Assembly (NCBI RefSeq): GCF_023238625.1
Contig: NZ_CP096670.1
Span: 671,501 to 735,500 of the forward strand
Reading direction: 5' to 3'
From: Agarivorans sp. TSD2052
GTDB lineage: Bacteria; Pseudomonadota; Gammaproteobacteria; Enterobacterales; Celerinatantimonadaceae
DNA length: 64,000 nucleotides
Shown in pieces: positions 1 through 64,000 of the stretch. The position numbers and the translations under genes were made by a program. The notes under the pieces were generated by a model. The model worked only from the letters and a program-made list of their open reading frames with translations. It was not told the DNA's origin and did not search any database. Positions within the stretch are counted from its first letter, which is position 1. The number at the start of each line of letters is the position of its first letter.

Positions 1-113
1 GCTAGAAAAGTAAAACCGTCTTCGTCACTAATTTGGCAAATGAATTGGCCACCCAATAGGGCTTCTAATATTCGGCCGGTTTCACTCATACCGGTAGCGC
101 TAAATTTGCTCAT
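1..113 (-). CDS. Unknown protein, N-terminal fragment, coupled to the SMC-like ATPase
   Basis: An open frame starts with ATG at 113-111 and runs off the window, giving 37 complete residues that begin MSKFSATGMSETGRILEALL and contain no stop. Its ATG overlaps the TGA stop of the upstream DUF3584 gene (ATGA), the classic sign of translational coupling and a shared operon. The visible part has a short helical stretch (SETGRILEALLGGQF) followed by an acidic segment. I do not recognise the family. Its position suggests a partner subunit of the SMC-like ATPase, as kleisin or winged-helix partners accompany MukB and MksB, but that is inference from context only. Confidence 0.6.
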   Translation of the reverse strand, partial: MSKFSATGMSETGRILEALLGGQFICQISDEDGFTFL

Positions 114-3100
114 AGTTCGGCCTCTGGCTGTTGTTGCTTGGTTTCTTTAGCGGCTTTGGCTGCACGTAGTTTTTGCTGCAACAAATTAACGCGAGGCTGT
201 ACGACTTGTAGCTGGCGTTTGTCGCGGTCAATAATGTAGCGGTGTGTAAATAAATCTAATACTTCAGACTCTGGGTTAGGAAAGGCGCCCAAAATACGGA
301 TTTGGTTATGGTCACAAGCATCAAAAATCTTTTTCACGTTGCTCTGGTGTAGGGTTCCCAATTCATCAATCGGCCAGTGAATATAGGTATCGGCATTACC
401 GCGTAGTAGACGGGTAAAGGCGAGTAAGAACTTACATAAAATCAGGTAGGCCATACCGTGGCTGCTTGATTCATTGAGTTGGCGATCGGTGCGAATAACT
501 AAATCACTATTGCCTTCTCGTAGAGTTAGCTCAATCAGCAATAGCCGTGATACACCTTCTTTAAGCGCGCTACGGCCTATGATGTCTAGGGCAATTCGCA
601 TGCTGTTGGCATAGTCTTCATTAGGCAATTGGTTAAAACCTTGCTGTTGCCATGCTTGGAAGTTCTCGACAAAGGCTTTCAGTTCGTCCCAAAATTCCAG
701 TTCACTAATTTTTGAGCGTATTTTCACCGCTGAGTCTGACACCCCGTCTAGGCTTAAGTCTTCGCCAATTTCCCGGGTAATGCGACGGCTTTGACTGAGG
801 ATCCGTTGATCAATATCGCTGAGATTTTGGTAGAAGCTGCTAATGCTCATACCCAAGTTACGGCCATGGTCGATTAAACCCTGCACTTTTTGTGGTACTA
901 AACCATTCAGTAGTTCAGATAAGTGCGGTACTAATTCGCGGTAGGCTAAGCTGGTTTCACCGTCTTCAGTTTGGCGACGACATGCAGCGCGTGAGCGCTC
1001 CCAAGTTTCACTGAGATCAGAACCGGCTTGTTGCGCTAATAAGCTGTCAAAGTGACGCACTGATTCATTCACTTGTTCCAGTTGCTGATTACGTTGCTGT
1101 ATTTGCTGTTCTGCTTGGCGAGTCCGCTCGGCCGGTGAGCCGCCAATATCGTTTCCGCTCGTCTTGTGCTGTGGGCCATTAACTAATGCAAGCTGCTTAA
1201 TTTTACGCAGTAAGTTTTGGCTTAAGGCATGCTGTTGCTCTAATTGCTCTACTTGCTGCTTCAGCTGAGTTAATTGGTTTTGCTGGTTATCTCGTTGTTG
1301 CTTAAACTGCGCTTGTTGCTCACCGAGCGCCTGTTTAGCACTGCTTTGTTGTTGGCGAGCATTGGCCAAAGCATCATTTAGCTGCGGCTTTTGCGACAAC
1401 CACACCTGTTGGTGCCAAATTTTGTATTCACTGACTTGATCGCGATATTGTTCGGCGTCTTGAATTTGCTGGTTGAGTTGACGTTTCTGTTTGGCTAAGT
1501 CAATAATCAGTTGGTCGTCTAGGCCTTGCTCTTGTAGTTCGCCGCGGTACCATTGTTCTGATTGTTTTAGCGCTTGTTTAGCTTGAGTTTGGCGCTGAGT
1601 AATGGCGTCTTGTGCTTGGCTTAGTTGCAGTGCTAAGGCATCTACCTTCTCTTCCCACCAGGCCATTTTTTCCAATTTAGCTTCTTGGTGTTGCTCGTGC
1701 AGTTCCTCTAGGTAATTTTGATGCTGTGCTTGAGCGTTTTCTAAGTAGGACTTAAGTTTGCTTTGTTGCTGGCGAGCGATGCTCTGGCGTTGCTGCAGGG
1801 CACTTGAAAAATTTTCTTTAAGTAGCTGCTTTTCTTCATGCAAGCGTTTTAGCTGATCTTCGCTGTTATGATGCGCAGCGGTGCACTCAGCGACACTTAA
1901 ATCTTGTGCTTGTACCGCTTTGTTGGCGTCGGCAAGGGCGGTTTCGGTTTGCTTTAACTGCTTTTGTGCCTCTTGGTAACGCTGTTGCACTTGATCAATT
2001 TGCAGCTTGATTTGTTGTTCGGTGGCGGCGCACTCAGGGGCATCAATGGCTTTTAAATCAAGCGCTAAGCCAAAAATATTATGCGTAGTTTCCTCACCGT
2101 GTGGCTTTAGGTCTCGGCGACTGAGTAACTCGGGGTTTATCAATTTACCGATGCTATGTTCCCATTGAGGGTGCTCACTGCGCAAATGTGCCAATAAGCT
2201 ACCATCTTCGGGCTGTAAATTGCTTTTTAACTGACTCAGTTTTTGCTCAAGTTGGCGATTTTGCTGACTAATAGTGGCGAGTTGTTGATCGGCGTGCTGT
2301 CGCTGCTGTTTTAGCTGTTGTAGCTGCTCATTGTGCTGGCGCATTTGACTAGATAATAGCTGCTGCTGTTGGCTGGCTTCATCTAAGCGGTTGTCCATAA
2401 TATTGAGCTGGCGGCTTTCATCTTCGGTGTAACCCATTTGTAGGGTGCCGGCTTCAAGTTGAGCTAATTCTAATTGGTGCTGATGTTGTTGCTGTTGGAA
2501 TTTTTGTTCCACTTGGCTAATTTGTGTTTGCTGCCGTTGCTGCTCGTTATTTAGCTCAACTTGTTGCTGCTGACGTTCTTGATTGAGTTGTTGTTGTAGT
2601 TGATCTTTGGTTTTGTGCAGCTTAGTTAGGGCGTTATTCAGCTGTTCGTTAATTTCGCTCTTACGCTGATTAAAATGTGCTTCAATATCACTGTGCTGCT
2701 CTGTCAGTAACTGGTGGCGCTCGCTAACTTCACGGGCTTGTTCTCGCCATTGCGGCAATTGTTCTACTGCGCTCAGTGCGTCTTCAATCTGTTTGTCTTG
2801 CCAAGCTAGATAGTCGTCTTCGATTTGGTTGAGTTGCTTATCAAAGCTACTTACGTCTGCGTCAGCACGAGAAACCGTTTGATTGAGTAGATCGCGCTGC
2901 TTGGTCCATTGCTGCTCTAATTCGTTTAGCGCCTCTTTTAGTTGGTTTAACTGGCGCTGGTGGTGCTCGGTTTGGCTAAATAACTCTTGTTCGTCACTTT
3001 GTAAGCTTTTGTCCAGTTGTAGAAGTTGTGCTTCGCTAGACAATAGCTGCTGGTTTATTTGCTCTAGTTTGACAAATTTAGGGCGAATAGCCGCAAACTG

Positions 3101-3835
3101 CTGTATCAGTCGTGTTTCTCTAATCCACGCTTGGGCTTTGTTAGCATCTACCCAAGTAGGCTTTAATGTGACCCCTTCCTCTTCCAATATGGCGGCTATC
3201 ATCGATTTGATAGTTTCCATTTTGCCTTCTTTAGAATGCACCGCTTTAGCTAGCTTTTCGATATGGCGTAAGCCGTGTTTGGGGTCACACATTGAAAACT
3301 GACGAGCAAAAGCTTTAAGATCACTGTCACCGGCGTTTTGTAAGCTGCGGTCATTTTGAATGATAGCGCGATACTCACGGGTATTTAAAAAGCGGGTGGT
3401 GGCTAATTGGCTGCCATTATGCTGCAATTTCTTCAGTTGCTGACCTAGTTTAGCAGGGGCGAGAAACCAAGTGCCTTGTTCGTCTTGGCGTTCAATAAAG
3501 TCTTCTAGTTCAAAGGGCTTACCAATAAAACGGTATTTTACCCCTTGCTCTTCACGGGCCGACGACAACACCACTTGCGCATGTTGACCATTGTATTGCT
3601 GGTATTCGTAGATGATGTAACTGGCTTCGCGTGGTAAATACCAGCGCTCGAAACTATCGCGGGTACTAGGCACCACTCGGCTTGGGTATTCACCGTAAAA
3701 AACCGGAATGAGACGTTGCAAAGTGGTTTTACCTGAGGCGTTAGTACCACAAATGTTGCTGTGTTGGTCAAGTTTTAGTTCTACTACACCGTTTAGGTGA
3801 GTGTCGATCAAGATGATCCGCAATAAGCCAGACAA
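110..3835 (-). CDS. SMC/Rad50-like ATPase, DUF3584 family
   Basis: About 1241 residues with SMC architecture: an N-terminal ATPase half with Walker A GTNASGKT (about residues 30-37) and the family YLP motif (about 66-68), a long Gln-rich coiled coil, a non-coiled hinge-like section near residues 540-620, a second coiled coil, then a C-terminal half with a signature-like LNESSSHGMAYL and a Walker B-like IHWPIDELGTL. GKT plus YLP are the motifs I recall for Pfam DUF3584. There is no CxxC zinc hook, so it is not Rad50 in the strict sense. The frame is open from a GTG at 3910, but I chose the TTG at 3835 because AAGGATG lies just upstream and the protein then starts at the conserved LLRIILIDTHLNG. 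Its stop overlaps the next start, so the two genes are probably one functional unit. Likely acts on DNA; the role is not known to me. Confidence 0.85.
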   Translation of the reverse strand: MSGLLRIILIDTHLNGVVELKLDQHSNICGTNASGKTTLQRLIPVFYGEYPSRVVPSTRDSFERWYLPREASYIIYEYQQYNGQHAQVVLSSAREEQGVKYRFIGKPFELEDFIERQDEQGTWFLAPAKLGQQLKKLQHNGSQLATTRFLNTREYRAIIQNDRSLQNAGDSDLKAFARQFSMCDPKHGLRHIEKLAKAVHSKEGKMETIKSMIAAILEEEGVTLKPTWVDANKAQAWIRETRLIQQFAAIRPKFVKLEQINQQLLSSEAQLLQLDKSLQSDEQELFSQTEHHQRQLNQLKEALNELEQQWTKQRDLLNQTVSRADADVSSFDKQLNQIEDDYLAWQDKQIEDALSAVEQLPQWREQAREVSERHQLLTEQHSDIEAHFNQRKSEINEQLNNALTKLHKTKDQLQQQLNQERQQQQVELNNEQQRQQTQISQVEQKFQQQQHQHQLELAQLEAGTLQMGYTEDESRQLNIMDNRLDEASQQQQLLSSQMRQHNEQLQQLKQQRQHADQQLATISQQNRQLEQKLSQLKSNLQPEDGSLLAHLRSEHPQWEHSIGKLINPELLSRRDLKPHGEETTHNIFGLALDLKAIDAPECAATEQQIKLQIDQVQQRYQEAQKQLKQTETALADANKAVQAQDLSVAECTAAHHNSEDQLKRLHEEKQLLKENFSSALQQRQSIARQQQSKLKSYLENAQAQHQNYLEELHEQHQEAKLEKMAWWEEKVDALALQLSQAQDAITQRQTQAKQALKQSEQWYRGELQEQGLDDQLIIDLAKQKRQLNQQIQDAEQYRDQVSEYKIWHQQVWLSQKPQLNDALANARQQQSSAKQALGEQQAQFKQQRDNQQNQLTQLKQQVEQLEQQHALSQNLLRKIKQLALVNGPQHKTSGNDIGGSPAERTRQAEQQIQQRNQQLEQVNESVRHFDSLLAQQAGSDLSETWERSRAACRRQTEDGETSLAYRELVPHLSELLNGLVPQKVQGLIDHGRNLGMSISSFYQNLSDIDQRILSQSRRITREIGEDLSLDGVSDSAVKIRSKISELEFWDELKAFVENFQAWQQQGFNQLPNEDYANSMRIALDIIGRSALKEGVSRLLLIELTLREGNSDLVIRTDRQLNESSSHGMAYLILCKFLLAFTRLLRGNADTYIHWPIDELGTLHQSNVKKIFDACDHNQIRILGAFPNPESEVLDLFTHRYIIDRDKRQLQVVQPRVNLLQQKLRAAKAAKETKQQQPEAEL

Positions 3836-4062
3836 AATACATCCTTTATATAAAACAAATGAGCCTTTGCTTAGTGAAACAGAGGCGCCGCCACTAGATT
3901 GGGCAATCACCCAGTGTAACCAAGATTGGAGGGTGAGCGAAGCTTTGCGGTGTGTGTTTGCTTAAAAACTGTTAGTTATCGCCAAAAAATATCTCGCGGT
4001 GTTTTTCTTAGCAAATAATTTTTATTGCAGATCGCTACCGCTTATGGAATACTCCCGCGCCC

Positions 4063-4098
4063 TTGGGTTCTCTCACCCCCAATTAACAAAAAGATAGG
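4063..4098 (+). promoter_or_regulatory. Candidate preQ1-I riboswitch overlapping the yhhQ ribosome binding site
   Basis: P1 stem TTGGG (4063-4067) pairs perfectly with CCCAA (4078-4082) around a 10-nt loop, TTCTCTCACC, followed by an A-rich tail TTAACAAAAAGATAGG (4083-4098). Stem length, loop length, the loop-closing C (the ligand-pairing cytosine in known structures) and the tail match the class I preQ1 aptamer closely; the Thermoanaerobacter tengcongensis aptamer has an almost identical stem and UUAACAAAA tail. Loop bases CTCTC (4070-4074) can pair with GATAG (4093-4097) with one mismatch to form the P2 pseudoknot. That would sequester the AGG at 4096-4098, which is the yhhQ Shine-Dalgarno. 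This fits translational repression of a preQ transporter by its own cargo pathway. Confidence 0.8.
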
Positions 4099-4107
4099 TT
4101 GTCTATT

Positions 4108-4764
4108 ATGTGGTTTTTACAATTGACTGAGGCCGAGCGCCGCAGTGTTATGATCTTGGCCTTATTTCACATTGTGGCCATTGCCGCCAGCAATTATTTG
4201 GTTCAACTACCCTTCACCATATTTGGTTTCCACACCACGTGGGGAGCATTCACCTTTCCTTTTATCTTTTTGGCTACCGATTTAACGGTGCGTTTATTTG
4301 GCGCAAGTCGAGCCAGAAAGATTATTTTTACCGCAATGTTCCCGGCTTTGTTGGTCAGCTATATTGTTTCGGTAGTTTTTTATCAAGGGGAATACCAAGG
4401 CTTAAACGGTTTATTAGCTTGGAATGGCTTTGTGGCACGTATTGCTATAGCAAGTTTCTTGGCCTACTCGGTGGGTCAGCTATTAGATGTAAAAGTATTT
4501 GACCGATTACGTCAGTTCAAATATTGGTGGGCTGCACCTGCCGGTTCTAGCGTATTTGGCAATCTAGTCGATACCATTTTGTTCTTCTCTGTTGCGTTCT
4601 ACGCCAGTAGTGATGCTTTCATGGCTGAACATTGGTTAGAGATTGCCTGGGTTGATTACGGCTTTAAGTTGGCGGTAAACCTCGCCTTATTTGTGCCTTT
4701 ATACGGTATGTTGTTGCATTTCTTGCAAAGCCGTTTAACAGTCGGCCAAAGCGTAACTCGCTAA
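4108..4764 (+). CDS. yhhQ: 7-cyano-7-deazaguanine (preQ0)/preQ1 transporter YhhQ
   Basis: A 218-residue polytopic inner-membrane protein of the VUT/COG1738 family that imports queuosine precursors. Conserved segments FGFHTTWGAFTFPFIFLATD, LTVRLFGA and FMAEHWLEIAWVDYGFK match E. coli YhhQ, and the length is the family's usual one. I chose ATG 4108 because AGG at 4096-4098 is well spaced; the frame is open from a TTG at 4099 with no separate ribosome binding site. A preQ1-I-like aptamer directly precedes it. A strong hairpin follows the stop. It is a stand-alone transcription unit. Confidence 0.95.
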   Translation: MWFLQLTEAERRSVMILALFHIVAIAASNYLVQLPFTIFGFHTTWGAFTFPFIFLATDLTVRLFGASRARKIIFTAMFPALLVSYIVSVVFYQGEYQGLNGLLAWNGFVARIAIASFLAYSVGQLLDVKVFDRLRQFKYWWAAPAGSSVFGNLVDTILFFSVAFYASSDAFMAEHWLEIAWVDYGFKLAVNLALFVPLYGMLLHFLQSRLTVGQSVTR

Positions 4765-4777
4765 TTTTGCCTATATT

Positions 4778-4805
4778 ACCCTAACAACCTTAGCGTTGTT
4801 AGGGT
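4778..4805 (+). terminator. Hairpin after yhhQ
   Basis: A perfect 11-bp inverted repeat, ACCCTAACAAC (4778-4788) and GTTGTTAGGGT (4795-4805), with the 6-nt loop CTTAGC. It lies 13 bp after the yhhQ stop and between convergent genes. The following T-run is poor (CTGTTAATT), so termination strength is uncertain. Confidence 0.6.
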
Positions 4806-4808
4806 CTG

Positions 4809-4856
4809 TTAATTACTCGCCGTAGTCTTAATTACTCGCCGTAGTCTTAATTACTC
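4809..4856. repeat. Tandem 19-bp direct repeat (2.5 copies) at the end of the DUF2059 gene
   Basis: The 19-mer TTAATTACTCGCCGTAGTC occurs at 4809-4827 and 4828-4846, and its first 10 bases recur at 4847-4856. The third, partial copy supplies the TAA stop (TTA on the plus strand) of the minus-strand DUF2059 gene. It looks like a small slippage duplication of the gene's 3' end. Confidence 0.85.
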
Positions 4857-5290
4857 TGTTGAGCTTTGTTTTGATCTGCTGCTTGTTGCAGCATCTCTTC
4901 TAACTTTTTGTGGTGCCCTTTAGCGACTAAGGCACTCGCCAGTGCGGTTTCTCTAATTAAGGTGGCATTAAGCGCCTGACTTTTTTTCCCTACTGGCGTT
5001 TTATAGAAGGCGACTAGCTCTGCTAGCTCCTCATCAGTAAAGTGTTTTAGGTAGACTTCAGCAATCTTTGGCTTCATTTCTTCCCAAGTTAAGTAAGTAT
5101 CGGCCCATTGATTCAATACGGGTTCAAAATTCTTTAACGGCGGGTTTTGGCGAATCAGTGCTTTGTTTAGATTGGTGCGAATGATCTGCATTTGCTGTTC
5201 GCTATTATTCAGTTCAAGCAGATCATTAATAGGGGTTGCTTGCGCAGAGCAGCTGGCAAGTACTATAGCGGCAGCAAGTAGCTTTTTCAT
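4847..5290 (-). CDS. DUF2059 domain protein, secreted
   Basis: 147 residues. A Sec signal peptide (MKKLLAAAIVLASCSAQA, probable cut after AQA) is followed by an all-helical domain with the DUF2059 signature YLKHFTDEELAELVAFYKTP-VGKK near residues 85-105. Proteins of this family are periplasmic and mostly uncharacterised; the domain resembles a small helical binding module. The gene is convergent with yhhQ and divergent from the DUF3859 gene. Its stop codon lies in the third copy of a 19-bp tandem repeat. Family call is confident, function unknown. Confidence 0.85.
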   Translation of the reverse strand: MKKLLAAAIVLASCSAQATPINDLLELNNSEQQMQIIRTNLNKALIRQNPPLKNFEPVLNQWADTYLTWEEMKPKIAEVYLKHFTDEELAELVAFYKTPVGKKSQALNATLIRETALASALVAKGHHKKLEEMLQQAADQNKAQQSN

Positions 5291-5445
5291 GGTTCATCCT
5301 TGAGAGGCGCGATGTTGATAGATTTTAGTTTGAGTAGCAAGCCTACACCTTCTATAAAAGGGGGGGAAGGATTGTAATGGAAGATTCTCGATTGTTTGCG
5401 CTAAAATAGGCCTTTTACTCTCCCTAATTGCGAAGTTGATAAGTA

Positions 5446-5877
5446 ATGGCGAAACCCAAGCCCCAAGTGAAATTGCATAGTTATGGTATCTACAATAAAT
5501 GGGACAGTGATGACAAAGCACTGCCGCAGATTACTGAGTTTACCACCCAAGTAGAAGCGGCAATTGATGTAGAGTTTGGTCTGATTGTTAATATCAAAAA
5601 AGCTAAGGGGCAAAAAGTCCGATATTGCATCTACCATCCTAATATTCCTGATGAACAAGGCCAGATTATGTCGCCCTTTGATGGTGACGTGTATGTGGGA
5701 AGTAATGATTGGGATTTCTATTTAGGTGACACTATTTGGGCGCCGGTCAGTAATAAATTGGGCACTTGGCGAATGACCTTAGAACTGGCTGGTCAGCTAA
5801 TAGCTGATAAGTCATTTGAGCTTTACCAGCTCACGCCAGGCGATCCTGCTCAGTTTTTTCGTAAGCGAGGCATGTAG
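5446..5877 (+). CDS. DUF3859 domain protein
   Basis: 143 residues, no signal peptide or membrane segment. The start (MAKPKPQVKLHSYGIYNKWD) and the C-terminal GTWRMTLELAGQLIADKSFEL are typical of DUF3859, a small predicted beta-sandwich family in gammaproteobacteria with no assigned function. Length fits the family. It stands alone, divergent from DUF2059 and convergent with the VOC protein. Confidence 0.8.
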   Translation: MAKPKPQVKLHSYGIYNKWDSDDKALPQITEFTTQVEAAIDVEFGLIVNIKKAKGQKVRYCIYHPNIPDEQGQIMSPFDGDVYVGSNDWDFYLGDTIWAPVSNKLGTWRMTLELAGQLIADKSFELYQLTPGDPAQFFRKRGM

Positions 5878-5911
5878 TTTCCGTCATTAGTTACCTGTCT
5901 TGGTTATTAGC

Positions 5912-6343
5912 CTATTTAGCGATCTTGTCACTCACTAAGGGGCAATTTAGCATCCAATTTATGCCAAATTGGTCACACACGCGGCCAAAGCGCGCTTGCC
6001 AAAAAGTATCTTGTAGCGCCATGGTAACAGCGCCATTTTCACTCAGTTTTTCAAACACCCGCTGTTGGTCTGCCAAATCACTAAAGTTGAGATTGAGTTC
6101 AATATTTCCCGCGCTCTTTAATTGCTCACCTGGCATGCCATCTGAGCCCATGAACTCTAGCTGGTCCGCTTTAAAATGGCAGTGCATGATGTTGTTAAGT
6201 AACTCGTCAGGGATCGGCATATCTGTTTGCACATCCTTAAAGCGCATTAAGGCGATAACCTCACCAGCGAAGCAATCTTGGTAAAAAAGTAAGGCTTGCT
6301 CGCTTTTACCTGAAAAGTTTAAATAAGGAATAATGGCTTGCAT
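5912..6343 (-). CDS. VOC-family (PhnB/YjdN-like) protein
   Basis: 143 residues with the PhnB-type vicinal-oxygen-chelate fold: N-terminal IPYLNFSGKSEQALLFYQDCF, a middle MHCHFKADQLEFMGSD strand pair and the C-terminal FWQARFGRVCDQFGINWMLN. The fold is shared by glyoxalases and dioxygenases, but PhnB-type members usually have no proven enzyme activity. A rho-independent-type hairpin separates it from the small gene upstream on the same strand. Fold call is confident, substrate unknown. Confidence 0.85.
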   Translation of the reverse strand: MQAIIPYLNFSGKSEQALLFYQDCFAGEVIALMRFKDVQTDMPIPDELLNNIMHCHFKADQLEFMGSDGMPGEQLKSAGNIELNLNFSDLADQQRVFEKLSENGAVTMALQDTFWQARFGRVCDQFGINWMLNCPLVSDKIAK

Positions 6344-6372
6344 CGGCTTACCTACAGATAGAGGTGAAATAG

Positions 6373-6394
6373 AAGGGGAGTTAATTCTCCCCTT
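6373..6394 (-). terminator. Terminator hairpin after the 55-codon gene
   Basis: AAGGGGAG (6373-6380) and CTCCCCTT (6387-6394) form an 8-bp perfect stem with a TTAATT loop. Read on the minus strand the stem is followed by CTATTTC. It separates the small PA3496-like gene from the VOC gene. Confidence 0.6.
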
Positions 6395-6409
6395 AGTAGC
6401 TATTATTAA

Positions 6410-6577
6410 CTAGTTATAGTCTTCATCAATATAACGCTCCAGCTGTTTACGCTCATTGTATTCATCGATACGTCTACGTGCTCGAGCCTTGTCTCTTTGG
6501 TTTTTATGACTTTTTGCGTTATGGTCTAGGTCTTCTTCATCCCATTCGTCCATATCATCAAAGCGTGATTGTTTCAT
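6410..6577 (-). CDS. Small PA3496-family protein (putative envelope integrity)
   Basis: A 55-residue frame with ATG at 6577-6575, GGAG 9 nt upstream, and TAG at 6412-6410. The protein begins MKQSRFDDMDEWDEED and continues with a basic then mixed-charge C-terminal helix containing ARARRRIDEYNERKQLERYI. An acidic N-terminus followed by the RRRIE-like, E-R-L helix is the pattern of the small PA3496-type proteins, which are annotated as putative envelope integrity proteins. No membrane segment. It is short and easily missed, but start signal, terminator and family-like pattern support it. Confidence 0.75.
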   Translation of the reverse strand: MKQSRFDDMDEWDEEDLDHNAKSHKNQRDKARARRRIDEYNERKQLERYIDEDYN

Positions 6578-7021
6578 AAGCCTGCTCCAAGCCTTTTTAT
6601 TGGGATTTATTCGCCCAATTTTTCAATTTCTCGCGGTTGCGAGACACGCAAAATGTGCAGTAAAAAGTATAGTAGGTAAAATGAATATTTTGTTACCAAA
6701 ATGTAACGTAGAGACTGGGTTCTCGTTGCCAAGTTTGTAGCCTGCAAAGGGGATTATGTCGTTGCTAGCTTCTACTTATTCTGCATTTTTATAATGAATC
6801 CGTAAGGTTAATGTCATACGCAGGGGCGAACCAGAGAGAAACCTCAAGGGATATAATATTGGTAATCGCGTGCTTTTTTGATTTCAAATGTCAATTTTCA
6901 GGCGAATTTCTTTCTAATTGTTCGAAAGTTTTTTCACATAAAATTCAATTTTATTACTTGGAGTTTTAAGTGATGCTAATACTTATTATTGAATATTTAA
7001 TATTTGGGCAAAGGAGGGTCG
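6578..7021. other. 444-bp intergenic region, divergent promoters
   Basis: AT-rich sequence between the minus-strand 55-codon gene and the plus-strand cytochrome b561 gene. It must hold promoters for both. A hairpin-forming ATTGGG...CCCAAT lies at about 6599-6619, in the leader of the small gene, and GTTAC/GTAAC arms lie at 6692-6707. I see no convincing open frame, tRNA or known riboswitch. Confidence 0.5.
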
Positions 7022-7573
7022 GTGAGTATTCGCAACTCAGTACAAGGTTATGGGTGGTTATCTATAGCGCTACATTGGCTGGTGGCATTTAGCGTTTTTA
7101 CGCTGTTTGGCCTAGGTTTGTTCATGGTTGATCTCAACTACTACTCTAGTTGGTATCAAACGGCACCAATGATCCATAAAAGTATCGGCATATTGCTATT
7201 TGCTACGATGTTATTTCGTCTGCTTTGGCGCAGCCTGAATCAAAAGCCCAATAGCCCAGAGGGCCATAAAAAATGGGAGAAGCAAGGGGCTAAGCTAGGG
7301 CACTTTTTGTTATACCTGGTGTTGTTTGTTTTGATGATTTCAGGTTACTTAATTTCTACCGCCGACGGACGCCCGATAAGTGTGTTTGATTGGTTTGACG
7401 TGCCAGCGACTATCACTAGTATTAACCAGCAGGAAGAGTTGGCTGGAGATATTCACGAGATTTTGGCTTGGACATTAATCGCGTTGGTTGCTGGTCATGC
7501 GCTGGCAGCTCTTAAACATCACTTTATTGACAAAGACAGCACCTTAGTTCGGATGTTGAAACCTACTAAGTAA
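7022..7573 (+). CDS. Cytochrome b561 (YceJ/CybB type)
   Basis: 183 residues, four membrane helices, with the family's histidines in IALHWL, MIHKSIGI, KLGHFLLY, DIHEILAW and AGHALAAL, which supply the b-heme ligands. It is a diheme inner-membrane electron-transfer protein that probably moves electrons between quinol and a periplasmic or redox-stress partner. I chose GTG 7022 because AAGGAGG (7011-7017) precedes it; the upstream TTG at 7004 would overlap that site. It lies 17 bp before yceI, the same pairing (yceJ-yceI) as in E. coli. Confidence 0.9.
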   Translation: MSIRNSVQGYGWLSIALHWLVAFSVFTLFGLGLFMVDLNYYSSWYQTAPMIHKSIGILLFATMLFRLLWRSLNQKPNSPEGHKKWEKQGAKLGHFLLYLVLFVLMISGYLISTADGRPISVFDWFDVPATITSINQQEELAGDIHEILAWTLIALVAGHALAALKHHFIDKDSTLVRMLKPTK

Positions 7574-7590
7574 ATTTGAAGGGATAAATA

Positions 7591-8169
7591 ATGAAAACAC
7601 AGATCAAAGCGGCCTTACTACTAGCAAGTACCGTTGCAATAGCTTTACCTGCTAGCGCTGCAGACTACACTATTGATACTCGCGGCGCACATGCCTCTAT
7701 TAATTTCAAAGTCAATCACTTGGGTTACAGCTTTGTGGTGGGGCGCTTTGATACTTTTAGCGGTGATTTTAGCTATGATCAACAAGAGCCAGAAACGACG
7801 AGCGTAAATGTGAAAATAGAGACTACTTCAGTTAATTCTAATCATGCTGAGCGTGATAAACATATTCGTAGTAAAGATTTCTTAGCGGTAGATCAGTTTC
7901 CAGATGCTAGCTTTAGCAGTACTAAGTATGAAGCTAGTGGTGATGAGGCTGGTAAACTATATGGCCAGTTAACGCTTCGTGGTGTTAGCAAAGAGATTAT
8001 TATCGATGTGACTAAAGTGGGTGAAGGCGAAGACCCTTGGGGAGGCTACCGAGCTGGTTTTGTGGGGTCTACCGAGTTAGTGATGAAGGACTTTGGCATT
8101 CCCACTAACCTAGGACCTAAATCAACCACGGTGGTGATGGATTTAGTGATTGAAGGTATTAAAAAGTAG
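7591..8169 (+). CDS. yceI: YceI-family periplasmic lipid-binding protein
   Basis: 192 residues. A signal peptide (cleavage after PASA, about residue 23) is followed by the YceI lipocalin-like domain: YTIDTRGAHASINFKVNHLG at the start, an RDKHIRSKDFLAVDQFPDAS segment and the ending GPKSTTVVMDLVIEGIKK. The family binds polyisoprenoid chains such as ubiquinone-8 in the periplasm. Co-transcription with cytochrome b561 suggests a joint quinone or redox function. A terminator follows within 10 bp. Confidence 0.93.
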   Translation: MKTQIKAALLLASTVAIALPASAADYTIDTRGAHASINFKVNHLGYSFVVGRFDTFSGDFSYDQQEPETTSVNVKIETTSVNSNHAERDKHIRSKDFLAVDQFPDASFSSTKYEASGDEAGKLYGQLTLRGVSKEIIIDVTKVGEGEDPWGGYRAGFVGSTELVMKDFGIPTNLGPKSTTVVMDLVIEGIKK

Positions 8170-8176
8170 AGCTCAT

Positions 8177-8199
8177 AAGCTGCCTTAGGGCAGCTTTTC
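8177..8199 (+). terminator. Rho-independent terminator after yceI
   Basis: AAGCTGCC (8177-8184) pairs with GGCAGCTT (8189-8196) around TTAG, followed by TTTTCT. It closes the b561-yceI operon. Confidence 0.8.
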
Positions 8200-8498
8200 T
8201 GATTGGTCCATTCAATTAGCTATTGGCACTAATTAACTCCCTCCTCTTTATTTGTTCTAGCTACTAATAAAACCATCTTTTGTTAAATTCATTGAAAATG
8301 CTTTCAGAGGTGACATTTGGCTAAAATTGTAGACCAACCCATCACAATTTATATAAATGCTTGATTGATCTCTTATTTCTGAAAAACATTCTGGTTATAT
8401 TTGTGAACAAAGTTTACTCTTGTTGAGTTTATTAATTCCAGCTTATTTTGAGCTCGACGAGCAAGCTCAATGACCAGCTAAACACAGGGAGTGTGGGT
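8200..8498. other. Intergenic region upstream of the DUF3634 gene
   Basis: About 300 AT-rich bases that presumably contain the DUF3634 promoter. An alternative TTG start at 8448 for that gene lies inside, but without a ribosome binding site. Nothing else recognisable. Confidence 0.4.
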
Positions 8499-8834
8499 TT
8501 GACTATTAGCATAGTGATCGGTTTGGTGGCCTTAGCGGTACTAATTTATCGTCTTCGCCATGTACATTATACGTTTGTTTGTGAGTTACGTTCAGGCAAA
8601 GTCAGTGTGCTGAAAGGCCATGTACCCAGTTCATTTATTCATGATTGCCGCCAAATGATGCGAGGCCGTAAAGTGACGGGCTTGGTTAAAGGGATTAACG
8701 CTAATGGTAAAATGCACTTACGCTTTTCACGCTCTCTGGCGCAATCAGATCAAGTGTATTTAGAGAAACAGTTTCCTCACAAGTTGTATAGCAGCAAACC
8801 TTCCGATATTGATGGCAGTGTGTCGCTAGATTAA
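8499..8834 (+). CDS. DUF3634 family membrane protein
   Basis: About 111 residues from a TTG at 8499, which has GGGAG at 8487-8491 in good spacing. The frame is open further upstream to a TTG at 8448, but no ribosome binding site precedes that codon. One N-terminal membrane helix (TISIVIGLVALAVLIYRL) is followed by a small basic domain with ELRSGKVSVLKGHVPSSFI and GKMHLRFSR, the pattern of DUF3634. Function unknown. A strong bidirectional terminator follows. Confidence 0.75.
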   Translation: MTISIVIGLVALAVLIYRLRHVHYTFVCELRSGKVSVLKGHVPSSFIHDCRQMMRGRKVTGLVKGINANGKMHLRFSRSLAQSDQVYLEKQFPHKLYSSKPSDIDGSVSLD

Positions 8835-8849
8835 AACTAATTGAATAAA

Positions 8850-8877
8850 AGGGCCCGGTTTTACCGGGCTTTTTTAT
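8850..8877. terminator. Bidirectional terminator
   Basis: GCCCGGT (8853-8859), loop TTT, ACCGGGC (8863-8869), with TTTTTTT on the plus side and CCCTTTTATT on the minus side. It serves both the DUF3634 gene and the convergent glycosyltransferase gene, whose stop codon lies in it. Confidence 0.9.
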
Positions 8878-9878
8878 TTGGCTTTAGAAAACATAGTTAA
8901 GGGCGCTGGTGAGGCTTTTTCTTCTACGCCTTTGATTGGATCCCATACTGGTCTAATAAATGAGCGTAGTTTTGCAGCAATCCTCACTGCCATATTTGCC
9001 CCGTTTACCGGTATATATAGCCAGCGAGCAAACAAAAATACTTTACGGCGAAATACCCATAAATACATGGCTTGCTCAGAGTAAAAGCGGTAACCCCAGC
9101 GCTGCTCAAATAATCTAGACGAAGCTTCGGTATATTTAGGGTGCCAACGGAAGAAGAAGAACTTCATGTCGTACCAAGCCATTCTTGTTCCTAAATTGTC
9201 GAAAATAACGATAGAGTCAGGCTGGGTAACTATTTTATAGCCTTGTTGTCTTAGCTGAATACCAATATCAATATGCTCGCGAATCACCATATTGGGTAAC
9301 TCAATGTCATTTAGTGCCTTAGTACTAAATAAAACACCATGCAGTTCAAACATCTCGCTTTCTTGAATACCCTTAGGGAGTTCTTCAGGTAAAGCTCGGC
9401 GAAAAGATTTATGTTCAATTAAATAGTCTTCACCTTGGTAGTCAATGGTATGTACAGCGTTGGTGAATAGATGGCTACGCAGTTCTGCACCCTTATCAAC
9501 CCCTTCTTTTTCCAGTGTTACCGGGTTAACCACGGCAATGCTTGAATCGGAGTTAGCGATATCTAATAAGGGCGGTAACCAGTTGGGCGTAACATTAGAA
9601 TCATTATCTAGAAACATCACATAGGGGGTTTCAATTAAAGGGCGAACTTTTTGCATTGCCTGGATTGGAGAAATCAGCCCATAACTCAATAGTTCTGCAT
9701 TATTGTGCTGCTCAAGCTCTTTGGTAATTTGTCGCTTTAGTGATTTCGGGTAATCTAAATCGATCACTTTCAGCTCGAAAGCATGCTTCGTGCAGAGGTA
9801 TAAATTGCGAATGCAATTAATGATGCCTGAGTATCGGTCACGCGGGGTAATGACGACGGTGATCGCGCTATTGTCCAT
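8874..9878 (-). CDS. Family 2 glycosyltransferase
   Basis: 334 residues. The N-terminus (AITVVITPRDRYSGIINCIRN) and the MFLDNDSNV nucleotide-sugar/metal motif near residues 90-100 identify a GT-A fold glycosyltransferase; REHIDIGIQLRQQGYKI is the acceptor-side ED-like segment. It is cytoplasmic or membrane-associated through a basic C-terminal half. The gene lies 11 bp after a GT4 gene on the same strand, so both probably build one surface glycan. Donor and acceptor cannot be told from sequence. Confidence 0.85.
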   Translation of the reverse strand: MDNSAITVVITPRDRYSGIINCIRNLYLCTKHAFELKVIDLDYPKSLKRQITKELEQHNNAELLSYGLISPIQAMQKVRPLIETPYVMFLDNDSNVTPNWLPPLLDIANSDSSIAVVNPVTLEKEGVDKGAELRSHLFTNAVHTIDYQGEDYLIEHKSFRRALPEELPKGIQESEMFELHGVLFSTKALNDIELPNMVIREHIDIGIQLRQQGYKIVTQPDSIVIFDNLGTRMAWYDMKFFFFRWHPKYTEASSRLFEQRWGYRFYSEQAMYLWVFRRKVFLFARWLYIPVNGANMAVRIAAKLRSFIRPVWDPIKGVEEKASPAPLTMFSKAK

Positions 9879-9889
9879 GTCGTTCTCGC

Positions 9890-10987
9890 TTATGCTTCCG
9901 TGAGTAGTTGATTAAAAGTAGTGAAGTATCTATCTATCATGTTTTGTTTGTCGAAATTCGATTTAATTCGTTGTTCAGCGGCTGCGCCAAACTGCTCTCT
10001 AAGTTGGCTTGATTCTATCAGTGAGCGGAGTGCTTCGACCAATGCATCAGGACTGGCTACAGGCACCAAATATCCAGTTTCACCACTAATGATGATGTCT
10101 GGAATCCCACCAACGTTGGTGGCAACGACAGGAGTATGATGCAAGCCGGCTTCGATGAATACTAAACCAAAGGCTTCTTCTCGTGATGGTTGCACAAATA
10201 TATCCGCTGCGTCCATCCATAATGACGCATTACTAATTTGCCCTAAAAAATGGACCTGATCCTGCAAGTGCAATTTGTCCCTATAACGTTTTAACACTTT
10301 AGTTTCTTTATTTGAGCCGCTGCCTGCTATGTATAATTGGCAATCATATTGATCACTAATTTGCTTAAAAGCTTTAATGGTATCCTGATGACCTTTGATG
10401 CGACCAAGGTGACCAGCACTAAACAACACGACTTGCTGGTTAGGCAGTTTTAGTTGTTCTCGGGCTTCAGTTTTACCGACTACTTCGGCCTGAGTGTCAA
10501 TGCCACCATGATTAGCGATGCAGCGTTGCTCGGTTAAACCTAAGTTATCAATCAGCAAGCGGCGCCGTTGTTCTGATACAGCAACAAAACGATTGGTTAA
10601 GCGCATTAATAGACGGTTAACCCGATTCTTTTGGTAATAGCTTAGAATAGAACGATGAAACGTTAATACAGTGGGTAAACGACAAATTTTAGCCGCAATA
10701 CCAGCCCAAATCATGCTTCGGTCACAGTGACAATGAATCAAGTTAATCTGGTGCTTGCGAATTAACCTAACCAAGTTGTATAAAATACAGGGGCCATCAA
10801 AGGCTTTACTGTGCAGCACCACTAAACTTTTTGGCTGACAGGTTTTGAACTTAGGCGCTCTAAAGCTAACAGGCAGTACAAATGCCCCGTTTTCTCTTAA
10901 GCCTTCAACGGTAGTGATGAATCTCACTGAGCGACCACCTCGTTCGAGGCTTTGGACAACCTCCAAGACCCTCAGGTTTTCATCCAT
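9890..10987 (-). CDS. Family 4 glycosyltransferase
   Basis: 365 residues with two Rossmann-like domains of the GT-B fold. N-terminal LEVVQSLERGGRS holds the acceptor-side loop, HLGRIKGHQDTIKAF starts the donor domain, and the EX7E motif lies in SREEAFGLVFIEAGLHHTPV. AAGGA is well placed before the ATG. It is the first gene of a two-gene minus-strand operon and is divergent from another GT4 gene, suggesting one surface-polysaccharide or lipopolysaccharide locus. Confidence 0.9.
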   Translation of the reverse strand: MDENLRVLEVVQSLERGGRSVRFITTVEGLRENGAFVLPVSFRAPKFKTCQPKSLVVLHSKAFDGPCILYNLVRLIRKHQINLIHCHCDRSMIWAGIAAKICRLPTVLTFHRSILSYYQKNRVNRLLMRLTNRFVAVSEQRRRLLIDNLGLTEQRCIANHGGIDTQAEVVGKTEAREQLKLPNQQVVLFSAGHLGRIKGHQDTIKAFKQISDQYDCQLYIAGSGSNKETKVLKRYRDKLHLQDQVHFLGQISNASLWMDAADIFVQPSREEAFGLVFIEAGLHHTPVVATNVGGIPDIIISGETGYLVPVASPDALVEALRSLIESSQLREQFGAAAEQRIKSNFDKQNMIDRYFTTFNQLLTEA

Positions 10988-11021
10988 TTATTCAATCCTT
11001 TGATAAAAATTAACAATTTCT

Positions 11022-12191
11022 TTGAGTTGGTCAGTGTTCCTTCTTTCCCAACTGACTTATCATAAGCCCACTAAGGATAGTCAAATAAGTAATGGTATTG
11101 TGAATAAATCGTCAAATAGTAAGATATCTCATGTTGTTAGTAGTTTACAAGTGGGTGGGGCAGAGCGATTTGTTATCGATTTATGTATCGAACAGAGTCA
11201 TCAAGGCATGGAGCCAGAGATTGTTTCTTTAGGACACCCTGACGATCCTTTGATTGCGGTCGCTGAAGATCTAGGCATAAAAGTCACTGTAGTAAGAGGT
11301 ATGAAAGGCCTAGTACAGTGGCGCTTATGGAAAGCTTATAGAGGGCGTCCAATCATCCATATACACTCCCCGGCAGTGCTTATGGTTTCATTGCCTATCC
11401 TCCCCTTTTGTTTAGAGCGGAAAATTGTCTATACCCGTCATGGCGCGGCTAAATTGTCCACTAACCGTTGGCTCAAAGTGCATCAATTCGCTCGTCGCTA
11501 CATTGACAGCATTTGTTTCGTATCTGAAGAAGGCCAGCAAATCTTTCATCAGGTTCATGGTTGGGAGCATGTGGACTCCTCGGTGATTGATAATGGCATT
11601 GCCATGCCTAAAGAAGAAGATATTGTGCCTCACCCTCTAGATGGTTGCTTACGTATCGGTTCTGTTGGCCGTATGGTTGGCCTTAAACACCAGATTAGTT
11701 TGTTAAAAGCGCTTGAGTTGCTTCCCGAGGATATCCAACCTAAAGTCGAGCTGCATTTCTTTGGGGTGGGAGACCAATTGACAAAGTTGCAACAGTTCAG
11801 CCAGCAAAAGTTAAGCCACTCTACAGTGGTATTTCATGGACTGGAGAGCGATAGAAGCAAAATATATAATAGCTTTGAGTTGTTAGCGGTCACGTCTGAA
11901 ACAGAAGGTATGTCTCTGGCCATCATGGAAGCAATGGCTTATAAACGGGCGGTAGTGGCCAGTAAGGTTGGTGGTAACTCGGTATTGGTAAAAGAGCAGC
12001 TAAACGGTTGGCTATTTGATTTTGATGATAGCCAAAAGTTAGCTGATATTATCCAAGCAGCCTTGAGCCAACCAGAGCGTTTGATCGAGTATGGACAATC
12101 TGGGAGACAACGAGTATTGAGTGAGTTTTCATTACAGCGCACTCAAGGTCAGTACCAAAAAGTCTATCAGGATTTTGGTACGAGTATCTAA
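11022..12191 (+). CDS. Family 4 glycosyltransferase
   Basis: Up to 389 residues, GT-B fold. KISHVVSSLQVGGAERFVID is the typical N-terminal start, GSVGRMVGLKHQISLLKA begins the donor domain, and the EX7E motif is in SETEGMSLAIMEAMAYKRAV. The start is uncertain: the frame is open to TTG 11022, but that leaves 34 bp for two divergent promoters, and the first 26 residues do not look like the family. GTG 11100, just before the conserved start, is a good alternative, although neither has a strong ribosome binding site. Probably the same glycan pathway as its two neighbours. Confidence 0.85.
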   Translation: MSWSVFLLSQLTYHKPTKDSQISNGIVNKSSNSKISHVVSSLQVGGAERFVIDLCIEQSHQGMEPEIVSLGHPDDPLIAVAEDLGIKVTVVRGMKGLVQWRLWKAYRGRPIIHIHSPAVLMVSLPILPFCLERKIVYTRHGAAKLSTNRWLKVHQFARRYIDSICFVSEEGQQIFHQVHGWEHVDSSVIDNGIAMPKEEDIVPHPLDGCLRIGSVGRMVGLKHQISLLKALELLPEDIQPKVELHFFGVGDQLTKLQQFSQQKLSHSTVVFHGLESDRSKIYNSFELLAVTSETEGMSLAIMEAMAYKRAVVASKVGGNSVLVKEQLNGWLFDFDDSQKLADIIQAALSQPERLIEYGQSGRQRVLSEFSLQRTQGQYQKVYQDFGTSI

Positions 12192-12250
12192 ATGTCAAAA
12201 TAGGCCCTTCTCGTATACGTCGGTAGCCATTGGCTAGATTATCTTTGACT

Positions 12251-12286
12251 GTTCCCCTGTAGGCGACTGCTAAACGCTAGGGGAAC
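12251..12286. terminator. Possible convergent terminator hairpin
   Basis: GTTCCCCT (12251-12258) and AGGGGAAC (12279-12286) form an 8-bp stem with a 20-nt loop between two convergent genes. No T-run follows on either strand, so this is a weak call. Confidence 0.35.
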
Positions 12287-12292
12287 TGCCGA

Positions 12293-13198
12293 TTACATTT
12301 TCTTAGATTGAACTTTGAACATCCGCTTGGCTTCGGTAATCACCAAATCTCGTAAGGGGTTTTCTGTGGTGTCATTACGCCATACAAAGGATAACGAACG
12401 TTCTATGTCTAACTCGGGGACATTCAATACCACCAACTCTTCACGTTCCAATGCCTTAATGACATCTAAGTAAGGTAAGCAGCTTAAATAGTTGCTATTG
12501 GCCACCATTGAACGCAATACCGGTACGTGTTCGTACTCTCGGTGTACTTTTAGGGTTTCAATTGTGCCTTGAATTGCACTGTCAAAAACTCTCCGTGTGC
12601 CGGCGCCTTGCTCTCGCAGTACCCAACTGGCTTGCTCTAGTTGAGAGACACTCACTTTATCGAGTTTAGCGTAAGGGTGGTGAGCGGCAGCCACAATCAC
12701 CAAATGGTCGTTACACCATACCTGATGAGCAATTCTGTCGTCATCACAGCGCCCCTCTATGACCCCGAGTTGGTAATCATAGTTAATTAAACCATTAATT
12801 ACCTCCGCTGTATTTTCTACCGAAAAGCTGATTCTCAATTGTGGGAAGTTGCTATCAACAATACTGATAAGGTCTGGTATAAGGTGCTCTGCGGCGGTTT
12901 GACTGGCACAGAGCTGCAATTCCCCACTAATTAGGTGTTGCTCGGCAAAGCCTTCCTCAATTTGTAGTGCATCAAGCAGTAGTTGCTTAGCTTTAGGCCG
13001 CAGCCATAGGCCCCATTGGCTTAGAACCATGCGTTTTCCCCGCCGTTCAAACAGCGGCTTACCAAGCAACTTTTCAAGTTGAGCTAGCGACATACTCGCC
13101 GCCGATTGAGTTAGCGCTAGGTGGTCGGCGGCTGAACTTACACTACCGTGAGTAGCCACAGCTTCGAAAACAGTGAGTTGTTTTAAAGAATAACGCAT
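12293..13198 (-). CDS. LysR-family transcriptional regulator
   Basis: 301 residues. N-terminal winged helix (LKQLTVFEAVATHGSVSSAA, then TQSAASMSLAQLEKLLG), and a C-terminal periplasmic-binding-like effector domain from about residue 90 containing LGVIEG and LREQGAGTRRVFD. The overall pattern resembles YeiE/CysB-like LysR proteins. It is divergent from the FNT-CBS channel gene and a perfect LysR-type inverted repeat lies between them, so it probably controls that gene and itself. The effector is unknown; formate, nitrite or a related anion would fit. Confidence 0.92.
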   Translation of the reverse strand: MRYSLKQLTVFEAVATHGSVSSAADHLALTQSAASMSLAQLEKLLGKPLFERRGKRMVLSQWGLWLRPKAKQLLLDALQIEEGFAEQHLISGELQLCASQTAAEHLIPDLISIVDSNFPQLRISFSVENTAEVINGLINYDYQLGVIEGRCDDDRIAHQVWCNDHLVIVAAAHHPYAKLDKVSVSQLEQASWVLREQGAGTRRVFDSAIQGTIETLKVHREYEHVPVLRSMVANSNYLSCLPYLDVIKALEREELVVLNVPELDIERSLSFVWRNDTTENPLRDLVITEAKRMFKVQSKKM

Positions 13199-13260
13199 GA
13201 ATCACTCCAAAAGTGTCAAATTACAACGTTGGAAAAGCTGTTAAGCATAGTAGCTGAAGG

Positions 13261-13283
13261 CACTATCAAAAGTATTGATAGTG
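13261..13283. promoter_or_regulatory. LysR-type operator candidate between the regulator and FNT-CBS genes
   Basis: Perfect inverted repeat CACTATCAA (13261-13269), spacer AAGTA, TTGATAGTG (13275-13283). It contains ATC-N9-GAT and T-N11-A, the LysR binding pattern, and sits 63 bp from the regulator start and 106 bp from the channel start. Confidence 0.65.
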
Positions 13284-13388
13284 GTCATGAAAATTATCCG
13301 CTTACCAGCAAAAATTATAACCGCTATGGTATTAGCACGTTTAGTCATTAGCGACTTAAGTTGCTTGTTAATACAGGTTTTAGTGTAA

Positions 13389-14906
13389 ATGAATCATCCT
13401 CAAGTCGAGCGGATTTCCGCTCCTAAAATGGTCACCGGTGGTAGCGAAAGCTCACCACTAGCGGCATTAAGCCCAGACCAAATGACTCAATTTGCCGAAC
13501 AGTATGCTTATAAGAAAGCAACCAGTAGCACACCGAAAATGCTCAGCTTAGCGTTAAGCGCTGGGGTATTTATTGGCTTGGCTTTTGTCTTCTATATCAC
13601 CGTTACCACCGGATCATCAGCGATGGGTTGGGGGGTTAGCCGTTTATTAGGTGGTTTGGCCTTTAGCATGGGCCTGGTGCTGCTTGTGGTGTGTGGCGGT
13701 GAGTTATTTACCAGTAGCGTGTTATCGATTATTCCTCGTGCGAGTGGCCAGCTTAATACTCGCGCCATGATTGCCAATTGGAGCAAAGTTTATGTAGGCA
13801 ATTTTGTGGGGGCCTTATTGCTAGTACTCATTGTAAGTGGTGCCAAGCTTTATCAATTAGACCACGGCCAATGGGGGCTAAACGCCTTATCTATAGCGCA
13901 ACACAAGTTAGAGCATGGTTTTGTGCAAGCGGTGCTATTGGGCATGTTATGTAATTTATTGGTGTGTTTAGCCGTGTGGATGACCTTTAGCGCTAAAACC
14001 AGCTCGGCCAAAGCAGCACTCGTTATATTGCCGGTTGCCATGTTTGTTAGCACCGGGTTTGAACACGTAGTCGCAAATATGTTTATGGTGCCCTTAGGCA
14101 TCGCGATTAAAAGCTGGGCTGAACCCGCATTTTGGGCACAAATTGGTACCCAAGCCAGTGCTTTTGAGCACCTAAATTGGGCGAGCTTCTTCTGGAATAA
14201 TCTACTACCTGTAACTATCGGAAATATTATTGGTGGAGCGGTTATTGTTGGTCTGGGGTACTGGTCGGTGTATAGCCGTGGTACTTCAATTACAGCAAGC
14301 CGAGCTACTTTTTCAGTTTTATCAAATCAATCTTCTGGTCCTATTGGAGAACCTATTATGCAAAATCTAAAAACTATGACAGTGGCTGACATTATGTCAC
14401 CTGCAAACAATACCCTAAATCCTGATATGACCATTGCCAGCGCATGTGATGCACTACTTAAGCAAGATCTGCCTGGAGCGGTAGTGGTTAATCAAGATAA
14501 CGAACTACAAGGTTTCGTCTCTGAATTGGAGATTCTTAGAAAGCTGTGGTTAGAAGACTACCGTAAACCAAGCTCAACCACTGTGGAAAGTATCATGCAA
14601 AAGGACATAATGACCGTGGCTCCAAATCATAACTTATTAAAATTAGCTGAATACATGAGTGTTGATGTTGCTCAAGTTTACCCCGTGTCTGACTCTGGTG
14701 TTTTGTTGAGCTCAACTCATCAACCTTTAGAAGAACGTTTACGCAACAGCAGCGTATACCGCCCTAAAGTTTACCCGGTGGTCGATAATGGTAAATTAGT
14801 TGGTGTAGTGACACGCCATCAGGTGCTAAAAGCTTTACGCCCAGCCTTAGGTGCGCCAGTAAAGATGGAAGCAGAGTCAGAGCTGTTAGCTGAGTCTGTG
14901 GCTTAA
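13389..14906 (+). CDS. Formate/nitrite transporter fused to a CBS-domain pair
   Basis: 505 residues. Residues about 55-300 are an FNT (FocA/NirC) channel: VFIGLAFVFYITVTTGS, GGELFTSSVL, NWSKVYVGNFVGALL, the FEHVVANMFMVPLG segment with the conserved pore histidine, and TIGNIIGGAVIVGLGYW. Residues about 332-490 are two CBS domains (VADIMSPANNTLNPDMTI; VESIMQKDIMTVAPNHNLL; YPVVDNGKLVGVVTRHQVL), which in other proteins bind adenine nucleotides. FocA is normally about 285 residues, so this is a fusion that could gate anion flux by energy state. An in-frame ATG at 14358 (residue 324), with GGAG 8 nt upstream, lies at the joint. The stop abuts the convergent TPR gene with no gap. Confidence 0.9.
   Translation: MNHPQVERISAPKMVTGGSESSPLAALSPDQMTQFAEQYAYKKATSSTPKMLSLALSAGVFIGLAFVFYITVTTGSSAMGWGVSRLLGGLAFSMGLVLLVVCGGELFTSSVLSIIPRASGQLNTRAMIANWSKVYVGNFVGALLLVLIVSGAKLYQLDHGQWGLNALSIAQHKLEHGFVQAVLLGMLCNLLVCLAVWMTFSAKTSSAKAALVILPVAMFVSTGFEHVVANMFMVPLGIAIKSWAEPAFWAQIGTQASAFEHLNWASFFWNNLLPVTIGNIIGGAVIVGLGYWSVYSRGTSITASRATFSVLSNQSSGPIGEPIMQNLKTMTVADIMSPANNTLNPDMTIASACDALLKQDLPGAVVVNQDNELQGFVSELEILRKLWLEDYRKPSSTTVESIMQKDIMTVAPNHNLLKLAEYMSVDVAQVYPVSDSGVLLSSTHQPLEERLRNSSVYRPKVYPVVDNGKLVGVVTRHQVLKALRPALGAPVKMEAESELLAESVA
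14346..14360 (+). promoter_or_regulatory. Internal ribosome binding site and ATG at the FNT-CBS joint
   Basis: GGAG at 14346-14349, 8-nt spacer, ATG at 14358-14360, in frame with the CBS region. It could yield a free CBS-pair protein of about 182 residues or be a relic of the fused gene's own start. Spacing and strength are as good as those of real starts in this window. Confidence 0.45.
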
Positions 14907-16109
14907 CTATTTTTGAAATTGGAGGCGCTGCTGTAAAAGTCGCAGCGCTTGCTGACTTGAAGGGGCAGTTACCGTATAGGTAGCTGCCTTTTTTAATGCT
15001 TGTTTAGCAGGTTGATATTGGGCTAGTTCTAAGTATAACAAGCCTTGATTCAGCCAGTTCTCAGCCGTGTTAGCATCGCTAAACAGATTGGCTTGCTGGT
15101 AACTATGGATGCTTTTAGCCAGCAAATTCTGTTGAGCTTGGCTGTAAGCCAGCCATTGATATGCTTGACCATTTGCTTGCTTATTCACTAGCTTCAATAA
15201 GCAGCGCTCTGCTTGTGCATACTCTTTGGCGCTGAGCCACAATTGGCACAAGCGAGTTTGTAAGTCAGGACGACTTTTGATCTTATTAGTTTGCATGGCT
15301 AACGTTAGTATCTTTGCGGCTCGATAAGGCTGTTGCTGTTGCTCGAGCAACTGAACCAATAATTGGTAATGTTGCTCGAGCCCAAACAAATCTTGCTGAT
15401 AGGCTTGCTGCATATAAGCTAAAGCCTGCTGTGGTTGCTGGTTGTGCAGATATAAAGAAGCCAACTGGAACCAGCCTAGAATGTCTTTATCACTGAGCTG
15501 CAAAACCTCAAGCTGAGCCTTGATCGCTGCTGGCCATCGCTGTTGTTGACTATAGAGCGCAACGGCAAATCTCCACCAATCTATCTGCGGGTTCGCTTGG
15601 CGGTGCAGAGCCTCTTCGATGCTCTCACTCGCTTGATACCAATCTTGCTGATTAGCTAAGGCTTGGGCTTTTAAAAAAAACGACTCGGCTGAAAGGTATC
15701 GGTCGTCTTGTTGTGCCTGCCAAGCGTCGATACTTTCAATGGCTGCCGACCAATGGCTCAGCTGCAGCTGCAGCTGAGCAATACTATAAAGGCTTTGCTG
15801 TTGTTGTTCCTCTGATAGTCGTTTTAGCTTATAGGTCCGCTGTAAATAAGCTAACGCCCTAGAGTAATCTTGTTGCTGAATGGCGACTTGAGCTTGATAT
15901 TGCCAAGAGACCGCTAAGGCATAGTGGCGTTGTTGTTGCTGATACTGTTGGCCGAGAGGCTTCAGGTATTGTTCCGCTCGTTCGAGCTGGCCTTGTTGAA
16001 TGAAATTATGTGCTAGCTTCAGTTGTCGACTCTCTGCTTCACTTAAATCCTGTGCTGTAGCAGAGAGTGATATAAGAAATATTGATAGTAAAGCTAAATG
16101 TCTGATCAT
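14907..16109 (-). CDS. Secreted TPR-repeat protein of the TonB2 cluster
   Basis: 400 residues. Signal peptide MIRHLALLSIFLISLSATAQ, then helical repeats through most of the length, for example AHNFIQQGQLERAEQYLKPL, AIQQQDYSRALAYLQR and ASLYLHNQQPQQALAYMQQA. It is rich in Gln. Its ATG overlaps the TonB stop (ATGA), so it is the last gene of the operon. TPR proteins are regular companions of TtpC-type TonB systems, where they are thought to assist energy transfer or receptor interaction; that role is inference. Confidence 0.85.
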   Translation of the reverse strand: MIRHLALLSIFLISLSATAQDLSEAESRQLKLAHNFIQQGQLERAEQYLKPLGQQYQQQQRHYALAVSWQYQAQVAIQQQDYSRALAYLQRTYKLKRLSEEQQQQSLYSIAQLQLQLSHWSAAIESIDAWQAQQDDRYLSAESFFLKAQALANQQDWYQASESIEEALHRQANPQIDWWRFAVALYSQQQRWPAAIKAQLEVLQLSDKDILGWFQLASLYLHNQQPQQALAYMQQAYQQDLFGLEQHYQLLVQLLEQQQQPYRAAKILTLAMQTNKIKSRPDLQTRLCQLWLSAKEYAQAERCLLKLVNKQANGQAYQWLAYSQAQQNLLAKSIHSYQQANLFSDANTAENWLNQGLLYLELAQYQPAKQALKKAATYTVTAPSSQQALRLLQQRLQFQK

Positions 16110-16786
16110 TGGTTAAGTTTGAATCCAATTTTCTGTCTACTAATGAAAGGTACAGCAGAACCTTGGTATTTTATGGGAAAGCGTGACTGGCTGACGCTGC
16201 GGATTGCTGCTTGTTCAAATATACCGGCGGGCTCGGCGGAAAGCACTTTGATGCTACTGGCGACGACTTTTCCTTTAGTATTCACGGTAAACTCTAGCTC
16301 AACGACTCCTTCGATACCACGACGGTGCGCTGACATCGGGTATTCGGGAGGGTGTTGGTATTGCGCCTGTATGCTTAAATCTAGCTGTGGCCCTTTAGCT
16401 AAGCCTAATGTGCGATGTGCTATAGGTGTAGATTGCTCGACAGTCACGAGCTGAGGTAAGGCTATTTCTTGGGGCGATAAAGAAGTCTGCAACAAATTTG
16501 ATATTGAAGGTGCATCAGGGGGAGCAATACGATTATTTTGCTTGCTGCCCGATAACGGAAGTACTAAGGCGCTTTGCTGACTTGTCTCCGGTGCTGGTGG
16601 GTTTGGTAGTTCTCTTGACCTACGCTGGGTGTCGCTGTTACTGCGCAAAGTAAAGAGATGCACATTACTGAGCGGGTTAGCCGGGCGGGTTGCACGAGGG
16701 TTGATGCCTGACACTTCAGCCAGTAATACGAATAAACTAGCCGATAAGGCCAATCCACAAGGAAGCGCCAGTAATAGACGCCACAT
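16106..16786 (-). CDS. tonB: TonB-family energy transducer
   Basis: 226 residues. N-terminal membrane anchor (LLLALPCGLALSASLFVLL), a Pro/Ser-rich periplasmic linker, and a C-terminal TonB domain from about residue 140 with YPMSAHRRGIEGVVELEFTV, then GIFEQAAIRSVSQSRFP. The C-terminal domain contacts the TonB box of outer-membrane receptors. It overlaps ExbD by one base and the TPR gene by four. No TonB-dependent receptor is in the window, so the substrate is unknown. Confidence 0.92.
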   Translation of the reverse strand: MWRLLLALPCGLALSASLFVLLAEVSGINPRATRPANPLSNVHLFTLRSNSDTQRRSRELPNPPAPETSQQSALVLPLSGSKQNNRIAPPDAPSISNLLQTSLSPQEIALPQLVTVEQSTPIAHRTLGLAKGPQLDLSIQAQYQHPPEYPMSAHRRGIEGVVELEFTVNTKGKVVASSIKVLSAEPAGIFEQAAIRSVSQSRFPIKYQGSAVPFISRQKIGFKLNQ

Positions 16787-17193
16787 TAGGGTTGGCTCAC
16801 TGTAGCCAAACTGTATGGGATTTGTGCTAGCCTAAGTTGATCAAGTACTTTGACTAATTGACCGGTGGTTGAGTTTTGATCTGCTTGTACCAATACGGCA
16901 AGCTGGCTTTGTTGAAGTTTCAATTGCCTGAGCTTGGCTTGTATCAATCGAATATCGCTAATTTGCCCATTTAACACTACGCTGCCATCCGCGGCTAAGC
17001 TAAGTAGGATCGCTGTGTTACTGGCGGGTTCTGAAGTGAGTGCGCTGGGTGTGTTTACCTCAATACTGCTAGGTCGAACAAAGCTGCTGGTAACGATAAA
17101 GAAAATTAACATGATAAACACAATGTCTAGCATCGGTGTGAGGTTTATCTCGGCATCTTCTTCTGGACGGTTTAACAAATCTCGACGCTTCAT
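16786..17193 (-). CDS. exbD: ExbD biopolymer transport protein
   Basis: 135 residues, single N-terminal membrane helix with the essential aspartate in LTPMLDIVFIMLIFFIVTSSF (Asp about residue 23), and a periplasmic domain ending in the family's Leu-rich fold. Together with ExbB it forms the proton channel that powers TonB. It directly abuts the exbB2 stop. Confidence 0.95.
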   Translation of the reverse strand: MKRRDLLNRPEEDAEINLTPMLDIVFIMLIFFIVTSSFVRPSSIEVNTPSALTSEPASNTAILLSLAADGSVVLNGQISDIRLIQAKLRQLKLQQSQLAVLVQADQNSTTGQLVKVLDQLRLAQIPYSLATVSQP

Positions 17194-17739
17194 CTATCGC
17201 TCCACCATTAAATGTCTTGGGGCTATGTGCAACGACTGTTTGCATCGAGAGCTCCAGCGTTTTAAATAAGTAAAATTGATAATACCAATTAGGGCTATGC
17301 TCATACCTGTCATAGTGGGTAAGGTTGCCCTGGCTATCCCCGCAGACATAAGCTGAGGATCGTTACTGCCAGCTAGAGCCATCGTATCAAACACCTGAAT
17401 CATGCCGGTTACCGTGCCTAATAGGCCCACCAGAGGGCATAAGCTAATTAAGCTTTTGATTAAACTTAAATGTTGGTTTAGGCGCAGCTCCATATCACAA
17501 CGTAAGCTTAAGCAAAGGGCTTGCTGGCCGCTGGCAGTGATGCTGTGTTGAGATATATGTTGTTGATAGCATTGAAAATAAGCAGGAAAACTAACAAAAC
17601 GAAACCAGTAACGTTCAATGAGCAAGCTGCTAAGCAATACTGTTATGCCAAGTAACAATGTTAGCACCCAACCTCCTAAGTGCAGCAATTGGCTCAAAGA
17701 TAGCCAAGTTTGCTGCAGGCTGATACTCAGTGTGTTCAC
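17194..17739 (-). CDS. exbB: ExbB2, MotA/TolQ/ExbB proton channel protein
   Basis: 181 residues, three membrane helices, with the family core CPLVGLLGTVTGMIQVFDTM and MTGMSIALIGIINFTYLK. It is the short ExbB of a TonB2-type system. It overlaps the preceding TtpC/ExbB1 gene by 4 bp (ATGA). Confidence 0.93.
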   Translation of the reverse strand: MNTLSISLQQTWLSLSQLLHLGGWVLTLLLGITVLLSSLLIERYWFRFVSFPAYFQCYQQHISQHSITASGQQALCLSLRCDMELRLNQHLSLIKSLISLCPLVGLLGTVTGMIQVFDTMALAGSNDPQLMSAGIARATLPTMTGMSIALIGIINFTYLKRWSSRCKQSLHIAPRHLMVER

Positions 17740-19058
17740 GCTTTGTTCTCACTATTTGTTGCGCTTTGCTTATGCTGGTTAGCGAGTAGGGCGAGGCTTT
17801 TTTGTTGTAAAAGTTGCAGCAACACTCGACTACGAGCGCTCATCAAACTGAAAAAAAACAGTAAGGGTATAGCGGCGATCAAGCCTAGCACTGTTGTCAC
17901 TAAGGCTTGAGAAATACCTGCTGCCAATAATTTTGGGTCTCCATTTCCAAACAAACTAATGCTTTGAAAGGTAGCAATCATACCGGTTACGGTCCCCAGC
18001 AAGCCCAATAAAGGGGCTATGCCGGCAAATAACTTGACCAAACTCTGGCCGCGCTCAAGTTGGGGCAGCTCATTCAAAATTGCCTCGTCAACTCTTAGCT
18101 CTAACTCTTCCAATGATTGGTTTTTATCTTTCGCTGCCAGTAGTACGCGGCCTAATGGATTGTTGGCTGAAAAGCTCGGGCTAGCGAGTTGTTGCCGAAT
18201 TCTATGCTCTACTTGAAATAGTCGAGCAATACGGTACAGGGCCACCGATATCCCCAGCAGCGCTATTATGATTATAATCACGGCCACCGAACCGCCTTGT
18301 TTAAGGCGCTGCTTGATGGAAGGCTGATGGTCTAACAAGCCCAACAAATGCCCGCGTGAGGGATCAATGGTTATTCGATGCTGTTGTCCAGCGAAGTAAG
18401 CTTGAGCGTCAGATTGATGTGAAGGTTGCGTGGCAAATACTTGCAATTGTAAGCTGTCAGCTAACCATTCTACATATTTGCCTTGTTCACTAATGATATT
18501 AAAGCTGCCTATTCGCAATAAAGGCAGGGTTTCGCGGTAACCTTCTTTATTTATTACCTCTCCATCAAAAAAACTTATAGTAGAGGTATGCCGCAAATGA
18601 GCGATTAAAGTTGCAGCTAGCTGATGGATATCTTTTGCTGACGGCAAGGCCTGTTGTTGAGCAAAATCGAGTAATCTAAGCGCTTCTGGGTGCTCGGCAC
18701 TTATCAGTGAGTTGCTGATTGTTTGTTGGCTCTCTTGCGCTTTTAGCTTAACCACTTCAAATACGGGGCCTAGCTGACCACTGCGTTGTTGCAGTTGAAG
18801 ATATTGCTGGCTTAATGCCAGTTCATTGTCTGCAAATTGTTGTTTTAATTGTTGCTGTTTAACCTGCGCCTCACTAAGGCGTTGGGCATTTAGCGCCATT
18901 AGTTGTTGTTGCTGGCTTAGCGCATCGGCAAAGCGTTGTTCACGTTGTTGATTAATAGCCGTATCGATTTCCGCTACATTTTTACTATTTGCCCAAGCGT
19001 ATTGACCCGGCAAGATGGCAGTGATAATACCAAGAATGAGTAGACTAATTCGTTGCAT
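17736..19058 (-). CDS. ttpC: TtpC-type ExbB1 (signal peptide, coiled coil, MotA/TolQ/ExbB domain)
   Basis: 440 residues. Signal peptide (cleavage near QYAWA), a periplasmic Gln-rich coiled coil and folded region to about residue 250, a membrane helix (VAVIIIIIALLGISVALYRI), then a MotA/TolQ/ExbB domain with GIAPLLGLLGTVTGMIATFQ and ALVTTVLGLIAAIPLLF. The long N-terminal extension marks TtpC, the extra component essential to Vibrio TonB2 systems. It overlaps DUF3450 by 14 bp and exbB2 by 4 bp. Confidence 0.9.
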   Translation of the reverse strand: MQRISLLILGIITAILPGQYAWANSKNVAEIDTAINQQREQRFADALSQQQQLMALNAQRLSEAQVKQQQLKQQFADNELALSQQYLQLQQRSGQLGPVFEVVKLKAQESQQTISNSLISAEHPEALRLLDFAQQQALPSAKDIHQLAATLIAHLRHTSTISFFDGEVINKEGYRETLPLLRIGSFNIISEQGKYVEWLADSLQLQVFATQPSHQSDAQAYFAGQQHRITIDPSRGHLLGLLDHQPSIKQRLKQGGSVAVIIIIIALLGISVALYRIARLFQVEHRIRQQLASPSFSANNPLGRVLLAAKDKNQSLEELELRVDEAILNELPQLERGQSLVKLFAGIAPLLGLLGTVTGMIATFQSISLFGNGDPKLLAAGISQALVTTVLGLIAAIPLLFFFSLMSARSRVLLQLLQQKSLALLANQHKQSATNSENKA

Positions 19059-19794
19059 TATTTACCTCTGGTAAGGCGAGGTTGAGCGGCAGGTGAATTA
19101 GGCTAGGAGCCTGTTGCTGCCAAGCGATCGCCATCGCATCACTTAAGGCTAAGTTTTCAGCTTGGCTAAGTACTTGCCATTGTTGCTTGATAGGATCCCA
19201 AAGAGCAGAGTTCTGGCCGTTTAACGTTTGATAATACCAAGCAGTGCGCCCAAGCCGAAAATAGTTAACTTGCTGTTGACCTAAAGGGGCGGAGTAGGCT
19301 TCGATCGTGTCACCGTATTCCATTTCTATTTGATAGGCCTCTAATACTTGCCGATATTTTTCAGCAAGTGTTACATCGGCTCGAGCTAGTAGCTGGTTTA
19401 AGCGATGTAGACGCTGTTGGCGTTCTTGCGCCAAAAACGGTAAATCTTTCGCTATAAAAGCGGATAATTTCTGAAGCATGTCGTGGACTAAAGGAAGCAC
19501 TTGCTGCTCAGAGTCATCGATTGAGACCATATCTTTTTTGAGCTGAGATAATTCTTGTTGTTGCTGGCTAATCATTGCAGCAAGGTATTGATTATATTGC
19601 TCTATAATTTCAGCTTGTTGGCGGATACTACGACTTTTTTCGCTGACTATTTGGCGCTGAGCATCTAATTCATCAATGCGCAGCTGAGATTGTTGATTGA
19701 TTTCTTGAGCATGTAATTGCTGTTCAATAACTCCATCTGCTAGGGCTGATTTGGCTGTCATCGCCAAGATAAGCAAAAGTATAAAGCGCCGCAT
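19045..19794 (-). CDS. DUF3450 protein of the TonB2 cluster
   Basis: 249 residues. Signal peptide (MRRFILLLILAMTAKSALA), then a long coiled coil (residues about 25-120) and a C-terminal globular part with YFRLGRTAWYYQTLNG, the DUF3450 hallmark. It is the first gene of the operon; the family almost always precedes TtpC-ExbB-ExbD-TonB in marine gammaproteobacteria. Probably periplasmic and associated with the TtpC coiled coil. Exact role unknown. Confidence 0.88.
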   Translation of the reverse strand: MRRFILLLILAMTAKSALADGVIEQQLHAQEINQQSQLRIDELDAQRQIVSEKSRSIRQQAEIIEQYNQYLAAMISQQQQELSQLKKDMVSIDDSEQQVLPLVHDMLQKLSAFIAKDLPFLAQERQQRLHRLNQLLARADVTLAEKYRQVLEAYQIEMEYGDTIEAYSAPLGQQQVNYFRLGRTAWYYQTLNGQNSALWDPIKQQWQVLSQAENLALSDAMAIAWQQQAPSLIHLPLNLALPEVNNATN

Positions 19795-20099
19795 TATGAG
19801 TAAGTTTCCTAGTGCTAGTGAAATAACAAAGCGATGTTCATCAGCGCCAATATGCGAATATCATCGCCATTTGACGTCTCAGTGAGCTATTTTAACTCAG
19901 CGTGATTATAAGCGAAAAGCAAAACAGTAAAGTGAATTCTATGCATGATTAGGCTCGCAAACTATGATTAGCTTCTGCCGGTTAGCTAATCGTTAATAAT
20001 TGTTTATTAGTTATTACCAATAATTTGCAAAATTACAGTCAATAATAAGTCTGTTTGATGTAAAATCGGCCATCGATTTTATTTTTCTGGCACTCATGG
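19795..20099. other. 305-bp divergent intergenic region
   Basis: Holds the promoters of the TonB2 operon (minus) and of the GGDEF-EAL gene (plus). It contains an 8-bp inverted repeat, GATTAGCT (19966-19973) and AGCTAATC (19984-19991), around a 10-nt centre. I see no clear Fur box, so iron control is not supported by what is visible. Confidence 0.5.
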
Positions 20100-22553
20100 A
20101 TGACACGGCCGCTTTCTCTTCGATATATATTATTTGTTATTTGCATGTCTGCAGCGCTATTGCCCACTTTAATGGTGAGCTTTTGGGTGCAACATCAGGT
20201 GCAACAAAGTGAAACATCTATGGTGCAAGAAAAGCATCTCTTAATTGCTCGTAACTTGAGTATCACTTTGTCACGTTATGCCCTTGATACGGCGGCAGTA
20301 TTTAGCAGTGCTAATCAACAAATCTTACAGCAAGGCCTTCACCAGGAACTTTACCCTTTGCTTCGAAGCGTGAATATGTACGCGTTATTGGAGTGGCAGC
20401 TAGGCCGCGGGCAACGTTTTTTCTACAACGATCAAAAAATTAGCTTGTTCACCTCTGTGCCTGCTCAGTTGCAAGTAGCGATGGGCCTAGCTCGCGCTAG
20501 CAAAGGCGAGGTGGTTTTTAGTGGAGTGGTGTCTGAGGGAGTAACATCCCCTTCGATTTTTATGGTTATTTATCAGGGGCATGAGCGCTTTTTGATGGCG
20601 GCTTTAAAAACCGATTATTTTGTACAACTGCAAACTGAAATCCGTTTTGGTGAGTTGGGGCACATGGCAATGTTTGACCAATACGGCAGAGTGCTTGCTC
20701 ATCCCAACACGCAGTGGTGGCAACGGGCTAAAGACATCTCTAGTCTTGAACCGGTATTGGCCGTAAAACAGCACGCTTTTGGAGTGACAAGCTTTTATTC
20801 TCCCGCTTTGCAACAAGATATGATTGCTGGTTTTGCGAGAGTTGAGAATACCGGTTGGGGGGTAATGGTGCCTCAACCTATTGCTGAACTGCACTCTAAC
20901 TCCCTACAACTTAAGCAATATACTTTTTGGGTATCCATGTTATGTGTATTTTTTGTCGGGGTGATAACATGGTATTTGTCGTGTGTCATTGTGCGGCCTA
21001 TTCGCCAAGTTGTAGATACAGCTCAAGGGATAAGCTTAGGAGAGATGGGTAAGTTTGTTAATGCCAAGCGTTGGTTTATCCCGGTTGAAATTGCGGCGTT
21101 GATAGCCAAGTTTAATGCCATGGCTGGTGAGGTATATACTAGTCGGACACTGCTTGAGCAGCGCGTCAAGCAACGCACCGCGGCACTTAGTAAGGAAGTT
21201 GCCGTCCGCAAAAAAGCCGAAGAGCAAGTCTGGCAGCAAGCCAATTTTGATCCGCTTACGGGGCTGCCAAATCGTCGTATGTTAAACCGCATATTAAGTG
21301 ATGCTTTAGCGACGCGTCATGACGAAGAGGTCGTTGGATTAATGCTACTGGATTTAGACCAGTTTAAGGGGATTAACGATACACTTGGCCATGATATGGG
21401 CGATATGCTGTTACAAATTGCCGCTCAACGTATTCAGCATTGTATTGCACACGATGAGCATGTCGCCAGATTGGGTGGCGATGAATTCATTATCTTGCTT
21501 AAAGAGAACAGCGACTTCAATAGAACAGCTGAAGTGGGAGATGCAGTACTTAAAACTCTCAGCACCCCTTTTCAATTAGGCATTGAGCGGGTCTATATAT
21601 CAACCAGCATTGGGGTCGCGTTTTCGCCTCAAGATGGTACTAAGATCGAAGACTTACTTAAGCATGCCGACCAAGCGATGTACGTTGCTAAGCAGCAGGG
21701 GCGTAATCGACTGAGTTATTTCACTGCGTCTTTACAAGAACAAGCTCAAAATAGGCATTCCTTAGCCAATGATTTGCGTCAAGCGGTTAAAAAGCAGCAA
21801 TTACACCTTCACTATCAACCTATTGTGGACTTGCTTACTGGTGAACTATTAAAAGCTGAGGTATTGGTCCGTTGGAAACACCCTGTTCGTGGGTGGATTA
21901 GCCCCAGTGATTTTATTCACGTTGCCGAAGAAACAGGGGTAGTGGTTGAGATTGGTAACTGGGTGTTTAGTTCGGCAGTTGCGCAGCTAAAACAATGGAA
22001 AGAACAAGGCTTACCTACTATTCAACTCAGTATTAATACTTCTCCCAAGCAGTATTATGAAGCTGAGTGTGATGTAAATCAGTGGCTAATAGAGCTAGAA
22101 CAAGCGGGTTTATCTAGCGCCGATGTAGTAATGGAAATTACCGAAGGTTTATTGATGGACGCTAGCCCAATAGTGAACAATAAATTGTTAGCGTTTAGTG
22201 AAGCAGGGGTTGAAATAGCTTTAGATGATTTTGGTACTGGATATTCTTCTTTAGCGTATCTGCAAAAGTTTGATATTGATTACTTGAAGATCGATAGAAT
22301 GTTTATTCACAACCTGGTCTTGGATGGTGATGACCTTATTGTATGTAAAGCGATTATTGTGATGGCGCATAAGTTGGGTATCAAGGTGATTGCTGAGGGA
22401 ATCGAAACCGAACATCAGCGCAGTCTACTACGCGATGCAGGTTGTGATTTTGGTCAGGGTTTTTGGTTTTCAAAACCTTTGGCGGTAAACGACTTTGAGC
22501 AGATATTGAAAAATGAGCCTAAGGCTTTACCGCATAATGGTGTTGATAGTTAA
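20100..22553 (+). CDS. Membrane sensor with HAMP, GGDEF and EAL domains (c-di-GMP turnover)
   Basis: 817 residues. Membrane helix 9-29, periplasmic Cache-like sensor to about 275, second helix about 278-298, HAMP to about 350, a coiled linker, GGDEF (about 375-540) and EAL (about 560-805). The cyclase motif is intact (RLGGDEFIILL), but I see no RxxD inhibitory site five residues upstream. The EAL domain keeps ExLxR (EVLVRW), EITEGLL, DDFGTGYSS and AEGIE, so both activities are possible. It may influence the c-di-GMP pool read by LapD elsewhere in the window. Monocistronic. Confidence 0.93.
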   Translation: MTRPLSLRYILFVICMSAALLPTLMVSFWVQHQVQQSETSMVQEKHLLIARNLSITLSRYALDTAAVFSSANQQILQQGLHQELYPLLRSVNMYALLEWQLGRGQRFFYNDQKISLFTSVPAQLQVAMGLARASKGEVVFSGVVSEGVTSPSIFMVIYQGHERFLMAALKTDYFVQLQTEIRFGELGHMAMFDQYGRVLAHPNTQWWQRAKDISSLEPVLAVKQHAFGVTSFYSPALQQDMIAGFARVENTGWGVMVPQPIAELHSNSLQLKQYTFWVSMLCVFFVGVITWYLSCVIVRPIRQVVDTAQGISLGEMGKFVNAKRWFIPVEIAALIAKFNAMAGEVYTSRTLLEQRVKQRTAALSKEVAVRKKAEEQVWQQANFDPLTGLPNRRMLNRILSDALATRHDEEVVGLMLLDLDQFKGINDTLGHDMGDMLLQIAAQRIQHCIAHDEHVARLGGDEFIILLKENSDFNRTAEVGDAVLKTLSTPFQLGIERVYISTSIGVAFSPQDGTKIEDLLKHADQAMYVAKQQGRNRLSYFTASLQEQAQNRHSLANDLRQAVKKQQLHLHYQPIVDLLTGELLKAEVLVRWKHPVRGWISPSDFIHVAEETGVVVEIGNWVFSSAVAQLKQWKEQGLPTIQLSINTSPKQYYEAECDVNQWLIELEQAGLSSADVVMEITEGLLMDASPIVNNKLLAFSEAGVEIALDDFGTGYSSLAYLQKFDIDYLKIDRMFIHNLVLDGDDLIVCKAIIVMAHKLGIKVIAEGIETEHQRSLLRDAGCDFGQGFWFSKPLAVNDFEQILKNEPKALPHNGVDS

Positions 22554-22578
22554 TTCGATAGCTTGAGTTTGTTATACT
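22550..22578 (+). promoter_or_regulatory. Possible sigma-70 promoter for arfB
   Basis: TATACT (22573-22578) is a good -10 element, with a weak TTAATT (22550-22555) at 17-bp spacing. It lies 40 bp before the arfB ATG. Confidence 0.35.
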
Positions 22579-22617
22579 GTGAATCAATCTATTTCCCTGA
22601 TGTGGCTGTAATAAATA

Positions 22618-23031
22618 ATGCTGGAAATTTCCAATAGTGTAACCCTTGCTGAGTGGGAAATAGAATTAAGCGCTATTAGAGCCCAAGGGGCCGGCGGCCA
22701 GAACGTCAATAAAGTGTCCAGTGCGGTTCATTTGCGTTTTGATATCAAACGTTCCAGTTTGCCTGCTTTTTATAAGGAACGTTTGCTTAAGCTTAATGAT
22801 CAACGGATTAGTAAAGACGGTGTCATTATACTTAAAGCGCAGAGCCATCGAACCCAAGAACGTAACAAAGAAGATGCCTTATTGCGTTTAAAAGAGCTGA
22901 TAGTGAGCGCCGTGGTGGTGCAGAAAACTCGCCGTCCAACCAAAGCAACTTATGGGTCGCAACGACGTCGCATGGATAAGAAGACTCAGCGAGGCCAAAC
23001 CAAACAACTACGCGGAAAGATTAATCAGTAG
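22618..23031 (+). CDS. arfB: ArfB (YaeJ) peptidyl-tRNA hydrolase, ribosome rescue
   Basis: 137 residues. The catalytic GGQ motif is in IRAQGAGGQNVNKVSSAVHL, followed by a release-factor-like domain and a basic, unstructured C-terminal tail (KTRRPTKATYGSQRRRMDKK) that inserts into the empty mRNA channel of stalled ribosomes. Length and order match E. coli YaeJ. It hydrolyses peptidyl-tRNA on non-stop ribosomes. Confidence 0.95.
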   Translation: MLEISNSVTLAEWEIELSAIRAQGAGGQNVNKVSSAVHLRFDIKRSSLPAFYKERLLKLNDQRISKDGVIILKAQSHRTQERNKEDALLRLKELIVSAVVVQKTRRPTKATYGSQRRRMDKKTQRGQTKQLRGKINQ

Positions 23032-23238
23032 GATTCATTCCCATCAGCACGCTGTTTAGTTGTTAACGGGATGACCTATTAGGCTTTTCTGTGTAACGTT
23101 AACGCCAGTCTTTATAGCGAGCAATCTGCAGTGCAGATGGCTACCCGATGGTTGAGATCGCACTGTGTGTGGGGAACTAAGCGGGGCGCTGTGCGCCGTG
23201 TAAGGCGGCCCATTATTTGTTCTAAACAAGGAGTTGTT
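23032..23238. other. Structured leader upstream of the AGE-family gene
   Basis: 207 bp rich in dyads: GTTAACG (23062-23068) with CGTTAAC (23097-23103), an odd palindrome ATCTGCA-G-TGCAGAT (23124-23138) and GGCGC/GCGCC (23185-23197). The middle one looks like an operator. The open frame of the next gene runs through part of this stretch, but its composition and the start signals argue against coding. Confidence 0.4.
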
Positions 23239-24423
23239 ATGCTTCCGGTGTTTCGCAGTTCTCAGTTTCTTCAGCAACATGTTTTATCTCTTTGCGAGTT
23301 CTATCAACAGCATGCGGTTGATCCACAAGGTGGTTATTTTCAGGCTTTATTGCCCAATGGTGATGCGCAGCATCACTCCGTTAAACAATTAGTTAGCTCT
23401 ACCCGCTTAGCGTATATATTTGCTCATGTGGGCTTACGTGAACAAAACACAGCCTTTCTTGATTTAGCCGAGCATGGTTTCAGCTATGTGGAGAGTCAAC
23501 ATTATGACCCCGAGCGGCATGCTTACAATTGGGTGATAGATGACAACAGCCCCATTGAGCAGACAAATTACTGTTATGGTTTAGCCTTTGTAGTGTTGAT
23601 GTATTCGGCGGCAGTAAAAATGGGGCGAGTGGGTGCGAGGCAGCAGCTAGCAATGACTTATGAGCTCATGGAGCAACGCTTTTGGCAGGCTGAGTGGGGC
23701 TTATATGCTGATGAGGCGAGTGCCGATTGGCAAAGCCTCAATGACTATCGCGGACAGAACGCCAACATGCACGCCTGTGAAGCAATGATCGCTGCCTACG
23801 AAGCCACTCAAGAGTCTCGCTATTTAAATCGGGCGATTACTATTGCTCAAAATATCTGTTTACGGCAAAGCTTCACTACTGATGGTTTGATCTGGGAGCA
23901 TTACGATACAGATTGGCGAGTAGATTGGGAGTTCAACCGAAATGATCCCAAAAATCTATATCGCCCCTGGGGTTTTCAACCTGGTCATCAGACCGAATGG
24001 AGTAAATTACTGGTGATGTTATCTCGACATCATAATGCAGATTGGTTGCTTCCTTGTGCTGAAAAGCTATTTAAATATGCGGTTGAAAAAGCTTGGGATC
24101 ATCAACATGGAGGGCTTTATTATGGTTTGGCTCCAGACGGAACGGTATGTGATGACGATAAGTATTTTTGGGTTCAAGCTGAATCGTTTGCTGCAGCGGC
24201 ATTATTAGCCACTGCCACGGGCAAGCAAGAGTATTGGAGTGCCTACGACAGTATATGGAAGTATAGCTGGCAACAATTTTGTGGTGCTAAGCACCAACCT
24301 TGGTGGCGAGTCTTGAATCGAGAAGGGGAGGTGATCGATCCCTTGGTCGCCAGTCCTGGCGCTAAAATTGACTATCACACCATGGGCGCTTGCTTAGAGG
24401 TGTTGCGAGCAATGCAAACCTAA
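23239..24423 (+). CDS. AGE-family sugar epimerase/isomerase (mannose isomerase-like)
   Basis: 394 residues from ATG 23239, which has AAGGAG at 23228-23233; the frame extends to 23131 but without a start signal. It is an (alpha/alpha)6 barrel of the N-acylglucosamine 2-epimerase family: RPWGFQPGHQTEWSKLL with a catalytic His, DDDKYFWVQAES, and KIDYHTMGACLEVLRAM. The family includes GlcNAc 2-epimerase, cellobiose 2-epimerase and D-mannose/D-lyxose isomerases (YihS-like). The length and GHQTEWSKLL sequence favour an aldose-ketose isomerase, but the substrate is not certain. Cytoplasmic; a terminator follows. Confidence 0.88.
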   Translation: MLPVFRSSQFLQQHVLSLCEFYQQHAVDPQGGYFQALLPNGDAQHHSVKQLVSSTRLAYIFAHVGLREQNTAFLDLAEHGFSYVESQHYDPERHAYNWVIDDNSPIEQTNYCYGLAFVVLMYSAAVKMGRVGARQQLAMTYELMEQRFWQAEWGLYADEASADWQSLNDYRGQNANMHACEAMIAAYEATQESRYLNRAITIAQNICLRQSFTTDGLIWEHYDTDWRVDWEFNRNDPKNLYRPWGFQPGHQTEWSKLLVMLSRHHNADWLLPCAEKLFKYAVEKAWDHQHGGLYYGLAPDGTVCDDDKYFWVQAESFAAAALLATATGKQEYWSAYDSIWKYSWQQFCGAKHQPWWRVLNREGEVIDPLVASPGAKIDYHTMGACLEVLRAMQT

Positions 24424-24443
24424 CCTGCGGCTCCAGCAGACAC

Positions 24444-24474
24444 TTAAGGCCCTGCTATGTTGCGGGCCTTTTAA
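24444..24474 (+). terminator. Rho-independent terminator
   Basis: AAGGCCC (24446-24452) pairs with GGGCCTT (24464-24470), followed by TTAAAA. It ends the AGE-family transcript. Confidence 0.75.
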
Positions 24475-24561
24475 AATTAATCCTATTTGCTCTCCTATAC
24501 TTGAACCTACATTGTCCTATACCTTCAGTTTATTTTGGGTATTCAACTTAGGAATTGATAC

Positions 24562-25830
24562 TTGGAAACCTATTATAGCCTCTGTTACTTATCTGCCTTA
24601 GCGCTGTTGATTGCCTATGTGAATAGTCAAGTTGGCTCATTGCAATCAACGATTACCATTACAGCCGCATCAATGGTGCTGTCGTTGCTGGTGATATTGT
24701 TGGGTAAAACGGGTCTATTAGCAGACTATCCGCAGTTACTTGAACCGATACATAGCATCAACTTTCAAAATGTATTGTTGCACGGCATGTTAGGCTTTTT
24801 GCTGTTTGCGGGTGGCTTAGGCATTAACCTAAAACACTTAGCCGCCCAAGGGGCCGAAATCACCGTACTGGCCCTATTCTCTACAGTGTTATCGAGCTTT
24901 CTGGTTGCCGGGTTACTGTGGCTAGCATTACCCTGGATAGGGCTGCCCTTAGACTTCATTTACTGTTTGTTGTTTGGTGCGTTAATTTCGCCTACTGACC
25001 CTATCGCGGTATTAGCCATTGTAAAAAAAATGCAGGCTCCACAACAAATATCGATTCAAGTTGAAGGCGAATCACTATTTAATGATGGCTTTGGTTTGGT
25101 GATGTTTGTCTCAGTATTTGGCATCGCTTTTACTCATCAAGAGCTTAGTGGTTCAGCAGTGGCTTGGCTGTTCTTTCAGGACGCAGGGGGCGGTGTTATT
25201 TATGGACTTGCACTAGGGTTATTGGCCAATTATTTGATTAAATATACCGATGATGACTCACTAGAGTTACTGATTAGTTTAGCGATACCCACCGCCGGGT
25301 TTGTATTTGCAGAGCATATTAGCGTTTCGGGTCCGCTCGCGATGGTAGTTGCCGGCATATATATTGGTAATATTACTCGTGGAAAATATTTTACCGAAGC
25401 CAGTAAGCATAGTTTTGACCACCTATGGCATGTGCTGGAAGAGTTTCTAAATAACCTGCTGTTTTTATTAATTGGTTTAGTGCTAATTAGTTTCACATTT
25501 CATATTGAAGATGGCTGGTTGGCATTGATAGCGATCCCCTTAGTGTTGCTGAGCCGTTTGCTAAGTGTGGGCTTGCCTTATCTGGGATTTGTTCTGGTAA
25601 AATCCTACAATCCAATGTCTGTGCCTATTCTTACTTGGGGAGGATTACGTGGTGGCTTGGCGTTAGCTATGGCTTTGTCGGTGCCCGCTGGAGTGATGGT
25701 TCTTCCTGGTAAAAATATCGATGTACGCGAAATCATTGTAGTTATGACCTATGCGGTGGTCGTGTTTTCAATCTTGGTGCAAGGCTCCACCATCGTGCCC
25801 TTAATCAATAAAGCTAAACAATATGAGTAA
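24562..25830 (+). CDS. CPA1 Na+/H+ antiporter (NhaP-like)
   Basis: 422 residues, about 12 membrane helices, no long cytoplasmic tail. The CPA1 core is present: ALISPTDPIAVLAIVKKM with the ion-binding TDP, VEGESLFNDGFGLVMFV with the conserved Asp, and LTWGGLRGGLALAMALSVP near the C-terminus. Exchanges Na+ (or K+) for H+ at the inner membrane, fitting a marine habitat. The start is a TTG with AGGA 8 nt upstream. Monocistronic. Confidence 0.92.
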   Translation: METYYSLCYLSALALLIAYVNSQVGSLQSTITITAASMVLSLLVILLGKTGLLADYPQLLEPIHSINFQNVLLHGMLGFLLFAGGLGINLKHLAAQGAEITVLALFSTVLSSFLVAGLLWLALPWIGLPLDFIYCLLFGALISPTDPIAVLAIVKKMQAPQQISIQVEGESLFNDGFGLVMFVSVFGIAFTHQELSGSAVAWLFFQDAGGGVIYGLALGLLANYLIKYTDDDSLELLISLAIPTAGFVFAEHISVSGPLAMVVAGIYIGNITRGKYFTEASKHSFDHLWHVLEEFLNNLLFLLIGLVLISFTFHIEDGWLALIAIPLVLLSRLLSVGLPYLGFVLVKSYNPMSVPILTWGGLRGGLALAMALSVPAGVMVLPGKNIDVREIIVVMTYAVVVFSILVQGSTIVPLINKAKQYE

Positions 25831-25872
25831 GCATCGGCCAATCAATGGTTTAAGTGTTTGAGGTCGTGTAGG

Positions 25873-26607
25873 TCATTGGTTGATGCCACCTAAATAGCGC
25901 TGTTTAGTTTTCTCGACAAAACCTTCGTCGTGTAAGTGTTGAATGGTAAGAGCGAGAGCTTGCACTAATTCGGCGTCTGCTTTTTTAGATGCCGCTAAAA
26001 ACAACGAATTAGACTCAACTGCATTACCGATAATCAAAGATTTTTTGGGGAATTGCTGATTCCAATACCAAATAGATTCGGGAGTACCATTGAACCAAGC
26101 ATCAATTCTTCCTAGTTGGAGCATTTGTGCGGCAGCTGGCCCTATTTTTATTTCTACAATCTGACTTTTGGAAAAGCCTTTGCTACGTAGAATATTCGCT
26201 TGTGCAGAGCCTTGACCCACCCCTATTTTGGTTAACTGAGCATGGGCTTGTGGGTAGCTGTTAATGGCTAAATGGGTAGTTGCAAAACTACGTTCTAAGT
26301 CCATGATATAGGCAATCCAGGTAAAACTGGCCTCGCGACTTGGCAATAAGGCCAAGGGCATAATGAAGGTATTATCGCCTTGGCTGACGATTCGCTGGGC
26401 GCGCTTCCAAGGGAGTTCTTCAAGCTTCACTTGGTGCCCGAGGCGCTGAAATGCTTCAATGACAACATCACCCACGATTCCTGCTTTTTCAATGTTTAGC
26501 ATGGTTAAAGGCGGAGCATTGATACTGTAAACAGTATACGTGTTGGCGTTGCTAAAAAAGCTAATTAACCCCATTAAAAGCAAACCCAACGTCGATTTTC
26601 TTAGCAT
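25873..26607 (-). CDS. Periplasmic solute-binding protein (family 3-like)
   Basis: 244 residues. Signal peptide (MLRKSTLGLLLMGLISFFSNA), then a bilobed SBP_bac_3-like domain: PPLTMLNIEKAGIVGDVVIE, LPWKRAQRIVSQGDN, and the hinge return KIGPAAAQMLQLGRIDAWFNG. No ABC permease or histidine kinase is adjacent, so it is an orphan binding protein; many such marine proteins act as amino-acid sensors or have lost their partners. It lies 135 bp downstream of the retropepsin-like gene on the same strand. Ligand unknown. Confidence 0.85.
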   Translation of the reverse strand: MLRKSTLGLLLMGLISFFSNANTYTVYSINAPPLTMLNIEKAGIVGDVVIEAFQRLGHQVKLEELPWKRAQRIVSQGDNTFIMPLALLPSREASFTWIAYIMDLERSFATTHLAINSYPQAHAQLTKIGVGQGSAQANILRSKGFSKSQIVEIKIGPAAAQMLQLGRIDAWFNGTPESIWYWNQQFPKKSLIIGNAVESNSLFLAASKKADAELVQALALTIQHLHDEGFVEKTKQRYLGGINQ

Positions 26608-26742
26608 TAGCTTGAGTCTCTGCTGCGTTATTTAACACTTAGTAAAAATAGCCTAGGCTTTTAAAAACAGCGAGTTAAAATCAATATTTCGCTATTGCCT
26701 GCTCACCATATAAAACAAGGGTTTAAATGTGAGTTAGTAAGA

Positions 26743-28632
26743 TTAAGGTTTTGGGGTCAATATAAAGCGTTTATCACTACTAACAACGAAACCATGGCGT
26801 AAGTAATTTTTACCTAATATCATGCTGTAGCTGAAGTTTTCGCGGTTTTGCAAATTAACCTTTACTATTTCTGTTACCTCACCTAGCTTAACGGTCATTA
26901 AGACGACGGGGCGCGAATTAGCCTTTTCGCCAACTCGTGCTTTAATCACCATCTCATCGACCACTTCACGCGTGAATTGCTGCTTTAATCCTTCTGCGTT
27001 GCTGTAGGTGAATGTCACCATGGTGTTACCGTCTTGCTCGAAATATTGAAGGTTTTCGGCATGCATAGAGCTGACATCCGCACCAGTATCTAGTTTTACT
27101 GAAATGGCTAAATCTTCAACCTTAGCTTGTTCTACATAGCCAGCCTTTACGATATTCCGTTTGCTTAAAATGTGGCTAGTGCGGGTATTGATGAGTATTG
27201 AACCGGTAACAAATTTTTCGCCAATAGCTAGCATTTCAGGATCATCACTAGAAGCCTGCTCTAAGGCTATTTCAGTTTGGTGGTATTCTCCCGCATATTT
27301 AATCATCGGGCTGATCACTGGGCGGGTTACCTCGCCCACCACTATGTTTCGTTCAATGGCTTGCTCAAATAAGTAAACTTTACCTTGGCTATCTGTCGCC
27401 GAAAATGCGGCCAAAGTCTGTTTACTACTGCTTCTTTCAAGTGTTTTTAACGTTTTTACCCGCAGTAAAGAAGTGTTAACGGAAAAAGAAGGTTCAGCCG
27501 GTAGTTCCACATCATTGATTAATAGTGTTTCTTCAGGGGTTATCATTAACGGCGCTTGTTTCACCACATCCATGGCTGATTTTAAAGGCTGGTCTGTTAA
27601 GTACTCGGCGCTTAAATCAATAAGGAAATATTGGTTTAAGGCTTCTTTGCCTAAGCGTAATTGAGTACTACGCTGAGAACGATCTCGTAATACCACCTCT
27701 AGGTGTTTCAGTTCTTGGCCAAAACTAATAGGTATATTCACTAATGGGTGATGGTGTTCGCCAATTTTAAGCATGCGTAGTAGCGGTAAGCTATACATTT
27801 TGGTTTTTTGATTCTTACCTTCAGCTTCAAAGCTCACATGTTGCTTTTTATCATCTATTTTAATATTGCTCGCATGTAGGCTAGTTCGGCGATTTTTTAA
27901 GGACACGCTCACCGCCAATGGCAATTCATCTAAATAGGCTGTTTCTTTAGTGCCAATTATTCTGGCTAAGGGTTCTTGCTGTAAGTAATCGTAACTGGAA
28001 TCTACCCACGCTTGCTCGCGTAGAAAGGTTTTACCGATCAAAATAGGATAAGAAAAGGCGCTACGGTCGGTCAGGTTAACAGCTGTGTTTACCGTTATGT
28101 CACCAGCAGACAATGCTAGTTCTACCACTGGGCGGTAAAGGATGCCGTGATCCCCTCGACCTTGAATTCCACTTAATCGCGCTAAAGGTCGTTCAAGCGG
28201 GATAAGCTCTCCAGTACGGGGGTGAACTAAGTCAAACTTTACGGTGGCTTTGATGTTCCGCTCGGGAGTGTCGAAACTGCTTAACCACCATTCGCTTGCA
28301 GGGTCGCCAAAAGTGTTGGCTATCGCTTCTAGTAACTCTTCACCTTGCAACTGGGAAAACGTTGGATGTTCGCTGTGAATGCTAATGTTAATGGCATGAA
28401 TTGATGTGGTGTCTGCTCCGGTATCGATTTTAGCGGGCACGCCAACACCTTGTAGTTGTTCTACGCCTGAATAATAAATATTTTCAATTCGGCCCATGAC
28501 TAATTTACTGTCTAAGTGGTAATAGGCACCGTTTACATAGAAGGGGCTTTGCTGAAGAGATGTTGCCAAAACAGGAGTTTGGATTGCCAACAGTGAAAAT
28601 AGTATACACACAGAGCGAGAAATAAAATTCAT
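26743..28632 (-). CDS. Periplasmic multi-lobed retropepsin-like protein (RimK/LysX-type Zn-protease fold family)
   Basis: 629 residues with a signal peptide (cleavage near residue 23). Two canonical aspartic-protease motifs occur, KIDTGADTTSIHA (Asp70) and KLDTGADVSSMHA (Asp515), each opening a PF05618-type retropepsin-like domain that ends in an FSYPILIGKTFLR / FSYSMILGKNYLR strand-helix. Between them I find two degenerate copies: residues about 240-345 (VSLKNRRTSLHASNI ... LRLGKEALNQYFLID) and about 380-490 (FSVNTSLLRV ... LAIGEKFVTGSILIN), which keep the C-terminal signature but lack DTG. The outer lobes could pair into one active site as in pepsin. Substrate and partners unknown; the gene is divergent from a coiled-coil protein. 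Confidence 0.85.
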   Translation of the reverse strand: MNFISRSVCILFSLLAIQTPVLATSLQQSPFYVNGAYYHLDSKLVMGRIENIYYSGVEQLQGVGVPAKIDTGADTTSIHAINISIHSEHPTFSQLQGEELLEAIANTFGDPASEWWLSSFDTPERNIKATVKFDLVHPRTGELIPLERPLARLSGIQGRGDHGILYRPVVELALSAGDITVNTAVNLTDRSAFSYPILIGKTFLREQAWVDSSYDYLQQEPLARIIGTKETAYLDELPLAVSVSLKNRRTSLHASNIKIDDKKQHVSFEAEGKNQKTKMYSLPLLRMLKIGEHHHPLVNIPISFGQELKHLEVVLRDRSQRSTQLRLGKEALNQYFLIDLSAEYLTDQPLKSAMDVVKQAPLMITPEETLLINDVELPAEPSFSVNTSLLRVKTLKTLERSSSKQTLAAFSATDSQGKVYLFEQAIERNIVVGEVTRPVISPMIKYAGEYHQTEIALEQASSDDPEMLAIGEKFVTGSILINTRTSHILSKRNIVKAGYVEQAKVEDLAISVKLDTGADVSSMHAENLQYFEQDGNTMVTFTYSNAEGLKQQFTREVVDEMVIKARVGEKANSRPVVLMTVKLGEVTEIVKVNLQNRENFSYSMILGKNYLRHGFVVSSDKRFILTPKP

Positions 28633-29113
28633 CTTTAACCTTCAATTTAGACACGTACCCATTTGTTATAGCACTAAAATGTTGGCTATATCGAGCCAAG
28701 CGACTAATAAAGTTAACTATTAGCGAAAGAATAGCGCTTGATAAGAAGTGTAACCTTAATACTTTTGACAATCTGCTGATTTTGTCTCTGTCATAGATGG
28801 CTTATCGCCCTTGCTTACAGGCCAGTAATGTTGAACTTAGTTTTCAAAAAGATAGATATACTCTCAGTTAAACTGAGACTTAGGTAATGTCGTTACACCT
28901 GTTTAGTCACAATATGATGATTCTCTTAACTGTTTTAAATATTGCCGATTGATCCAGCAAATTAAGCATTGGTATAGTCGGACTAATGGATAGTTTTTTA
29001 GCTAGATATGTTAGTGCTCAAGCGAGATGTATGGGAGAGCTATACTTCTGCTGTGCTTGTATTGGGCGAGTAGTAAATAGACCATGGAATGATCGGTCTT
29101 TGGGACAAATACG
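28633..29113. other. 481-bp divergent intergenic region with a 17-bp palindrome
   Basis: It lies between the retropepsin-like gene (minus) and the coiled-coil gene (plus). It contains the odd palindrome TCTCAGTT-A-AACTGAGA at 28862-28878, a candidate operator. No open frame of note, no tRNA. Confidence 0.5.
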
Positions 29114-30976
29114 ATGGATGTTGAACAATTAGATACATTGGCCTGTCAGTTTATTCAGCAAGGAGCCAGCTTAGAAGAGCAGGCTTTTGCTGAGTACATA
29201 AAAGAACAAACTGGCGAGATTGTGCCAGCAGAGCAGCTCAATCAAGTTATTTGCAGTACTCAACAGCGCTTGGCAAAAATGTATGGGCAGCAACATGCTA
29301 TTGCTGAATTACCAAATGGTTTTGCTGAGTCTCTCAACCAATGGTTCGTGCAATTAAATCAATCCACTGAAGCTAGAGTGGAACGTTTAACCAAAGAGAA
29401 ACAAGAACTATGGGAAGAGGGGCGTTTGTCGCTGATCCACGATCATCAACATGCTCTTGCCGAGTCAGAGGCGCGTCACCATACGCTGCAAACGGAGTTA
29501 GTCGAACTTCAACAGCAATTGGATACCTCAACAGCTAACAATAGTGAACAACTCAAGCGATTAGATGAATCTAATCAACACTCAGTAGAGTTGCTGAATC
29601 AGCTTGAAACTGTTCGTATAGACCTTGAGCAAGCAAATGTAAATTCACAACAGCAACACCTTCAGCAGCAACAAATTGAAGCCGCTAATGCAGAGCTAAT
29701 ACAACAATTACAAGTTGCAGAGCAGGAGCTAGCTCAATATAAAGAGAGTGATGCGCTTGCAACGACAAGGCAATCTGAAACAGAACTTGCTTTACGCAAG
29801 CAGCTTGGTGAAATGAGTGAAGCCTTAGATCAAGAATTAGCCCATACTAAACAGTTGACCGAAGAACACTGTGATATTAGTGGCCGAGTGACCGAACTGG
29901 TTAAAGCTAATCAGTTTTTAGAGCAAGAAAATAAGCAATTACAAGAGGGAGACTCTGGTTTAACTCTCGAGCTAGCAGAGCTTAAGCAGAAAAATCAAGA
30001 GTTAGACCAGCAAGTGAAGCAAGCTAATGCCAATAACCAGCAATTGCATGAAAAATCAGAGCAGTTAAGCAAGTTAAATCAACAGTTGAGTGTGAGTTCT
30101 GAGCAGCAAACCCTAGAGGCAAGTCAGCAAACAGAAGAGTTAAGCCTACAATACCAGCAGTTGAAGCAAGAGAATACCCAACAAAAAGAGCAGCTTGAAC
30201 AATTTGAGCAACAGCTTACCCAGTTAAATACTGAGTTGGAAAATTCAGTCATTGACCAAGCGGATAAAGACGCAATATTGGACCGAGAGGTAGCACTAAG
30301 GGAGCAAGTAAGTACTTTAGAGCAACGATGCCTTAGTGATGCACAGAGCATTGAAGCCTTATATCAACAGCAGCAAGAACTAACCGACAGCATTGCCGAT
30401 TTAACCGGGAATAATCAGGCCTTAGAAACCTTAAATAACGGTGTTGAAGCCCAATTAGAACAAGTGCTACCAGAATTAGAGCAATACCAACAACGAGAAA
30501 TTCAATTAGAAAGTAGGATTGAAAAAATCGAGTCTAATTACTTAGAGGCAACCGCTGAATTGACTCAGGCTCGTAGTCAGTTAGCCGCAGCAAACTCGCA
30601 ATTACAATTGAATCATAGCTTGTCTGATGTTGACGGAAGATTATTAGATAAAGAACACCAAATTAATCAAATACAACAGCAACTAAAATCTTTAGAAATA
30701 AGCTTACGTAAAGAGCAAGATGGGCATATTTTGACTAAATTGGCGCTAAGTAAGCTTGACGAAGAGTTTCTTGATAGCAAGATCGATAATGGTTCATTGA
30801 AAGCTAGCCTTGATGAGCTCTCAGATAAGCTTAAGGCAAGTGAAACCTTTAATCGTCAGTTACAAAGACAAGTCAATGAAGCCAACCAGGATATTAGTAG
30901 TTTAAGCTTCGCAAATACCAAGTTGAGTAATCAATTGAGCAATGTAGAGTCACTAAAAGATAAAGATTTAGCGTAG
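29114..30976 (+). CDS. Long coiled-coil protein, unknown function
   Basis: 620 residues without signal peptide or membrane segment. Residues 1-90 are a small, apparently globular helical domain (FIQQGASLEEQAFAEYIKEQ); from about 90 to the end it is nearly continuous coiled coil, very rich in Gln, Glu and Leu. A globular N-terminus followed by a long coil resembles KfrA-type DNA-binding proteins, but I cannot see a clear helix-turn-helix, so this stays open. Alternatives are a cytoskeletal or polar scaffold protein. A strong terminator follows. It is alone on its strand. Confidence 0.7.
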   Translation: MDVEQLDTLACQFIQQGASLEEQAFAEYIKEQTGEIVPAEQLNQVICSTQQRLAKMYGQQHAIAELPNGFAESLNQWFVQLNQSTEARVERLTKEKQELWEEGRLSLIHDHQHALAESEARHHTLQTELVELQQQLDTSTANNSEQLKRLDESNQHSVELLNQLETVRIDLEQANVNSQQQHLQQQQIEAANAELIQQLQVAEQELAQYKESDALATTRQSETELALRKQLGEMSEALDQELAHTKQLTEEHCDISGRVTELVKANQFLEQENKQLQEGDSGLTLELAELKQKNQELDQQVKQANANNQQLHEKSEQLSKLNQQLSVSSEQQTLEASQQTEELSLQYQQLKQENTQQKEQLEQFEQQLTQLNTELENSVIDQADKDAILDREVALREQVSTLEQRCLSDAQSIEALYQQQQELTDSIADLTGNNQALETLNNGVEAQLEQVLPELEQYQQREIQLESRIEKIESNYLEATAELTQARSQLAAANSQLQLNHSLSDVDGRLLDKEHQINQIQQQLKSLEISLRKEQDGHILTKLALSKLDEEFLDSKIDNGSLKASLDELSDKLKASETFNRQLQRQVNEANQDISSLSFANTKLSNQLSNVESLKDKDLA

Positions 30977-31003
30977 TGCTGATTGCCCAGTAAAACTGCA
31001 GTG

Positions 31004-31030
31004 ACGCTCTCTTTGTTGAGAGCGTTTTTT
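31004..31030 (+). terminator. Rho-independent terminator after the coiled-coil gene
   Basis: ACGCTCTC (31004-31011), loop TTTGTT, GAGAGCGT (31018-31025), then TTTTT. Confidence 0.92.
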
Positions 31031-31304
31031 GGGACTGCAAATAAGTATCATCGACCTTTCTTTGTTCTCATTAGTTTCCAGATTCGCTTTGTGGCGGATT
31101 ATCTCTCTAATAAAATACCTGTTTTATTAATAGTGTTACCTAGCTTAAGCAATCAGAGTGTTTCGCTTATTGGTGGAGCGAGTATCTGCAAATATGTTAT
31201 TCGGACTCTCAACTTGCAGCAAGCATGGAATACTCAGGGGAGTAATGAGAGGAAGTGCCTTAGCTCTTAAGCGTAGAGGAGGGTTTTGAGAATGGGTGAA
31301 ACAA

Positions 31305-31338
31305 TAAAAAAGCCCATAATCATTGATTATAGGCTTTT
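31305..31338 (-). terminator. Rho-independent terminator after metK
   Basis: On the minus strand AGCCTATAATCA pairs with TGATTATGGGCT (one wobble), followed by TTTTTATTG. It lies 22 bp after the metK stop. Confidence 0.85.
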
Positions 31339-31359
31339 AGCTACTCATGCAAAAATGGT

Positions 31360-32511
31360 TTAAAGGCCAGCTTCACTTTTTAATAGCTCGGCTTTATCTG
31401 TTTGCTCCCAAGGAAACTCTTCGCGACCGAAGTGACCATAGGCAGCAGTTGCTTGGTAGATTGGGCGCTCTAAATCTAACATCTTCAGAATACCGTACGG
31501 GCGTAAATCGAAGTGTTTGCGTACCAATGCAATCAGTTTTTCTTCGCTGAGTTTACCCGTGCCAAAGGTTTCGATACTGATAGATGTTGGCTCGGCTACG
31601 CCAATAGCGTAAGACACTTGAATCTCACAACGTTCAGCTAAACCGGCTGCTACTATGTTTTTGGCAACGTAGCGTCCCGCGTATGCAGCACTGCGATCGA
31701 CTTTTGATGGATCTTTACCAGAGAAGGCTCCGCCGCCATGACGAGCCATGCCGCCGTAGGTGTCTACGATAATTTTACGACCGGTTAAACCACAGTCACC
31801 CATTGGCCCACCAATAACAAAACGACCGGTAGGATTAATGTGGAACTGAGTATTTTTATTTAGCCATTGCTCAGGCAGCACCGGCTTGATGATTTCTTCC
31901 ATGACTGCTTCACGTAAATCAGCGGTTGAAATACTGTCACAGTGTTGAGTCGATAATACTACTGCGTCTACACCGGTAATAATGCCGTTTTCGTAAGCGA
32001 AGGTAACTTGTGACTTAGCATCCGGGCGTAACCAATCTAAAGTACCATTTTTACGTACTTCGGCTTGGCGTTTAACCAATAAGTGAGAGTAAGTAATAGG
32101 CGCTGGCATTAATACATCGGTTTCGTTGGTTGCGTAACCAAACATTAAACCTTGGTCGCCTGCACCTTGTTCCTCTGGGCGAGAGCGGTCTACGCCTTGG
32201 TTAATGTCGGGGCTTTGCTTACCCACAACATTAAGCACTGCACAAGAGTCGGCATCAAAACCCATATCAGAATGGGTGTAACCAATTTCACGAACTGTTG
32301 AGCGAGTGATTTCTTCAATATCAACCCAAGCAGAAGTGGTGATTTCACCGCCAACCATAACCATGCCGGTTTTTACGTAGGTTTCACAGGCTACACGTGC
32401 CTTAGAGTCTTGCTTTAAAATTGCATCAAGTACTGCATCAGAAATTTGATCAGCAATTTTGTCTGGATGCCCTTCAGAAACTGATTCTGAAGTAAATAAA
32501 TGAGTAGCCAT
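31360..32511 (-). CDS. metK: S-adenosylmethionine synthetase
   Basis: 383 residues, the usual length. The ATP-binding [12 protein letters not shown], the N-terminal [16 protein letters not shown] and the P-loop-like [19 protein letters not shown] are intact. Makes SAM from methionine and ATP in the cytosol. Four tandem 8-bp MetJ-box-like sequences lie 26 bp upstream, so repression by MetJ with SAM is likely, as in E. coli. Monocistronic with its own terminator. Confidence 0.98.
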
Positions 32512-32536
32512 GCTTAAATCTCGTAAAATGAATTTT

Positions 32537-32568
32537 ATACGTATGGATGTTTTACCATCTGGACGTCT
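32537..32568 (-). promoter_or_regulatory. Tandem MetJ operator (met boxes) upstream of metK
   Basis: Four contiguous 8-mers, ATACGTAT, GGATGTTT, TACCATCT and GGACGTCT, match the met box AGACGTCT at 6, 5, 4 and 7 of 8 positions. A tandem array of this kind just upstream of metK is the known arrangement for MetJ. Confidence 0.75.
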
Positions 32569-32631
32569 ATTCTAATTTAGGCAAACTACTTTTACTAGGT
32601 CTTATTAATGAAAATAATTCACCTTCAGTAA

Positions 32632-33903
32632 TTAGTTGTGTTGATGACTCGCTGGTTCAAGGGTTTTGTTTTCTTCTTTGGCGATAACAGGGCTATTAAT
32701 CAAACGTATTTGAGCATTAAGGAGCTGTTGTTCGATCAGGCTTGGAGAGCGAAAAATGTACTTCGCAATGGCGCTAGCGCAAAGGCATGCCACCATGGCT
32801 GGCAGCACTATTTCCAGCTGCATAGTTTGTTCGCTTATTAGTAAAAAGGCTGCCCAAGGGGTTCGAAAAACAGCCCCAAACATCGCCCCCATACCGACAA
32901 TGACTAACATCAAATTAGGGGAGTTAGGGATCACTTCCCCAACGATACTGCCTACTATACCCCCTATAACCAGCATGGGACCAAGGCTTCCACCGGGTAA
33001 GGCAAAAGCGAGTGCGACGGTGGTTAGAACGATTCGAGCGAGCAACCACAAAGATTGCTGCTCAAGATCTAACTCCCAATAGAGTAGGCCATTAGGAGTA
33101 ATTGGGTCTAAACCTAACCATTGCGGGTTTAGCATGCCGGCAAACGCGGTAACCGTGGCGGCTATCGTTATGGCATAGCTACGTTTGAGTTTAGGCATTG
33201 AACGAATCGCGTGTACTAGTAAGGTGGCAAATAAACCACATAACAGCCCTAGCAAGGCAAATAGCGGCAATGATTCAAATGCTAATTGCTGTGGTGGAAG
33301 CGCTATACTCAATACGCTTCCGCCGTGTAACTGGGATATTGCGCTGGCGGTATATGCGACCAGGGCAATCGTCATAATTGACCGCCAGTTAAAGCGCCGC
33401 ATGATTAACTCATAAGCGATAACGGTGCCTGCTAATGGTGCACTAAATAACGCGGCGACAGCTGCTGCGGTGCCACACGCTACGCTTAATCTTACTTGTC
33501 CTGGGGTTAGACGGGCTGCATGTGAAAGATTACTCGCTACAACAGCGGTCAGATAACAAGCGGGTCCAACAACACCAACGGCATACCCTCCCCAAGTGAG
33601 TATTAAACCGACGGCAAATTGATAAAGCAAATTCCCCCAAAAGAGCCTTCCTTCATCAAAATGATAAGCTTTTACCACAAAAATTAAGCCGACTTGTTTG
33701 TAGGGGCTGAGTATCGCTTCAAACACTAAAATGCTCACAGCCGCCACAATGGGGAACATAAAGGGACTGATTTGTATGTTGAGTAGGTGATTGATATCGA
33801 GGTGAGCAAGGTCACTAAATAATAAGGTCAGCGCACTAGAGAAGAGTCCAATCAATAGGTAGACAAATAAACTACGACTACGGAAAGAAAAATCTAAGGT
33901 CAT
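32632..33903 (-). CDS. Divergent ClC-family chloride channel/transporter
   Basis: 423 residues, about 10 or more membrane helices. It keeps the ClC GxxxP-type segments GVVGPACYLTAVVASNLS and GGSLGPMLVIGGIVGSIVGE. The first corresponds to GREGP of E. coli ClcA, but the gating glutamate is replaced (GVVGP), and the N-terminal GSGIP filter motif is not recognisable (SPYKQVGLIFV). It may therefore be a passive channel or use another anion. Divergent from tkt; no partner gene. Confidence 0.85.
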   Translation of the reverse strand: MTLDFSFRSRSLFVYLLIGLFSSALTLLFSDLAHLDINHLLNIQISPFMFPIVAAVSILVFEAILSPYKQVGLIFVVKAYHFDEGRLFWGNLLYQFAVGLILTWGGYAVGVVGPACYLTAVVASNLSHAARLTPGQVRLSVACGTAAAVAALFSAPLAGTVIAYELIMRRFNWRSIMTIALVAYTASAISQLHGGSVLSIALPPQQLAFESLPLFALLGLLCGLFATLLVHAIRSMPKLKRSYAITIAATVTAFAGMLNPQWLGLDPITPNGLLYWELDLEQQSLWLLARIVLTTVALAFALPGGSLGPMLVIGGIVGSIVGEVIPNSPNLMLVIVGMGAMFGAVFRTPWAAFLLISEQTMQLEIVLPAMVACLCASAIAKYIFRSPSLIEQQLLNAQIRLINSPVIAKEENKTLEPASHQHN

Positions 33904-34110
33904 TTATTTGCTTTCCTTTATTAATACCTATCCTGTATCAGTACTTTATCATGAACAAAGCAATAAAAAATATGCGCTAAAATTGGCACTAACAACAATT
34001 TTTATAATAAATAGACAGATTCTTTTTAGATAAATATTGAGTAAGCTCGTTGACTTTGTGACAATACGCGCCTCTCGATACCCTAAAGCCTAAAATTTCA
34101 GGAGCAATTC

Positions 34111-36105
34111 ATGTCTTCTCGTCGTCAATACGCCAACGCGATCCGTGCTTTAAGCATGGATGCAGTTCAGCAAGCTAACTCTGGTCACCCCGGTGCCCCA
34201 ATGGGTATGGCGGATATCGCTGAAGTACTATGGCGTGACTTTTTGAAACACAACCCTACTGATCCAACTTGGGCTGACCGCGACCGCTTTATTTTGTCGA
34301 ATGGTCACGGTTCAATGTTGTTGTACTCCTTGTTGCATCTTTCAGGGTATCAGTTACCAATTGAAGAATTGAAAAATTTCCGCCAGCTGCATTCTAAAAC
34401 GCCTGGTCACCCAGAATATGGTTATGCCCCTGGTGTAGAAACCACTACAGGCCCATTAGGTCAAGGTGTCACTAATGCAGTGGGTATGGCTTTAGCTGAG
34501 AAAATCTTGGCTGCGCAGTTTAACCGTGAAGGTTTCCCTGTTGTTGATCACTACACCTACACTTTCTTAGGTGATGGCTGTTTGATGGAAGGTATTTCTC
34601 ACGAAGCCTGTTCATTAGCGGGTACGCAAGGTTTAGGCAAGTTGATCGCATTTTGGGATGACAATGGCATTTCAATCGACGGTGACGTTGAAGGTTGGTT
34701 TACCGACGACACTCCTAAGCGCTTTGAGTCTTACGGGTGGCACGTGATTGCTGGCGTAGATGGCCATGATAGTGACGCAATTAGTGCCGCGATTAAAGAA
34801 GCACAAGCTGAAACGAGCAAGCCAACGATGATCTGCTGTAAAACAGTGATTGGTTTTGGTTCGCCAAATAAATCTGGTAGCCATGATTGTCATGGTGCTC
34901 CTTTAGGTGCTGAAGAAATTGCAGCTGCTCGCGAGTTCTTAAACTGGCCTTATGCTGCTTTTGAAATTCCACAGGATGTATACCAAGCCTGGGAAGCAAA
35001 AACAGCCGGCGAAAAAGCACAATCAGCATGGAACCAACTATTCGCTGGTTACGAAGCTGCTCACCCAGAACTAGCGGTTGAGTTTAAACGTCGTGTTACT
35101 GGTCAGATGCCAAGTGATTGGAAAGAGTTCGCTGATAACTACATCGCTGACTTACAAGCCAACCAAGCTAAAATTGCCACACGTCAATCATCGCAAAAAA
35201 CCTTAGAAGCATTTGGCCCTAAATTACCAGAGTTGCTAGGTGGTAGTGCTGACTTGGCTCCATCTAACCTTACAATGTGGTCTGGTTCTGAAGCTGTAAC
35301 AGCAGCCGATGCGTCTGGCAACTACATGCACTACGGTGTACGTGAGTTCGGTATGTCGGCCATCATGAATGGCATTACTTTACACGGTGGCCTAAAACCT
35401 TACGGCGCAACATTCCTGATGTTCATGGAGTACGCACGTAATGCGTTACGCATGGCTGCGTTAATGAAGCAACCGGCGATTTTTGTTTACACTCATGATT
35501 CAATTGGTCTGGGTGAAGATGGCCCGACTCACCAAGCGGTAGAGCAAACAGCTAGTTTACGTTTAACGCCTAACATGAGCACTTGGCGCCCCTGTGATTC
35601 AGTAGAGTCGGCAGTAGCGTGGCGTCATGCGGTAGAAAGTACCGACAGCCCAACGTCGCTTATCTTCTCTCGTCAAGGTTTGGCTCCTCAGCCTCGTGAT
35701 GCGCAGCAGCTTGCTGATGTAGCCCGCGGTGGTTACGTATTAAAAGATAGCGAAGGCACGCCAGAGCTTATTTTAATAGCGACGGGGTCAGAGGTAGAGC
35801 TAGCGGTAGCTGCCTATGAAGAGCTCACTGCGGCAGGTAAAGCGGTACGTGTAGTATCAATGCCTGCTACCGACGTGTTTGATGCGCAATCAGCAGAGTA
35901 CCGTGAATCGGTATTACCGATTTCAGTACGCAAGCGTATTGCAGTAGAAGCCGGTATTGCTGACTTCTGGTACAAGTATGTTGGTTTTGATGGCAAAGTA
36001 CTTGGGATGACCACCTTTGGCGAATCAGCACCTGCTGGTGAGCTATTTAAGCTATTTGGTTTCACTAAAGAAAACTTGGTGAACATGGCTAACGAACTGC
36101 TGTAA
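34111..36105 (+). CDS. tkt: Transketolase
   Basis: 664 residues, typical length. Thiamine diphosphate motif [20 protein letters not shown] to DDNGISIDG, the substrate-binding [16 protein letters not shown], and the pyrimidine-domain [14 protein letters not shown] with the conserved Glu. Transfers two-carbon units between pentose-phosphate and glycolytic sugars. First of the tkt-epd-pgk-fbaA cluster; a terminator before epd suggests partial transcriptional uncoupling. Confidence 0.98.
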
Positions 36106-36135
36106 GCATTATTGCTTGGTCGTTCAGTAAAAATA

Positions 36136-36165
36136 GAACCCTCTGCTAAGAGGGTTCTTTGTTTC
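36136..36165 (+). terminator. Rho-independent terminator after tkt
   Basis: GAACCCTC (36136-36143), loop TGCTAA, GAGGGTTC (36150-36157), then TTTGTTT. Confidence 0.85.
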
Positions 36166-36189
36166 AGCGTTACATAAAAGGCGAATATT

Positions 36190-37215
36190 ATGCCTAACCC
36201 CCCCATAAGGGTCGCGATTAACGGCTTTGGTCGAATTGGTCGTAGTGTGCTTCGAGCTTTATTTGAGTCGCATCGCCAACATAAAATCAATATTGTCGCA
36301 ATTAATGAACTAGCGAGCCCAGAAGCAATGGCGCATTTGCTTAAGTATGATTCCACCCACGGCACATTTGCTGCGGATGTTTTACTGCAAAATGACACCC
36401 TATTTGTAGAAGGCCAATCAATACAATTATTCAACCAAAGCGATCCTACAGCGCTGCCTTGGCAGGATTTAGGTATAGATATTGTGATGGAATGTACAGG
36501 GCGTTTTAGTTCAGTTGCCGATGCGCAAATGCATATTGACGCTGGCGCTAAGAAAGTTTTGTTTTCCCACCCTGCGGATCCTTGCGTAGACCACACAGTA
36601 GTCTATGGTGTAAATGAGCATCTGCTCACAGCGCAAGATACAGTTGTCTCAAATGGCTCATGTACCACCAACTGTATTGTGCCGGTGATTCAGGTCTTAG
36701 ATGAAGCCTTTGGGGTCGAATGTGGTACTATTACTACAATTCACTCTGCTATGAATGACCAGCAAGTGATTGATGCCTACCACCCGGACCTACGCAGAAC
36801 GCGTGCCGCTGGGCAATCAATTATTCCAGTTGATACTAAGCTGGCTAAAGGCGTAGAGCGGATCCTGCCAAAATTTGCAGGGAAGTTTGAGGCAATTGCT
36901 GTAAGGGTGCCAACGCAGAACGTTACTGCGATGGACTTAAGTGTAACATTGTGTAAAAAAGTTACAGTTTCTGATATAAATCAAGCCATACAGGCAGCAC
37001 TTTGCGGTAAATTAAGCGGCATCTTGGGTTATACCGAAGAACCTTTGGTGTCTATCGATTTTAATCACGATAGTCATTCAAGCATTATTGATGGTTCTCA
37101 AACACGGGTTAGTGGCGAACATTTGGTTAAAGTGTTGGCTTGGTGTGACAACGAATGGGGCTTTGCCAATCGTATGTTAGACACCGCAGAATTAATGAGT
37201 AACACGGAATTGTAG
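36190..37215 (+). CDS. epd: Erythrose-4-phosphate dehydrogenase
   Basis: 341 residues of the GAPDH superfamily: NAD-binding [14 protein letters not shown], catalytic cysteine in [13 protein letters not shown], and [16 protein letters not shown]. The location between tkt and pgk, and details such as ATGRFSS-like [12 protein letters not shown], fit Epd rather than GapA. It oxidises erythrose 4-phosphate to 4-phosphoerythronate, the first step toward pyridoxal 5'-phosphate. Followed closely by pgk (55 bp). Confidence 0.93.
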
Positions 37216-37270
37216 GTTTAGCCACGCAGGCTAAACTGTAAGTTTAATTTGAAACTATAGAGGACTGATA

Positions 37271-38434
37271 ATGTCAATTATCAAAATGACCGACCTAGAT
37301 CTAGCCGGTAAACGCATATTTATCCGCGCTGATCTAAATGTTCCAGTAAAAAACGGTAAAGTAACTTCAGATGCGCGTATTTTGGCATCTCTACCGACTA
37401 TCAAATTGTGTCTTGAAGCTGGCGCAAAAGTAATGGTTACTTCTCACCTTGGTCGTCCAACTGAAGGCGAATATAACGAAGAGTTTTCTCTTGCGCCTGT
37501 AGTTAACTACTTAAACGACGCGCTAGATTGTGACGTTAAACTAGCTAAAGATTACCTTGATGGCTTAGAGCTAAATACCGGTGAGTTAGTCGTTCTTGAA
37601 AATGTTCGCTTTAACAAAGGCGAAAAGAAGAACGAAGAAGCACTATCTAAGCAGTATGCTGCTCTTTGTGACATCTTTGTCATGGATGCATTTGGTACGG
37701 CTCACCGTGCTCAAGCGTCTACTCATGGCGTAGGAACATATGCACCTGTAGCTTGTGCTGGTCCTCTTCTTGCTGCAGAGCTAGAAGCATTAGGTAAAGC
37801 GATGGACAATCCTGCTCGCCCATTGGTTGCTATCGTTGGTGGCTCTAAAGTTTCTACCAAGTTAACAGTATTAGAGTCTCTATCTAAAATTGCTGATCAA
37901 CTGGTTGTTGGTGGTGGTATCGCTAACACCTTTATCGCAGCAGAAGGTCATAACGTAGGTAAATCTTTATACGAAGCAGACCTCGTTGATACCGCTAAAA
38001 AATTGATGAAAGAGTGTGCAATTCCAGTGGCTACTGATGTTGCATGTGCTAAAGCATTCGATGAGAACGCTGAAGCTGAAATTAAGCACGTTTCAGAAGT
38101 TCAAGACGATGACATGATCTTCGACTTAGGCCCAGATTCAACGGCAGCACTTGCGGAAATCATCGGTAACGCTAAAACTATTCTATGGAATGGCCCTGTA
38201 GGCGTATTTGAGTTCAAGAACTTTGAAGCGGGTACCGCAGGTATTTCTAAAGCTATTGCTGACTCTGCTGGTTTCTCTGTAGCGGGTGGCGGCGATACTC
38301 TAGCGGCTATCGACAAGTTCGGTATCAAGGCTGACGTTTCTTACATCTCTACTGGCGGTGGTGCATTCCTTGAGTTCGTTGAAGGTAAAGTACTTCCAGC
38401 AGTGGCAATGTTAGAAGAACGCGCAAAAGCATAA
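37271..38434 (+). CDS. pgk: Phosphoglycerate kinase
   Basis: 387 residues. N-terminal substrate domain with [20 protein letters not shown] and [10 protein letters not shown], nucleotide domain with [15 protein letters not shown] and [13 protein letters not shown], and the C-terminal [13 protein letters not shown]. Interconverts 1,3-bisphosphoglycerate and 3-phosphoglycerate with ATP formation. Codon use is that of a highly expressed gene. A terminator follows, then fbaA. Confidence 0.98.
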
Positions 38435-38443
38435 GTTTTCTTT

Positions 38444-38469
38444 AGCGGGATTATTTCATTCCGCTTTTT
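38444..38469 (+). terminator. Terminator after pgk
   Basis: AGCGGGAT (38444-38451), loop TATTTC, ATTCCGCT (38458-38465), one G-U wobble, then TTTT. Confidence 0.75.
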
Positions 38470-38577
38470 CGTTTGCTGCATGCCGAGAATATCTTTGTTA
38501 GAATATGCGGCCTGTGAGCAAACGTAAGTAAGAATTTAAACTTAATAAGTTTTATTTTTAAAAATAGGATTATATCC

Positions 38578-39654
38578 ATGTCTAAGATCTTCGATGCAGT
38601 AAAACCTGGTGTTATCTCTGGCGACGATTTGCAAAAAGTTTTTGCTATCGCTAAAGAAAACAAGTTCGCACTTCCAGCGGTTAACGTAGTTAACACTGAC
38701 ACCATCAACGGTGTTTTAGAAGCAGCAGCAAAAGCTAAAGCGCCTGTTGTTGTTCAATTCTCAAACGGCGGTGCTGGTTTCTTCACTGGTAAAGGCGTTA
38801 AATTAGAAGGCCAAGGCGCTGCGATTCAAGGTGCTGTAGCTGGTGCTAAGTACGTTCACGCTGTTGCTGAATCTTACGGTGTTCCTGTGATTCTTCACAC
38901 TGACCACGCCGCTAAGAAATTGCTTCCTTGGATTGACGGTCTACTAGACGCGGGTGAAGAGTTCTTCGCTCAAACTGGTAAGCCTTTGTTCTCTTCTCAC
39001 ATGATTGACCTTTCTGAAGAGTCTTTAGAAGAAAACATCCAAATTTGTGGTGAGTACCTTGCTCGCATGGCTAAAATGAACATGACCCTTGAAATTGAAT
39101 TGGGTTGTACTGGTGGTGAAGAAGACGGCGTAGACAACTCTGATATGGACGCGTCTGAGCTTTACACTTCTCCAGAAGACGTAGCTTACGCATACGAGAA
39201 ACTAACGGCTATTAGCCCTCGTTTCACTATTGCTGCTTCGTTCGGTAACGTACACGGTGTTTACCAAGCGGGTAACGTAGTACTTACTCCTACTATTCTT
39301 CGTGATTCACAAGCTTACTGTGCAGAGAAATTTGGTATCGCTCCAAATGCACTTAACTTTGTATTCCACGGTGGTTCTGGTTCTTCTCAAGCTGAAATTC
39401 AAGAGTCTATCGGCTACGGTGTTATCAAAATGAACATCGATACTGATACTCAATGGGCTAGCTGGGACGGCGTACGTGCATACTACGTTGAAAACGAAGC
39501 TTACCTACAAGGCCAAATCGGCAACCCTAAAGGTGATGATCAGCCTAACAAAAAATTCTACGACCCACGCGTTTGGTTACGTAAAGGTCAAGAAAGCATG
39601 GTTGCTCGCTTAGAGCAGGCATTTGCTGACCTAAATGCAGTAGACGTACTGTAA
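38578..39654 (+). CDS. fbaA: Class II fructose-bisphosphate aldolase
   Basis: 358 residues, the length of E. coli FbaA. Zinc-site histidine in ILHTDHAAKKLLPW, the ELGCTGGEEDGVDNSD loop, and NFVFHGGSGSSQAEIQ for phosphate binding. Cleaves fructose 1,6-bisphosphate. Strong optimal codon use, own upstream region of about 140 bp, and a UUCG-capped terminator, all consistent with high expression. Confidence 0.98.
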   Translation: MSKIFDAVKPGVISGDDLQKVFAIAKENKFALPAVNVVNTDTINGVLEAAAKAKAPVVVQFSNGGAGFFTGKGVKLEGQGAAIQGAVAGAKYVHAVAESYGVPVILHTDHAAKKLLPWIDGLLDAGEEFFAQTGKPLFSSHMIDLSEESLEENIQICGEYLARMAKMNMTLEIELGCTGGEEDGVDNSDMDASELYTSPEDVAYAYEKLTAISPRFTIAASFGNVHGVYQAGNVVLTPTILRDSQAYCAEKFGIAPNALNFVFHGGSGSSQAEIQESIGYGVIKMNIDTDTQWASWDGVRAYYVENEAYLQGQIGNPKGDDQPNKKFYDPRVWLRKGQESMVARLEQAFADLNAVDVL

Positions 39655-39674
39655 TTTAGTCGCAATACTGTGCT

Positions 39675-39710
39675 AAATAAGGCTCGCTTCGGCGAGCCTT
39701 ATTTGTTTTT
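39675..39710 (+). terminator. Rho-independent terminator after fbaA
   Basis: A 13-bp perfect stem, AAATAAGGCTCGC (39675-39687) and GCGAGCCTTATTT (39692-39704), with a TTCG tetraloop, then GTTTTT. Confidence 0.95.
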
Positions 39711-40087
39711 ATAAGCTGTGTAAATACCTACCTGACATTTTTTATCTCTATTTTTCTGCTTTTTGTAAATTAATATTTACGGTTTGGCCTTGATTTTATT
39801 AGTGATTTTGTCGTTACATCGATTGTTACCGCTTTACTTCTTTTAGTTCATGATTGTTTTAGTTATCCTTTATAAGTTCATGAATTAATTCTATTTATTT
39901 GCTTGGTGTTTAACATTTATCTATGGAACTCAAAGCCTTAAATGTGTTTCAAAGCATAGTTTAGAAAAATTCATTCGTTTAATGGATATAAATTGGCTAA
40001 AATTTATACTTTAGCCATGTTGACGGTTTAATTCACTGGTTATTAGCAATTAGTGTATTGATTTAATAGCGGTAAAGGGATAATCAA
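39711..40087. other. AT-rich upstream region of the giant adhesin operon
   Basis: About 380 bp of strongly AT-rich DNA between the fbaA terminator and the adhesin ATG. It must carry the promoter and control sites of the Lap operon. A TTGACG (40020-40025) with a TATTAG 15 bp further is a weak promoter match. AAAGGGA precedes the ATG by 7 nt. No gene seen. Confidence 0.45.
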
Positions 40088-43000
40088 ATGGAACAAAGTA
40101 TAGCGACCTCAAGTGCGACTATTGTATCTATTCAAGGGCAAGCGTTTGCTGTGGATGAACAAGGCAATATGAGGACCTTACAGCCAGGTGACGTTGTTGT
40201 CCCTGGAGAATTGATTATTACTTCTCAAGGCGCTCAGCTGGGTTTTTATTACGGAGATGACCAGTATTTACTGGGTGATAATAGTGCGACTCAATTACCC
40301 AATGTCCCACAAACCGCAGAGCAAGCTCCCCCTCAACTAACCGCAGTGAATGATTTTGATGTAGAGGCTTTACAACAAGCCATCCTAGAGGGCGTTGATC
40401 CCACAGAGCTATTTGAAGCGACTGCTGCTGGTGGTGCCGCACCTGCTGATGGCGGTGCGGAAGCAGGTAATGGCGGGTTTGTCAGTATTGATCGTATTGG
40501 CAGTGAAACTATTGCGCAAGCTGGCTTTGATACTCAGAGCCCACTAAGTCCAGTAGAGCAAGTAGAAGAAGACACTAATGCAGTAGAGCCCACCGCTGTA
40601 GCTAGTGTTTCTCAGCCAAGCCCTGATCAAGCACCTACCATTGAGGTAACAGCTCAAAGCATTACTGAAGGCTCGGTAGATGCAAACACCGTTATAGCCA
40701 ATTTCATCTCAAATGATCCCGATGGTGATACGCTCACCCACAGTTTACTCAACGATACTCAAGGCTTCTTTGTTATCGATGGGAATCAAGTCAAATTGAC
40801 TGCCGCCGGTATCGATGCTGTCAATAACGATGAATTAAATTTAACTGAGCTGACGATTACAGTGCAGGTTGAAGCAAATGGAATTGCTGTTAGTGATTCT
40901 ACCACTGTTGGCATAGCACGAATTGATGAAGAGTCCTCCAATACAGTGGCTGATTCAGCCGCTACCGATGAAGAACAAAGCGTCACCATCGATGTATTAA
41001 GCAACGATGATTTGACCGATGGCGCCACATTAACCAGCGCTACCGATGGCGCCAACGGCAGCACCGAGATCGTTAACGGCCAAGTGGTATATACGCCCAA
41101 TGCCGATTTTGAGGGTGAAGACAGCTTTAGCTACACCATCACCGATGAAGATGGCAGCACCTCAACCGCGACCGTGACAGTGACCGTCAATGATGAAGGT
41201 GTGCCTGTGGCTGCCGCCGATACCGCCACTACCACAGAAGAACAAAGCGTCACCATCGATGTATTAAGCAACGATGATTTGACCGATGGCGCGACTTTAA
41301 CCAGCGCTACCGATGGCGCCAATGGCAGCATCGAGATCGTTAACGGCCAAGTGGTATATACGCCCAATGCCGATTTTGAGGGTGAAGACAGCTTTAGCTA
41401 CATCATCACCGATGAAGACGGCAGCACCTCAACCGCGACCGTGACAGTGACGGTCAATGATGAAGGTGTGCCCGTGGCTGCCGCCGATACCGCCAGCACC
41501 ACAGAAGAACAATCAGTGACCATCGATGTTACCGATAATGATGCGATGACCGATGGGGCGACCTTAACCAGCGCTACCGATGGAGCCAACGGCAGCACCG
41601 AGATCGTTAACGGCCAAGTGGTATATACGCCCAATGCCGATTTTGAGGGTGAAGACAGCTTTAGCTACACCATCACCGATGAAGATGGCAGTACTTCAAC
41701 CGCGACCGTCACGGTGACCGTCAATGATGAAGGTGTGCCTGTGGCTGCCGCGGATACGGCGACAACCACAGAAGAACAAAGCGTCACCATCGATGTTACC
41801 GACAACGATGCGATGACCGATGGGGCCACCTTAACCAGCGCCACCAATGGCGCCAACGGCAGCACCGAGATCGTTAACGGCCAAGTGGTATATACGCCCA
41901 ATGCCGATTTTGAGGGTGAAGACAGCTTTAGCTACATCATCACCGATGAAGATGGCAGTACTTCAACCGCGACGGTCACGGTGACCGTCAATGATGAAGG
42001 TGTGCCGAGCGCAGTGGCGGATACCGCCAGCACCACAGAAGAACAATCAGTGACCATCGATGTATTAAGTAACGATGATTTGACCGATGGCGCGACCTTA
42101 ACCAGCGCCACCAATGGCGCCAACGGCAGCACCGAGATCGTCAACGGCCAAGTGGTGTATACGCCCAATGCCGATTTTGAGGGTGAAGACAGCTTTAGCT
42201 ACATCATCACCGATGAAGACGGCAGCACCTCAACGGCGACGGTCACGGTAACGGTCAATGATGAAGGTGTGCCTGTGGCTGCCGCCGATACAGCCACAAC
42301 CACAGAAGAACAAAGCGTCACCATCGATGTTACCGATAACGATGCGATGACCGATGGGGCCACCTTAACCAGCGCCACCAATGGCGCCAACGGCAGCACC
42401 GAGATCGTCAACGGCCAAGTGGTGTATACGCCCAATGCCGATTTTGAGGGTGAAGACAGCTTTAGCTACATCATCACCGATGAAGATGGCAGCACTTCAA
42501 CAGCGACCGTCACGGTGACCGTCAATGATGAAGGTGTGCCTGTGGCTGCCGCCGATACCGCCAGCACCACAGAAGAACAATCAGTGACCATCGATGTTAC
42601 CGATAATGATGCGATGACCGATGGGGCGACCTTAACTAGCGCTACCGATGGCGCCAATGGCAGCACCGAGATCGTTAACGGCCAAGTGGTATATACGCCC
42701 AATGCCGATTTTGAGGGTGAAGACAGCTTTAGCTACATCATCACCGATGAAGATGGCAGTACTTCAACCGCGACGGTGACGGTAACGGTGAATGATGAAG
42801 GTGTGCCTGTGGCTGCCGCCGATACGGCGATAACCACTGAAGAACAATCAGTGACCATCGATGTATTAAGCAACGATGATTTGACCGATGGCGCCACATT
42901 AACCAGCGCCACCAATGGCGCCAACGGCAGCACCGAGATCGTCAACGGCCAAGTGGTGTATACGCCCAATGCCGATTTTGAGGGTGAAGACAGCTTTAGC

Positions 43001-46000
43001 TACATCATCACCGATGAAGATGGCAGTACTTCAACCGCGACGGTGACGGTAACGGTGAATGATGAAGGTGTGCCTGTGGCTGCCGCCGATACGGCGATAA
43101 CCACTGAAGAACAATCAGTGACCATCGATGTATTAAGCAACGATGATTTGACCGATGGCGCGACCTTAACCAGCGCCACCAATGGCGCCAACGGCAGCAC
43201 CGAGATCGTCAACGGCCAAGTGGTGTATACGCCCAATGCCGATTTTGAGGGTGAAGACAGCTTTAGCTACATCATCACCGATGAAGACGGCAGCACCTCA
43301 ACGGCGACGGTCACGGTAACGGTCAATGATGAAGGTGTGCCTGTGGCTGCCGCCGATACAGCCACAACCACAGAAGAACAAAGCGTCACCATCGATGTTA
43401 CCGATAACGATGCGATGACCGATGGGGCCACCTTAACCAGCGCTACCGATGGAGCCAACGGCAGCACCGAGATCGTTAACGGCCAAGTGGTATATACGCC
43501 CAATGCCGATTTTGAGGGTGAAGACAGCTTTAGCTACACCATCACCGATGAAGATGGCAGCACCTCAACCGCGACCGTGACAGTGACCGTCAATGATGAA
43601 GGTGTGCCGAGCGCAGTGGCGGATACCGCCAGCACCACAGAAGAACAATCAGTGACCATCGATGTATTAAGTAACGATGATTTGACCGATGGCGCGACCT
43701 TAACCAGCGCCACCAATGGCGCCAACGGCAGCACCGAGATCGTCAACGGCCAAGTGGTGTATACGCCCAATGCCGATTTTGAGGGTGAAGACAGCTTTAG
43801 CTACATCATCACCGATGAAGACGGCAGCACCTCAACGGCGACGGTCACGGTAACGGTCAATGATGAAGGTGTGCCTGTGGCTGCCGCCGATACAGCCACA
43901 ACCACAGAAGAACAAAGCGTCACCATCGATGTTACCGATAACGATGCGATGACCGATGGGGCCACCTTAACCAGCGCCACCAATGGCGCCAACGGCAGCA
44001 CCGAGATCGTCAACGGCCAAGTGGTGTATACGCCCAATGCCGATTTTGAGGGTGAAGACAGCTTTAGCTACATCATCACCGATGAAGATGGCAGCACTTC
44101 AACAGCGACCGTCACGGTGACCGTCAATGATGAAGGTGTGCCTGTGGCTGCCGCCGATACCGCCAGCACCACAGAAGAACAATCAGTGACCATCGATGTT
44201 ACCGATAATGATGCGATGACCGATGGGGCGACCTTAACTAGCGCTACCGATGGCGCCAATGGCAGCACCGAGATCGTTAACGGCCAAGTGGTATATACGC
44301 CCAATGCCGATTTTGAGGGTGAAGACAGCTTTAGCTACATCATCACCGATGAAGATGGCAGTACTTCAACCGCGACCGTGACGGTGACCGTCAATGATGA
44401 AGGTGTGCCCGTGGCTGCCGCGGATACGGCGACAACCACAGAAGAACAAAGCGTCACCATCGATGTTACCGACAACGATGCGATGACCGATGGGGCCACC
44501 TTAACCAGCGCCACCAATGGCGCCAACGGCAGCACCGAGATCGTTAACGGCCAAGTGGTATATACGCCCAATGCCGATTTTGAGGGTGAAGACAGCTTTA
44601 GCTACATCATCACCGATGAAGATGGCAGTACTTCAACCGCGACGGTCACGGTGACCGTCAATGATGAAGGTGTGCCGAGCGCAGTGGCGGATACCGCCAG
44701 CACCACAGAAGAACAATCAGTGACCATCGATGTATTAAGTAACGATGATTTGACCGATGGCGCCACCTTAACCAGCGCCACCAATGGCGCCAACGGCAGC
44801 ACCGAGATCGTTAACGGCCAAGTGGTATATACGCCCAATGCCGATTTTGAGGGTGAAGACAGCTTTAGCTACATCATCACCGATGAAGACGGCAGTACTT
44901 CAACCGCGACCGTGACGGTGACCGTCAATGATGAAGGTGTGCCCGTGGCTGCCGCGGATACGGCGACAACCACAGAAGAACAAAGCGTCACCATCGATGT
45001 TACCGATAACGATGCGATGACCGATGGGGCCACCTTAACCAGCGCTACCGATGGCGCCAACGGCAGCACCGAGATCGTTAACGGCCAAGTGGTATATACG
45101 CCCAATGCCGATTTTGAGGGTGAAGACAGCTTTAGCTACATCATCACCGATGAAGATGGCAGCACCTCAACCGCGACCGTCACGGTGACCGTCAATGATG
45201 AAGGTGTGCCCGTGGCTGCCGCCGATACCGCCACTACCACAGAAGAACAAAGCGTCACCATCGATGTTACCGATAACGATGCGATGACCGATGGCGCGAC
45301 CTTAACCAGCGCTACCGATGGCGCCAATGGCAGCACCGAGATCGTTAACGGCCAAGTGGTATATACGCCCAATGCCGATTTTGAGGGTGAAGACAGCTTT
45401 AGCTACATCATCACCGATGAAGATGGCAGTACCTCAACCGCGACCGTCACAGTGACCGTCAATGATGAAGGTGTGCCTGTGGCTGCCGCCGATACGGCGA
45501 TAACCACTGAAGAACAATCAGTGACCATCGATGTATTAAGCAACGATGATTTGACCGATGGCGCGACCTTAACCAGCGCCACCAATGGCGCCAACGGCAG
45601 CACCGAGATCGTCAACGGCCAAGTGGTGTATACGCCCAATGCCGATTTTGAGGGTGAAGACAGCTTTAGCTACATCATCACCGATGAAGATGGCAGTACT
45701 TCAACCGCGACCGTGACGGTGACCGTCAATGATGAAGGTGTGCCCGTGGCTGCCGCGGATACGGCGACAACCACAGAAGAACAAAGCGTCACCATCGATG
45801 TTACCGACAACGATGCGATGACCGATGGGGCCACCTTAACCAGCGCCACCAATGGCGCCAACGGCAGCACCGAGATCGTCAACGGCCAAGTGGTGTATAC
45901 GCCCAATGCCGATTTTGAGGGTGAAGACAGCTTTAGCTACATCATCACCGATGAAGATGGCAGCACTTCAACAGCGACCGTCACGGTGACCGTCAATGAT

Positions 46001-49000
46001 GAAGGTGTGCCTGTGGCTGCCGCCGATACCGCCAGCACCACAGAAGAACAAAGCGTCACCATCGATGTCACCGATAACGATGCGATGACCGATGGGGCCA
46101 CCTTAACCAGCGCCACCAATGGCGCCAACGGCAGCACCGAGATCGTCAACGGCCAAGTGGTGTATACGCCCAATGCCGATTTTGAGGGTGAAGACAGCTT
46201 TAGCTACATCATCACCGATGAAGACGGCAGCACCTCAACCGCGACCGTGACAGTGACGGTCAATGATGAAGGTGTGCCCGTGGCTGCCGCCGATACCGCC
46301 AGCACCACAGAAGAACAAAGCGTCACCATCGATGTATTAAGCAACGATGATTTGACCGATGGCGCGACTTTAACCAGCGCTACCGATGGCGCCAATGGCA
46401 GCACCGAGATCGTTAACGGCCAAGTGGTGTATACGCCCAATGCCGATTTTGAGGGTGAAGACAGCTTTAGCTACATCATCACCGATGAAGATGGCAGCAC
46501 CTCAACCGCGACCGTGACAGTGACCGTCAATGATGAAGGTGTGCCGAGCGCAGTGGCGGATACCGCAACTACCACAGAAGAACAAAGCGTCACCATCGAT
46601 GTTACCGACAACGATGCGATGATCGATGGTGCGACACTGACCAGCGCTACTAATGGCGCCAACGGCAGCACCGAGATCGTTAACGGCCAAGTGGTGTATA
46701 CGCCCAATGCCGATTTTGAGGGTGAAGACAGCTTTAGCTACATCATCACCGATGAAGATGGCAGCACCTCAACCGCGACCGTCACGGTAACGGTTAATGA
46801 TGAAGGTGTGCCTGTGGCTGCCGCCGATACGGCGACAACCACAGAAGAACAATCAGTCACCATCGATGTTACCGATAACGATGCGATGACAGATAGCGCC
46901 ACATTAACCAGCGCTACTAATGGCGCCAACGGCAGCACCGAGATCGTCAACGGCCAAGTGGTGTATACGCCCAATGCCGATTTTGAGGGTGAAGACAGCT
47001 TTAGCTACATCATCACCGATGAAGATGGCAGCACCTCAACCGCGACCGTCACGGTAACGGTTAATGATGAAGGTGTGCCTGTGGCTGCCGCCGATACGGC
47101 GACAACCACAGAAGAACAATCAGTCACCATCGATGTTACCGACAATGATGCGATGACCGATGGGGCGACTTTAACCAGCGCTACCGATGGCGCCAACGGC
47201 AGCACCGAGATCGTCAACGGCCAAGTGGTGTATACGCCCAACGCCGATTTTGAGGGTGAAGACAGCTTTAGCTACACCATCACCGATGAAGATGGCAGTA
47301 CTTCAACCGCGACCGTGACGGTAACGGTGAATGATGAAGGTGTGCCTGTGGCTGCCGCCGATACCGCCAGCACCACAGAAGAACAAAGCGTCACCATCGA
47401 TGTTACCGACAATGATGCGATGACCGATGGGGCGACTTTAACCAGCGCCACCAATGGCGCCAACGGCAGCACCGAGATCGTTAACGGCCAAGTGGTATAT
47501 ACGCCCAATGCCGATTTTGAGGGTGAAGACAGCTTTAGCTACATCATCACCGATGAAGATGGCAGTACTTCAACCGCGACCGTCACGGTAACGGTAGACC
47601 CTGCACCTAGGGCGGTTGATGATACTGCCCAAGTATTTGAAGCTGGTTTAGCTTCCGGTAGCGAAGCAGGTATTGCCGCAACGACTACAAGTGGAAATTT
47701 ACTCGAAAATGATCAAGCGATTAGCGATGGTTTAGCCATTTCTAGCATTGCTTATGATGGCTCGCCATATACTGCTGATGCCAATGGCGTGATTAGTATT
47801 GATACCGAACAGGGTCAACTAACGGTCTATACCGAAGCGTATAATGGCTTTGCTAAAGGTGACTATGAGTATCAACTCGAGTTGTCTAGCTCAGCGGGAG
47901 ATAATGCCAGTGAAAGCTTTGGTTATGCCATCAGTGACCCCGCAGCGGGTGTTGTTACTCAAGGTACATTAGACGTCAACATTACCGATGATGCGCCGGT
48001 TGGTAGTGATGTTTCACATAACTTAGAATCTAGCCCGCTCGCGATTACCACCAACTTAGTGCTGGTACTCGATACTTCGGCAAGTATGACGAACGGTGAA
48101 CATGGTGATGGTCTTAATTACCTAAATATAGCGGTTGAGGCACTATCAAATCTGATAAACCAAGCAGATGATAGCGGCAATGTGAATGTGCAAATAATCG
48201 GCTTTTCTGACTCAGTAGTAAGTAGCGGTTGGCTTAGCGATAACGTTGCCGATGCTTTAAGTTACCTGCAAGACCTAAGCTCTGGTGGGGGAACCCATTA
48301 TGATGCTGCGTTGAATGAAGTGATTGTTAGCAGTGGTACTGACGTGCAGCCGCCAGCAGATAATACTTTGTTGTACTTTATCTCTGATGGAGAGCCCAAC
48401 TATGGTTTTGGTATCGATGATACGGTGGCATACAACGGGCTAAATGGCCTAGAAGCTTGGGACTCTTTTGTTGAAAATAATATCGATACTAGTTATGGCA
48501 TTGGTATTGGGAATGCCGATTTAGAGGTACTTAAAGATGTTGCTTCGGAATCAGCCAGTGACGAGTTTGCCTTTATTGTAGAAGATCCCTCAGACCTTTC
48601 AGCTACTATTGTTGAGAGTTATTTGGAAGCAGAAGTCAGTGCATCTTTAGGCCTTTTAGAAACCGCTTCAACCGATGGCTTCATCGTCGGCGCTGATGGT
48701 GGTTATGTGAGTGCGATTACTATCGAAGGAACAACTTACACCTATGATCCTAACGCTATTCCTGAAGAACAAAAAACGCTGACAGTCACCACCGCCTTAG
48801 GTGGATTACTGCTGCTTAATTTTGTTACAGGCGCCTATTCTTACGAGCTGGATGTTGCTGGCGATGGCTGGGGACAGCAAGAAAATTGGGCGGTAACGGT
48901 TACCGATTTTGATGGCGACTCTAGTTCCATTAATATTGAAATTAACACCGTGTTTGAAGCTGTTGTTGATGCTAACCGCGATGTAATTATAACCAACCAA

Positions 49001-50296
49001 GACGGCACCAGCACCATTAGCGTGCCAAGTTTGGCCTTGCTTTGGAACGATACAGGGGCCGCTATTAGTTTTGACGGGGTTGATAGCCCAGTTGGCGGCT
49101 CAGTTAGTGGCAGTGATGAAATACTGTTTGATTCTAATGACGGTGTTGGCTTAGGTATTCATGATAGTAATTTTGAAACGGAAGAACTATCGATTATTGG
49201 TACTGAAGCCGATGTGAACTTTGTCGATTTCAATGGCAATAGTGCAGTGGACCTAAGTGACCGCTCATTGTTTAGTTTGAACGACGGAAATATTCCACAA
49301 ATTGTCAGTGGTGGTTATTCTTATACTTATCAAAGTGAGTTAATTAACGACAACTCACCCGCAACTGCGGCCGATGAAGACTGGCTTAAAGTTACCCTAG
49401 CAGAAGGTGAAACTCTGTGGGCTAATATGGCGACTATTTCTGGCCAAGAAAGAGTTAAGGTTGATGCTTATATTTATGATTCAGAGGGTAATCTTTTAAC
49501 TACCGACAATGGCACCACTAAGTTTACTGAAGATTGGCAAGGTCCTCGTGGCAGCTTTACTGCAGATACTGAGGGTGAGTATTATTTACATATAGTGGCC
49601 GACACCGATGAAGACAGTGGTTTCTACCAAATGCACTTAACCATTGACGCTAGCAATGCCATTTACCAAAAATCTGCTGGTACTGACGTAGCAGAACAGT
49701 TTGAGTACAGCATTATTGGTGATGGAGTCATAGACTCAACCACTGCGGAATTAATTGGTGTTCATAGTGATTCTATTGATGGTGGTGACGGCGATGAAGT
49801 ATTGGTTGGTAATTCTGCTGCCAACACCCTTAGTGGAGAAGGTGGTGATGACGCCTTAGTTGGCTATCAAGGCGATGACCAGCTAGCGGGTGGGGAAGGT
49901 TCTGATCTACTGATTGGTGGCCAAGGTAATGACATCCTCACTGGGGGGGATGATAGTGACATGTTCGCTTGGTTAGATGGCGATGATCAAGGCACTACCA
50001 ACGACACTGTCACCGATTTCACTTTAAAGGCGGATGGCGCAGATGCCGATGTTCTTGATTTGAGTGACTTGCTACAAGGTGAAACCGAGGCAAGTTTAGA
50101 GTCTTATTTGTCCTTTGAAACGGTGAGTACTGGCAGTGGTGTTGAAACCATTATTTCCATTGATAAAGATGGCGGTAGCAACGGTGAGAGTGTTCATCAA
50201 ACTATTACCCTGAAAGATGTCGATTTTAGTGGCATGAGTGATAGTGAAATCTTGACTCAATTAATTGAAGATCAACAGCTTAATGTAGATAACTAA
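40088..50296 (+). CDS. lapA: LapA/BpfA-type giant RTX adhesin
   Basis: 3402 residues. Residues 1-110 form the N-terminal retention module that plugs the outer-membrane exporter; a LapG cleavage motif TAAG lies at 112-115. Residues about 287-2502 are 25 tandem Ig/cadherin-like units of 89 residues. After a further Ig-like domain comes a von Willebrand A domain (about 2640-2850) with the MIDAS DTSAS at 2662. A PPC-like beta domain follows near 3080-3190, then RTX nonapeptides (GGDGDEVLVG, GGDDALVGYQGDDQLAGG, GGQGNDILTGG) and a C-terminal type I secretion signal. It is exported by the genes that follow and held on the surface until LapG cuts it. Such adhesins mediate irreversible attachment and biofilm formation. 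Unit number may vary between strains. Confidence 0.95.
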   Translation: MEQSIATSSATIVSIQGQAFAVDEQGNMRTLQPGDVVVPGELIITSQGAQLGFYYGDDQYLLGDNSATQLPNVPQTAEQAPPQLTAVNDFDVEALQQAILEGVDPTELFEATAAGGAAPADGGAEAGNGGFVSIDRIGSETIAQAGFDTQSPLSPVEQVEEDTNAVEPTAVASVSQPSPDQAPTIEVTAQSITEGSVDANTVIANFISNDPDGDTLTHSLLNDTQGFFVIDGNQVKLTAAGIDAVNNDELNLTELTITVQVEANGIAVSDSTTVGIARIDEESSNTVADSAATDEEQSVTIDVLSNDDLTDGATLTSATDGANGSTEIVNGQVVYTPNADFEGEDSFSYTITDEDGSTSTATVTVTVNDEGVPVAAADTATTTEEQSVTIDVLSNDDLTDGATLTSATDGANGSIEIVNGQVVYTPNADFEGEDSFSYIITDEDGSTSTATVTVTVNDEGVPVAAADTASTTEEQSVTIDVTDNDAMTDGATLTSATDGANGSTEIVNGQVVYTPNADFEGEDSFSYTITDEDGSTSTATVTVTVNDEGVPVAAADTATTTEEQSVTIDVTDNDAMTDGATLTSATNGANGSTEIVNGQVVYTPNADFEGEDSFSYIITDEDGSTSTATVTVTVNDEGVPSAVADTASTTEEQSVTIDVLSNDDLTDGATLTSATNGANGSTEIVNGQVVYTPNADFEGEDSFSYIITDEDGSTSTATVTVTVNDEGVPVAAADTATTTEEQSVTIDVTDNDAMTDGATLTSATNGANGSTEIVNGQVVYTPNADFEGEDSFSYIITDEDGSTSTATVTVTVNDEGVPVAAADTASTTEEQSVTIDVTDNDAMTDGATLTSATDGANGSTEIVNGQVVYTPNADFEGEDSFSYIITDEDGSTSTATVTVTVNDEGVPVAAADTAITTEEQSVTIDVLSNDDLTDGATLTSATNGANGSTEIVNGQVVYTPNADFEGEDSFSYIITDEDGSTSTATVTVTVNDEGVPVAAADTAITTEEQSVTIDVLSNDDLTDGATLTSATNGANGSTEIVNGQVVYTPNADFEGEDSFSYIITDEDGSTSTATVTVTVNDEGVPVAAADTATTTEEQSVTIDVTDNDAMTDGATLTSATDGANGSTEIVNGQVVYTPNADFEGEDSFSYTITDEDGSTSTATVTVTVNDEGVPSAVADTASTTEEQSVTIDVLSNDDLTDGATLTSATNGANGSTEIVNGQVVYTPNADFEGEDSFSYIITDEDGSTSTATVTVTVNDEGVPVAAADTATTTEEQSVTIDVTDNDAMTDGATLTSATNGANGSTEIVNGQVVYTPNADFEGEDSFSYIITDEDGSTSTATVTVTVNDEGVPVAAADTASTTEEQSVTIDVTDNDAMTDGATLTSATDGANGSTEIVNGQVVYTPNADFEGEDSFSYIITDEDGSTSTATVTVTVNDEGVPVAAADTATTTEEQSVTIDVTDNDAMTDGATLTSATNGANGSTEIVNGQVVYTPNADFEGEDSFSYIITDEDGSTSTATVTVTVNDEGVPSAVADTASTTEEQSVTIDVLSNDDLTDGATLTSATNGANGSTEIVNGQVVYTPNADFEGEDSFSYIITDEDGSTSTATVTVTVNDEGVPVAAADTATTTEEQSVTIDVTDNDAMTDGATLTSATDGANGSTEIVNGQVVYTPNADFEGEDSFSYIITDEDGSTSTATVTVTVNDEGVPVAAADTATTTEEQSVTIDVTDNDAMTDGATLTSATDGANGSTEIVNGQVVYTPNADFEGEDSFSYIITDEDGSTSTATVTVTVNDEGVPVAAADTAITTEEQSVTIDVLSNDDLTDGATLTSATNGANGSTEIVNGQVVYTPNADFEGEDSFSYIITDEDGSTSTATVTVTVNDEGVPVAAADTATTTEEQSVTIDVTDNDAMTDGATLTSATNGANGSTEIVNGQVVYTPNADFEGEDSFSYIITDEDGSTSTATVTVTVNDEGVPVAAADTASTTEEQSVTIDVTDNDAMTDGATLTSATNGANGSTEIVNGQVVYTPNADFEGEDSFSYIITDEDGSTSTATVTVTVNDEGVPVAAADTASTTEEQSVTIDVLSNDDLTDGATLTSATDGANGSTEIVNGQVVYTPNADFEGEDSFSYIITDEDGSTSTATVTVTVNDEGVPSAVADTATTTEEQSVTIDVTDNDAMIDGATLTSATNGANGSTEIVNGQVVYTPNADFEGEDSFSYIITDEDGSTSTATVTVTVNDEGVPVAAADTATTTEEQSVTIDVTDNDAMTDSATLTSATNGANGSTEIVNGQVVYTPNADFEGEDSFSYIITDEDGSTSTATVTVTVNDEGVPVAAADTATTTEEQSVTIDVTDNDAMTDGATLTSATDGANGSTEIVNGQVVYTPNADFEGEDSFSYTITDEDGSTSTATVTVTVNDEGVPVAAADTASTTEEQSVTIDVTDNDAMTDGATLTSATNGANGSTEIVNGQVVYTPNADFEGEDSFSYIITDEDGSTSTATVTVTVDPAPRAVDDTAQVFEAGLASGSEAGIAATTTSGNLLENDQAISDGLAISSIAYDGSPYTADANGVISIDTEQGQLTVYTEAYNGFAKGDYEYQLELSSSAGDNASESFGYAISDPAAGVVTQGTLDVNITDDAPVGSDVSHNLESSPLAITTNLVLVLDTSASMTNGEHGDGLNYLNIAVEALSNLINQADDSGNVNVQIIGFSDSVVSSGWLSDNVADALSYLQDLSSGGGTHYDAALNEVIVSSGTDVQPPADNTLLYFISDGEPNYGFGIDDTVAYNGLNGLEAWDSFVENNIDTSYGIGIGNADLEVLKDVASESASDEFAFIVEDPSDLSATIVESYLEAEVSASLGLLETASTDGFIVGADGGYVSAITIEGTTYTYDPNAIPEEQKTLTVTTALGGLLLLNFVTGAYSYELDVAGDGWGQQENWAVTVTDFDGDSSSINIEINTVFEAVVDANRDVIITNQDGTSTISVPSLALLWNDTGAAISFDGVDSPVGGSVSGSDEILFDSNDGVGLGIHDSNFETEELSIIGTEADVNFVDFNGNSAVDLSDRSLFSLNDGNIPQIVSGGYSYTYQSELINDNSPATAADEDWLKVTLAEGETLWANMATISGQERVKVDAYIYDSEGNLLTTDNGTTKFTEDWQGPRGSFTADTEGEYYLHIVADTDEDSGFYQMHLTIDASNAIYQKSAGTDVAEQFEYSIIGDGVIDSTTAELIGVHSDSIDGGDGDEVLVGNSAANTLSGEGGDDALVGYQGDDQLAGGEGSDLLIGGQGNDILTGGDDSDMFAWLDGDDQGTTNDTVTDFTLKADGADADVLDLSDLLQGETEASLESYLSFETVSTGSGVETIISIDKDGGSNGESVHQTITLKDVDFSGMSDSEILTQLIEDQQLNVDN
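40421..40432 (+). other. Predicted LapG cleavage site (TAAG) in the adhesin
   Basis: Codons ACT GCT GCT GGT encode T112-A113-A114-G115 within ELFEATAAGGAAPADGG. The di-alanine TAAG/PAAG motif about 110 residues from the N-terminus is the established LapG site in LapA-type adhesins. It sits directly after the retention module and before the first extracellular segment. Confidence 0.85.
41981..42772 (+). repeat. Three-unit block, copy 1 of an internal duplication
   Basis: By eye this stretch of about 792 bp is identical to 43583-44374, 1602 bp (six units) downstream, including rare synonymous variants such as CTTAACTAGC and GATACAGCCACAACC. It diverges at both ends. Confidence 0.75.
43583..44374 (+). 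repeat. Three-unit block, copy 2 of an internal duplication
   Basis: Second copy of the block at 41981-42772. Shared silent differences across three units point to a recent block duplication or gene conversion rather than selection on protein sequence. Confidence 0.75.
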
Positions 50297-50336
50297 GCTA
50301 TTTGCTTATTGTTTTTATTTTGGTAATGGGCAATAC

Positions 50337-50360
50337 AAGAGTAAGCTAAGGCTTACTCTT
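50337..50360 (+). terminator. Intercistronic hairpin between adhesin and exporter genes
   Basis: AAGAGTAAGC (50337-50346), loop TAAG, GCTTACTCTT (50351-50360): a 10-bp perfect stem, followed by GATGTTTTATATTTT. The T-run is imperfect, so it may be a partial terminator or an mRNA-stabilising 3' hairpin for the adhesin message, giving more adhesin than exporter. Confidence 0.6.
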
Positions 50361-50389
50361 GATGTTTTATATTTTGGAAAGGACGCTAG

Positions 50390-52549
50390 GTGCAAGACGC
50401 AAAATCACGGCAGCAATACGCTGATTTAGATATTACCGCAGAGCACATAGACCCACTACTTAACAGTTTGGTGTTTCTATCTAAGTATTACGGAAAACCG
50501 TTTTCTGCTCGCGCATTATCGGTGGGATTGCCATTGGAAGACGGGCTGCTCTCTCCTGCCTTGTTACCTCGAGCGGCTTTACGGGCCGGTATGGATGCAT
50601 CTATTGTTAAAAAGCCGATAGATAACATTCCTACACTGTTGCTCCCGTGTATTCTGCTACTTAAAGACGGCCGCAGCTGCGTTCTAGTATCTCGAGATAA
50701 AGATACTATTGAAGTGGCTTGGCCTGAACTGCCTGACAGTCATGAGCATATCCCGCTAGCGCAACTAAGCCCTGATTACACCGGCTTTTGCTGTTATGTG
50801 CGCAAACGCTATCGCTTTGATGCGCGCTCCCCTGAATCGTTAAGTAACAAACAAGGCCATTGGTTTTGGAATACATTGCGCCGTTCAGCCCCTATTTATC
50901 GAGATGCTTTAGTGGCGTCATTATTTTTGAATTTGTTTGCCATTGCCTCCCCTTTATTTGTGATGAATGTCTACGACCGAGTGGTGCCTAATTCCGCGAT
51001 TGATACTTTGTGGGTGCTCACTGTGGGCATGGCTTTGGTACTGGTTTTTGACTTTGCCCTAAAACAGATGCGTGGTTATACCCTCGATTTAGCCGCTAAA
51101 AAGTCTGATATTTTATTGTCGGCTCGAATTTTCGAAAAACTACTGAATATTAAGGCTGAAGTGAGGCCGCCGTCGGTAGGGGCATTTGCTAAAAATGTAC
51201 AAGAGTTTGATTCTATTCGTGAATTTATTACCTCTTCTACTATTGCCGCATTAGTGGATGTACCGTTCTCCTTATTATTCTTGGCGGTGATTGCGATGGT
51301 GGCAGGGCCTTTAGCCTTGGTGCCTGCCGGCGCTGCGGTATTGATGTTGTTATATTCGTTTTACATCAAACGTAAAATGCACCAAGAAGTTGAGCTAGGC
51401 AGTCGCTTCGCCAGCCAAAAAAATGCTCACCTGATTGAGAGTCTTAATGGTATTGAATCACTGAAATTAGCCGGTGCTGAAAGTCAGTTTCAGCATAAGT
51501 GGGAAGAGTTAGTAGGCAACATAGCTACTTGGAACATGGCCATTCGCAAGTTGGCTACCTCGGTGGGTAATGTCAACGCTTTTGTCTCGCAAAGCACCAC
51601 CGTGTTGTTGGTGGTGGTGGGAGTATTCCAGATTTCACAAGGTAATTTGTCCATGGGTGGGTTGGTGGCGGCAGTAATGCTTACTGGCCGAGCTTTAGTG
51701 CCTTTCTCTCAAGTGTCTTTACTAGCAACTCGGTATAACCAAGCGCAATCAGCACTTGAGAATTTAGAAGATATCATGCAATTGCCTGACGAAAACTTAG
51801 AGCGTTATATGCACCGTTCTCACTTTGACGGCGCAATTAGTTTTAGTGATGTGACGTTTAGCTATCCCGGCAGTGACCAACAAGTGCTTAAGCAAGTTAG
51901 CTTTTCGATTAAGGCTAAAGAAAAGGTCGCCATTATTGGTAAAATTGGCGCCGGTAAAACCAGCGTAGAAAAGCTACTGCTCAGTTTTTATGTACCTCAA
52001 GAAGGAGCTATTCGCTTAGATGGTGTAGATTTAAAGCAAATTAGCCCTGCCGACGTGCGACAAAAGCTTGGTTGTTTACCGCAAGATATCAATCTGTTTT
52101 TTGGCTCAATCCGCGACAACATTACGCTGGGTGTGCCGCATATCGAAGACGAGTTAATATTCCGAGCCGCCGAGCTAGCGGGCGTGACTCAATTTACCGA
52201 CCTTGACCCTGAAGGTTTAGACCGTCAAGTAGGCGAGCGAGGTCAGTATTTATCTGGTGGGCAGCGTCAAGCTGTGGCTTTAGCTCGGGCGCTGTTGTTC
52301 AACCCCCCAGTACTAGTGTTAGATGAGCCTACCAGTAGCATGGATGCTTTCTCTGAAAACTTGGTGAAGACCCGGCTTAAGCAAGTGGCTGAAGATAAAA
52401 CCTTTATCTTAATTACCCACAAAATGTCGATGTTAGATTTGGTCGACAGAATCATCGTATTAGAGCGTGGCCGAGTAGTGGCAGATGGGACCAAAGCGGA
52501 TGTATTAGAATTGCTACGCACTGGCAAAGTGAGAGCCACCAATGAGTAA
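50390..52549 (+). CDS. lapB: Type I secretion ABC transporter, LapB type
   Basis: 719 residues. An N-terminal C39-like domain (about 1-140) without a catalytic cysteine, as in RTX exporters that do not cleave a leader, then a six-helix membrane domain (about 160-450) with PLFVMNVYDRVVPN, and a nucleotide-binding domain with GKIGAGKTS (Walker A), LSGGQRQ (signature) and VLDEPTSSMD (Walker B). Powers export of the adhesin through LapC and LapE. GTG start with GGAAAGGA upstream. Overlaps the next gene by 8 bp. Confidence 0.95.
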   Translation: MQDAKSRQQYADLDITAEHIDPLLNSLVFLSKYYGKPFSARALSVGLPLEDGLLSPALLPRAALRAGMDASIVKKPIDNIPTLLLPCILLLKDGRSCVLVSRDKDTIEVAWPELPDSHEHIPLAQLSPDYTGFCCYVRKRYRFDARSPESLSNKQGHWFWNTLRRSAPIYRDALVASLFLNLFAIASPLFVMNVYDRVVPNSAIDTLWVLTVGMALVLVFDFALKQMRGYTLDLAAKKSDILLSARIFEKLLNIKAEVRPPSVGAFAKNVQEFDSIREFITSSTIAALVDVPFSLLFLAVIAMVAGPLALVPAGAAVLMLLYSFYIKRKMHQEVELGSRFASQKNAHLIESLNGIESLKLAGAESQFQHKWEELVGNIATWNMAIRKLATSVGNVNAFVSQSTTVLLVVVGVFQISQGNLSMGGLVAAVMLTGRALVPFSQVSLLATRYNQAQSALENLEDIMQLPDENLERYMHRSHFDGAISFSDVTFSYPGSDQQVLKQVSFSIKAKEKVAIIGKIGAGKTSVEKLLLSFYVPQEGAIRLDGVDLKQISPADVRQKLGCLPQDINLFFGSIRDNITLGVPHIEDELIFRAAELAGVTQFTDLDPEGLDRQVGERGQYLSGGQRQAVALARALLFNPPVLVLDEPTSSMDAFSENLVKTRLKQVAEDKTFILITHKMSMLDLVDRIIVLERGRVVADGTKADVLELLRTGKVRATNE

Positions 52550-53936
52550 GCAATCACAAGATATCTCAGAGGAAGAACTAAAGTTTGTCGATGACATCAA
52601 CGCCGCCATTTTGATGAAGACTCCGCGTCGTTCGCGTCGTTTGTTATGGCTTATTTTTGTGTTGATGGCCTGTGCGTTGTATTGGGCGCATTGGGCTCAG
52701 GTTGATGAAGTCACTATTGGCTCAGGAAAAGTAATTCCATCACGGCAGATCCAAACTATTCAAAACCTTGAAGGTGGCATTCTTAAACAGATTTTAGTTA
52801 CCGAAGGTGAGAAAGTAGAACCCGGTCAGCCACTGTTACTTATTGACGATACCCGTTTTCGTTCTGATTTTAGAGAGCAGCAGCAGCGAGTGATCAACTT
52901 AGAGGCTGATGTAGCGCGCTTAAAAAGTGAAATAGCCAGTATTCAATTAAAGCCTCAACTTGGTCTCGAGCAATGGCAAGACCAAGTGAAAATTATTGAT
53001 GTTGATATCGAGTTTAGCGATACACTTGAGCAGAACTACCCTTCAGAGGTCACCGGTCAGCAACTTCAAAAAAATGCCCGGTTACGCGCTTTGCAAAACC
53101 AACTCTCTATTACTGCTGGGCAAATTGATCAAAAGCAGCAAGAGTTACTAGAGCTGAAGTCTAAAGTGCTGCATGTAAATAACAGTTATAAATTGCTTTT
53201 AGAAGAATTAAAGATAACCAAGCCTTTAGCGGAAGAAGGTATTGTTTCACAAGTCGAAATTCTTAAGCTACGCCGTCAAGCCAATGACTTAAACGGCGAA
53301 CTACAAAGTAGTAAACTACTGGAACCTAAAATTCGTAGCGCGATTGCCGAAACTATTTACAAGCGACGTGATATCGCTTTAGCTTTTTTGAGTGAGGCTC
53401 GAAAGGAGTTAAACCAGATTGAAGCTGAACTACAGCCTTTAAGTGAAGGGCAGGTTGGTCTTCGAGATAGGGTTGATAGAACTTCGGTAATGTCACCAGT
53501 TAAAGGTACAGTGAAGAAAATCTACATTAATACTGTAGGAGGAGTGGTTCAACCAGGCATGAGTATCATGGAAATTGTGCCTATGGAAGACAACTTATTA
53601 GTTGAAGCAAAAATTCAACCAAAAGACATTGCTTTTCTTCGCCCAGGGCTTAAAACTGTTGTTAAATTCAGTGCTTATGATTTTTCTATCTATGGCGGTT
53701 TAGACGGGCAGCTAGAGCACATCAGTGCCGATACCATCTTAGATGAAGAAGGTAATAGTTACTATTTAGTGCGGGTTCGAACCGACAAAAACTATCTCGG
53801 TAGTGATAGCGCACCATTGCCAATTATTCCGGGTATGCTATCCAGTGTGGATATTATTACGGGTAAGAAAAGCATTTTAGATTATCTGCTAAAACCGATT
53901 ATTAAAGCGCAGCAATCTGCGCTTCGAGAACGATAA
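52542..53936 (+). CDS. lapC: HlyD-family membrane fusion protein, LapC type
   Basis: 464 residues. One N-terminal membrane helix (LLWLIFVLMACALYWAHWA), a lipoyl half (SRQIQTIQNLEGGILKQILV), a long coiled-coil hairpin (about 100-290), the second lipoyl half (VMSPVKGTVKKIYINTVGG) and a beta-barrel. Bridges the inner-membrane ABC exporter and the outer-membrane channel. Confidence 0.95.
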   Translation: MSKQSQDISEEELKFVDDINAAILMKTPRRSRRLLWLIFVLMACALYWAHWAQVDEVTIGSGKVIPSRQIQTIQNLEGGILKQILVTEGEKVEPGQPLLLIDDTRFRSDFREQQQRVINLEADVARLKSEIASIQLKPQLGLEQWQDQVKIIDVDIEFSDTLEQNYPSEVTGQQLQKNARLRALQNQLSITAGQIDQKQQELLELKSKVLHVNNSYKLLLEELKITKPLAEEGIVSQVEILKLRRQANDLNGELQSSKLLEPKIRSAIAETIYKRRDIALAFLSEARKELNQIEAELQPLSEGQVGLRDRVDRTSVMSPVKGTVKKIYINTVGGVVQPGMSIMEIVPMEDNLLVEAKIQPKDIAFLRPGLKTVVKFSAYDFSIYGGLDGQLEHISADTILDEEGNSYYLVRVRTDKNYLGSDSAPLPIIPGMLSSVDIITGKKSILDYLLKPIIKAQQSALRER

Positions 53937-53983
53937 GTGAGTTTGTTCGCTGCCCTTTTGGTTGGCGACAACAAGGAGTGTTA

Positions 53984-55279
53984 ATGAATAAGTTGACCTT
54001 GGCCATAGTGTCTGGGCTGTTGATCAGTAGTAGCTGTGTTTCGGCGCAATCGCTTGAGCAAGCGGTTGCTAAGGTATTGACTGAGCATCCACAGTTACAA
54101 TCTTCATTCAACCAATTCAAAGCCAGTAGCGAACAATATCAAGGCGCTAAAGGTGGCTATTATCCCACGGTTGATTTAACTGCTGGGGCCGGTTGGGGGC
54201 AGCGAGAAACTGAAACCTTGGGGGTAAATAGTGCTAACCCCACAGAAGTAGGCATTAGTATTCGGCAGCTACTATTTAGTGGTTTTGCTACTTCGGGCGA
54301 AGTATCTCGAACAGAAAACGAAGCTCGGGCTGATCAGTGGCTGCTATACAACGATTCAGAAAATATTGCGCTGCGGGTGGTGGATGTCTATCTGGAAGTG
54401 CTAAAGCAGCAGCAACTGTCTGACTTAGCGGAGAGTAATCTGCAAACCCATTTAGCGATTCAAAAAGATATTAAGAAACGCACTGATTCAGGTGTCGGGT
54501 CCAGTGCCGATTTAACCCAAGTAAATGGACGGGTTGCACGCGCTACCACTAACGCTTTGTCATCTCAAAATAACTTAATGGACGCGCAAACCCAGTTTTT
54601 ACGGGTCGTTAATACTTTGCCGCAAGACTTGGTGTTACCGGGCGCTGATTTGGATCTGCTGCCAGCTGATCTAGATGCTGCCTTAGCTGCGGCGGTTGAT
54701 GTTCACCCTACGTTAAAAGCTGCTCAATATGACGTAGCCGCAGCCAATGCTCAAAATACCGTTGCTAAAGCCAACAACTATCCAGAATTGGCTTTAGAAT
54801 TGGACGGAAACTGGGACCGAAATCAAAATGGTTTAGACGATACCAAAGATTACGAATTGGCCGCTATGCTGCGCGTGCGTTACAACTTATTTAACGGTGG
54901 CAGCGATGCGGCTGAAATCCGTCGTACCGCCTATGATGTTAATCGGGCCAAAGCGGTGGGTGACGACGCATACCGTCAAGTGACCGAGGGGACTCGCTTA
55001 GCATGGAATGCTTGGGATGTGTTGGTTCGCCAAAAATCGTTTTTGCAGCAGCATGTAGAGGCCAGCTATCAAACAGTAGAAGCATATAAAAAACAATTTA
55101 ATTTGGGTAAACGTAGTTTACTTGATGTGTTAAACACTGAGAATGAACTGTTTGAAGCACAGAATGAATATATTGGCGCCGATATTGACGAACTACGCGC
55201 TAAGTACCGTTTGTTAAATGCCACCGGTTTATTGCTTGAAGCACTGCGAGTGGATCGACCTGAGAACTGGAATTTTTGA
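53984..55279 (+). CDS. lapE: TolC-like outer-membrane channel, LapE/AggA type
   Basis: 431 residues. Signal peptide (MNKLTLAIVSGLLISSSCVSA), then two outer-membrane-efflux-protein repeats with alternating helices, including RVRYNLFNGGSDAAEIRRTA and FNLGKRSLLDVLNTENELFE, typical of the AggA/LapE subgroup. In the Lap model this channel retains the adhesin's N-terminal plug. ATG 53984 has AAGGAG upstream. Its TGA overlaps the next ATG (TGATG). Confidence 0.95.
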   Translation: MNKLTLAIVSGLLISSSCVSAQSLEQAVAKVLTEHPQLQSSFNQFKASSEQYQGAKGGYYPTVDLTAGAGWGQRETETLGVNSANPTEVGISIRQLLFSGFATSGEVSRTENEARADQWLLYNDSENIALRVVDVYLEVLKQQQLSDLAESNLQTHLAIQKDIKKRTDSGVGSSADLTQVNGRVARATTNALSSQNNLMDAQTQFLRVVNTLPQDLVLPGADLDLLPADLDAALAAAVDVHPTLKAAQYDVAAANAQNTVAKANNYPELALELDGNWDRNQNGLDDTKDYELAAMLRVRYNLFNGGSDAAEIRRTAYDVNRAKAVGDDAYRQVTEGTRLAWNAWDVLVRQKSFLQQHVEASYQTVEAYKKQFNLGKRSLLDVLNTENELFEAQNEYIGADIDELRAKYRLLNATGLLLEALRVDRPENWNF

Positions 55280-55881
55280 TGAATAACCACGGGTTGCTTG
55301 TGCTTGTTGCCGTATTAGCTTTAACGGCTTGCAGTCAATCTGCTGAACCTTATACAGCAGAGCCTGCCAATTATGATCGTCAAGATGAAGATAGCGATGG
55401 TGTTATTAATCAACGCGATCTTTGCCCAAACACTGTGTTGGGCGCCGAGGTTGATAATTATGGTTGTGGTGAGTTTCAAAATATCGATGACGGCTATGAG
55501 CTGATGGTGTTTTTCGAACATGACTCTAGTCAGCTTAGCCCTAAATTTTCTCCACAACTGCAGCAAGTGGCTGACTTTATGCAGCGGTACCCAGAGGTGA
55601 AAATAAGCGTAGAAGGTTTTGCCAGTGCAAGCGGCAGCAAGCCTTACAATCTTGCATTATCCAAGCGCCGAGCTGTAAGTGTTCGCCAACAACTTATTGA
55701 ACAGTTTGGTATTGCTGCTGAGCGCGTTGATTTAGAAGCCAACGGCGAGGAACAATTATTGGTTGCAGGTGATAGCGAACAATCAGAAACCGCCAATCGC
55801 CGCGCTCGAATCTTTGTTCAAGAGCAATATCGCAAAGCGATTCCTCGGTGGTCAATTTATACTCCGCATTTAAAGCCGTAG
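55279..55881 (+). CDS. OmpA-family lipoprotein of the Lap/Bpf cluster
   Basis: 200 residues. A lipoprotein signal with lipobox LTAC (Cys about residue 18), a thrombospondin-3-like calcium segment (DEDSDGVINQRDLCPNT), and an OmpA C-terminal domain (FFEHDSSQLSPKFSPQLQQV, then YNLALSKRRAVSVRQQL) that binds peptidoglycan. An OmpA-like gene holds the same position in the Shewanella bpf cluster. It may anchor the exporter to the cell wall; that is inference. Translationally coupled to lapE. Confidence 0.9.
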   Translation: MNNHGLLVLVAVLALTACSQSAEPYTAEPANYDRQDEDSDGVINQRDLCPNTVLGAEVDNYGCGEFQNIDDGYELMVFFEHDSSQLSPKFSPQLQQVADFMQRYPEVKISVEGFASASGSKPYNLALSKRRAVSVRQQLIEQFGIAAERVDLEANGEEQLLVAGDSEQSETANRRARIFVQEQYRKAIPRWSIYTPHLKP

Positions 55882-55888
55882 CCTAAGC

Positions 55889-56560
55889 ATGCGACGCCTT
55901 CTCGCTTATTGGTGGATAATATTACTGGCTTGGCCGGTATTCATTCTTGCCAGTGCTTACCAGCTTGAAGAACTCGCCGCTACGGTTCGTTCTTTTTATG
56001 GTGAAAAAGCTGAGCTAAGAGTTCGCGCTTGGCGTCAGTTAATTGCCGATAGTCATCAGCTAGAAGAGCCAGAGCAGCTTCGCTCAATCAATGACTTTTT
56101 CAATCAAATGCAGTTTGTTGATGATATTGAAGTGTGGGGCCAAAAAGATTACTGGGCTACTCCGGTAGAGTTTTTGGGGGCGGCTGCGGGCGATTGCGAT
56201 GATTTCAGTATCGCTAAGTATTTCTCCTTAATAGAGTTAGGGGTTAGCGATGAGAAAATGCGCTTAGTGTATGTGAAATCGCTCACTTACAACCAATTCC
56301 ATATGGTGGTGGCTTACTACCAAACACCTTCATCGGTGCCCATTATTCTCGACAACATTAACCCGACTATTTTACCGGCTACCCAGCGAGGTGATTTGGT
56401 GCCCATTTATAGCTTTAATGGTCAGCATCTTTGGTTGATGAAAGAAAAAGGGCGGGGCCAATTAGCGGGAAAATCCAGCCGCCTAAAGCTTTGGACTGAT
56501 CTCCAGCAACGCTGGCGGCTCAATAAACTGAAAAAACCGGTAAAGAATTTCGATGCTTAG
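55889..56560 (+). CDS. lapG: LapG periplasmic cysteine protease (BTLCP)
   Basis: 223 residues. N-terminal membrane/signal segment (YWWIILLAWPVFILASAY), then a bacterial transglutaminase-like cysteine protease domain with the Cys-His-Asp triad: Cys103 in AAGDCDDFSIAK, His138 in YNQFHMVVAYY and Asp155 in IILDNINPT. The DCDD segment includes the calcium-site acids known for LapG. It cuts the adhesin after its N-terminal di-alanine site unless LapD holds it. Starts 7 bp after the OmpA-like gene. Confidence 0.95.
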   Translation: MRRLLAYWWIILLAWPVFILASAYQLEELAATVRSFYGEKAELRVRAWRQLIADSHQLEEPEQLRSINDFFNQMQFVDDIEVWGQKDYWATPVEFLGAAAGDCDDFSIAKYFSLIELGVSDEKMRLVYVKSLTYNQFHMVVAYYQTPSSVPIILDNINPTILPATQRGDLVPIYSFNGQHLWLMKEKGRGQLAGKSSRLKLWTDLQQRWRLNKLKKPVKNFDA

Positions 56561-56569
56561 GGAAACATT

Positions 56570-58501
56570 ATGACCTTATATCGCCAGTTGTTGATTGTAG
56601 TACTGCTTATCTATGGTGGCTTATTAGCTGTGGTATTTAGTATTGAAATCGGCAATACCCGCAGTTATTTATCTGAGCAACAATTATCAGATGTAAACAA
56701 CACCACGACGTCTTTAGGTTTGTCCTTAAGCCCGTATTTACAGGCTGATGATAAGGTTGGCGCTGAATCGGTGATCAATGCGATGTTTGATAGTGGCTAC
56801 TATCAGCAGATTAGTTTGCAGTTGTTTAGCGATGATAGTCTGATTGATCGACATAACACTAGTTCTATCGATGGTGTTCCAGAGTGGTTTACTTCGTTTG
56901 AGTTGTTCCAGCCAAGTTCACAGCAACAAGTGCTCACGAGTGGCTGGATGCAGCTTGGCCAATTAACCGTAGTTGGCCACTCAGGTTTTGCTTATTTGCA
57001 GTTGTGGAATGCCATGGTGGATCTAGCCAAACTGTTCTTAGTAGGCTATTTAGCAACAGTGTTACTGTTGATGCGTGCTTTGCGTTACCTATTAAAACCG
57101 CTGGAGCAAATTCAGCAACAAGCTCAGTTAATTGAGCAACGCAGTTTTGGTCAAACTATTCCACTGCCGCATACCCAAGAGTTACGCAGTGTGGTGAGTG
57201 CAATTAACCACATGTCTGACAATATTGCTCAGCAATTTGAAAGCCAAGTGCAAGAAGCTAGCGTGTTACGCCAACAAGCTTTTCAAGATGCAGTCTCGGG
57301 CTTAGGCAACCGCGCTTATTTCATTAATCAGAGTAAGTCTTGGTTAGCTGAGTCAGGGGTAGGCGGGGTGGCTTTACTCTCTTTTGATATTATTGATGCC
57401 ATTCATGTTCAAGATGGTTTTAGTGCCAGAGATGAGTTTATCCATTCTATTGGTGAGTTATTTAGTGCCTACACACAGCAACAGCAACAGTTAGTGTTTG
57501 CTCGAATTAGCAAGCTAGAGTTCGCGGTATTGGCTGAAGGTTACGATCAGCAGCAGTTGTTAGAGTTAGCGCAACAAATTCACCAAGATGTGCTAGGTCG
57601 CTTAGCGACCTGGAAGCAATACATGCCGCGGCCGATGGTGATGGGGTTGGTATTACGCCAAAAAGACGAAAACATTGGTGAACTGTTAACTGCTGCAGAT
57701 AACGCTTTGCAGGCTGCACGTGAGCTGCGAGAGGGCTTTTATACTTTAGCTGACGTAGAACATACGCATATTCCGCGTAGCCAGTGGAAGTTATTGTTAG
57801 AAGCGACCATTAGTCGTCAGAGCCTGGCTTATAAAACTCAAATAGTTAACTTTATTCACAGTGATAAGGTGTTACACCATGAGCTGTTTACGACGATTGA
57901 AGTCGATGCTCAGCACTACGCGGCAGGTCAATTTATGCCGGCAGTGGAGCAGTTTAGGTTGGGCGCTAAGTTTGATCAAATGGTGGTTGAACAAGCCGCT
58001 AAATCGTTAGTTGAAAACAGCCAACTCAGTTTAGCCATTAACTTAACCTTGTCGGCAATTAGTGAACTTAGCTTTTTAACTTGGCTAAGTGAGGCGGCGC
58101 AGCAGTTTAAAGCGGTAGCTAATCGTATGGCCTTTGAGATACCTGAAACGGCATTTCTCCAAGAAAATAAAGAACTAGATGCAGCCTTAGCGGTATTGCG
58201 TGATCTCGGTTTTCAAATTGGTGTGGATCAATACGGTCGTAATCTACATTCATTAAGCTATCTAAGCCGCGTGAAACCCAATTACGTTAAAATCGACTAT
58301 GGTTATACGGCACAGGCTTTAGCGGAAGATGGCGATGCCCATTTCTTAAGTGCAATATGCCGTGCAGCGAGAAATCTACAAATTGTTACGGTGGCGCAGC
58401 GGGTAGAGAATCAACAACAGGTGGAACGATTAGCGGCCTTGCCAGTAGATGCTTATCAAGGTTATATCGCCCCCCCTCAACGCTTTAAACTACTTGAATA
58501 G
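56570..58501 (+). CDS. lapD: LapD inner-membrane c-di-GMP receptor
   Basis: 643 residues. Membrane helix at 6-26, a LapD/MoxY-type periplasmic output domain to about 145, second helix (about 155-170), HAMP, then a degenerate GGDEF (the motif is SKLEF) and a degenerate EAL (HHELFTTIEV; VDQYGRN in place of DDFGTG). Loss of both catalytic motifs with retention of the fold is diagnostic of LapD. c-di-GMP binding to the EAL domain makes the periplasmic domain grip LapG. Starts 9 bp after lapG. Confidence 0.95.
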   Translation: MTLYRQLLIVVLLIYGGLLAVVFSIEIGNTRSYLSEQQLSDVNNTTTSLGLSLSPYLQADDKVGAESVINAMFDSGYYQQISLQLFSDDSLIDRHNTSSIDGVPEWFTSFELFQPSSQQQVLTSGWMQLGQLTVVGHSGFAYLQLWNAMVDLAKLFLVGYLATVLLLMRALRYLLKPLEQIQQQAQLIEQRSFGQTIPLPHTQELRSVVSAINHMSDNIAQQFESQVQEASVLRQQAFQDAVSGLGNRAYFINQSKSWLAESGVGGVALLSFDIIDAIHVQDGFSARDEFIHSIGELFSAYTQQQQQLVFARISKLEFAVLAEGYDQQQLLELAQQIHQDVLGRLATWKQYMPRPMVMGLVLRQKDENIGELLTAADNALQAARELREGFYTLADVEHTHIPRSQWKLLLEATISRQSLAYKTQIVNFIHSDKVLHHELFTTIEVDAQHYAAGQFMPAVEQFRLGAKFDQMVVEQAAKSLVENSQLSLAINLTLSAISELSFLTWLSEAAQQFKAVANRMAFEIPETAFLQENKELDAALAVLRDLGFQIGVDQYGRNLHSLSYLSRVKPNYVKIDYGYTAQALAEDGDAHFLSAICRAARNLQIVTVAQRVENQQQVERLAALPVDAYQGYIAPPQRFKLLE

Positions 58502-58528
58502 TTGGTCAATAACTTAGAAGAGGTATAG

Positions 58529-59218
58529 ATGAATAAGCTTTTATTACCTGCCTTGTTAGCTGGTAGCTTGGCAGCTGCCCCGGCATTGTCGGCTATGTTG
58601 CATACCAGTGGTGAAGCAAAACTAATGGTGGCAGCTGATCAGGTTCAACTAGACTTACATGCTGCTAGTTTGTCTAAAACTGCCAGCGACGCTAAGCAGC
58701 AAGTGGATAAAATAGTTACAGTGACCCAATCAAACTTGGCCAATTTACTGAGTGAGTCAGACCGTTTTGAAGCCAGTCAATTACAAATTCAAGCTGAATA
58801 TAAGTATCAAGATCGTGAGCGAATCTTTGTTGGTTACCGTGCTCAACGAAGTATTATAGTTGAATTGGCCGATAGCGATAAACTGACCCAAGTGCTTGAT
58901 GCGGCAATGCTTAGTGGTGTAAATGAAGTTCGCCAACTGCAGTACAAAAGCTCGCAAGAAGAACAGTACAAACAACAAGTTCGCGCTATGGCAGTCGCCG
59001 ATTCGTATGCTAAGGCTAGGCAGTTAGCTAGCGCTTATAATGGTCAATTAGGCCCAGTGGTAGAGATTAACTATCGCAATCAATCTGCGGTACCAATGAT
59101 GAAGATTGAGCGAGTGAATATGGCGGCGGCAGATACCGGAGGCAGCTCTTACCAAGCCGCGCAACTCACTTACCACGACAGTGTTGATGTTAGCTTTGAG
59201 CTGCTAACAGAAGAGTAA
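58529..59218 (+). CDS. SIMPL-domain (DUF541) periplasmic protein
   Basis: 229 residues. Signal peptide (MNKLLLPALLAGSLAAAPALSA), then a SIMPL domain: LHTSGEAKLMVAADQVQLDL, YRAQRSIIVELADSDKLTQV and AVADSYAKARQLASAYNGQLG. The family is found in the periplasm or outer membrane; roles are poorly defined and include effects on envelope stress. It starts 27 bp after lapD, so it is probably the last gene of the Lap operon. Confidence 0.88.
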   Translation: MNKLLLPALLAGSLAAAPALSAMLHTSGEAKLMVAADQVQLDLHAASLSKTASDAKQQVDKIVTVTQSNLANLLSESDRFEASQLQIQAEYKYQDRERIFVGYRAQRSIIVELADSDKLTQVLDAAMLSGVNEVRQLQYKSSQEEQYKQQVRAMAVADSYAKARQLASAYNGQLGPVVEINYRNQSAVPMMKIERVNMAAADTGGSSYQAAQLTYHDSVDVSFELLTEE

Positions 59219-59332
59219 ATGCCTTGCGATACTCACGGTGTTTCATCAATCAGTGAGCTATTACTCAGTTGCTGCATAGCAATGGGGTAAAGTGACGGCG
59301 AAAGGCTGAAAAAACTAAAATTATCTACTAGG

Positions 59333-60256
59333 ATGATTTTAGTTTTTGCCATGGATTGCACTATGAATAACCAAACACTCGATCAATACTCCTGCTATAG
59401 CGAATTGACTCATCCTCAGCAATTTGAACCGCAATTAGTTAACCTGCCTGATTCAGTGGCTGACATTGTTAACTTGGTTCAGCACAACCTAGTACATGCT
59501 TACTGGCTCGATAAATACCAAATTAACCAGCCTTTCCAAAGCAAGTTTACTGAAATGCAAGCCCGCAGCATAAGTGAAATGCTGACCATTCTAGATGCTA
59601 GAAGTGGTACCAGCCTACTAGAGAATAAAGCCCCTGATCAGCGATTAGTGGGGGTGTGCCGCGACTTTTCCATCATGGCGTGTATGTTGCTGCAAACCCA
59701 AGGTATCGCCGCGCGTTTGCGTTGTGGTTTTGCTACATACTTAGGTTTGCGAGAATATGAAGACCACTGGGTTTGTGAGTACTGGCATCAACATCAACAG
59801 CGTTGGGTAATGGTAGATGCACAGCTAGATCAGGTACATAAAGAGATACTAGATATAGATTTTGACCCTTTAGATGTGCCGCATAATCGATTTATTTACG
59901 CCGGAAGCGCTTGGCAAATGTGCCGTGCTAATCTGGCGGAGTCGAGTAGCTTTGGCATTTTTAACTTTACTGGATGGCCAATAATTAAAGGTAACCTTAT
60001 TAGGGATGTTTTCGCCCTCAATCAAATAGAGTTACTGGCCTGGGATTGTGGTTGGGGTATTTTACCTAGCTACTTAGTCGATATCGCCGATGACAAAGAA
60101 TGGCTGCTACTGGATGAATTAGCCAACATTAGTCATGGCTCAGATTTTAGCAAAGCCCAACAAGCGTGCGATAAACAAGCCGCTATTGCTTTACCGAGTG
60201 ACTGGCGTTGGTCTCAAGCGCCAAGCATTGCTGAATTGCTGCGTCACTACCAATAA
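59333..60256 (+). CDS. Transglutaminase-like domain protein
   Basis: 307 residues (fewer if ATG 59351 or 59363 is used; none has a convincing ribosome binding site). A transglutaminase-like core has Cys in LVGVCRDFSIMACMLL, His in YEDHWVCEYW and Asp in WVMVDAQLD. There is no signal peptide, so it is cytoplasmic, unlike LapG. Such proteins may be amidases or peptidases of unknown substrate. It follows the Lap operon by 114 bp and is probably separate. Confidence 0.8.
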   Translation: MILVFAMDCTMNNQTLDQYSCYSELTHPQQFEPQLVNLPDSVADIVNLVQHNLVHAYWLDKYQINQPFQSKFTEMQARSISEMLTILDARSGTSLLENKAPDQRLVGVCRDFSIMACMLLQTQGIAARLRCGFATYLGLREYEDHWVCEYWHQHQQRWVMVDAQLDQVHKEILDIDFDPLDVPHNRFIYAGSAWQMCRANLAESSSFGIFNFTGWPIIKGNLIRDVFALNQIELLAWDCGWGILPSYLVDIADDKEWLLLDELANISHGSDFSKAQQACDKQAAIALPSDWRWSQAPSIAELLRHYQ

Positions 60257-60311
60257 TAAAAGCCAGTTCTTTTTAGCATTTGAGCATTGTTAGAGGTTAA
60301 ATTGGTTATGT

Positions 60312-60346
60312 CCAAAGAAAAGGCTCACAGCCTAATGTGTGAGCCT
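60312..60346 (-). terminator. Terminator of the sugar ABC operon
   Basis: On the minus strand AGGCTCACA (60346-60338) pairs with TGTGAGCCT (60329-60321), followed by TTTCTTTGG. It lies 22 bp after the binding-protein stop and before the convergent transglutaminase-like gene. Confidence 0.8.
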
Positions 60347-60368
60347 CAAGTTTAACATTGGCTATTCT

Positions 60369-61343
60369 TTAGTAAGCAGCACCGGTTACCACAAAATCTT
60401 TGGCGTTATTGGTATCAACTAACTCAGCGGCCAAAATTACGCGTGATGGGGCGCTATGGTACATTTTCCCCAGCATTTCGTGGCGAGCACCAGTAATAGC
60501 TAAAGCGATACCCGACGCTACCATGCTAGGTGGGTAAGTAACGGTAGCACGCACCACAGGGTTACCGTCCACAACCATGTTAATAATGTCTTGTGCACCC
60601 GCGCCACCTAAAACGGTTTTAATGTCGGTTCTACCTGACTCTTTAATAGCCTGCATTACTCCTTTTAACATATCATCGTCTTGGCACCATACCGCATCAA
60701 TTTTAGGGTGTTTTTGCAAGTAATTCTCCATTACGGCGAGGGCTTTTTGGGTAGACCAATCAGCAGGTTGGCTATCCAGAATCGTCATGCCTTTGTGTTT
60801 AGCAATCACCTCATTAAAGGCATCTACCCGTTGTTTGTTAATTGGAATAGACATGCCTTCAATCACCACCACTTTGCCTTTGCCATTCATTTCTTTGGCT
60901 AACCATTCACCACTAACACTGCCAAGCCCTGCATTATCACCGGCAATAAACACGTTTTGTGCTGGTGTTTCTAGTTCTCGGTCTACCACTACTGTGTAAA
61001 TACCGCTGCCGTAGGCTTCTTCAATCACTTTTTGTAAAGTGGCTGGGTTGTGCGGCAAGATAACCAAGGCATCAATGCCTTTAATCATTAAATCTTCCAC
61101 ATCGCCAACTTGCTTAGATCCGGAGCTGGCAGCCACTACGTAAAATTCAATATCGTCTTCACTTTTCTTAAAGTCAGCTGCAGCTTTTTCTGCCCACCAC
61201 AATAACCCGGCGGTCCAACCATGGTCTGCTGAGGGAACGGATACACCCACTTTTAAGGTATCTGCTAATGCTGCATTGATGCCAACTGAACTGAACAGTG
61301 TAGCGGCAAGTAGTAGTTTTCCTATGTGTTGCAATAAACGCAT
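60369..61343 (-). CDS. Sugar ABC transporter periplasmic binding protein (RbsB-like)
   Basis: 324 residues. Signal peptide (cleavage near ALA, residue 27), then a type I periplasmic-binding fold: LKVGVSVPSADHGWTAGLLW, GIDALVILPHNPATLQ, and DAVWCQDDDMLKGVMQAI in the second lobe. Similar to ribose/galactose-type binding proteins. The ligand is probably a monosaccharide or polyol but cannot be named. Last gene of the transporter operon, with a ribosome binding site after a 37-bp gap. Confidence 0.92.
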   Translation of the reverse strand: MRLLQHIGKLLLAATLFSSVGINAALADTLKVGVSVPSADHGWTAGLLWWAEKAAADFKKSEDDIEFYVVAASSGSKQVGDVEDLMIKGIDALVILPHNPATLQKVIEEAYGSGIYTVVVDRELETPAQNVFIAGDNAGLGSVSGEWLAKEMNGKGKVVVIEGMSIPINKQRVDAFNEVIAKHKGMTILDSQPADWSTQKALAVMENYLQKHPKIDAVWCQDDDMLKGVMQAIKESGRTDIKTVLGGAGAQDIINMVVDGNPVVRATVTYPPSMVASGIALAITGARHEMLGKMYHSAPSRVILAAELVDTNNAKDFVVTGAAY

Positions 61344-61380
61344 GAGTTACTCTCCTTTGTTTTTAATAGTCGGTGCAGGT

Positions 61381-62385
61381 TTAACGATCACGTTTGAATT
61401 GCATTAATACCGCAATCAAAATCACCAAGCCTTTTACCGTTCCTTGTAAATAGGGTGAAACCCCCATTAAGTTCAGCATGTTATTAATAATGCCTAAAAT
61501 GATGGCGCCGATAACGGTGCCCCATAGTGTGCCTTTGCCGCCTGCTAACGAGGTTCCGCCAATCACAACCGCGGCAATGGCGTCCAGTTCGTAAAACAAG
61601 CCCGCGTCACCCGGGCTCACCGAATTAAGTCGTGATGACAGCATTACCGCAGACAAGCCCACGGTGAATCCGACAATCACAAAAGTTAGAAAGTAAACTT
61701 GCTGCACGTTAATCGCAGAATAAGCGGCTACCTTAGGGTTAGAGCCTACAGCGCAAACATGCCGGCCAAAGGCGGTGTGGCGCAAAATGATATGCCCCAA
61801 AAATGCCAAGCCGAGGAATATCCATACCGGGATCGGAATCCCCATAAAGTAACCGCCCCCAATATCGGGGTAGTGACTGTTTTGTGAAACCATCTCGCCA
61901 GCATCACTGATATAGAGTGTAAGCGAGCGAAAGATAGACATTGTGGCTAACGTTGCCACAAAGGCGGTAATCTTTCCTTTGGTGGTGAGCAATCCGTTTA
62001 CTGCTCCAAAGGCAGCACCCATTGCCATTGCTGCTGCAATTGACACGGTCACGGCCATCCAGCCATCGCCAAGGTAATTGAGCAGCATAATCACCAAAAC
62101 ACCGACCAAGGCAACCATTGAGCCTACCGACAAATCAATACCGCCAGCAATAATGACAAAGGTCATGCCTAAGGCGATGATGCCAGTGTAAGACACTTGT
62201 CTAAGCACGTTGGTAAGGTTTCGTGGAATTAAGAAGTGCTCACTGGCCATTGCTGACAGAATAACCAGAATCAGCAGTGCAATCAGTGGCGCCCAATTAG
62301 ATAGGGTAAATTTCGGTAGCTTGGCCAACCAGCTAGTAGAAGGTGATGAGCTAGATTTTTGTTCCATTTTTACAACCTCACTCAT
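61381..62385 (-). CDS. Sugar ABC transporter permease (RbsC-like)
   Basis: 334 residues, about 8-10 membrane helices. Family segments SYTGIIALGMTFVIIAGGID, LSVGSMVAL, and GTSLAGGKGTLWGTVIGAII near the C-terminus are those of RbsC/MglC. A homodimer would form the channel. Overlaps the ATPase gene by 4 bp (ATGA). Confidence 0.95.
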   Translation of the reverse strand: MSEVVKMEQKSSSSPSTSWLAKLPKFTLSNWAPLIALLILVILSAMASEHFLIPRNLTNVLRQVSYTGIIALGMTFVIIAGGIDLSVGSMVALVGVLVIMLLNYLGDGWMAVTVSIAAAMAMGAAFGAVNGLLTTKGKITAFVATLATMSIFRSLTLYISDAGEMVSQNSHYPDIGGGYFMGIPIPVWIFLGLAFLGHIILRHTAFGRHVCAVGSNPKVAAYSAINVQQVYFLTFVIVGFTVGLSAVMLSSRLNSVSPGDAGLFYELDAIAAVVIGGTSLAGGKGTLWGTVIGAIILGIINNMLNLMGVSPYLQGTVKGLVILIAVLMQFKRDR

Positions 62386-63920
62386 GGGTGGCTATCCTGT
62401 GACGACGCAGATAGCGGCGCTGCCTGGTTTTGTAAACCTGCCGCCAAAAACATGATTTGTTCTTCATTAATGTCTTGGTCATGTAACTCTCCCTGAATGC
62501 GACCTTCACGCATCACCAATACTCGGTGAGCGAGCCCAATTAACTCTTCCATGTCTGAAGAAATAACTACCACCGCCAAACCTTGCTCGGTCATGCTTTG
62601 AACAAAGTGGTAAATTTCTTTTTTAGTGTTCACATCTACCCCGCGGGTGGGCTCGTCCAAAATCAGAATTTGTGGTTGAGTATCCATCCATTTGGACAGG
62701 TAAACTTTTTGTTGATTACCTCCGCTTAGGTAAAGTAATTCGGTATCTAATGAGGCGGCTTTAATGTCGAATTTACGTACATATTGCTCTGCCTTTTCAC
62801 GGGTTTTAGCGTGATTTATCAAGCCATTGCTATAGTTTTTAAGTGAAATTAAGCTAATGTTTTCGGGTAAGTTAAAGCTCATAGTAAGGCCGCAGCCTTG
62901 ACGGTCTTCGCTTAAATAGGCCAAGCCATGTCTTACGGCGTCTTTAATGTTGTGGATTTGTACCGCTTGTTGCTGAACATAAATGTCTCCGTGTTGGCGG
63001 CGGCGTAAACCCATAATGGCTTCAGCGGTTTCGGTGCGGCCGCTGCCAATTAAGCCTGCAAAACCTAATACTTCGCCTTGGCGCACTTCAAAGCTAATAT
63101 CACTGAGCAAGTTTTTCACAGCGAGGTTTTCAACTTTTAATGCCACTTTGCTTTGTACAATAGAGCGGGGCGGGAATACCTGATTCAGCTCTCTCCCTAC
63201 CATTTTTCGCGCCATGTCTTGCTCGTCAATCTCGCTAACTTGGTCTATTGATATAAGCGCACCATCGCGCAAGATCATCAGGCGATCGCACAGTTTTTTC
63301 ACCTCTTTAAGTTTGTGAGAGATAAACAAAATGGTTACGCCTTGGGCTTTAAGTTTGTCGATAAGTGTAAATAGCACGGTGACTTCTTGGCTGGTTAATA
63401 CCGTAGTGGGCTCGTCCATAATCAGAATGCGGGCGTCATTCACCAAGGCCTTAGCTATCTCTACCATTTGTTTTTCAGCCACGCTGAGTTCTTCAATAAG
63501 TGCATCAGGCGAAAGGCTGGTTTCCAATAAGCTCAACAGTTGATTAGTGCGCAGGCGCATTGCTTTTTTGTTTAACAGCACCTTGCCTTTAAGCTCTTGG
63601 CCAAGAAAGATATTCTCAAATACGCTTAAGCTAGCGATGAGGTTAAATTCTTGGGGGATCATCGCAATGCCCAACGCTTTGGCATCTGCTGGGCTAGTGA
63701 TGTCAACCGCTTTACCCGCCACCGAGACTTGGCCTTCGCTACGCTGATAAATCCCAGAGATAATTTTCAGTAGGGTTGATTTACCCGCACCATTTTCGCC
63801 GAGAATGCCCATTACCTCACCTGGCAGCACCTGCACACTTATGCCATGCAGTACTTGCACGCCAGAGAAGCTTTTGGATATTTTCTCTAGGCTAAGGATG
63901 GGTTCTTCAGGCAAGTTCAT
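62382..63920 (-). CDS. Sugar ABC transporter ATP-binding protein (RbsA/MglA-like, double NBD)
   Basis: 512 residues from ATG 63920, with GGAG 6-7 nt upstream; the frame also extends to 63953 but overlaps the previous gene more. Two fused nucleotide-binding domains: the first with GENGAGKST, LSVAEKQMVEIAKAL and LIMDEPTT, the second with a degenerate Walker A (GLIGSGRTE), LSGGNQQKVYLSKWM and LILDEPTRGVD. This asymmetry is normal for the CUT2 family. The start overlaps the stop of the upstream partial gene by 14 bp. Confidence 0.95.
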   Translation of the reverse strand: MNLPEEPILSLEKISKSFSGVQVLHGISVQVLPGEVMGILGENGAGKSTLLKIISGIYQRSEGQVSVAGKAVDITSPADAKALGIAMIPQEFNLIASLSVFENIFLGQELKGKVLLNKKAMRLRTNQLLSLLETSLSPDALIEELSVAEKQMVEIAKALVNDARILIMDEPTTVLTSQEVTVLFTLIDKLKAQGVTILFISHKLKEVKKLCDRLMILRDGALISIDQVSEIDEQDMARKMVGRELNQVFPPRSIVQSKVALKVENLAVKNLLSDISFEVRQGEVLGFAGLIGSGRTETAEAIMGLRRRQHGDIYVQQQAVQIHNIKDAVRHGLAYLSEDRQGCGLTMSFNLPENISLISLKNYSNGLINHAKTREKAEQYVRKFDIKAASLDTELLYLSGGNQQKVYLSKWMDTQPQILILDEPTRGVDVNTKKEIYHFVQSMTEQGLAVVVISSDMEELIGLAHRVLVMREGRIQGELHDQDINEEQIMFLAAGLQNQAAPLSASSQDSHP

Positions 63921-64000
63921 GCACGTTCTCCAAACGAGTCCATTTACCGTCATTTTGCGAGGAATGGATCATCGCATTGATAAATTGCAAACCCTCCACG
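63907..64000 (-). CDS. C-terminal fragment, probable Gfo/Idh/MocA-family oxidoreductase
   Basis: An open frame runs in from the window edge and ends with TGA at 63909-63907, 30 residues: VEGLQFINAMIHSSQNDGKW, then TRLENVHELA. The pattern of a helix with a small-residue face, S-x-x-x-x-G-x-W-x-x-L, is typical of the C-terminus of sugar or inositol dehydrogenases of this family. It overlaps the ATPase start by 14 bp, so it belongs to the same operon. Based on 30 residues, so the family call is tentative. Confidence 0.5.
   Translation of the reverse strand, partial: VEGLQFINAMIHSSQNDGKWTRLENVHELA

What the first reader, a model, noticed from the sequence alone, without database searches (positions are those of the whole stretch)
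26743..28632. A single secreted protein with four retropepsin-like lobes, only the first and last catalytic
Two DTGAD motifs (Asp70, Asp515) stand 445 residues apart. The segments between them contain two further copies that keep the C-terminal strand-helix signature (RLGKEALNQYFLIDLSAEYL and AIGEKFVTGSILINTRTSHI, compare LIGKTFLREQAWVDSSYDYL) but have lost DTG (SLKNRRTSLHASNI replaces IDTGADTTSIHAINI). Members of this RimK/LysX-type aspartic-protease-fold family are usually single-domain. Tandem quadruplication with two inactive inner lobes recalls pepsin evolution, in a bacterial periplasmic protein. I do not know of a description of this architecture.
Basis: partly seen in the sequence, partly recalled or inferred. 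Interest (0 to 1): 0.72.

Follow-up and report, generated by a model that had tools for sequence, protein, structure and literature searches.

The report
Single-chain four-lobe bacterial retropepsin
A marine bacterium and many of its relatives make one probably exported protein built from four copies of a protease half that normally works as a pair, in which only the first and last copies keep the cutting residues, so it probably folds back on itself into one working enzyme with a dead pair held inside.

Summary
The ORF is on the minus strand (26743-28632, 629 aa) and holds four tandem copies of the Lpg0085/RloA/RimB retropepsin-like domain (PF05618). Pfam finds lobes 1, 2 and 4. Lobe 3 shows only by profile-profile comparison with lobes 2 and 4 (97.8-98.7%; its shuffled controls at most 4.6%) and by structure prediction. 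Models are confident (whole chain pLDDT 89.7; lobes 2+3 alone 94.9), and lobes 2+3 match RloA and Lpg0085 crystal structures.

In 141 distinct proteins, the window's included (Agarivorans, Aliagarivorans, Psychromonas, Photobacterium, Vibrio), K-x-DTGA is kept in lobes 1 and 4 with the Arg residues that contact poly-glutamate in RloA; none has DTG or DSG in the catalytic loop of lobe 2 or 3. A match is in 156 of 329 genomes of one family. The papers and NCBI families searched gave no multi-lobe form.

Best explanation: a periplasmic single-chain RloA-type endopeptidase. Lobes 1:4 form the active pseudo-dimer, lobes 2:3 a dead one acting as scaffold or acidic-chain exosite. Pairing 2:3 has indirect structural support; 1:4 is by elimination. 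Activity and substrate are untested. New variant of a known kind. A two-lobe, both-catalytic form, apparently separate, occurs in two other genera.

The parts
26743..28632 (-). four-lobe RloA-like protein gene, 629 aa
28564..28632 (-). likely Sec signal peptide (residues 1-23, cleavage near VLA|TS by eye)
   Evidence: hydropathy of 3.09 over 10 residues against at most 1.55 in residues 41-629; charged N-terminus, hydrophobic core and A-x-A-like site in 129 of 141 proteins; no trained signal-peptide predictor was available
27964..28512 (-). lobe 1 (residues 41-223), catalytic, about 38 residues longer than lobe 4 (extra stretch near 88-127 by inspection)
   Evidence: Pfam 66.5 bits in two stretches; hhalign 99.8% to lobe 4
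28411..28425 (-). catalytic motif DTGAD, Asp70 to Asp74, preceded by Lys68
   Evidence: D70, T71, G72, A73 and K68 in 140 of 141 rows, the last row (L079) a gap from my start trimming; its open frame also holds KIDTGAD
28063..28134 (-). Arg167 to Arg190, same 23-residue spacing as poly-glutamate-contact Arg114/Arg137 of P. aeruginosa RloA
   Evidence: both 141 of 141; RloA residues from PMC12239564
27562..27963 (-). lobe 2 (residues 224-357), non-catalytic
   Evidence: Pfam 38.4 bits; hhalign 99.3 and 99.1% to lobe 4
27892..27903 (-). degenerate catalytic loop of lobe 2, SLKN (244-247); Asp replaced by Ser
   Evidence: column 244: Ser 131, Thr 5, Ala 4, Leu 1 of 141; alignment
27157..27561 (-). 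lobe 3 (residues 358-492), non-catalytic and most diverged
   Evidence: no Pfam hit alone; hhalign 98.7 and 97.8% to lobes 2 and 4 with shuffled controls; AF2
27478..27489 (-). degenerate catalytic loop of lobe 3, SFSV (382-385)
   Evidence: column 382: Ser 110, Thr 24, Asp 5, Ala 2 of 141; the 5 with Asp lack the following TG
26746..27156 (-). lobe 4 (residues 493-629), catalytic, closest to single-domain RloA
   Evidence: Pfam 80 bits; single-domain relatives align here
27076..27090 (-). catalytic motif DTGAD, Asp515 to Asp519, preceded by Lys513
   Evidence: K513, L514, D515, T516, G517, A518 all 141 of 141
26842..26913 (-). Arg574 to Arg597, second RloA-like Arg pair with 23-residue spacing
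   Evidence: both 141 of 141

Best explanation
It is a periplasmic aspartic endopeptidase of the RloA/RimB (Lpg0085-like) retropepsin family in which the usual homodimer has been replaced by one chain of four lobes. Lobes 1 and 4 come together as an intramolecular pseudo-symmetric dimer: each gives one Asp (Asp70, Asp515), one flap, and Lys/Arg residues that line a positively charged channel for acidic, probably glutamate-rich, chains. Lobes 2 and 3, lying between them in the chain, have lost Asp and the flap tips and pair with each other as a dead pseudo-dimer that positions lobes 1 and 4. This inner pair may also hold the acidic substrate, because lobes 2 and 3 still conserve some of the channel arginines. 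Shown: four homologous lobes, conserved outer motifs, degenerate inner motifs, confident predicted fold. Inferred: export, 1:4 pairing, catalytic activity, substrate class, role in envelope and osmotic homeostasis, exosite or scaffold role.
For: Homology of all four lobes. K-x-DTGA in lobes 1 and 4 of the 141 distinct proteins (one row needed its upstream frame), and no DTG or DSG at the catalytic loop of lobes 2 or 3. Poly-glutamate-contact residues of RloA (K46, R114, R137; PMC12239564) match K68/R167/R190 and K513/R574/R597 by motif and identical 23-residue spacing; the two Arg pairs and K513 are 141 of 141, K68 140 of 141 with one gap. Inner lobes keep part of this: column 295 is Arg in 110 of 141 (His in the window), 318 in 138, 437 in 141. 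Inner lobes are 6 residues shorter at the flap tip than lobe 4 (alignments) and more variable (mean pairwise identity over 60 random rows 0.46 and 0.44, against 0.55 and 0.67 for the outer lobes). Pairing: the model of lobes 2+3 alone superposes on single-chain tethered HIV protease dimers (ranks 7-21) with TM (target) 0.44-0.51 over 242-261 columns, about the value a single HIV chain gives (0.47-0.56), so both lobes fit at once. In the full-length model the tethered dimers (ranks 7-21) fit at only 0.26-0.33, about one lobe's worth. By elimination lobe 1 pairs with lobe 4. Natural two-lobe relatives keep both catalytic Asp (12 of 13 read DTG/DTG, 1 DTG/DSG), so chains with two and with four lobes each carry exactly one dyad. 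Signal-peptide features are in 129 of 141.
Against: No coordinates were available to measure Asp70-Asp515. Foldseek did not print aligned ranges, so that the weak full-length match was lobes 1+2 or 3+4 is inferred (identity 10-12%, against 8-10% for the 2+3 fragment); were it lobes 2+3 in another arrangement, the argument for 1:4 would fall. Superpositions of the fragment on HIV dimers have high rmsd (7.8-11.1 A). Coevolution failed: effective depth of 52 sequences, dominated by phylogeny. No conserved operon partner: neighbours differ between genera, and the only rloB-type hit of this genome is elsewhere. The mature chain has no cysteine, so the disulfide of periplasmic RloA is absent. Arg92 of RloA corresponds, by my placing, to Arg152 in lobe 1 (129 of 141) but to Asp559 in lobe 4 (117 of 141 Asp), so the two halves of the channel are not equivalent.
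Confidence: 0.6

Rival explanations
1. The chain is active only as a homodimer: lobe 1 pairs with lobe 1' or lobe 4', and lobe 4 with lobe 4' or lobe 1', of a second chain, giving two active sites per dimer, while lobes 2:3 link them.
For: Single-domain RloA proteins are homodimers in crystal and solution (PMC12239564). Both outer DTG motifs are conserved throughout, which this also predicts.
Against: The whole-chain model is confident as a monomer (pTM 0.87), and the inner pair appears to be an intramolecular pseudo-dimer, which favours the same for the outer pair. Outer lobes differ in length and at the Arg92 position, so 1:1' and 4:4' sites would be unlike each other.
Confidence: 0.2
2. Adjacent lobes pair (1:2 and 3:4), giving two one-Asp pseudo-dimers; the protein is a binding protein and not a protease.
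For: Adjacent pairing is the usual result of tandem duplication, as in pepsin and, presumably, in the two-lobe relatives.
Against: Lobes 2+3 fit a retropepsin dimer, and the pair aligned in the full model does not (ranges not printed). It does not explain why DTGA and the channel residues are conserved in lobes 1 and 4 and not fully in 2 and 3.
Confidence: 0.08
3. The four-lobe protein is an acidic-polymer or poly-glutamate binding and sensing protein of the periplasm that keeps the catalytic site for ligand binding and is not a turnover enzyme in vivo.
For: Some channel arginines are kept even in dead lobes 2 and 3. No genome-encoded poly-glutamate substrate was found for RloA (PMC12239564 Discussion). 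In the one Vibrio locus annotated here (L063) the gene lies near ompR and envZ.
Against: Conservation of both DTGA motifs is what an active aspartic protease needs; RloA needs its Asp in vivo (PMC12239564). The ompR-envZ clusters were near the gene in 6 of 18 loci only, and no window gene fell into them.
Confidence: 0.1

Closest known systems
RloA, RloA2, RloA3 of Pseudomonas (PDB 9g58, 9g59; PMC12239564)
   Same: Same domain (PF05618), K-x-DTGA motif, Arg pair at 23-residue spacing, signal peptide; with 2pma the best PDB sequence and fold matches
   Different: Single-domain homodimers with a conserved disulfide and long flaps; here four lobes in one chain, two dead, no cysteine in the mature chain, NCBIfam scores below the cut-offs of the RloA models
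Lpg0085 of Legionella (PDB 2pma), the SCOP Lpg0085-like family
   Same: Fold and sequence (phmmer E 9.4e-15; TM 0.79-0.84 for one lobe)
   Different: One domain, dimer (PMC11313796, passages)
RimB, and the RimBK hybrid (PMC11957791)
   Same: Same superfamily domain; NCBIfam RimB model 80.2 bits, below its cut-off of 200
   Different: RimB is a cytoplasmic single domain; the hybrid is fused to the RimK ligase and not to itself (passages)
Pepsin-like proteases
   Same: A single chain with two catalytic lobes from duplication; one Asp from each
   Different: Another family of the superfamily; no two dead lobes between the catalytic ones; here the duplication is within the Lpg0085/RloA domain
Engineered tethered HIV-1 protease dimers (for example 1hvc, 4ep2)
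   Same: Single-chain retropepsin idea; match the lobes 2+3 model as a pair
   Different: Man-made, two lobes, both copies of one viral monomer

Membership tests
PF05618 (Zn_protease; RloA/RimB/Lpg0085-like retropepsins) | Score over the curated cut-off of 27 bits | tested here: met
   175 bits whole chain; lobes 1, 2, 4 alone 66.5, 38.4, 80 bits; lobe 3 alone none
PF05618 (Zn_protease; RloA/RimB/Lpg0085-like retropepsins) | Retropepsin-like fold | tested here: met
   AF2 models and Foldseek: 2pma, 9g58, 9g59 at probability 1.00 for the whole chain and for lobes 2+3; prediction, not experiment, and lobe 3 was not searched by itself
RloA models (NCBIfam NF052262, NF052263, NF052264) | Score over curated cut-off | tested here: not met
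   134.8 of 280, 131.4 of 250, 139.9 of 210 bits
RloA models (NCBIfam NF052262, NF052263, NF052264) | DTG(A) catalytic motif with Lys two residues before Asp | tested here: met
   lobes 1 and 4, 141 proteins
RloA models (NCBIfam NF052262, NF052263, NF052264) | N-terminal signal peptide | tested here: inconclusive
   features present in the window protein and in 129 of 141 by a simple hydropathy script; no trained predictor
RloA models (NCBIfam NF052262, NF052263, NF052264) | Conserved disulfide of periplasmic orthologues | tested here: not met
   only Cys9, inside the likely signal peptide
RloA models (NCBIfam NF052262, NF052263, NF052264) | Operon with rloB and rloC (true of RloA; RloA2 and RloA3 lie elsewhere) | tested here: not met
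   the only rloB-type hit (PF14402) of this genome lies beside a single-domain PF05618 gene at another place; rloC not properly tested (PF14403 gave none)
RloA models (NCBIfam NF052262, NF052263, NF052264) | Homodimeric single-domain chain | tested here: not met
   four domains in one chain; oligomeric state itself untested
RloA models (NCBIfam NF052262, NF052263, NF052264) | Cleavage of poly-glutamate | not testable with these tools
   contact residues conserved; no assay
Pepsin-like family (A1) | Sequence or fold match better than to retropepsins | tested here: not met
   plasmepsins and other pepsin-fold entries among the listed rows only at TM (target) 0.16-0.25

The most novel reading that the evidence does not exclude
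Bacteria evolved single-chain retropepsins from the dimeric RloA/RimB domain on at least two separate occasions. One is a two-lobe, both-catalytic form. The other is this four-lobe form, where lobes 1 and 4 make the active site across a dead 2:3 pseudo-dimer that has become a built-in scaffold and acidic-chain holder: a nested, not tandem, pairing that has no counterpart in pepsins.
Probability: 0.5. Interest if true: 0.72.

Novelty: new variant of a known kind. Interest (0 to 1): 0.62.

Why it matters
How two-lobe aspartic proteases such as pepsin arose from dimeric ancestors is a classic question studied mostly from one event. Here living relatives show single-lobe dimers, two-lobe chains and four-lobe chains with dead inner lobes, so the path can be compared directly. 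It also gives a natural covalent version of the recently described RloA peptidases, which matter for envelope and osmotic stress tolerance, and whose two half-sites can be mutated one at a time, unlike in a homodimer.

Tried and rejected
Coevolution (mean-field coupling analysis on 141 sequences, effective number 52) to decide which lobes pair: the top couplings formed one phylogenetic block and said nothing about contacts. Pfam alone as proof of lobe 3: it gives none. Extra DTG or DSG words as hidden catalytic sites: one search found 30 outside the two catalytic positions in 141 rows; the largest group, 12 at window position 339, lies in the C-terminal strand of lobe 2, 8 lie at position 546 in lobe 4, and none lies in a catalytic loop. 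Five rows with Asp in the lobe 3 loop lack TG. Partial intermediates: some single-gene matches ran into lobe 3 positions; three of them read (G850, G996, G628) are single-domain proteins with long N-termini. Gene neighbourhood as a functional guide: not conserved over the 18 loci (of 80 named) examined. In the class survey (175 of 369 genomes with a match) the match list was cut, so it cannot exclude other multi-lobe frames; in the rows printed no frame was hit twice. Literature: the six searches that ran (open-licence PMC papers only; lists capped at 25 of 4,509 and 20 of 403) listed no paper on a multi-lobe PF05618 protein that I recognised from title and abstract. Rows dropped: alignment A2 took 46 of 81 sequences (one per 85% identity group, L079 left out as truncated by my start choice, L106 added); the lobe tree took 9 of 27 four-lobe proteins, 3 of 5 two-lobe proteins and 20 single domains.
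Full report
WHAT IS THERE. The finding lies on the minus strand: an ATG-started ORF of 629 aa, 26743-28632, with AAGG upstream of the start codon. The N-terminus looks like a Sec signal peptide (hydropathy 3.09 over ten residues, against at most 1.55 in residues 41-629), and three features together, charge, hydrophobic core and A-x-A-like site, occur in 129 of 141 proteins by a simple script. No trained signal-peptide predictor was available.

FOUR LOBES. Pfam PF05618 scores 175 bits over the chain in four stretches. Scanned separately, lobe 1 gives 66.5 bits in two stretches, lobe 2 38.4, lobe 4 80, and lobe 3 nothing. So Pfam's four stretches are not the four lobes, and lobe 3 needs other evidence. 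Profiles made from 46 full-length proteins (alignment A2) were compared by hhalign. In one search, lobe 2 matched lobes 1, 3 and 4 at 97.8, 98.5 and 99.1%, and lobe 3 matched lobes 2 and 4 at 98.7 and 97.8%. Lobe 3 to lobe 1 is weak: 23.5%, 66.2% over part of the length. Forty column-shuffled controls for each of the six pairs gave at most score 24.0 and probability 8.9%; for the lobe 3 pairs at most 20.9 and 4.6%. Lobes 1 and 4 match at 99.8%.

STRUCTURE. AlphaFold2 on A2 gives pLDDT 89.7 and pTM 0.87 for the whole chain; by eye the strands follow a similar order in each lobe, lobe 3 lacking the short C-terminal helix. Foldseek's best PDB matches are Lpg0085 (2pma) and RloA2/RloA (9g59, 9g58), then single-chain tethered HIV protease dimers. 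Residues 224-492 (lobes 2+3) predicted alone give pLDDT 94.9 and pTM 0.88, and match the same RloA and Lpg0085 structures at probability 1.00, TM (target) 0.77-0.81.

WHICH LOBES PAIR. I could not obtain coordinates. The 2+3 model superposes on tethered HIV dimers with target-normalised TM 0.44-0.51 (ranks 7-21), about what a single HIV chain gives on its own (0.47-0.56), so both lobes fit the dimer together. In the full-length search the tethered dimers fit at only 0.26-0.33 (ranks 7-21), about one lobe's worth. Foldseek prints no ranges; the slightly higher identity there (10-12% against 8-10%) suggests a DTG-bearing lobe was in that alignment, that is lobes 1+2 or 3+4. The reading that fits is an inner 2:3 pseudo-dimer and, by elimination, an outer 1:4 pair. 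rmsd values are high (7.8-11.1 A for the fragment), so this is support and not proof. A coevolution attempt failed, and a second structural aligner was not available.

ACTIVE-SITE CONSERVATION. From the fetched loci, 141 distinct four-lobe proteins, the window's included, were aligned (one search found none contained in another). K-x-DTGA is kept in lobe 4 in 141 and in lobe 1 in 140; the last (L079) was cut by my choice of start codon, and its open frame does hold KIDTGAD. Spacing of the two motifs is 437-458 residues in the 140 rows measured. No row has DTG or DSG at the catalytic loop of lobes 2 or 3; 30 such words elsewhere were listed and none is in a catalytic loop. Asp is replaced by Ser in 131 of 141 in lobe 2 and by Ser or Thr in 134 of 141 in lobe 3; five rows keep an Asp in lobe 3 without the TG. 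In P. aeruginosa RloA the residues modelled as contacting poly-glutamate include K46, R92, R114 and R137 (PMC12239564: abstract, Results parts 1-2 of 4, Discussion and passages seen). By motif and spacing these match K68, R152, R167, R190 in lobe 1 and K513, R574, R597 in lobe 4. The two Arg pairs and K513 are 141 of 141 and K68 140 of 141 with one gap; R152 is Arg in 129 of 141 and its lobe 4 counterpart is Asp in 117 of 141. Lobe 2 often keeps both arginines (column 295 Arg in 110, though His in the window; column 318 Arg in 138) and lobe 3 keeps one (437, 141 of 141). The inner lobes also lack six residues at the flap tip compared with lobe 4 (alignments) and are less conserved overall.

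DISTRIBUTION. Full-length matches were found in 11 of 60 near relatives, the own genome included, and in 32 of 394 genomes drawn from the order, in three families: 9 in f1, 2 in f11, 21 in f21 (my count of the rows spanning most of the 622-position model). In family f21, 156 of 329 genomes have a match at E 1e-40, most but not all of full length. Named records (the best 80 of 150 confirmed) are Agarivorans, Aliagarivorans, Vibrio, Photobacterium, Psychromonas, an unclassified Vibrionales, and one contig labelled Nitrosomonas MAG. Matching contig lengths tie the codes to names: 155987 for G005 of the own genus and Agarivorans sp. Toyoura001, 312956 for G650 of f21 and Vibrio tapetis. So the window is from an Agarivorans-like genus and f21 is the Vibrio family. 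The other matches (E 1e-25) lie in the lobe 4 region, a few running into lobe 3 positions; three of these were read and are single-domain proteins. No three-lobe form was seen, but weaker ones could be missed at that threshold. In a tree of 62 lobes each of the four lobes is one group (98-99% SH-aLRT), and holding all 36 lobes together fits the data at least as well as not (log-likelihood 12.9 higher, p-AU 0.80). That is consistent with one series of internal duplications before these families separated; it does not prove it.

A SECOND SINGLE-CHAIN FORM. A protein of about 300 aa with two lobes and a signal-like N-terminus occurs in 17 of 295 genomes searched: 16 with a full-length match, all of genus code g9, and one more, in genus code g14, whose frame was hit twice and was then read (L248). 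Of 13 such genes read, 12 have DTGA in both lobes and one has DTGA and DSGA. Pfam gives two PF05618 stretches for the one scanned. In the tree the two lobes of three g9 proteins group with a short single-domain paralogue of the window's genome, apart from the four lobes (quick tree, not tested further), so this looks like a separate duplication.

GENOME CONTEXT. The window's genome (4.6 Mb, one contig) has PF05618 matches in four genes. One of them, at 2652604, lies directly before an rloB-type gene (PF14402): the ordinary rlo pair. The four-lobe gene stands elsewhere. Over 18 loci the neighbours differ between genera. In Vibrio owensii (L063) they are an S1-domain protein (Tex-like, name recalled), GreB, OmpR and EnvZ, and the same clusters recur in 8, 6, 6 and 6 of the 18 loci (one further response regulator in the OmpR cluster, in L056, is of another kind). 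Closeness to the osmotic regulator is suggestive at most.

WHAT IT LIKELY DOES. I read it as a periplasmic single-chain RloA-type endopeptidase for acidic, glutamate-rich chains, with one shared active site between lobes 1 and 4 and a dead inner pair serving as scaffold and possibly substrate holder. Confidence in four lobes with two catalytic is about 0.95; in the 1:4 active-site mechanism about 0.6. Activity, substrate, location and phenotype are untested. RloA proteases are needed together for survival of hypo-osmotic stress in P. aeruginosa (PMC12239564), so a role in envelope or osmotic homeostasis is the natural guess, by analogy only.

RELATION TO WHAT IS KNOWN. It belongs to the PF05618 superfamily but fails features of RloA as defined by NCBIfam and by the mBio paper: score cut-offs, single-domain chain, disulfide, rlo operon. 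The acid-protease superfamily as reviewed in PMC11313796 (passages) places two-lobe chains in the pepsin-like family and describes the other three as one-lobe proteins that act as dimers. RimB-RimK hybrids are known (PMC11957791, passages), but these fuse different domains. Six searches of the open-licence library listed no multi-lobe member that I could recognise; subscription papers and preprints were not covered. I file it as a new variant of a known kind.

Noticed in passing
L233-L244, L035 (genus code g9) and L248 (genus code g14): Two-lobe single-chain retropepsins of about 300 aa with a catalytic motif in each lobe: a natural analogue of pepsin's layout in the RloA/RimB family, in 17 of 295 genomes.
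   Followed up: partly
L211 (G497:C23:128718-132728): Two full-length four-lobe genes in tandem in one genome, a gene duplication.
   Followed up: no
G000:C1:2652604-2654537 (L001, L232): The same genome carries an ordinary rloA-like gene next to an rloB-type gene, so the four-lobe protein adds to the rlo system and does not replace it.
   Followed up: partly
L063:5412-12737 and similar Vibrio loci: The four-lobe gene sits near greB-ompR-envZ homologues in 6 of the 18 loci examined (clusters, names from L063).
   Followed up: partly
L066 (BQJA01000064.1): A contig labelled Nitrosomonas MAG carries a full-length four-lobe gene at 44% identity; perhaps a misbinned contig, or a transfer.
   Followed up: no
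rows G731, G561, G573, G600, G670, G551, G679, G590; row G896: Nine full-length matches are flagged with one stop codon inside the match; not checked whether these are broken genes or matches running past the end.
   Followed up: no
window 40088-50296, + strand: A 3402-aa ORF followed by a run of same-strand genes up to about 60256; not looked at.
   Followed up: no
window 29114-30976, + strand: Divergent neighbour: a 620-aa Gln/Glu-rich protein, probably largely coiled coil (weak Pfam match below cut-off), with a relative near the four-lobe gene in the Agarivorans locus L037.
   Followed up: no
PMC12096838 (passages): Disruption of a gene for an inactive transglutaminase with seven transmembrane helices, the RloB kind, raised membrane vesicle production in another bacterium: a hint that rlo genes affect the envelope.
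   Followed up: no
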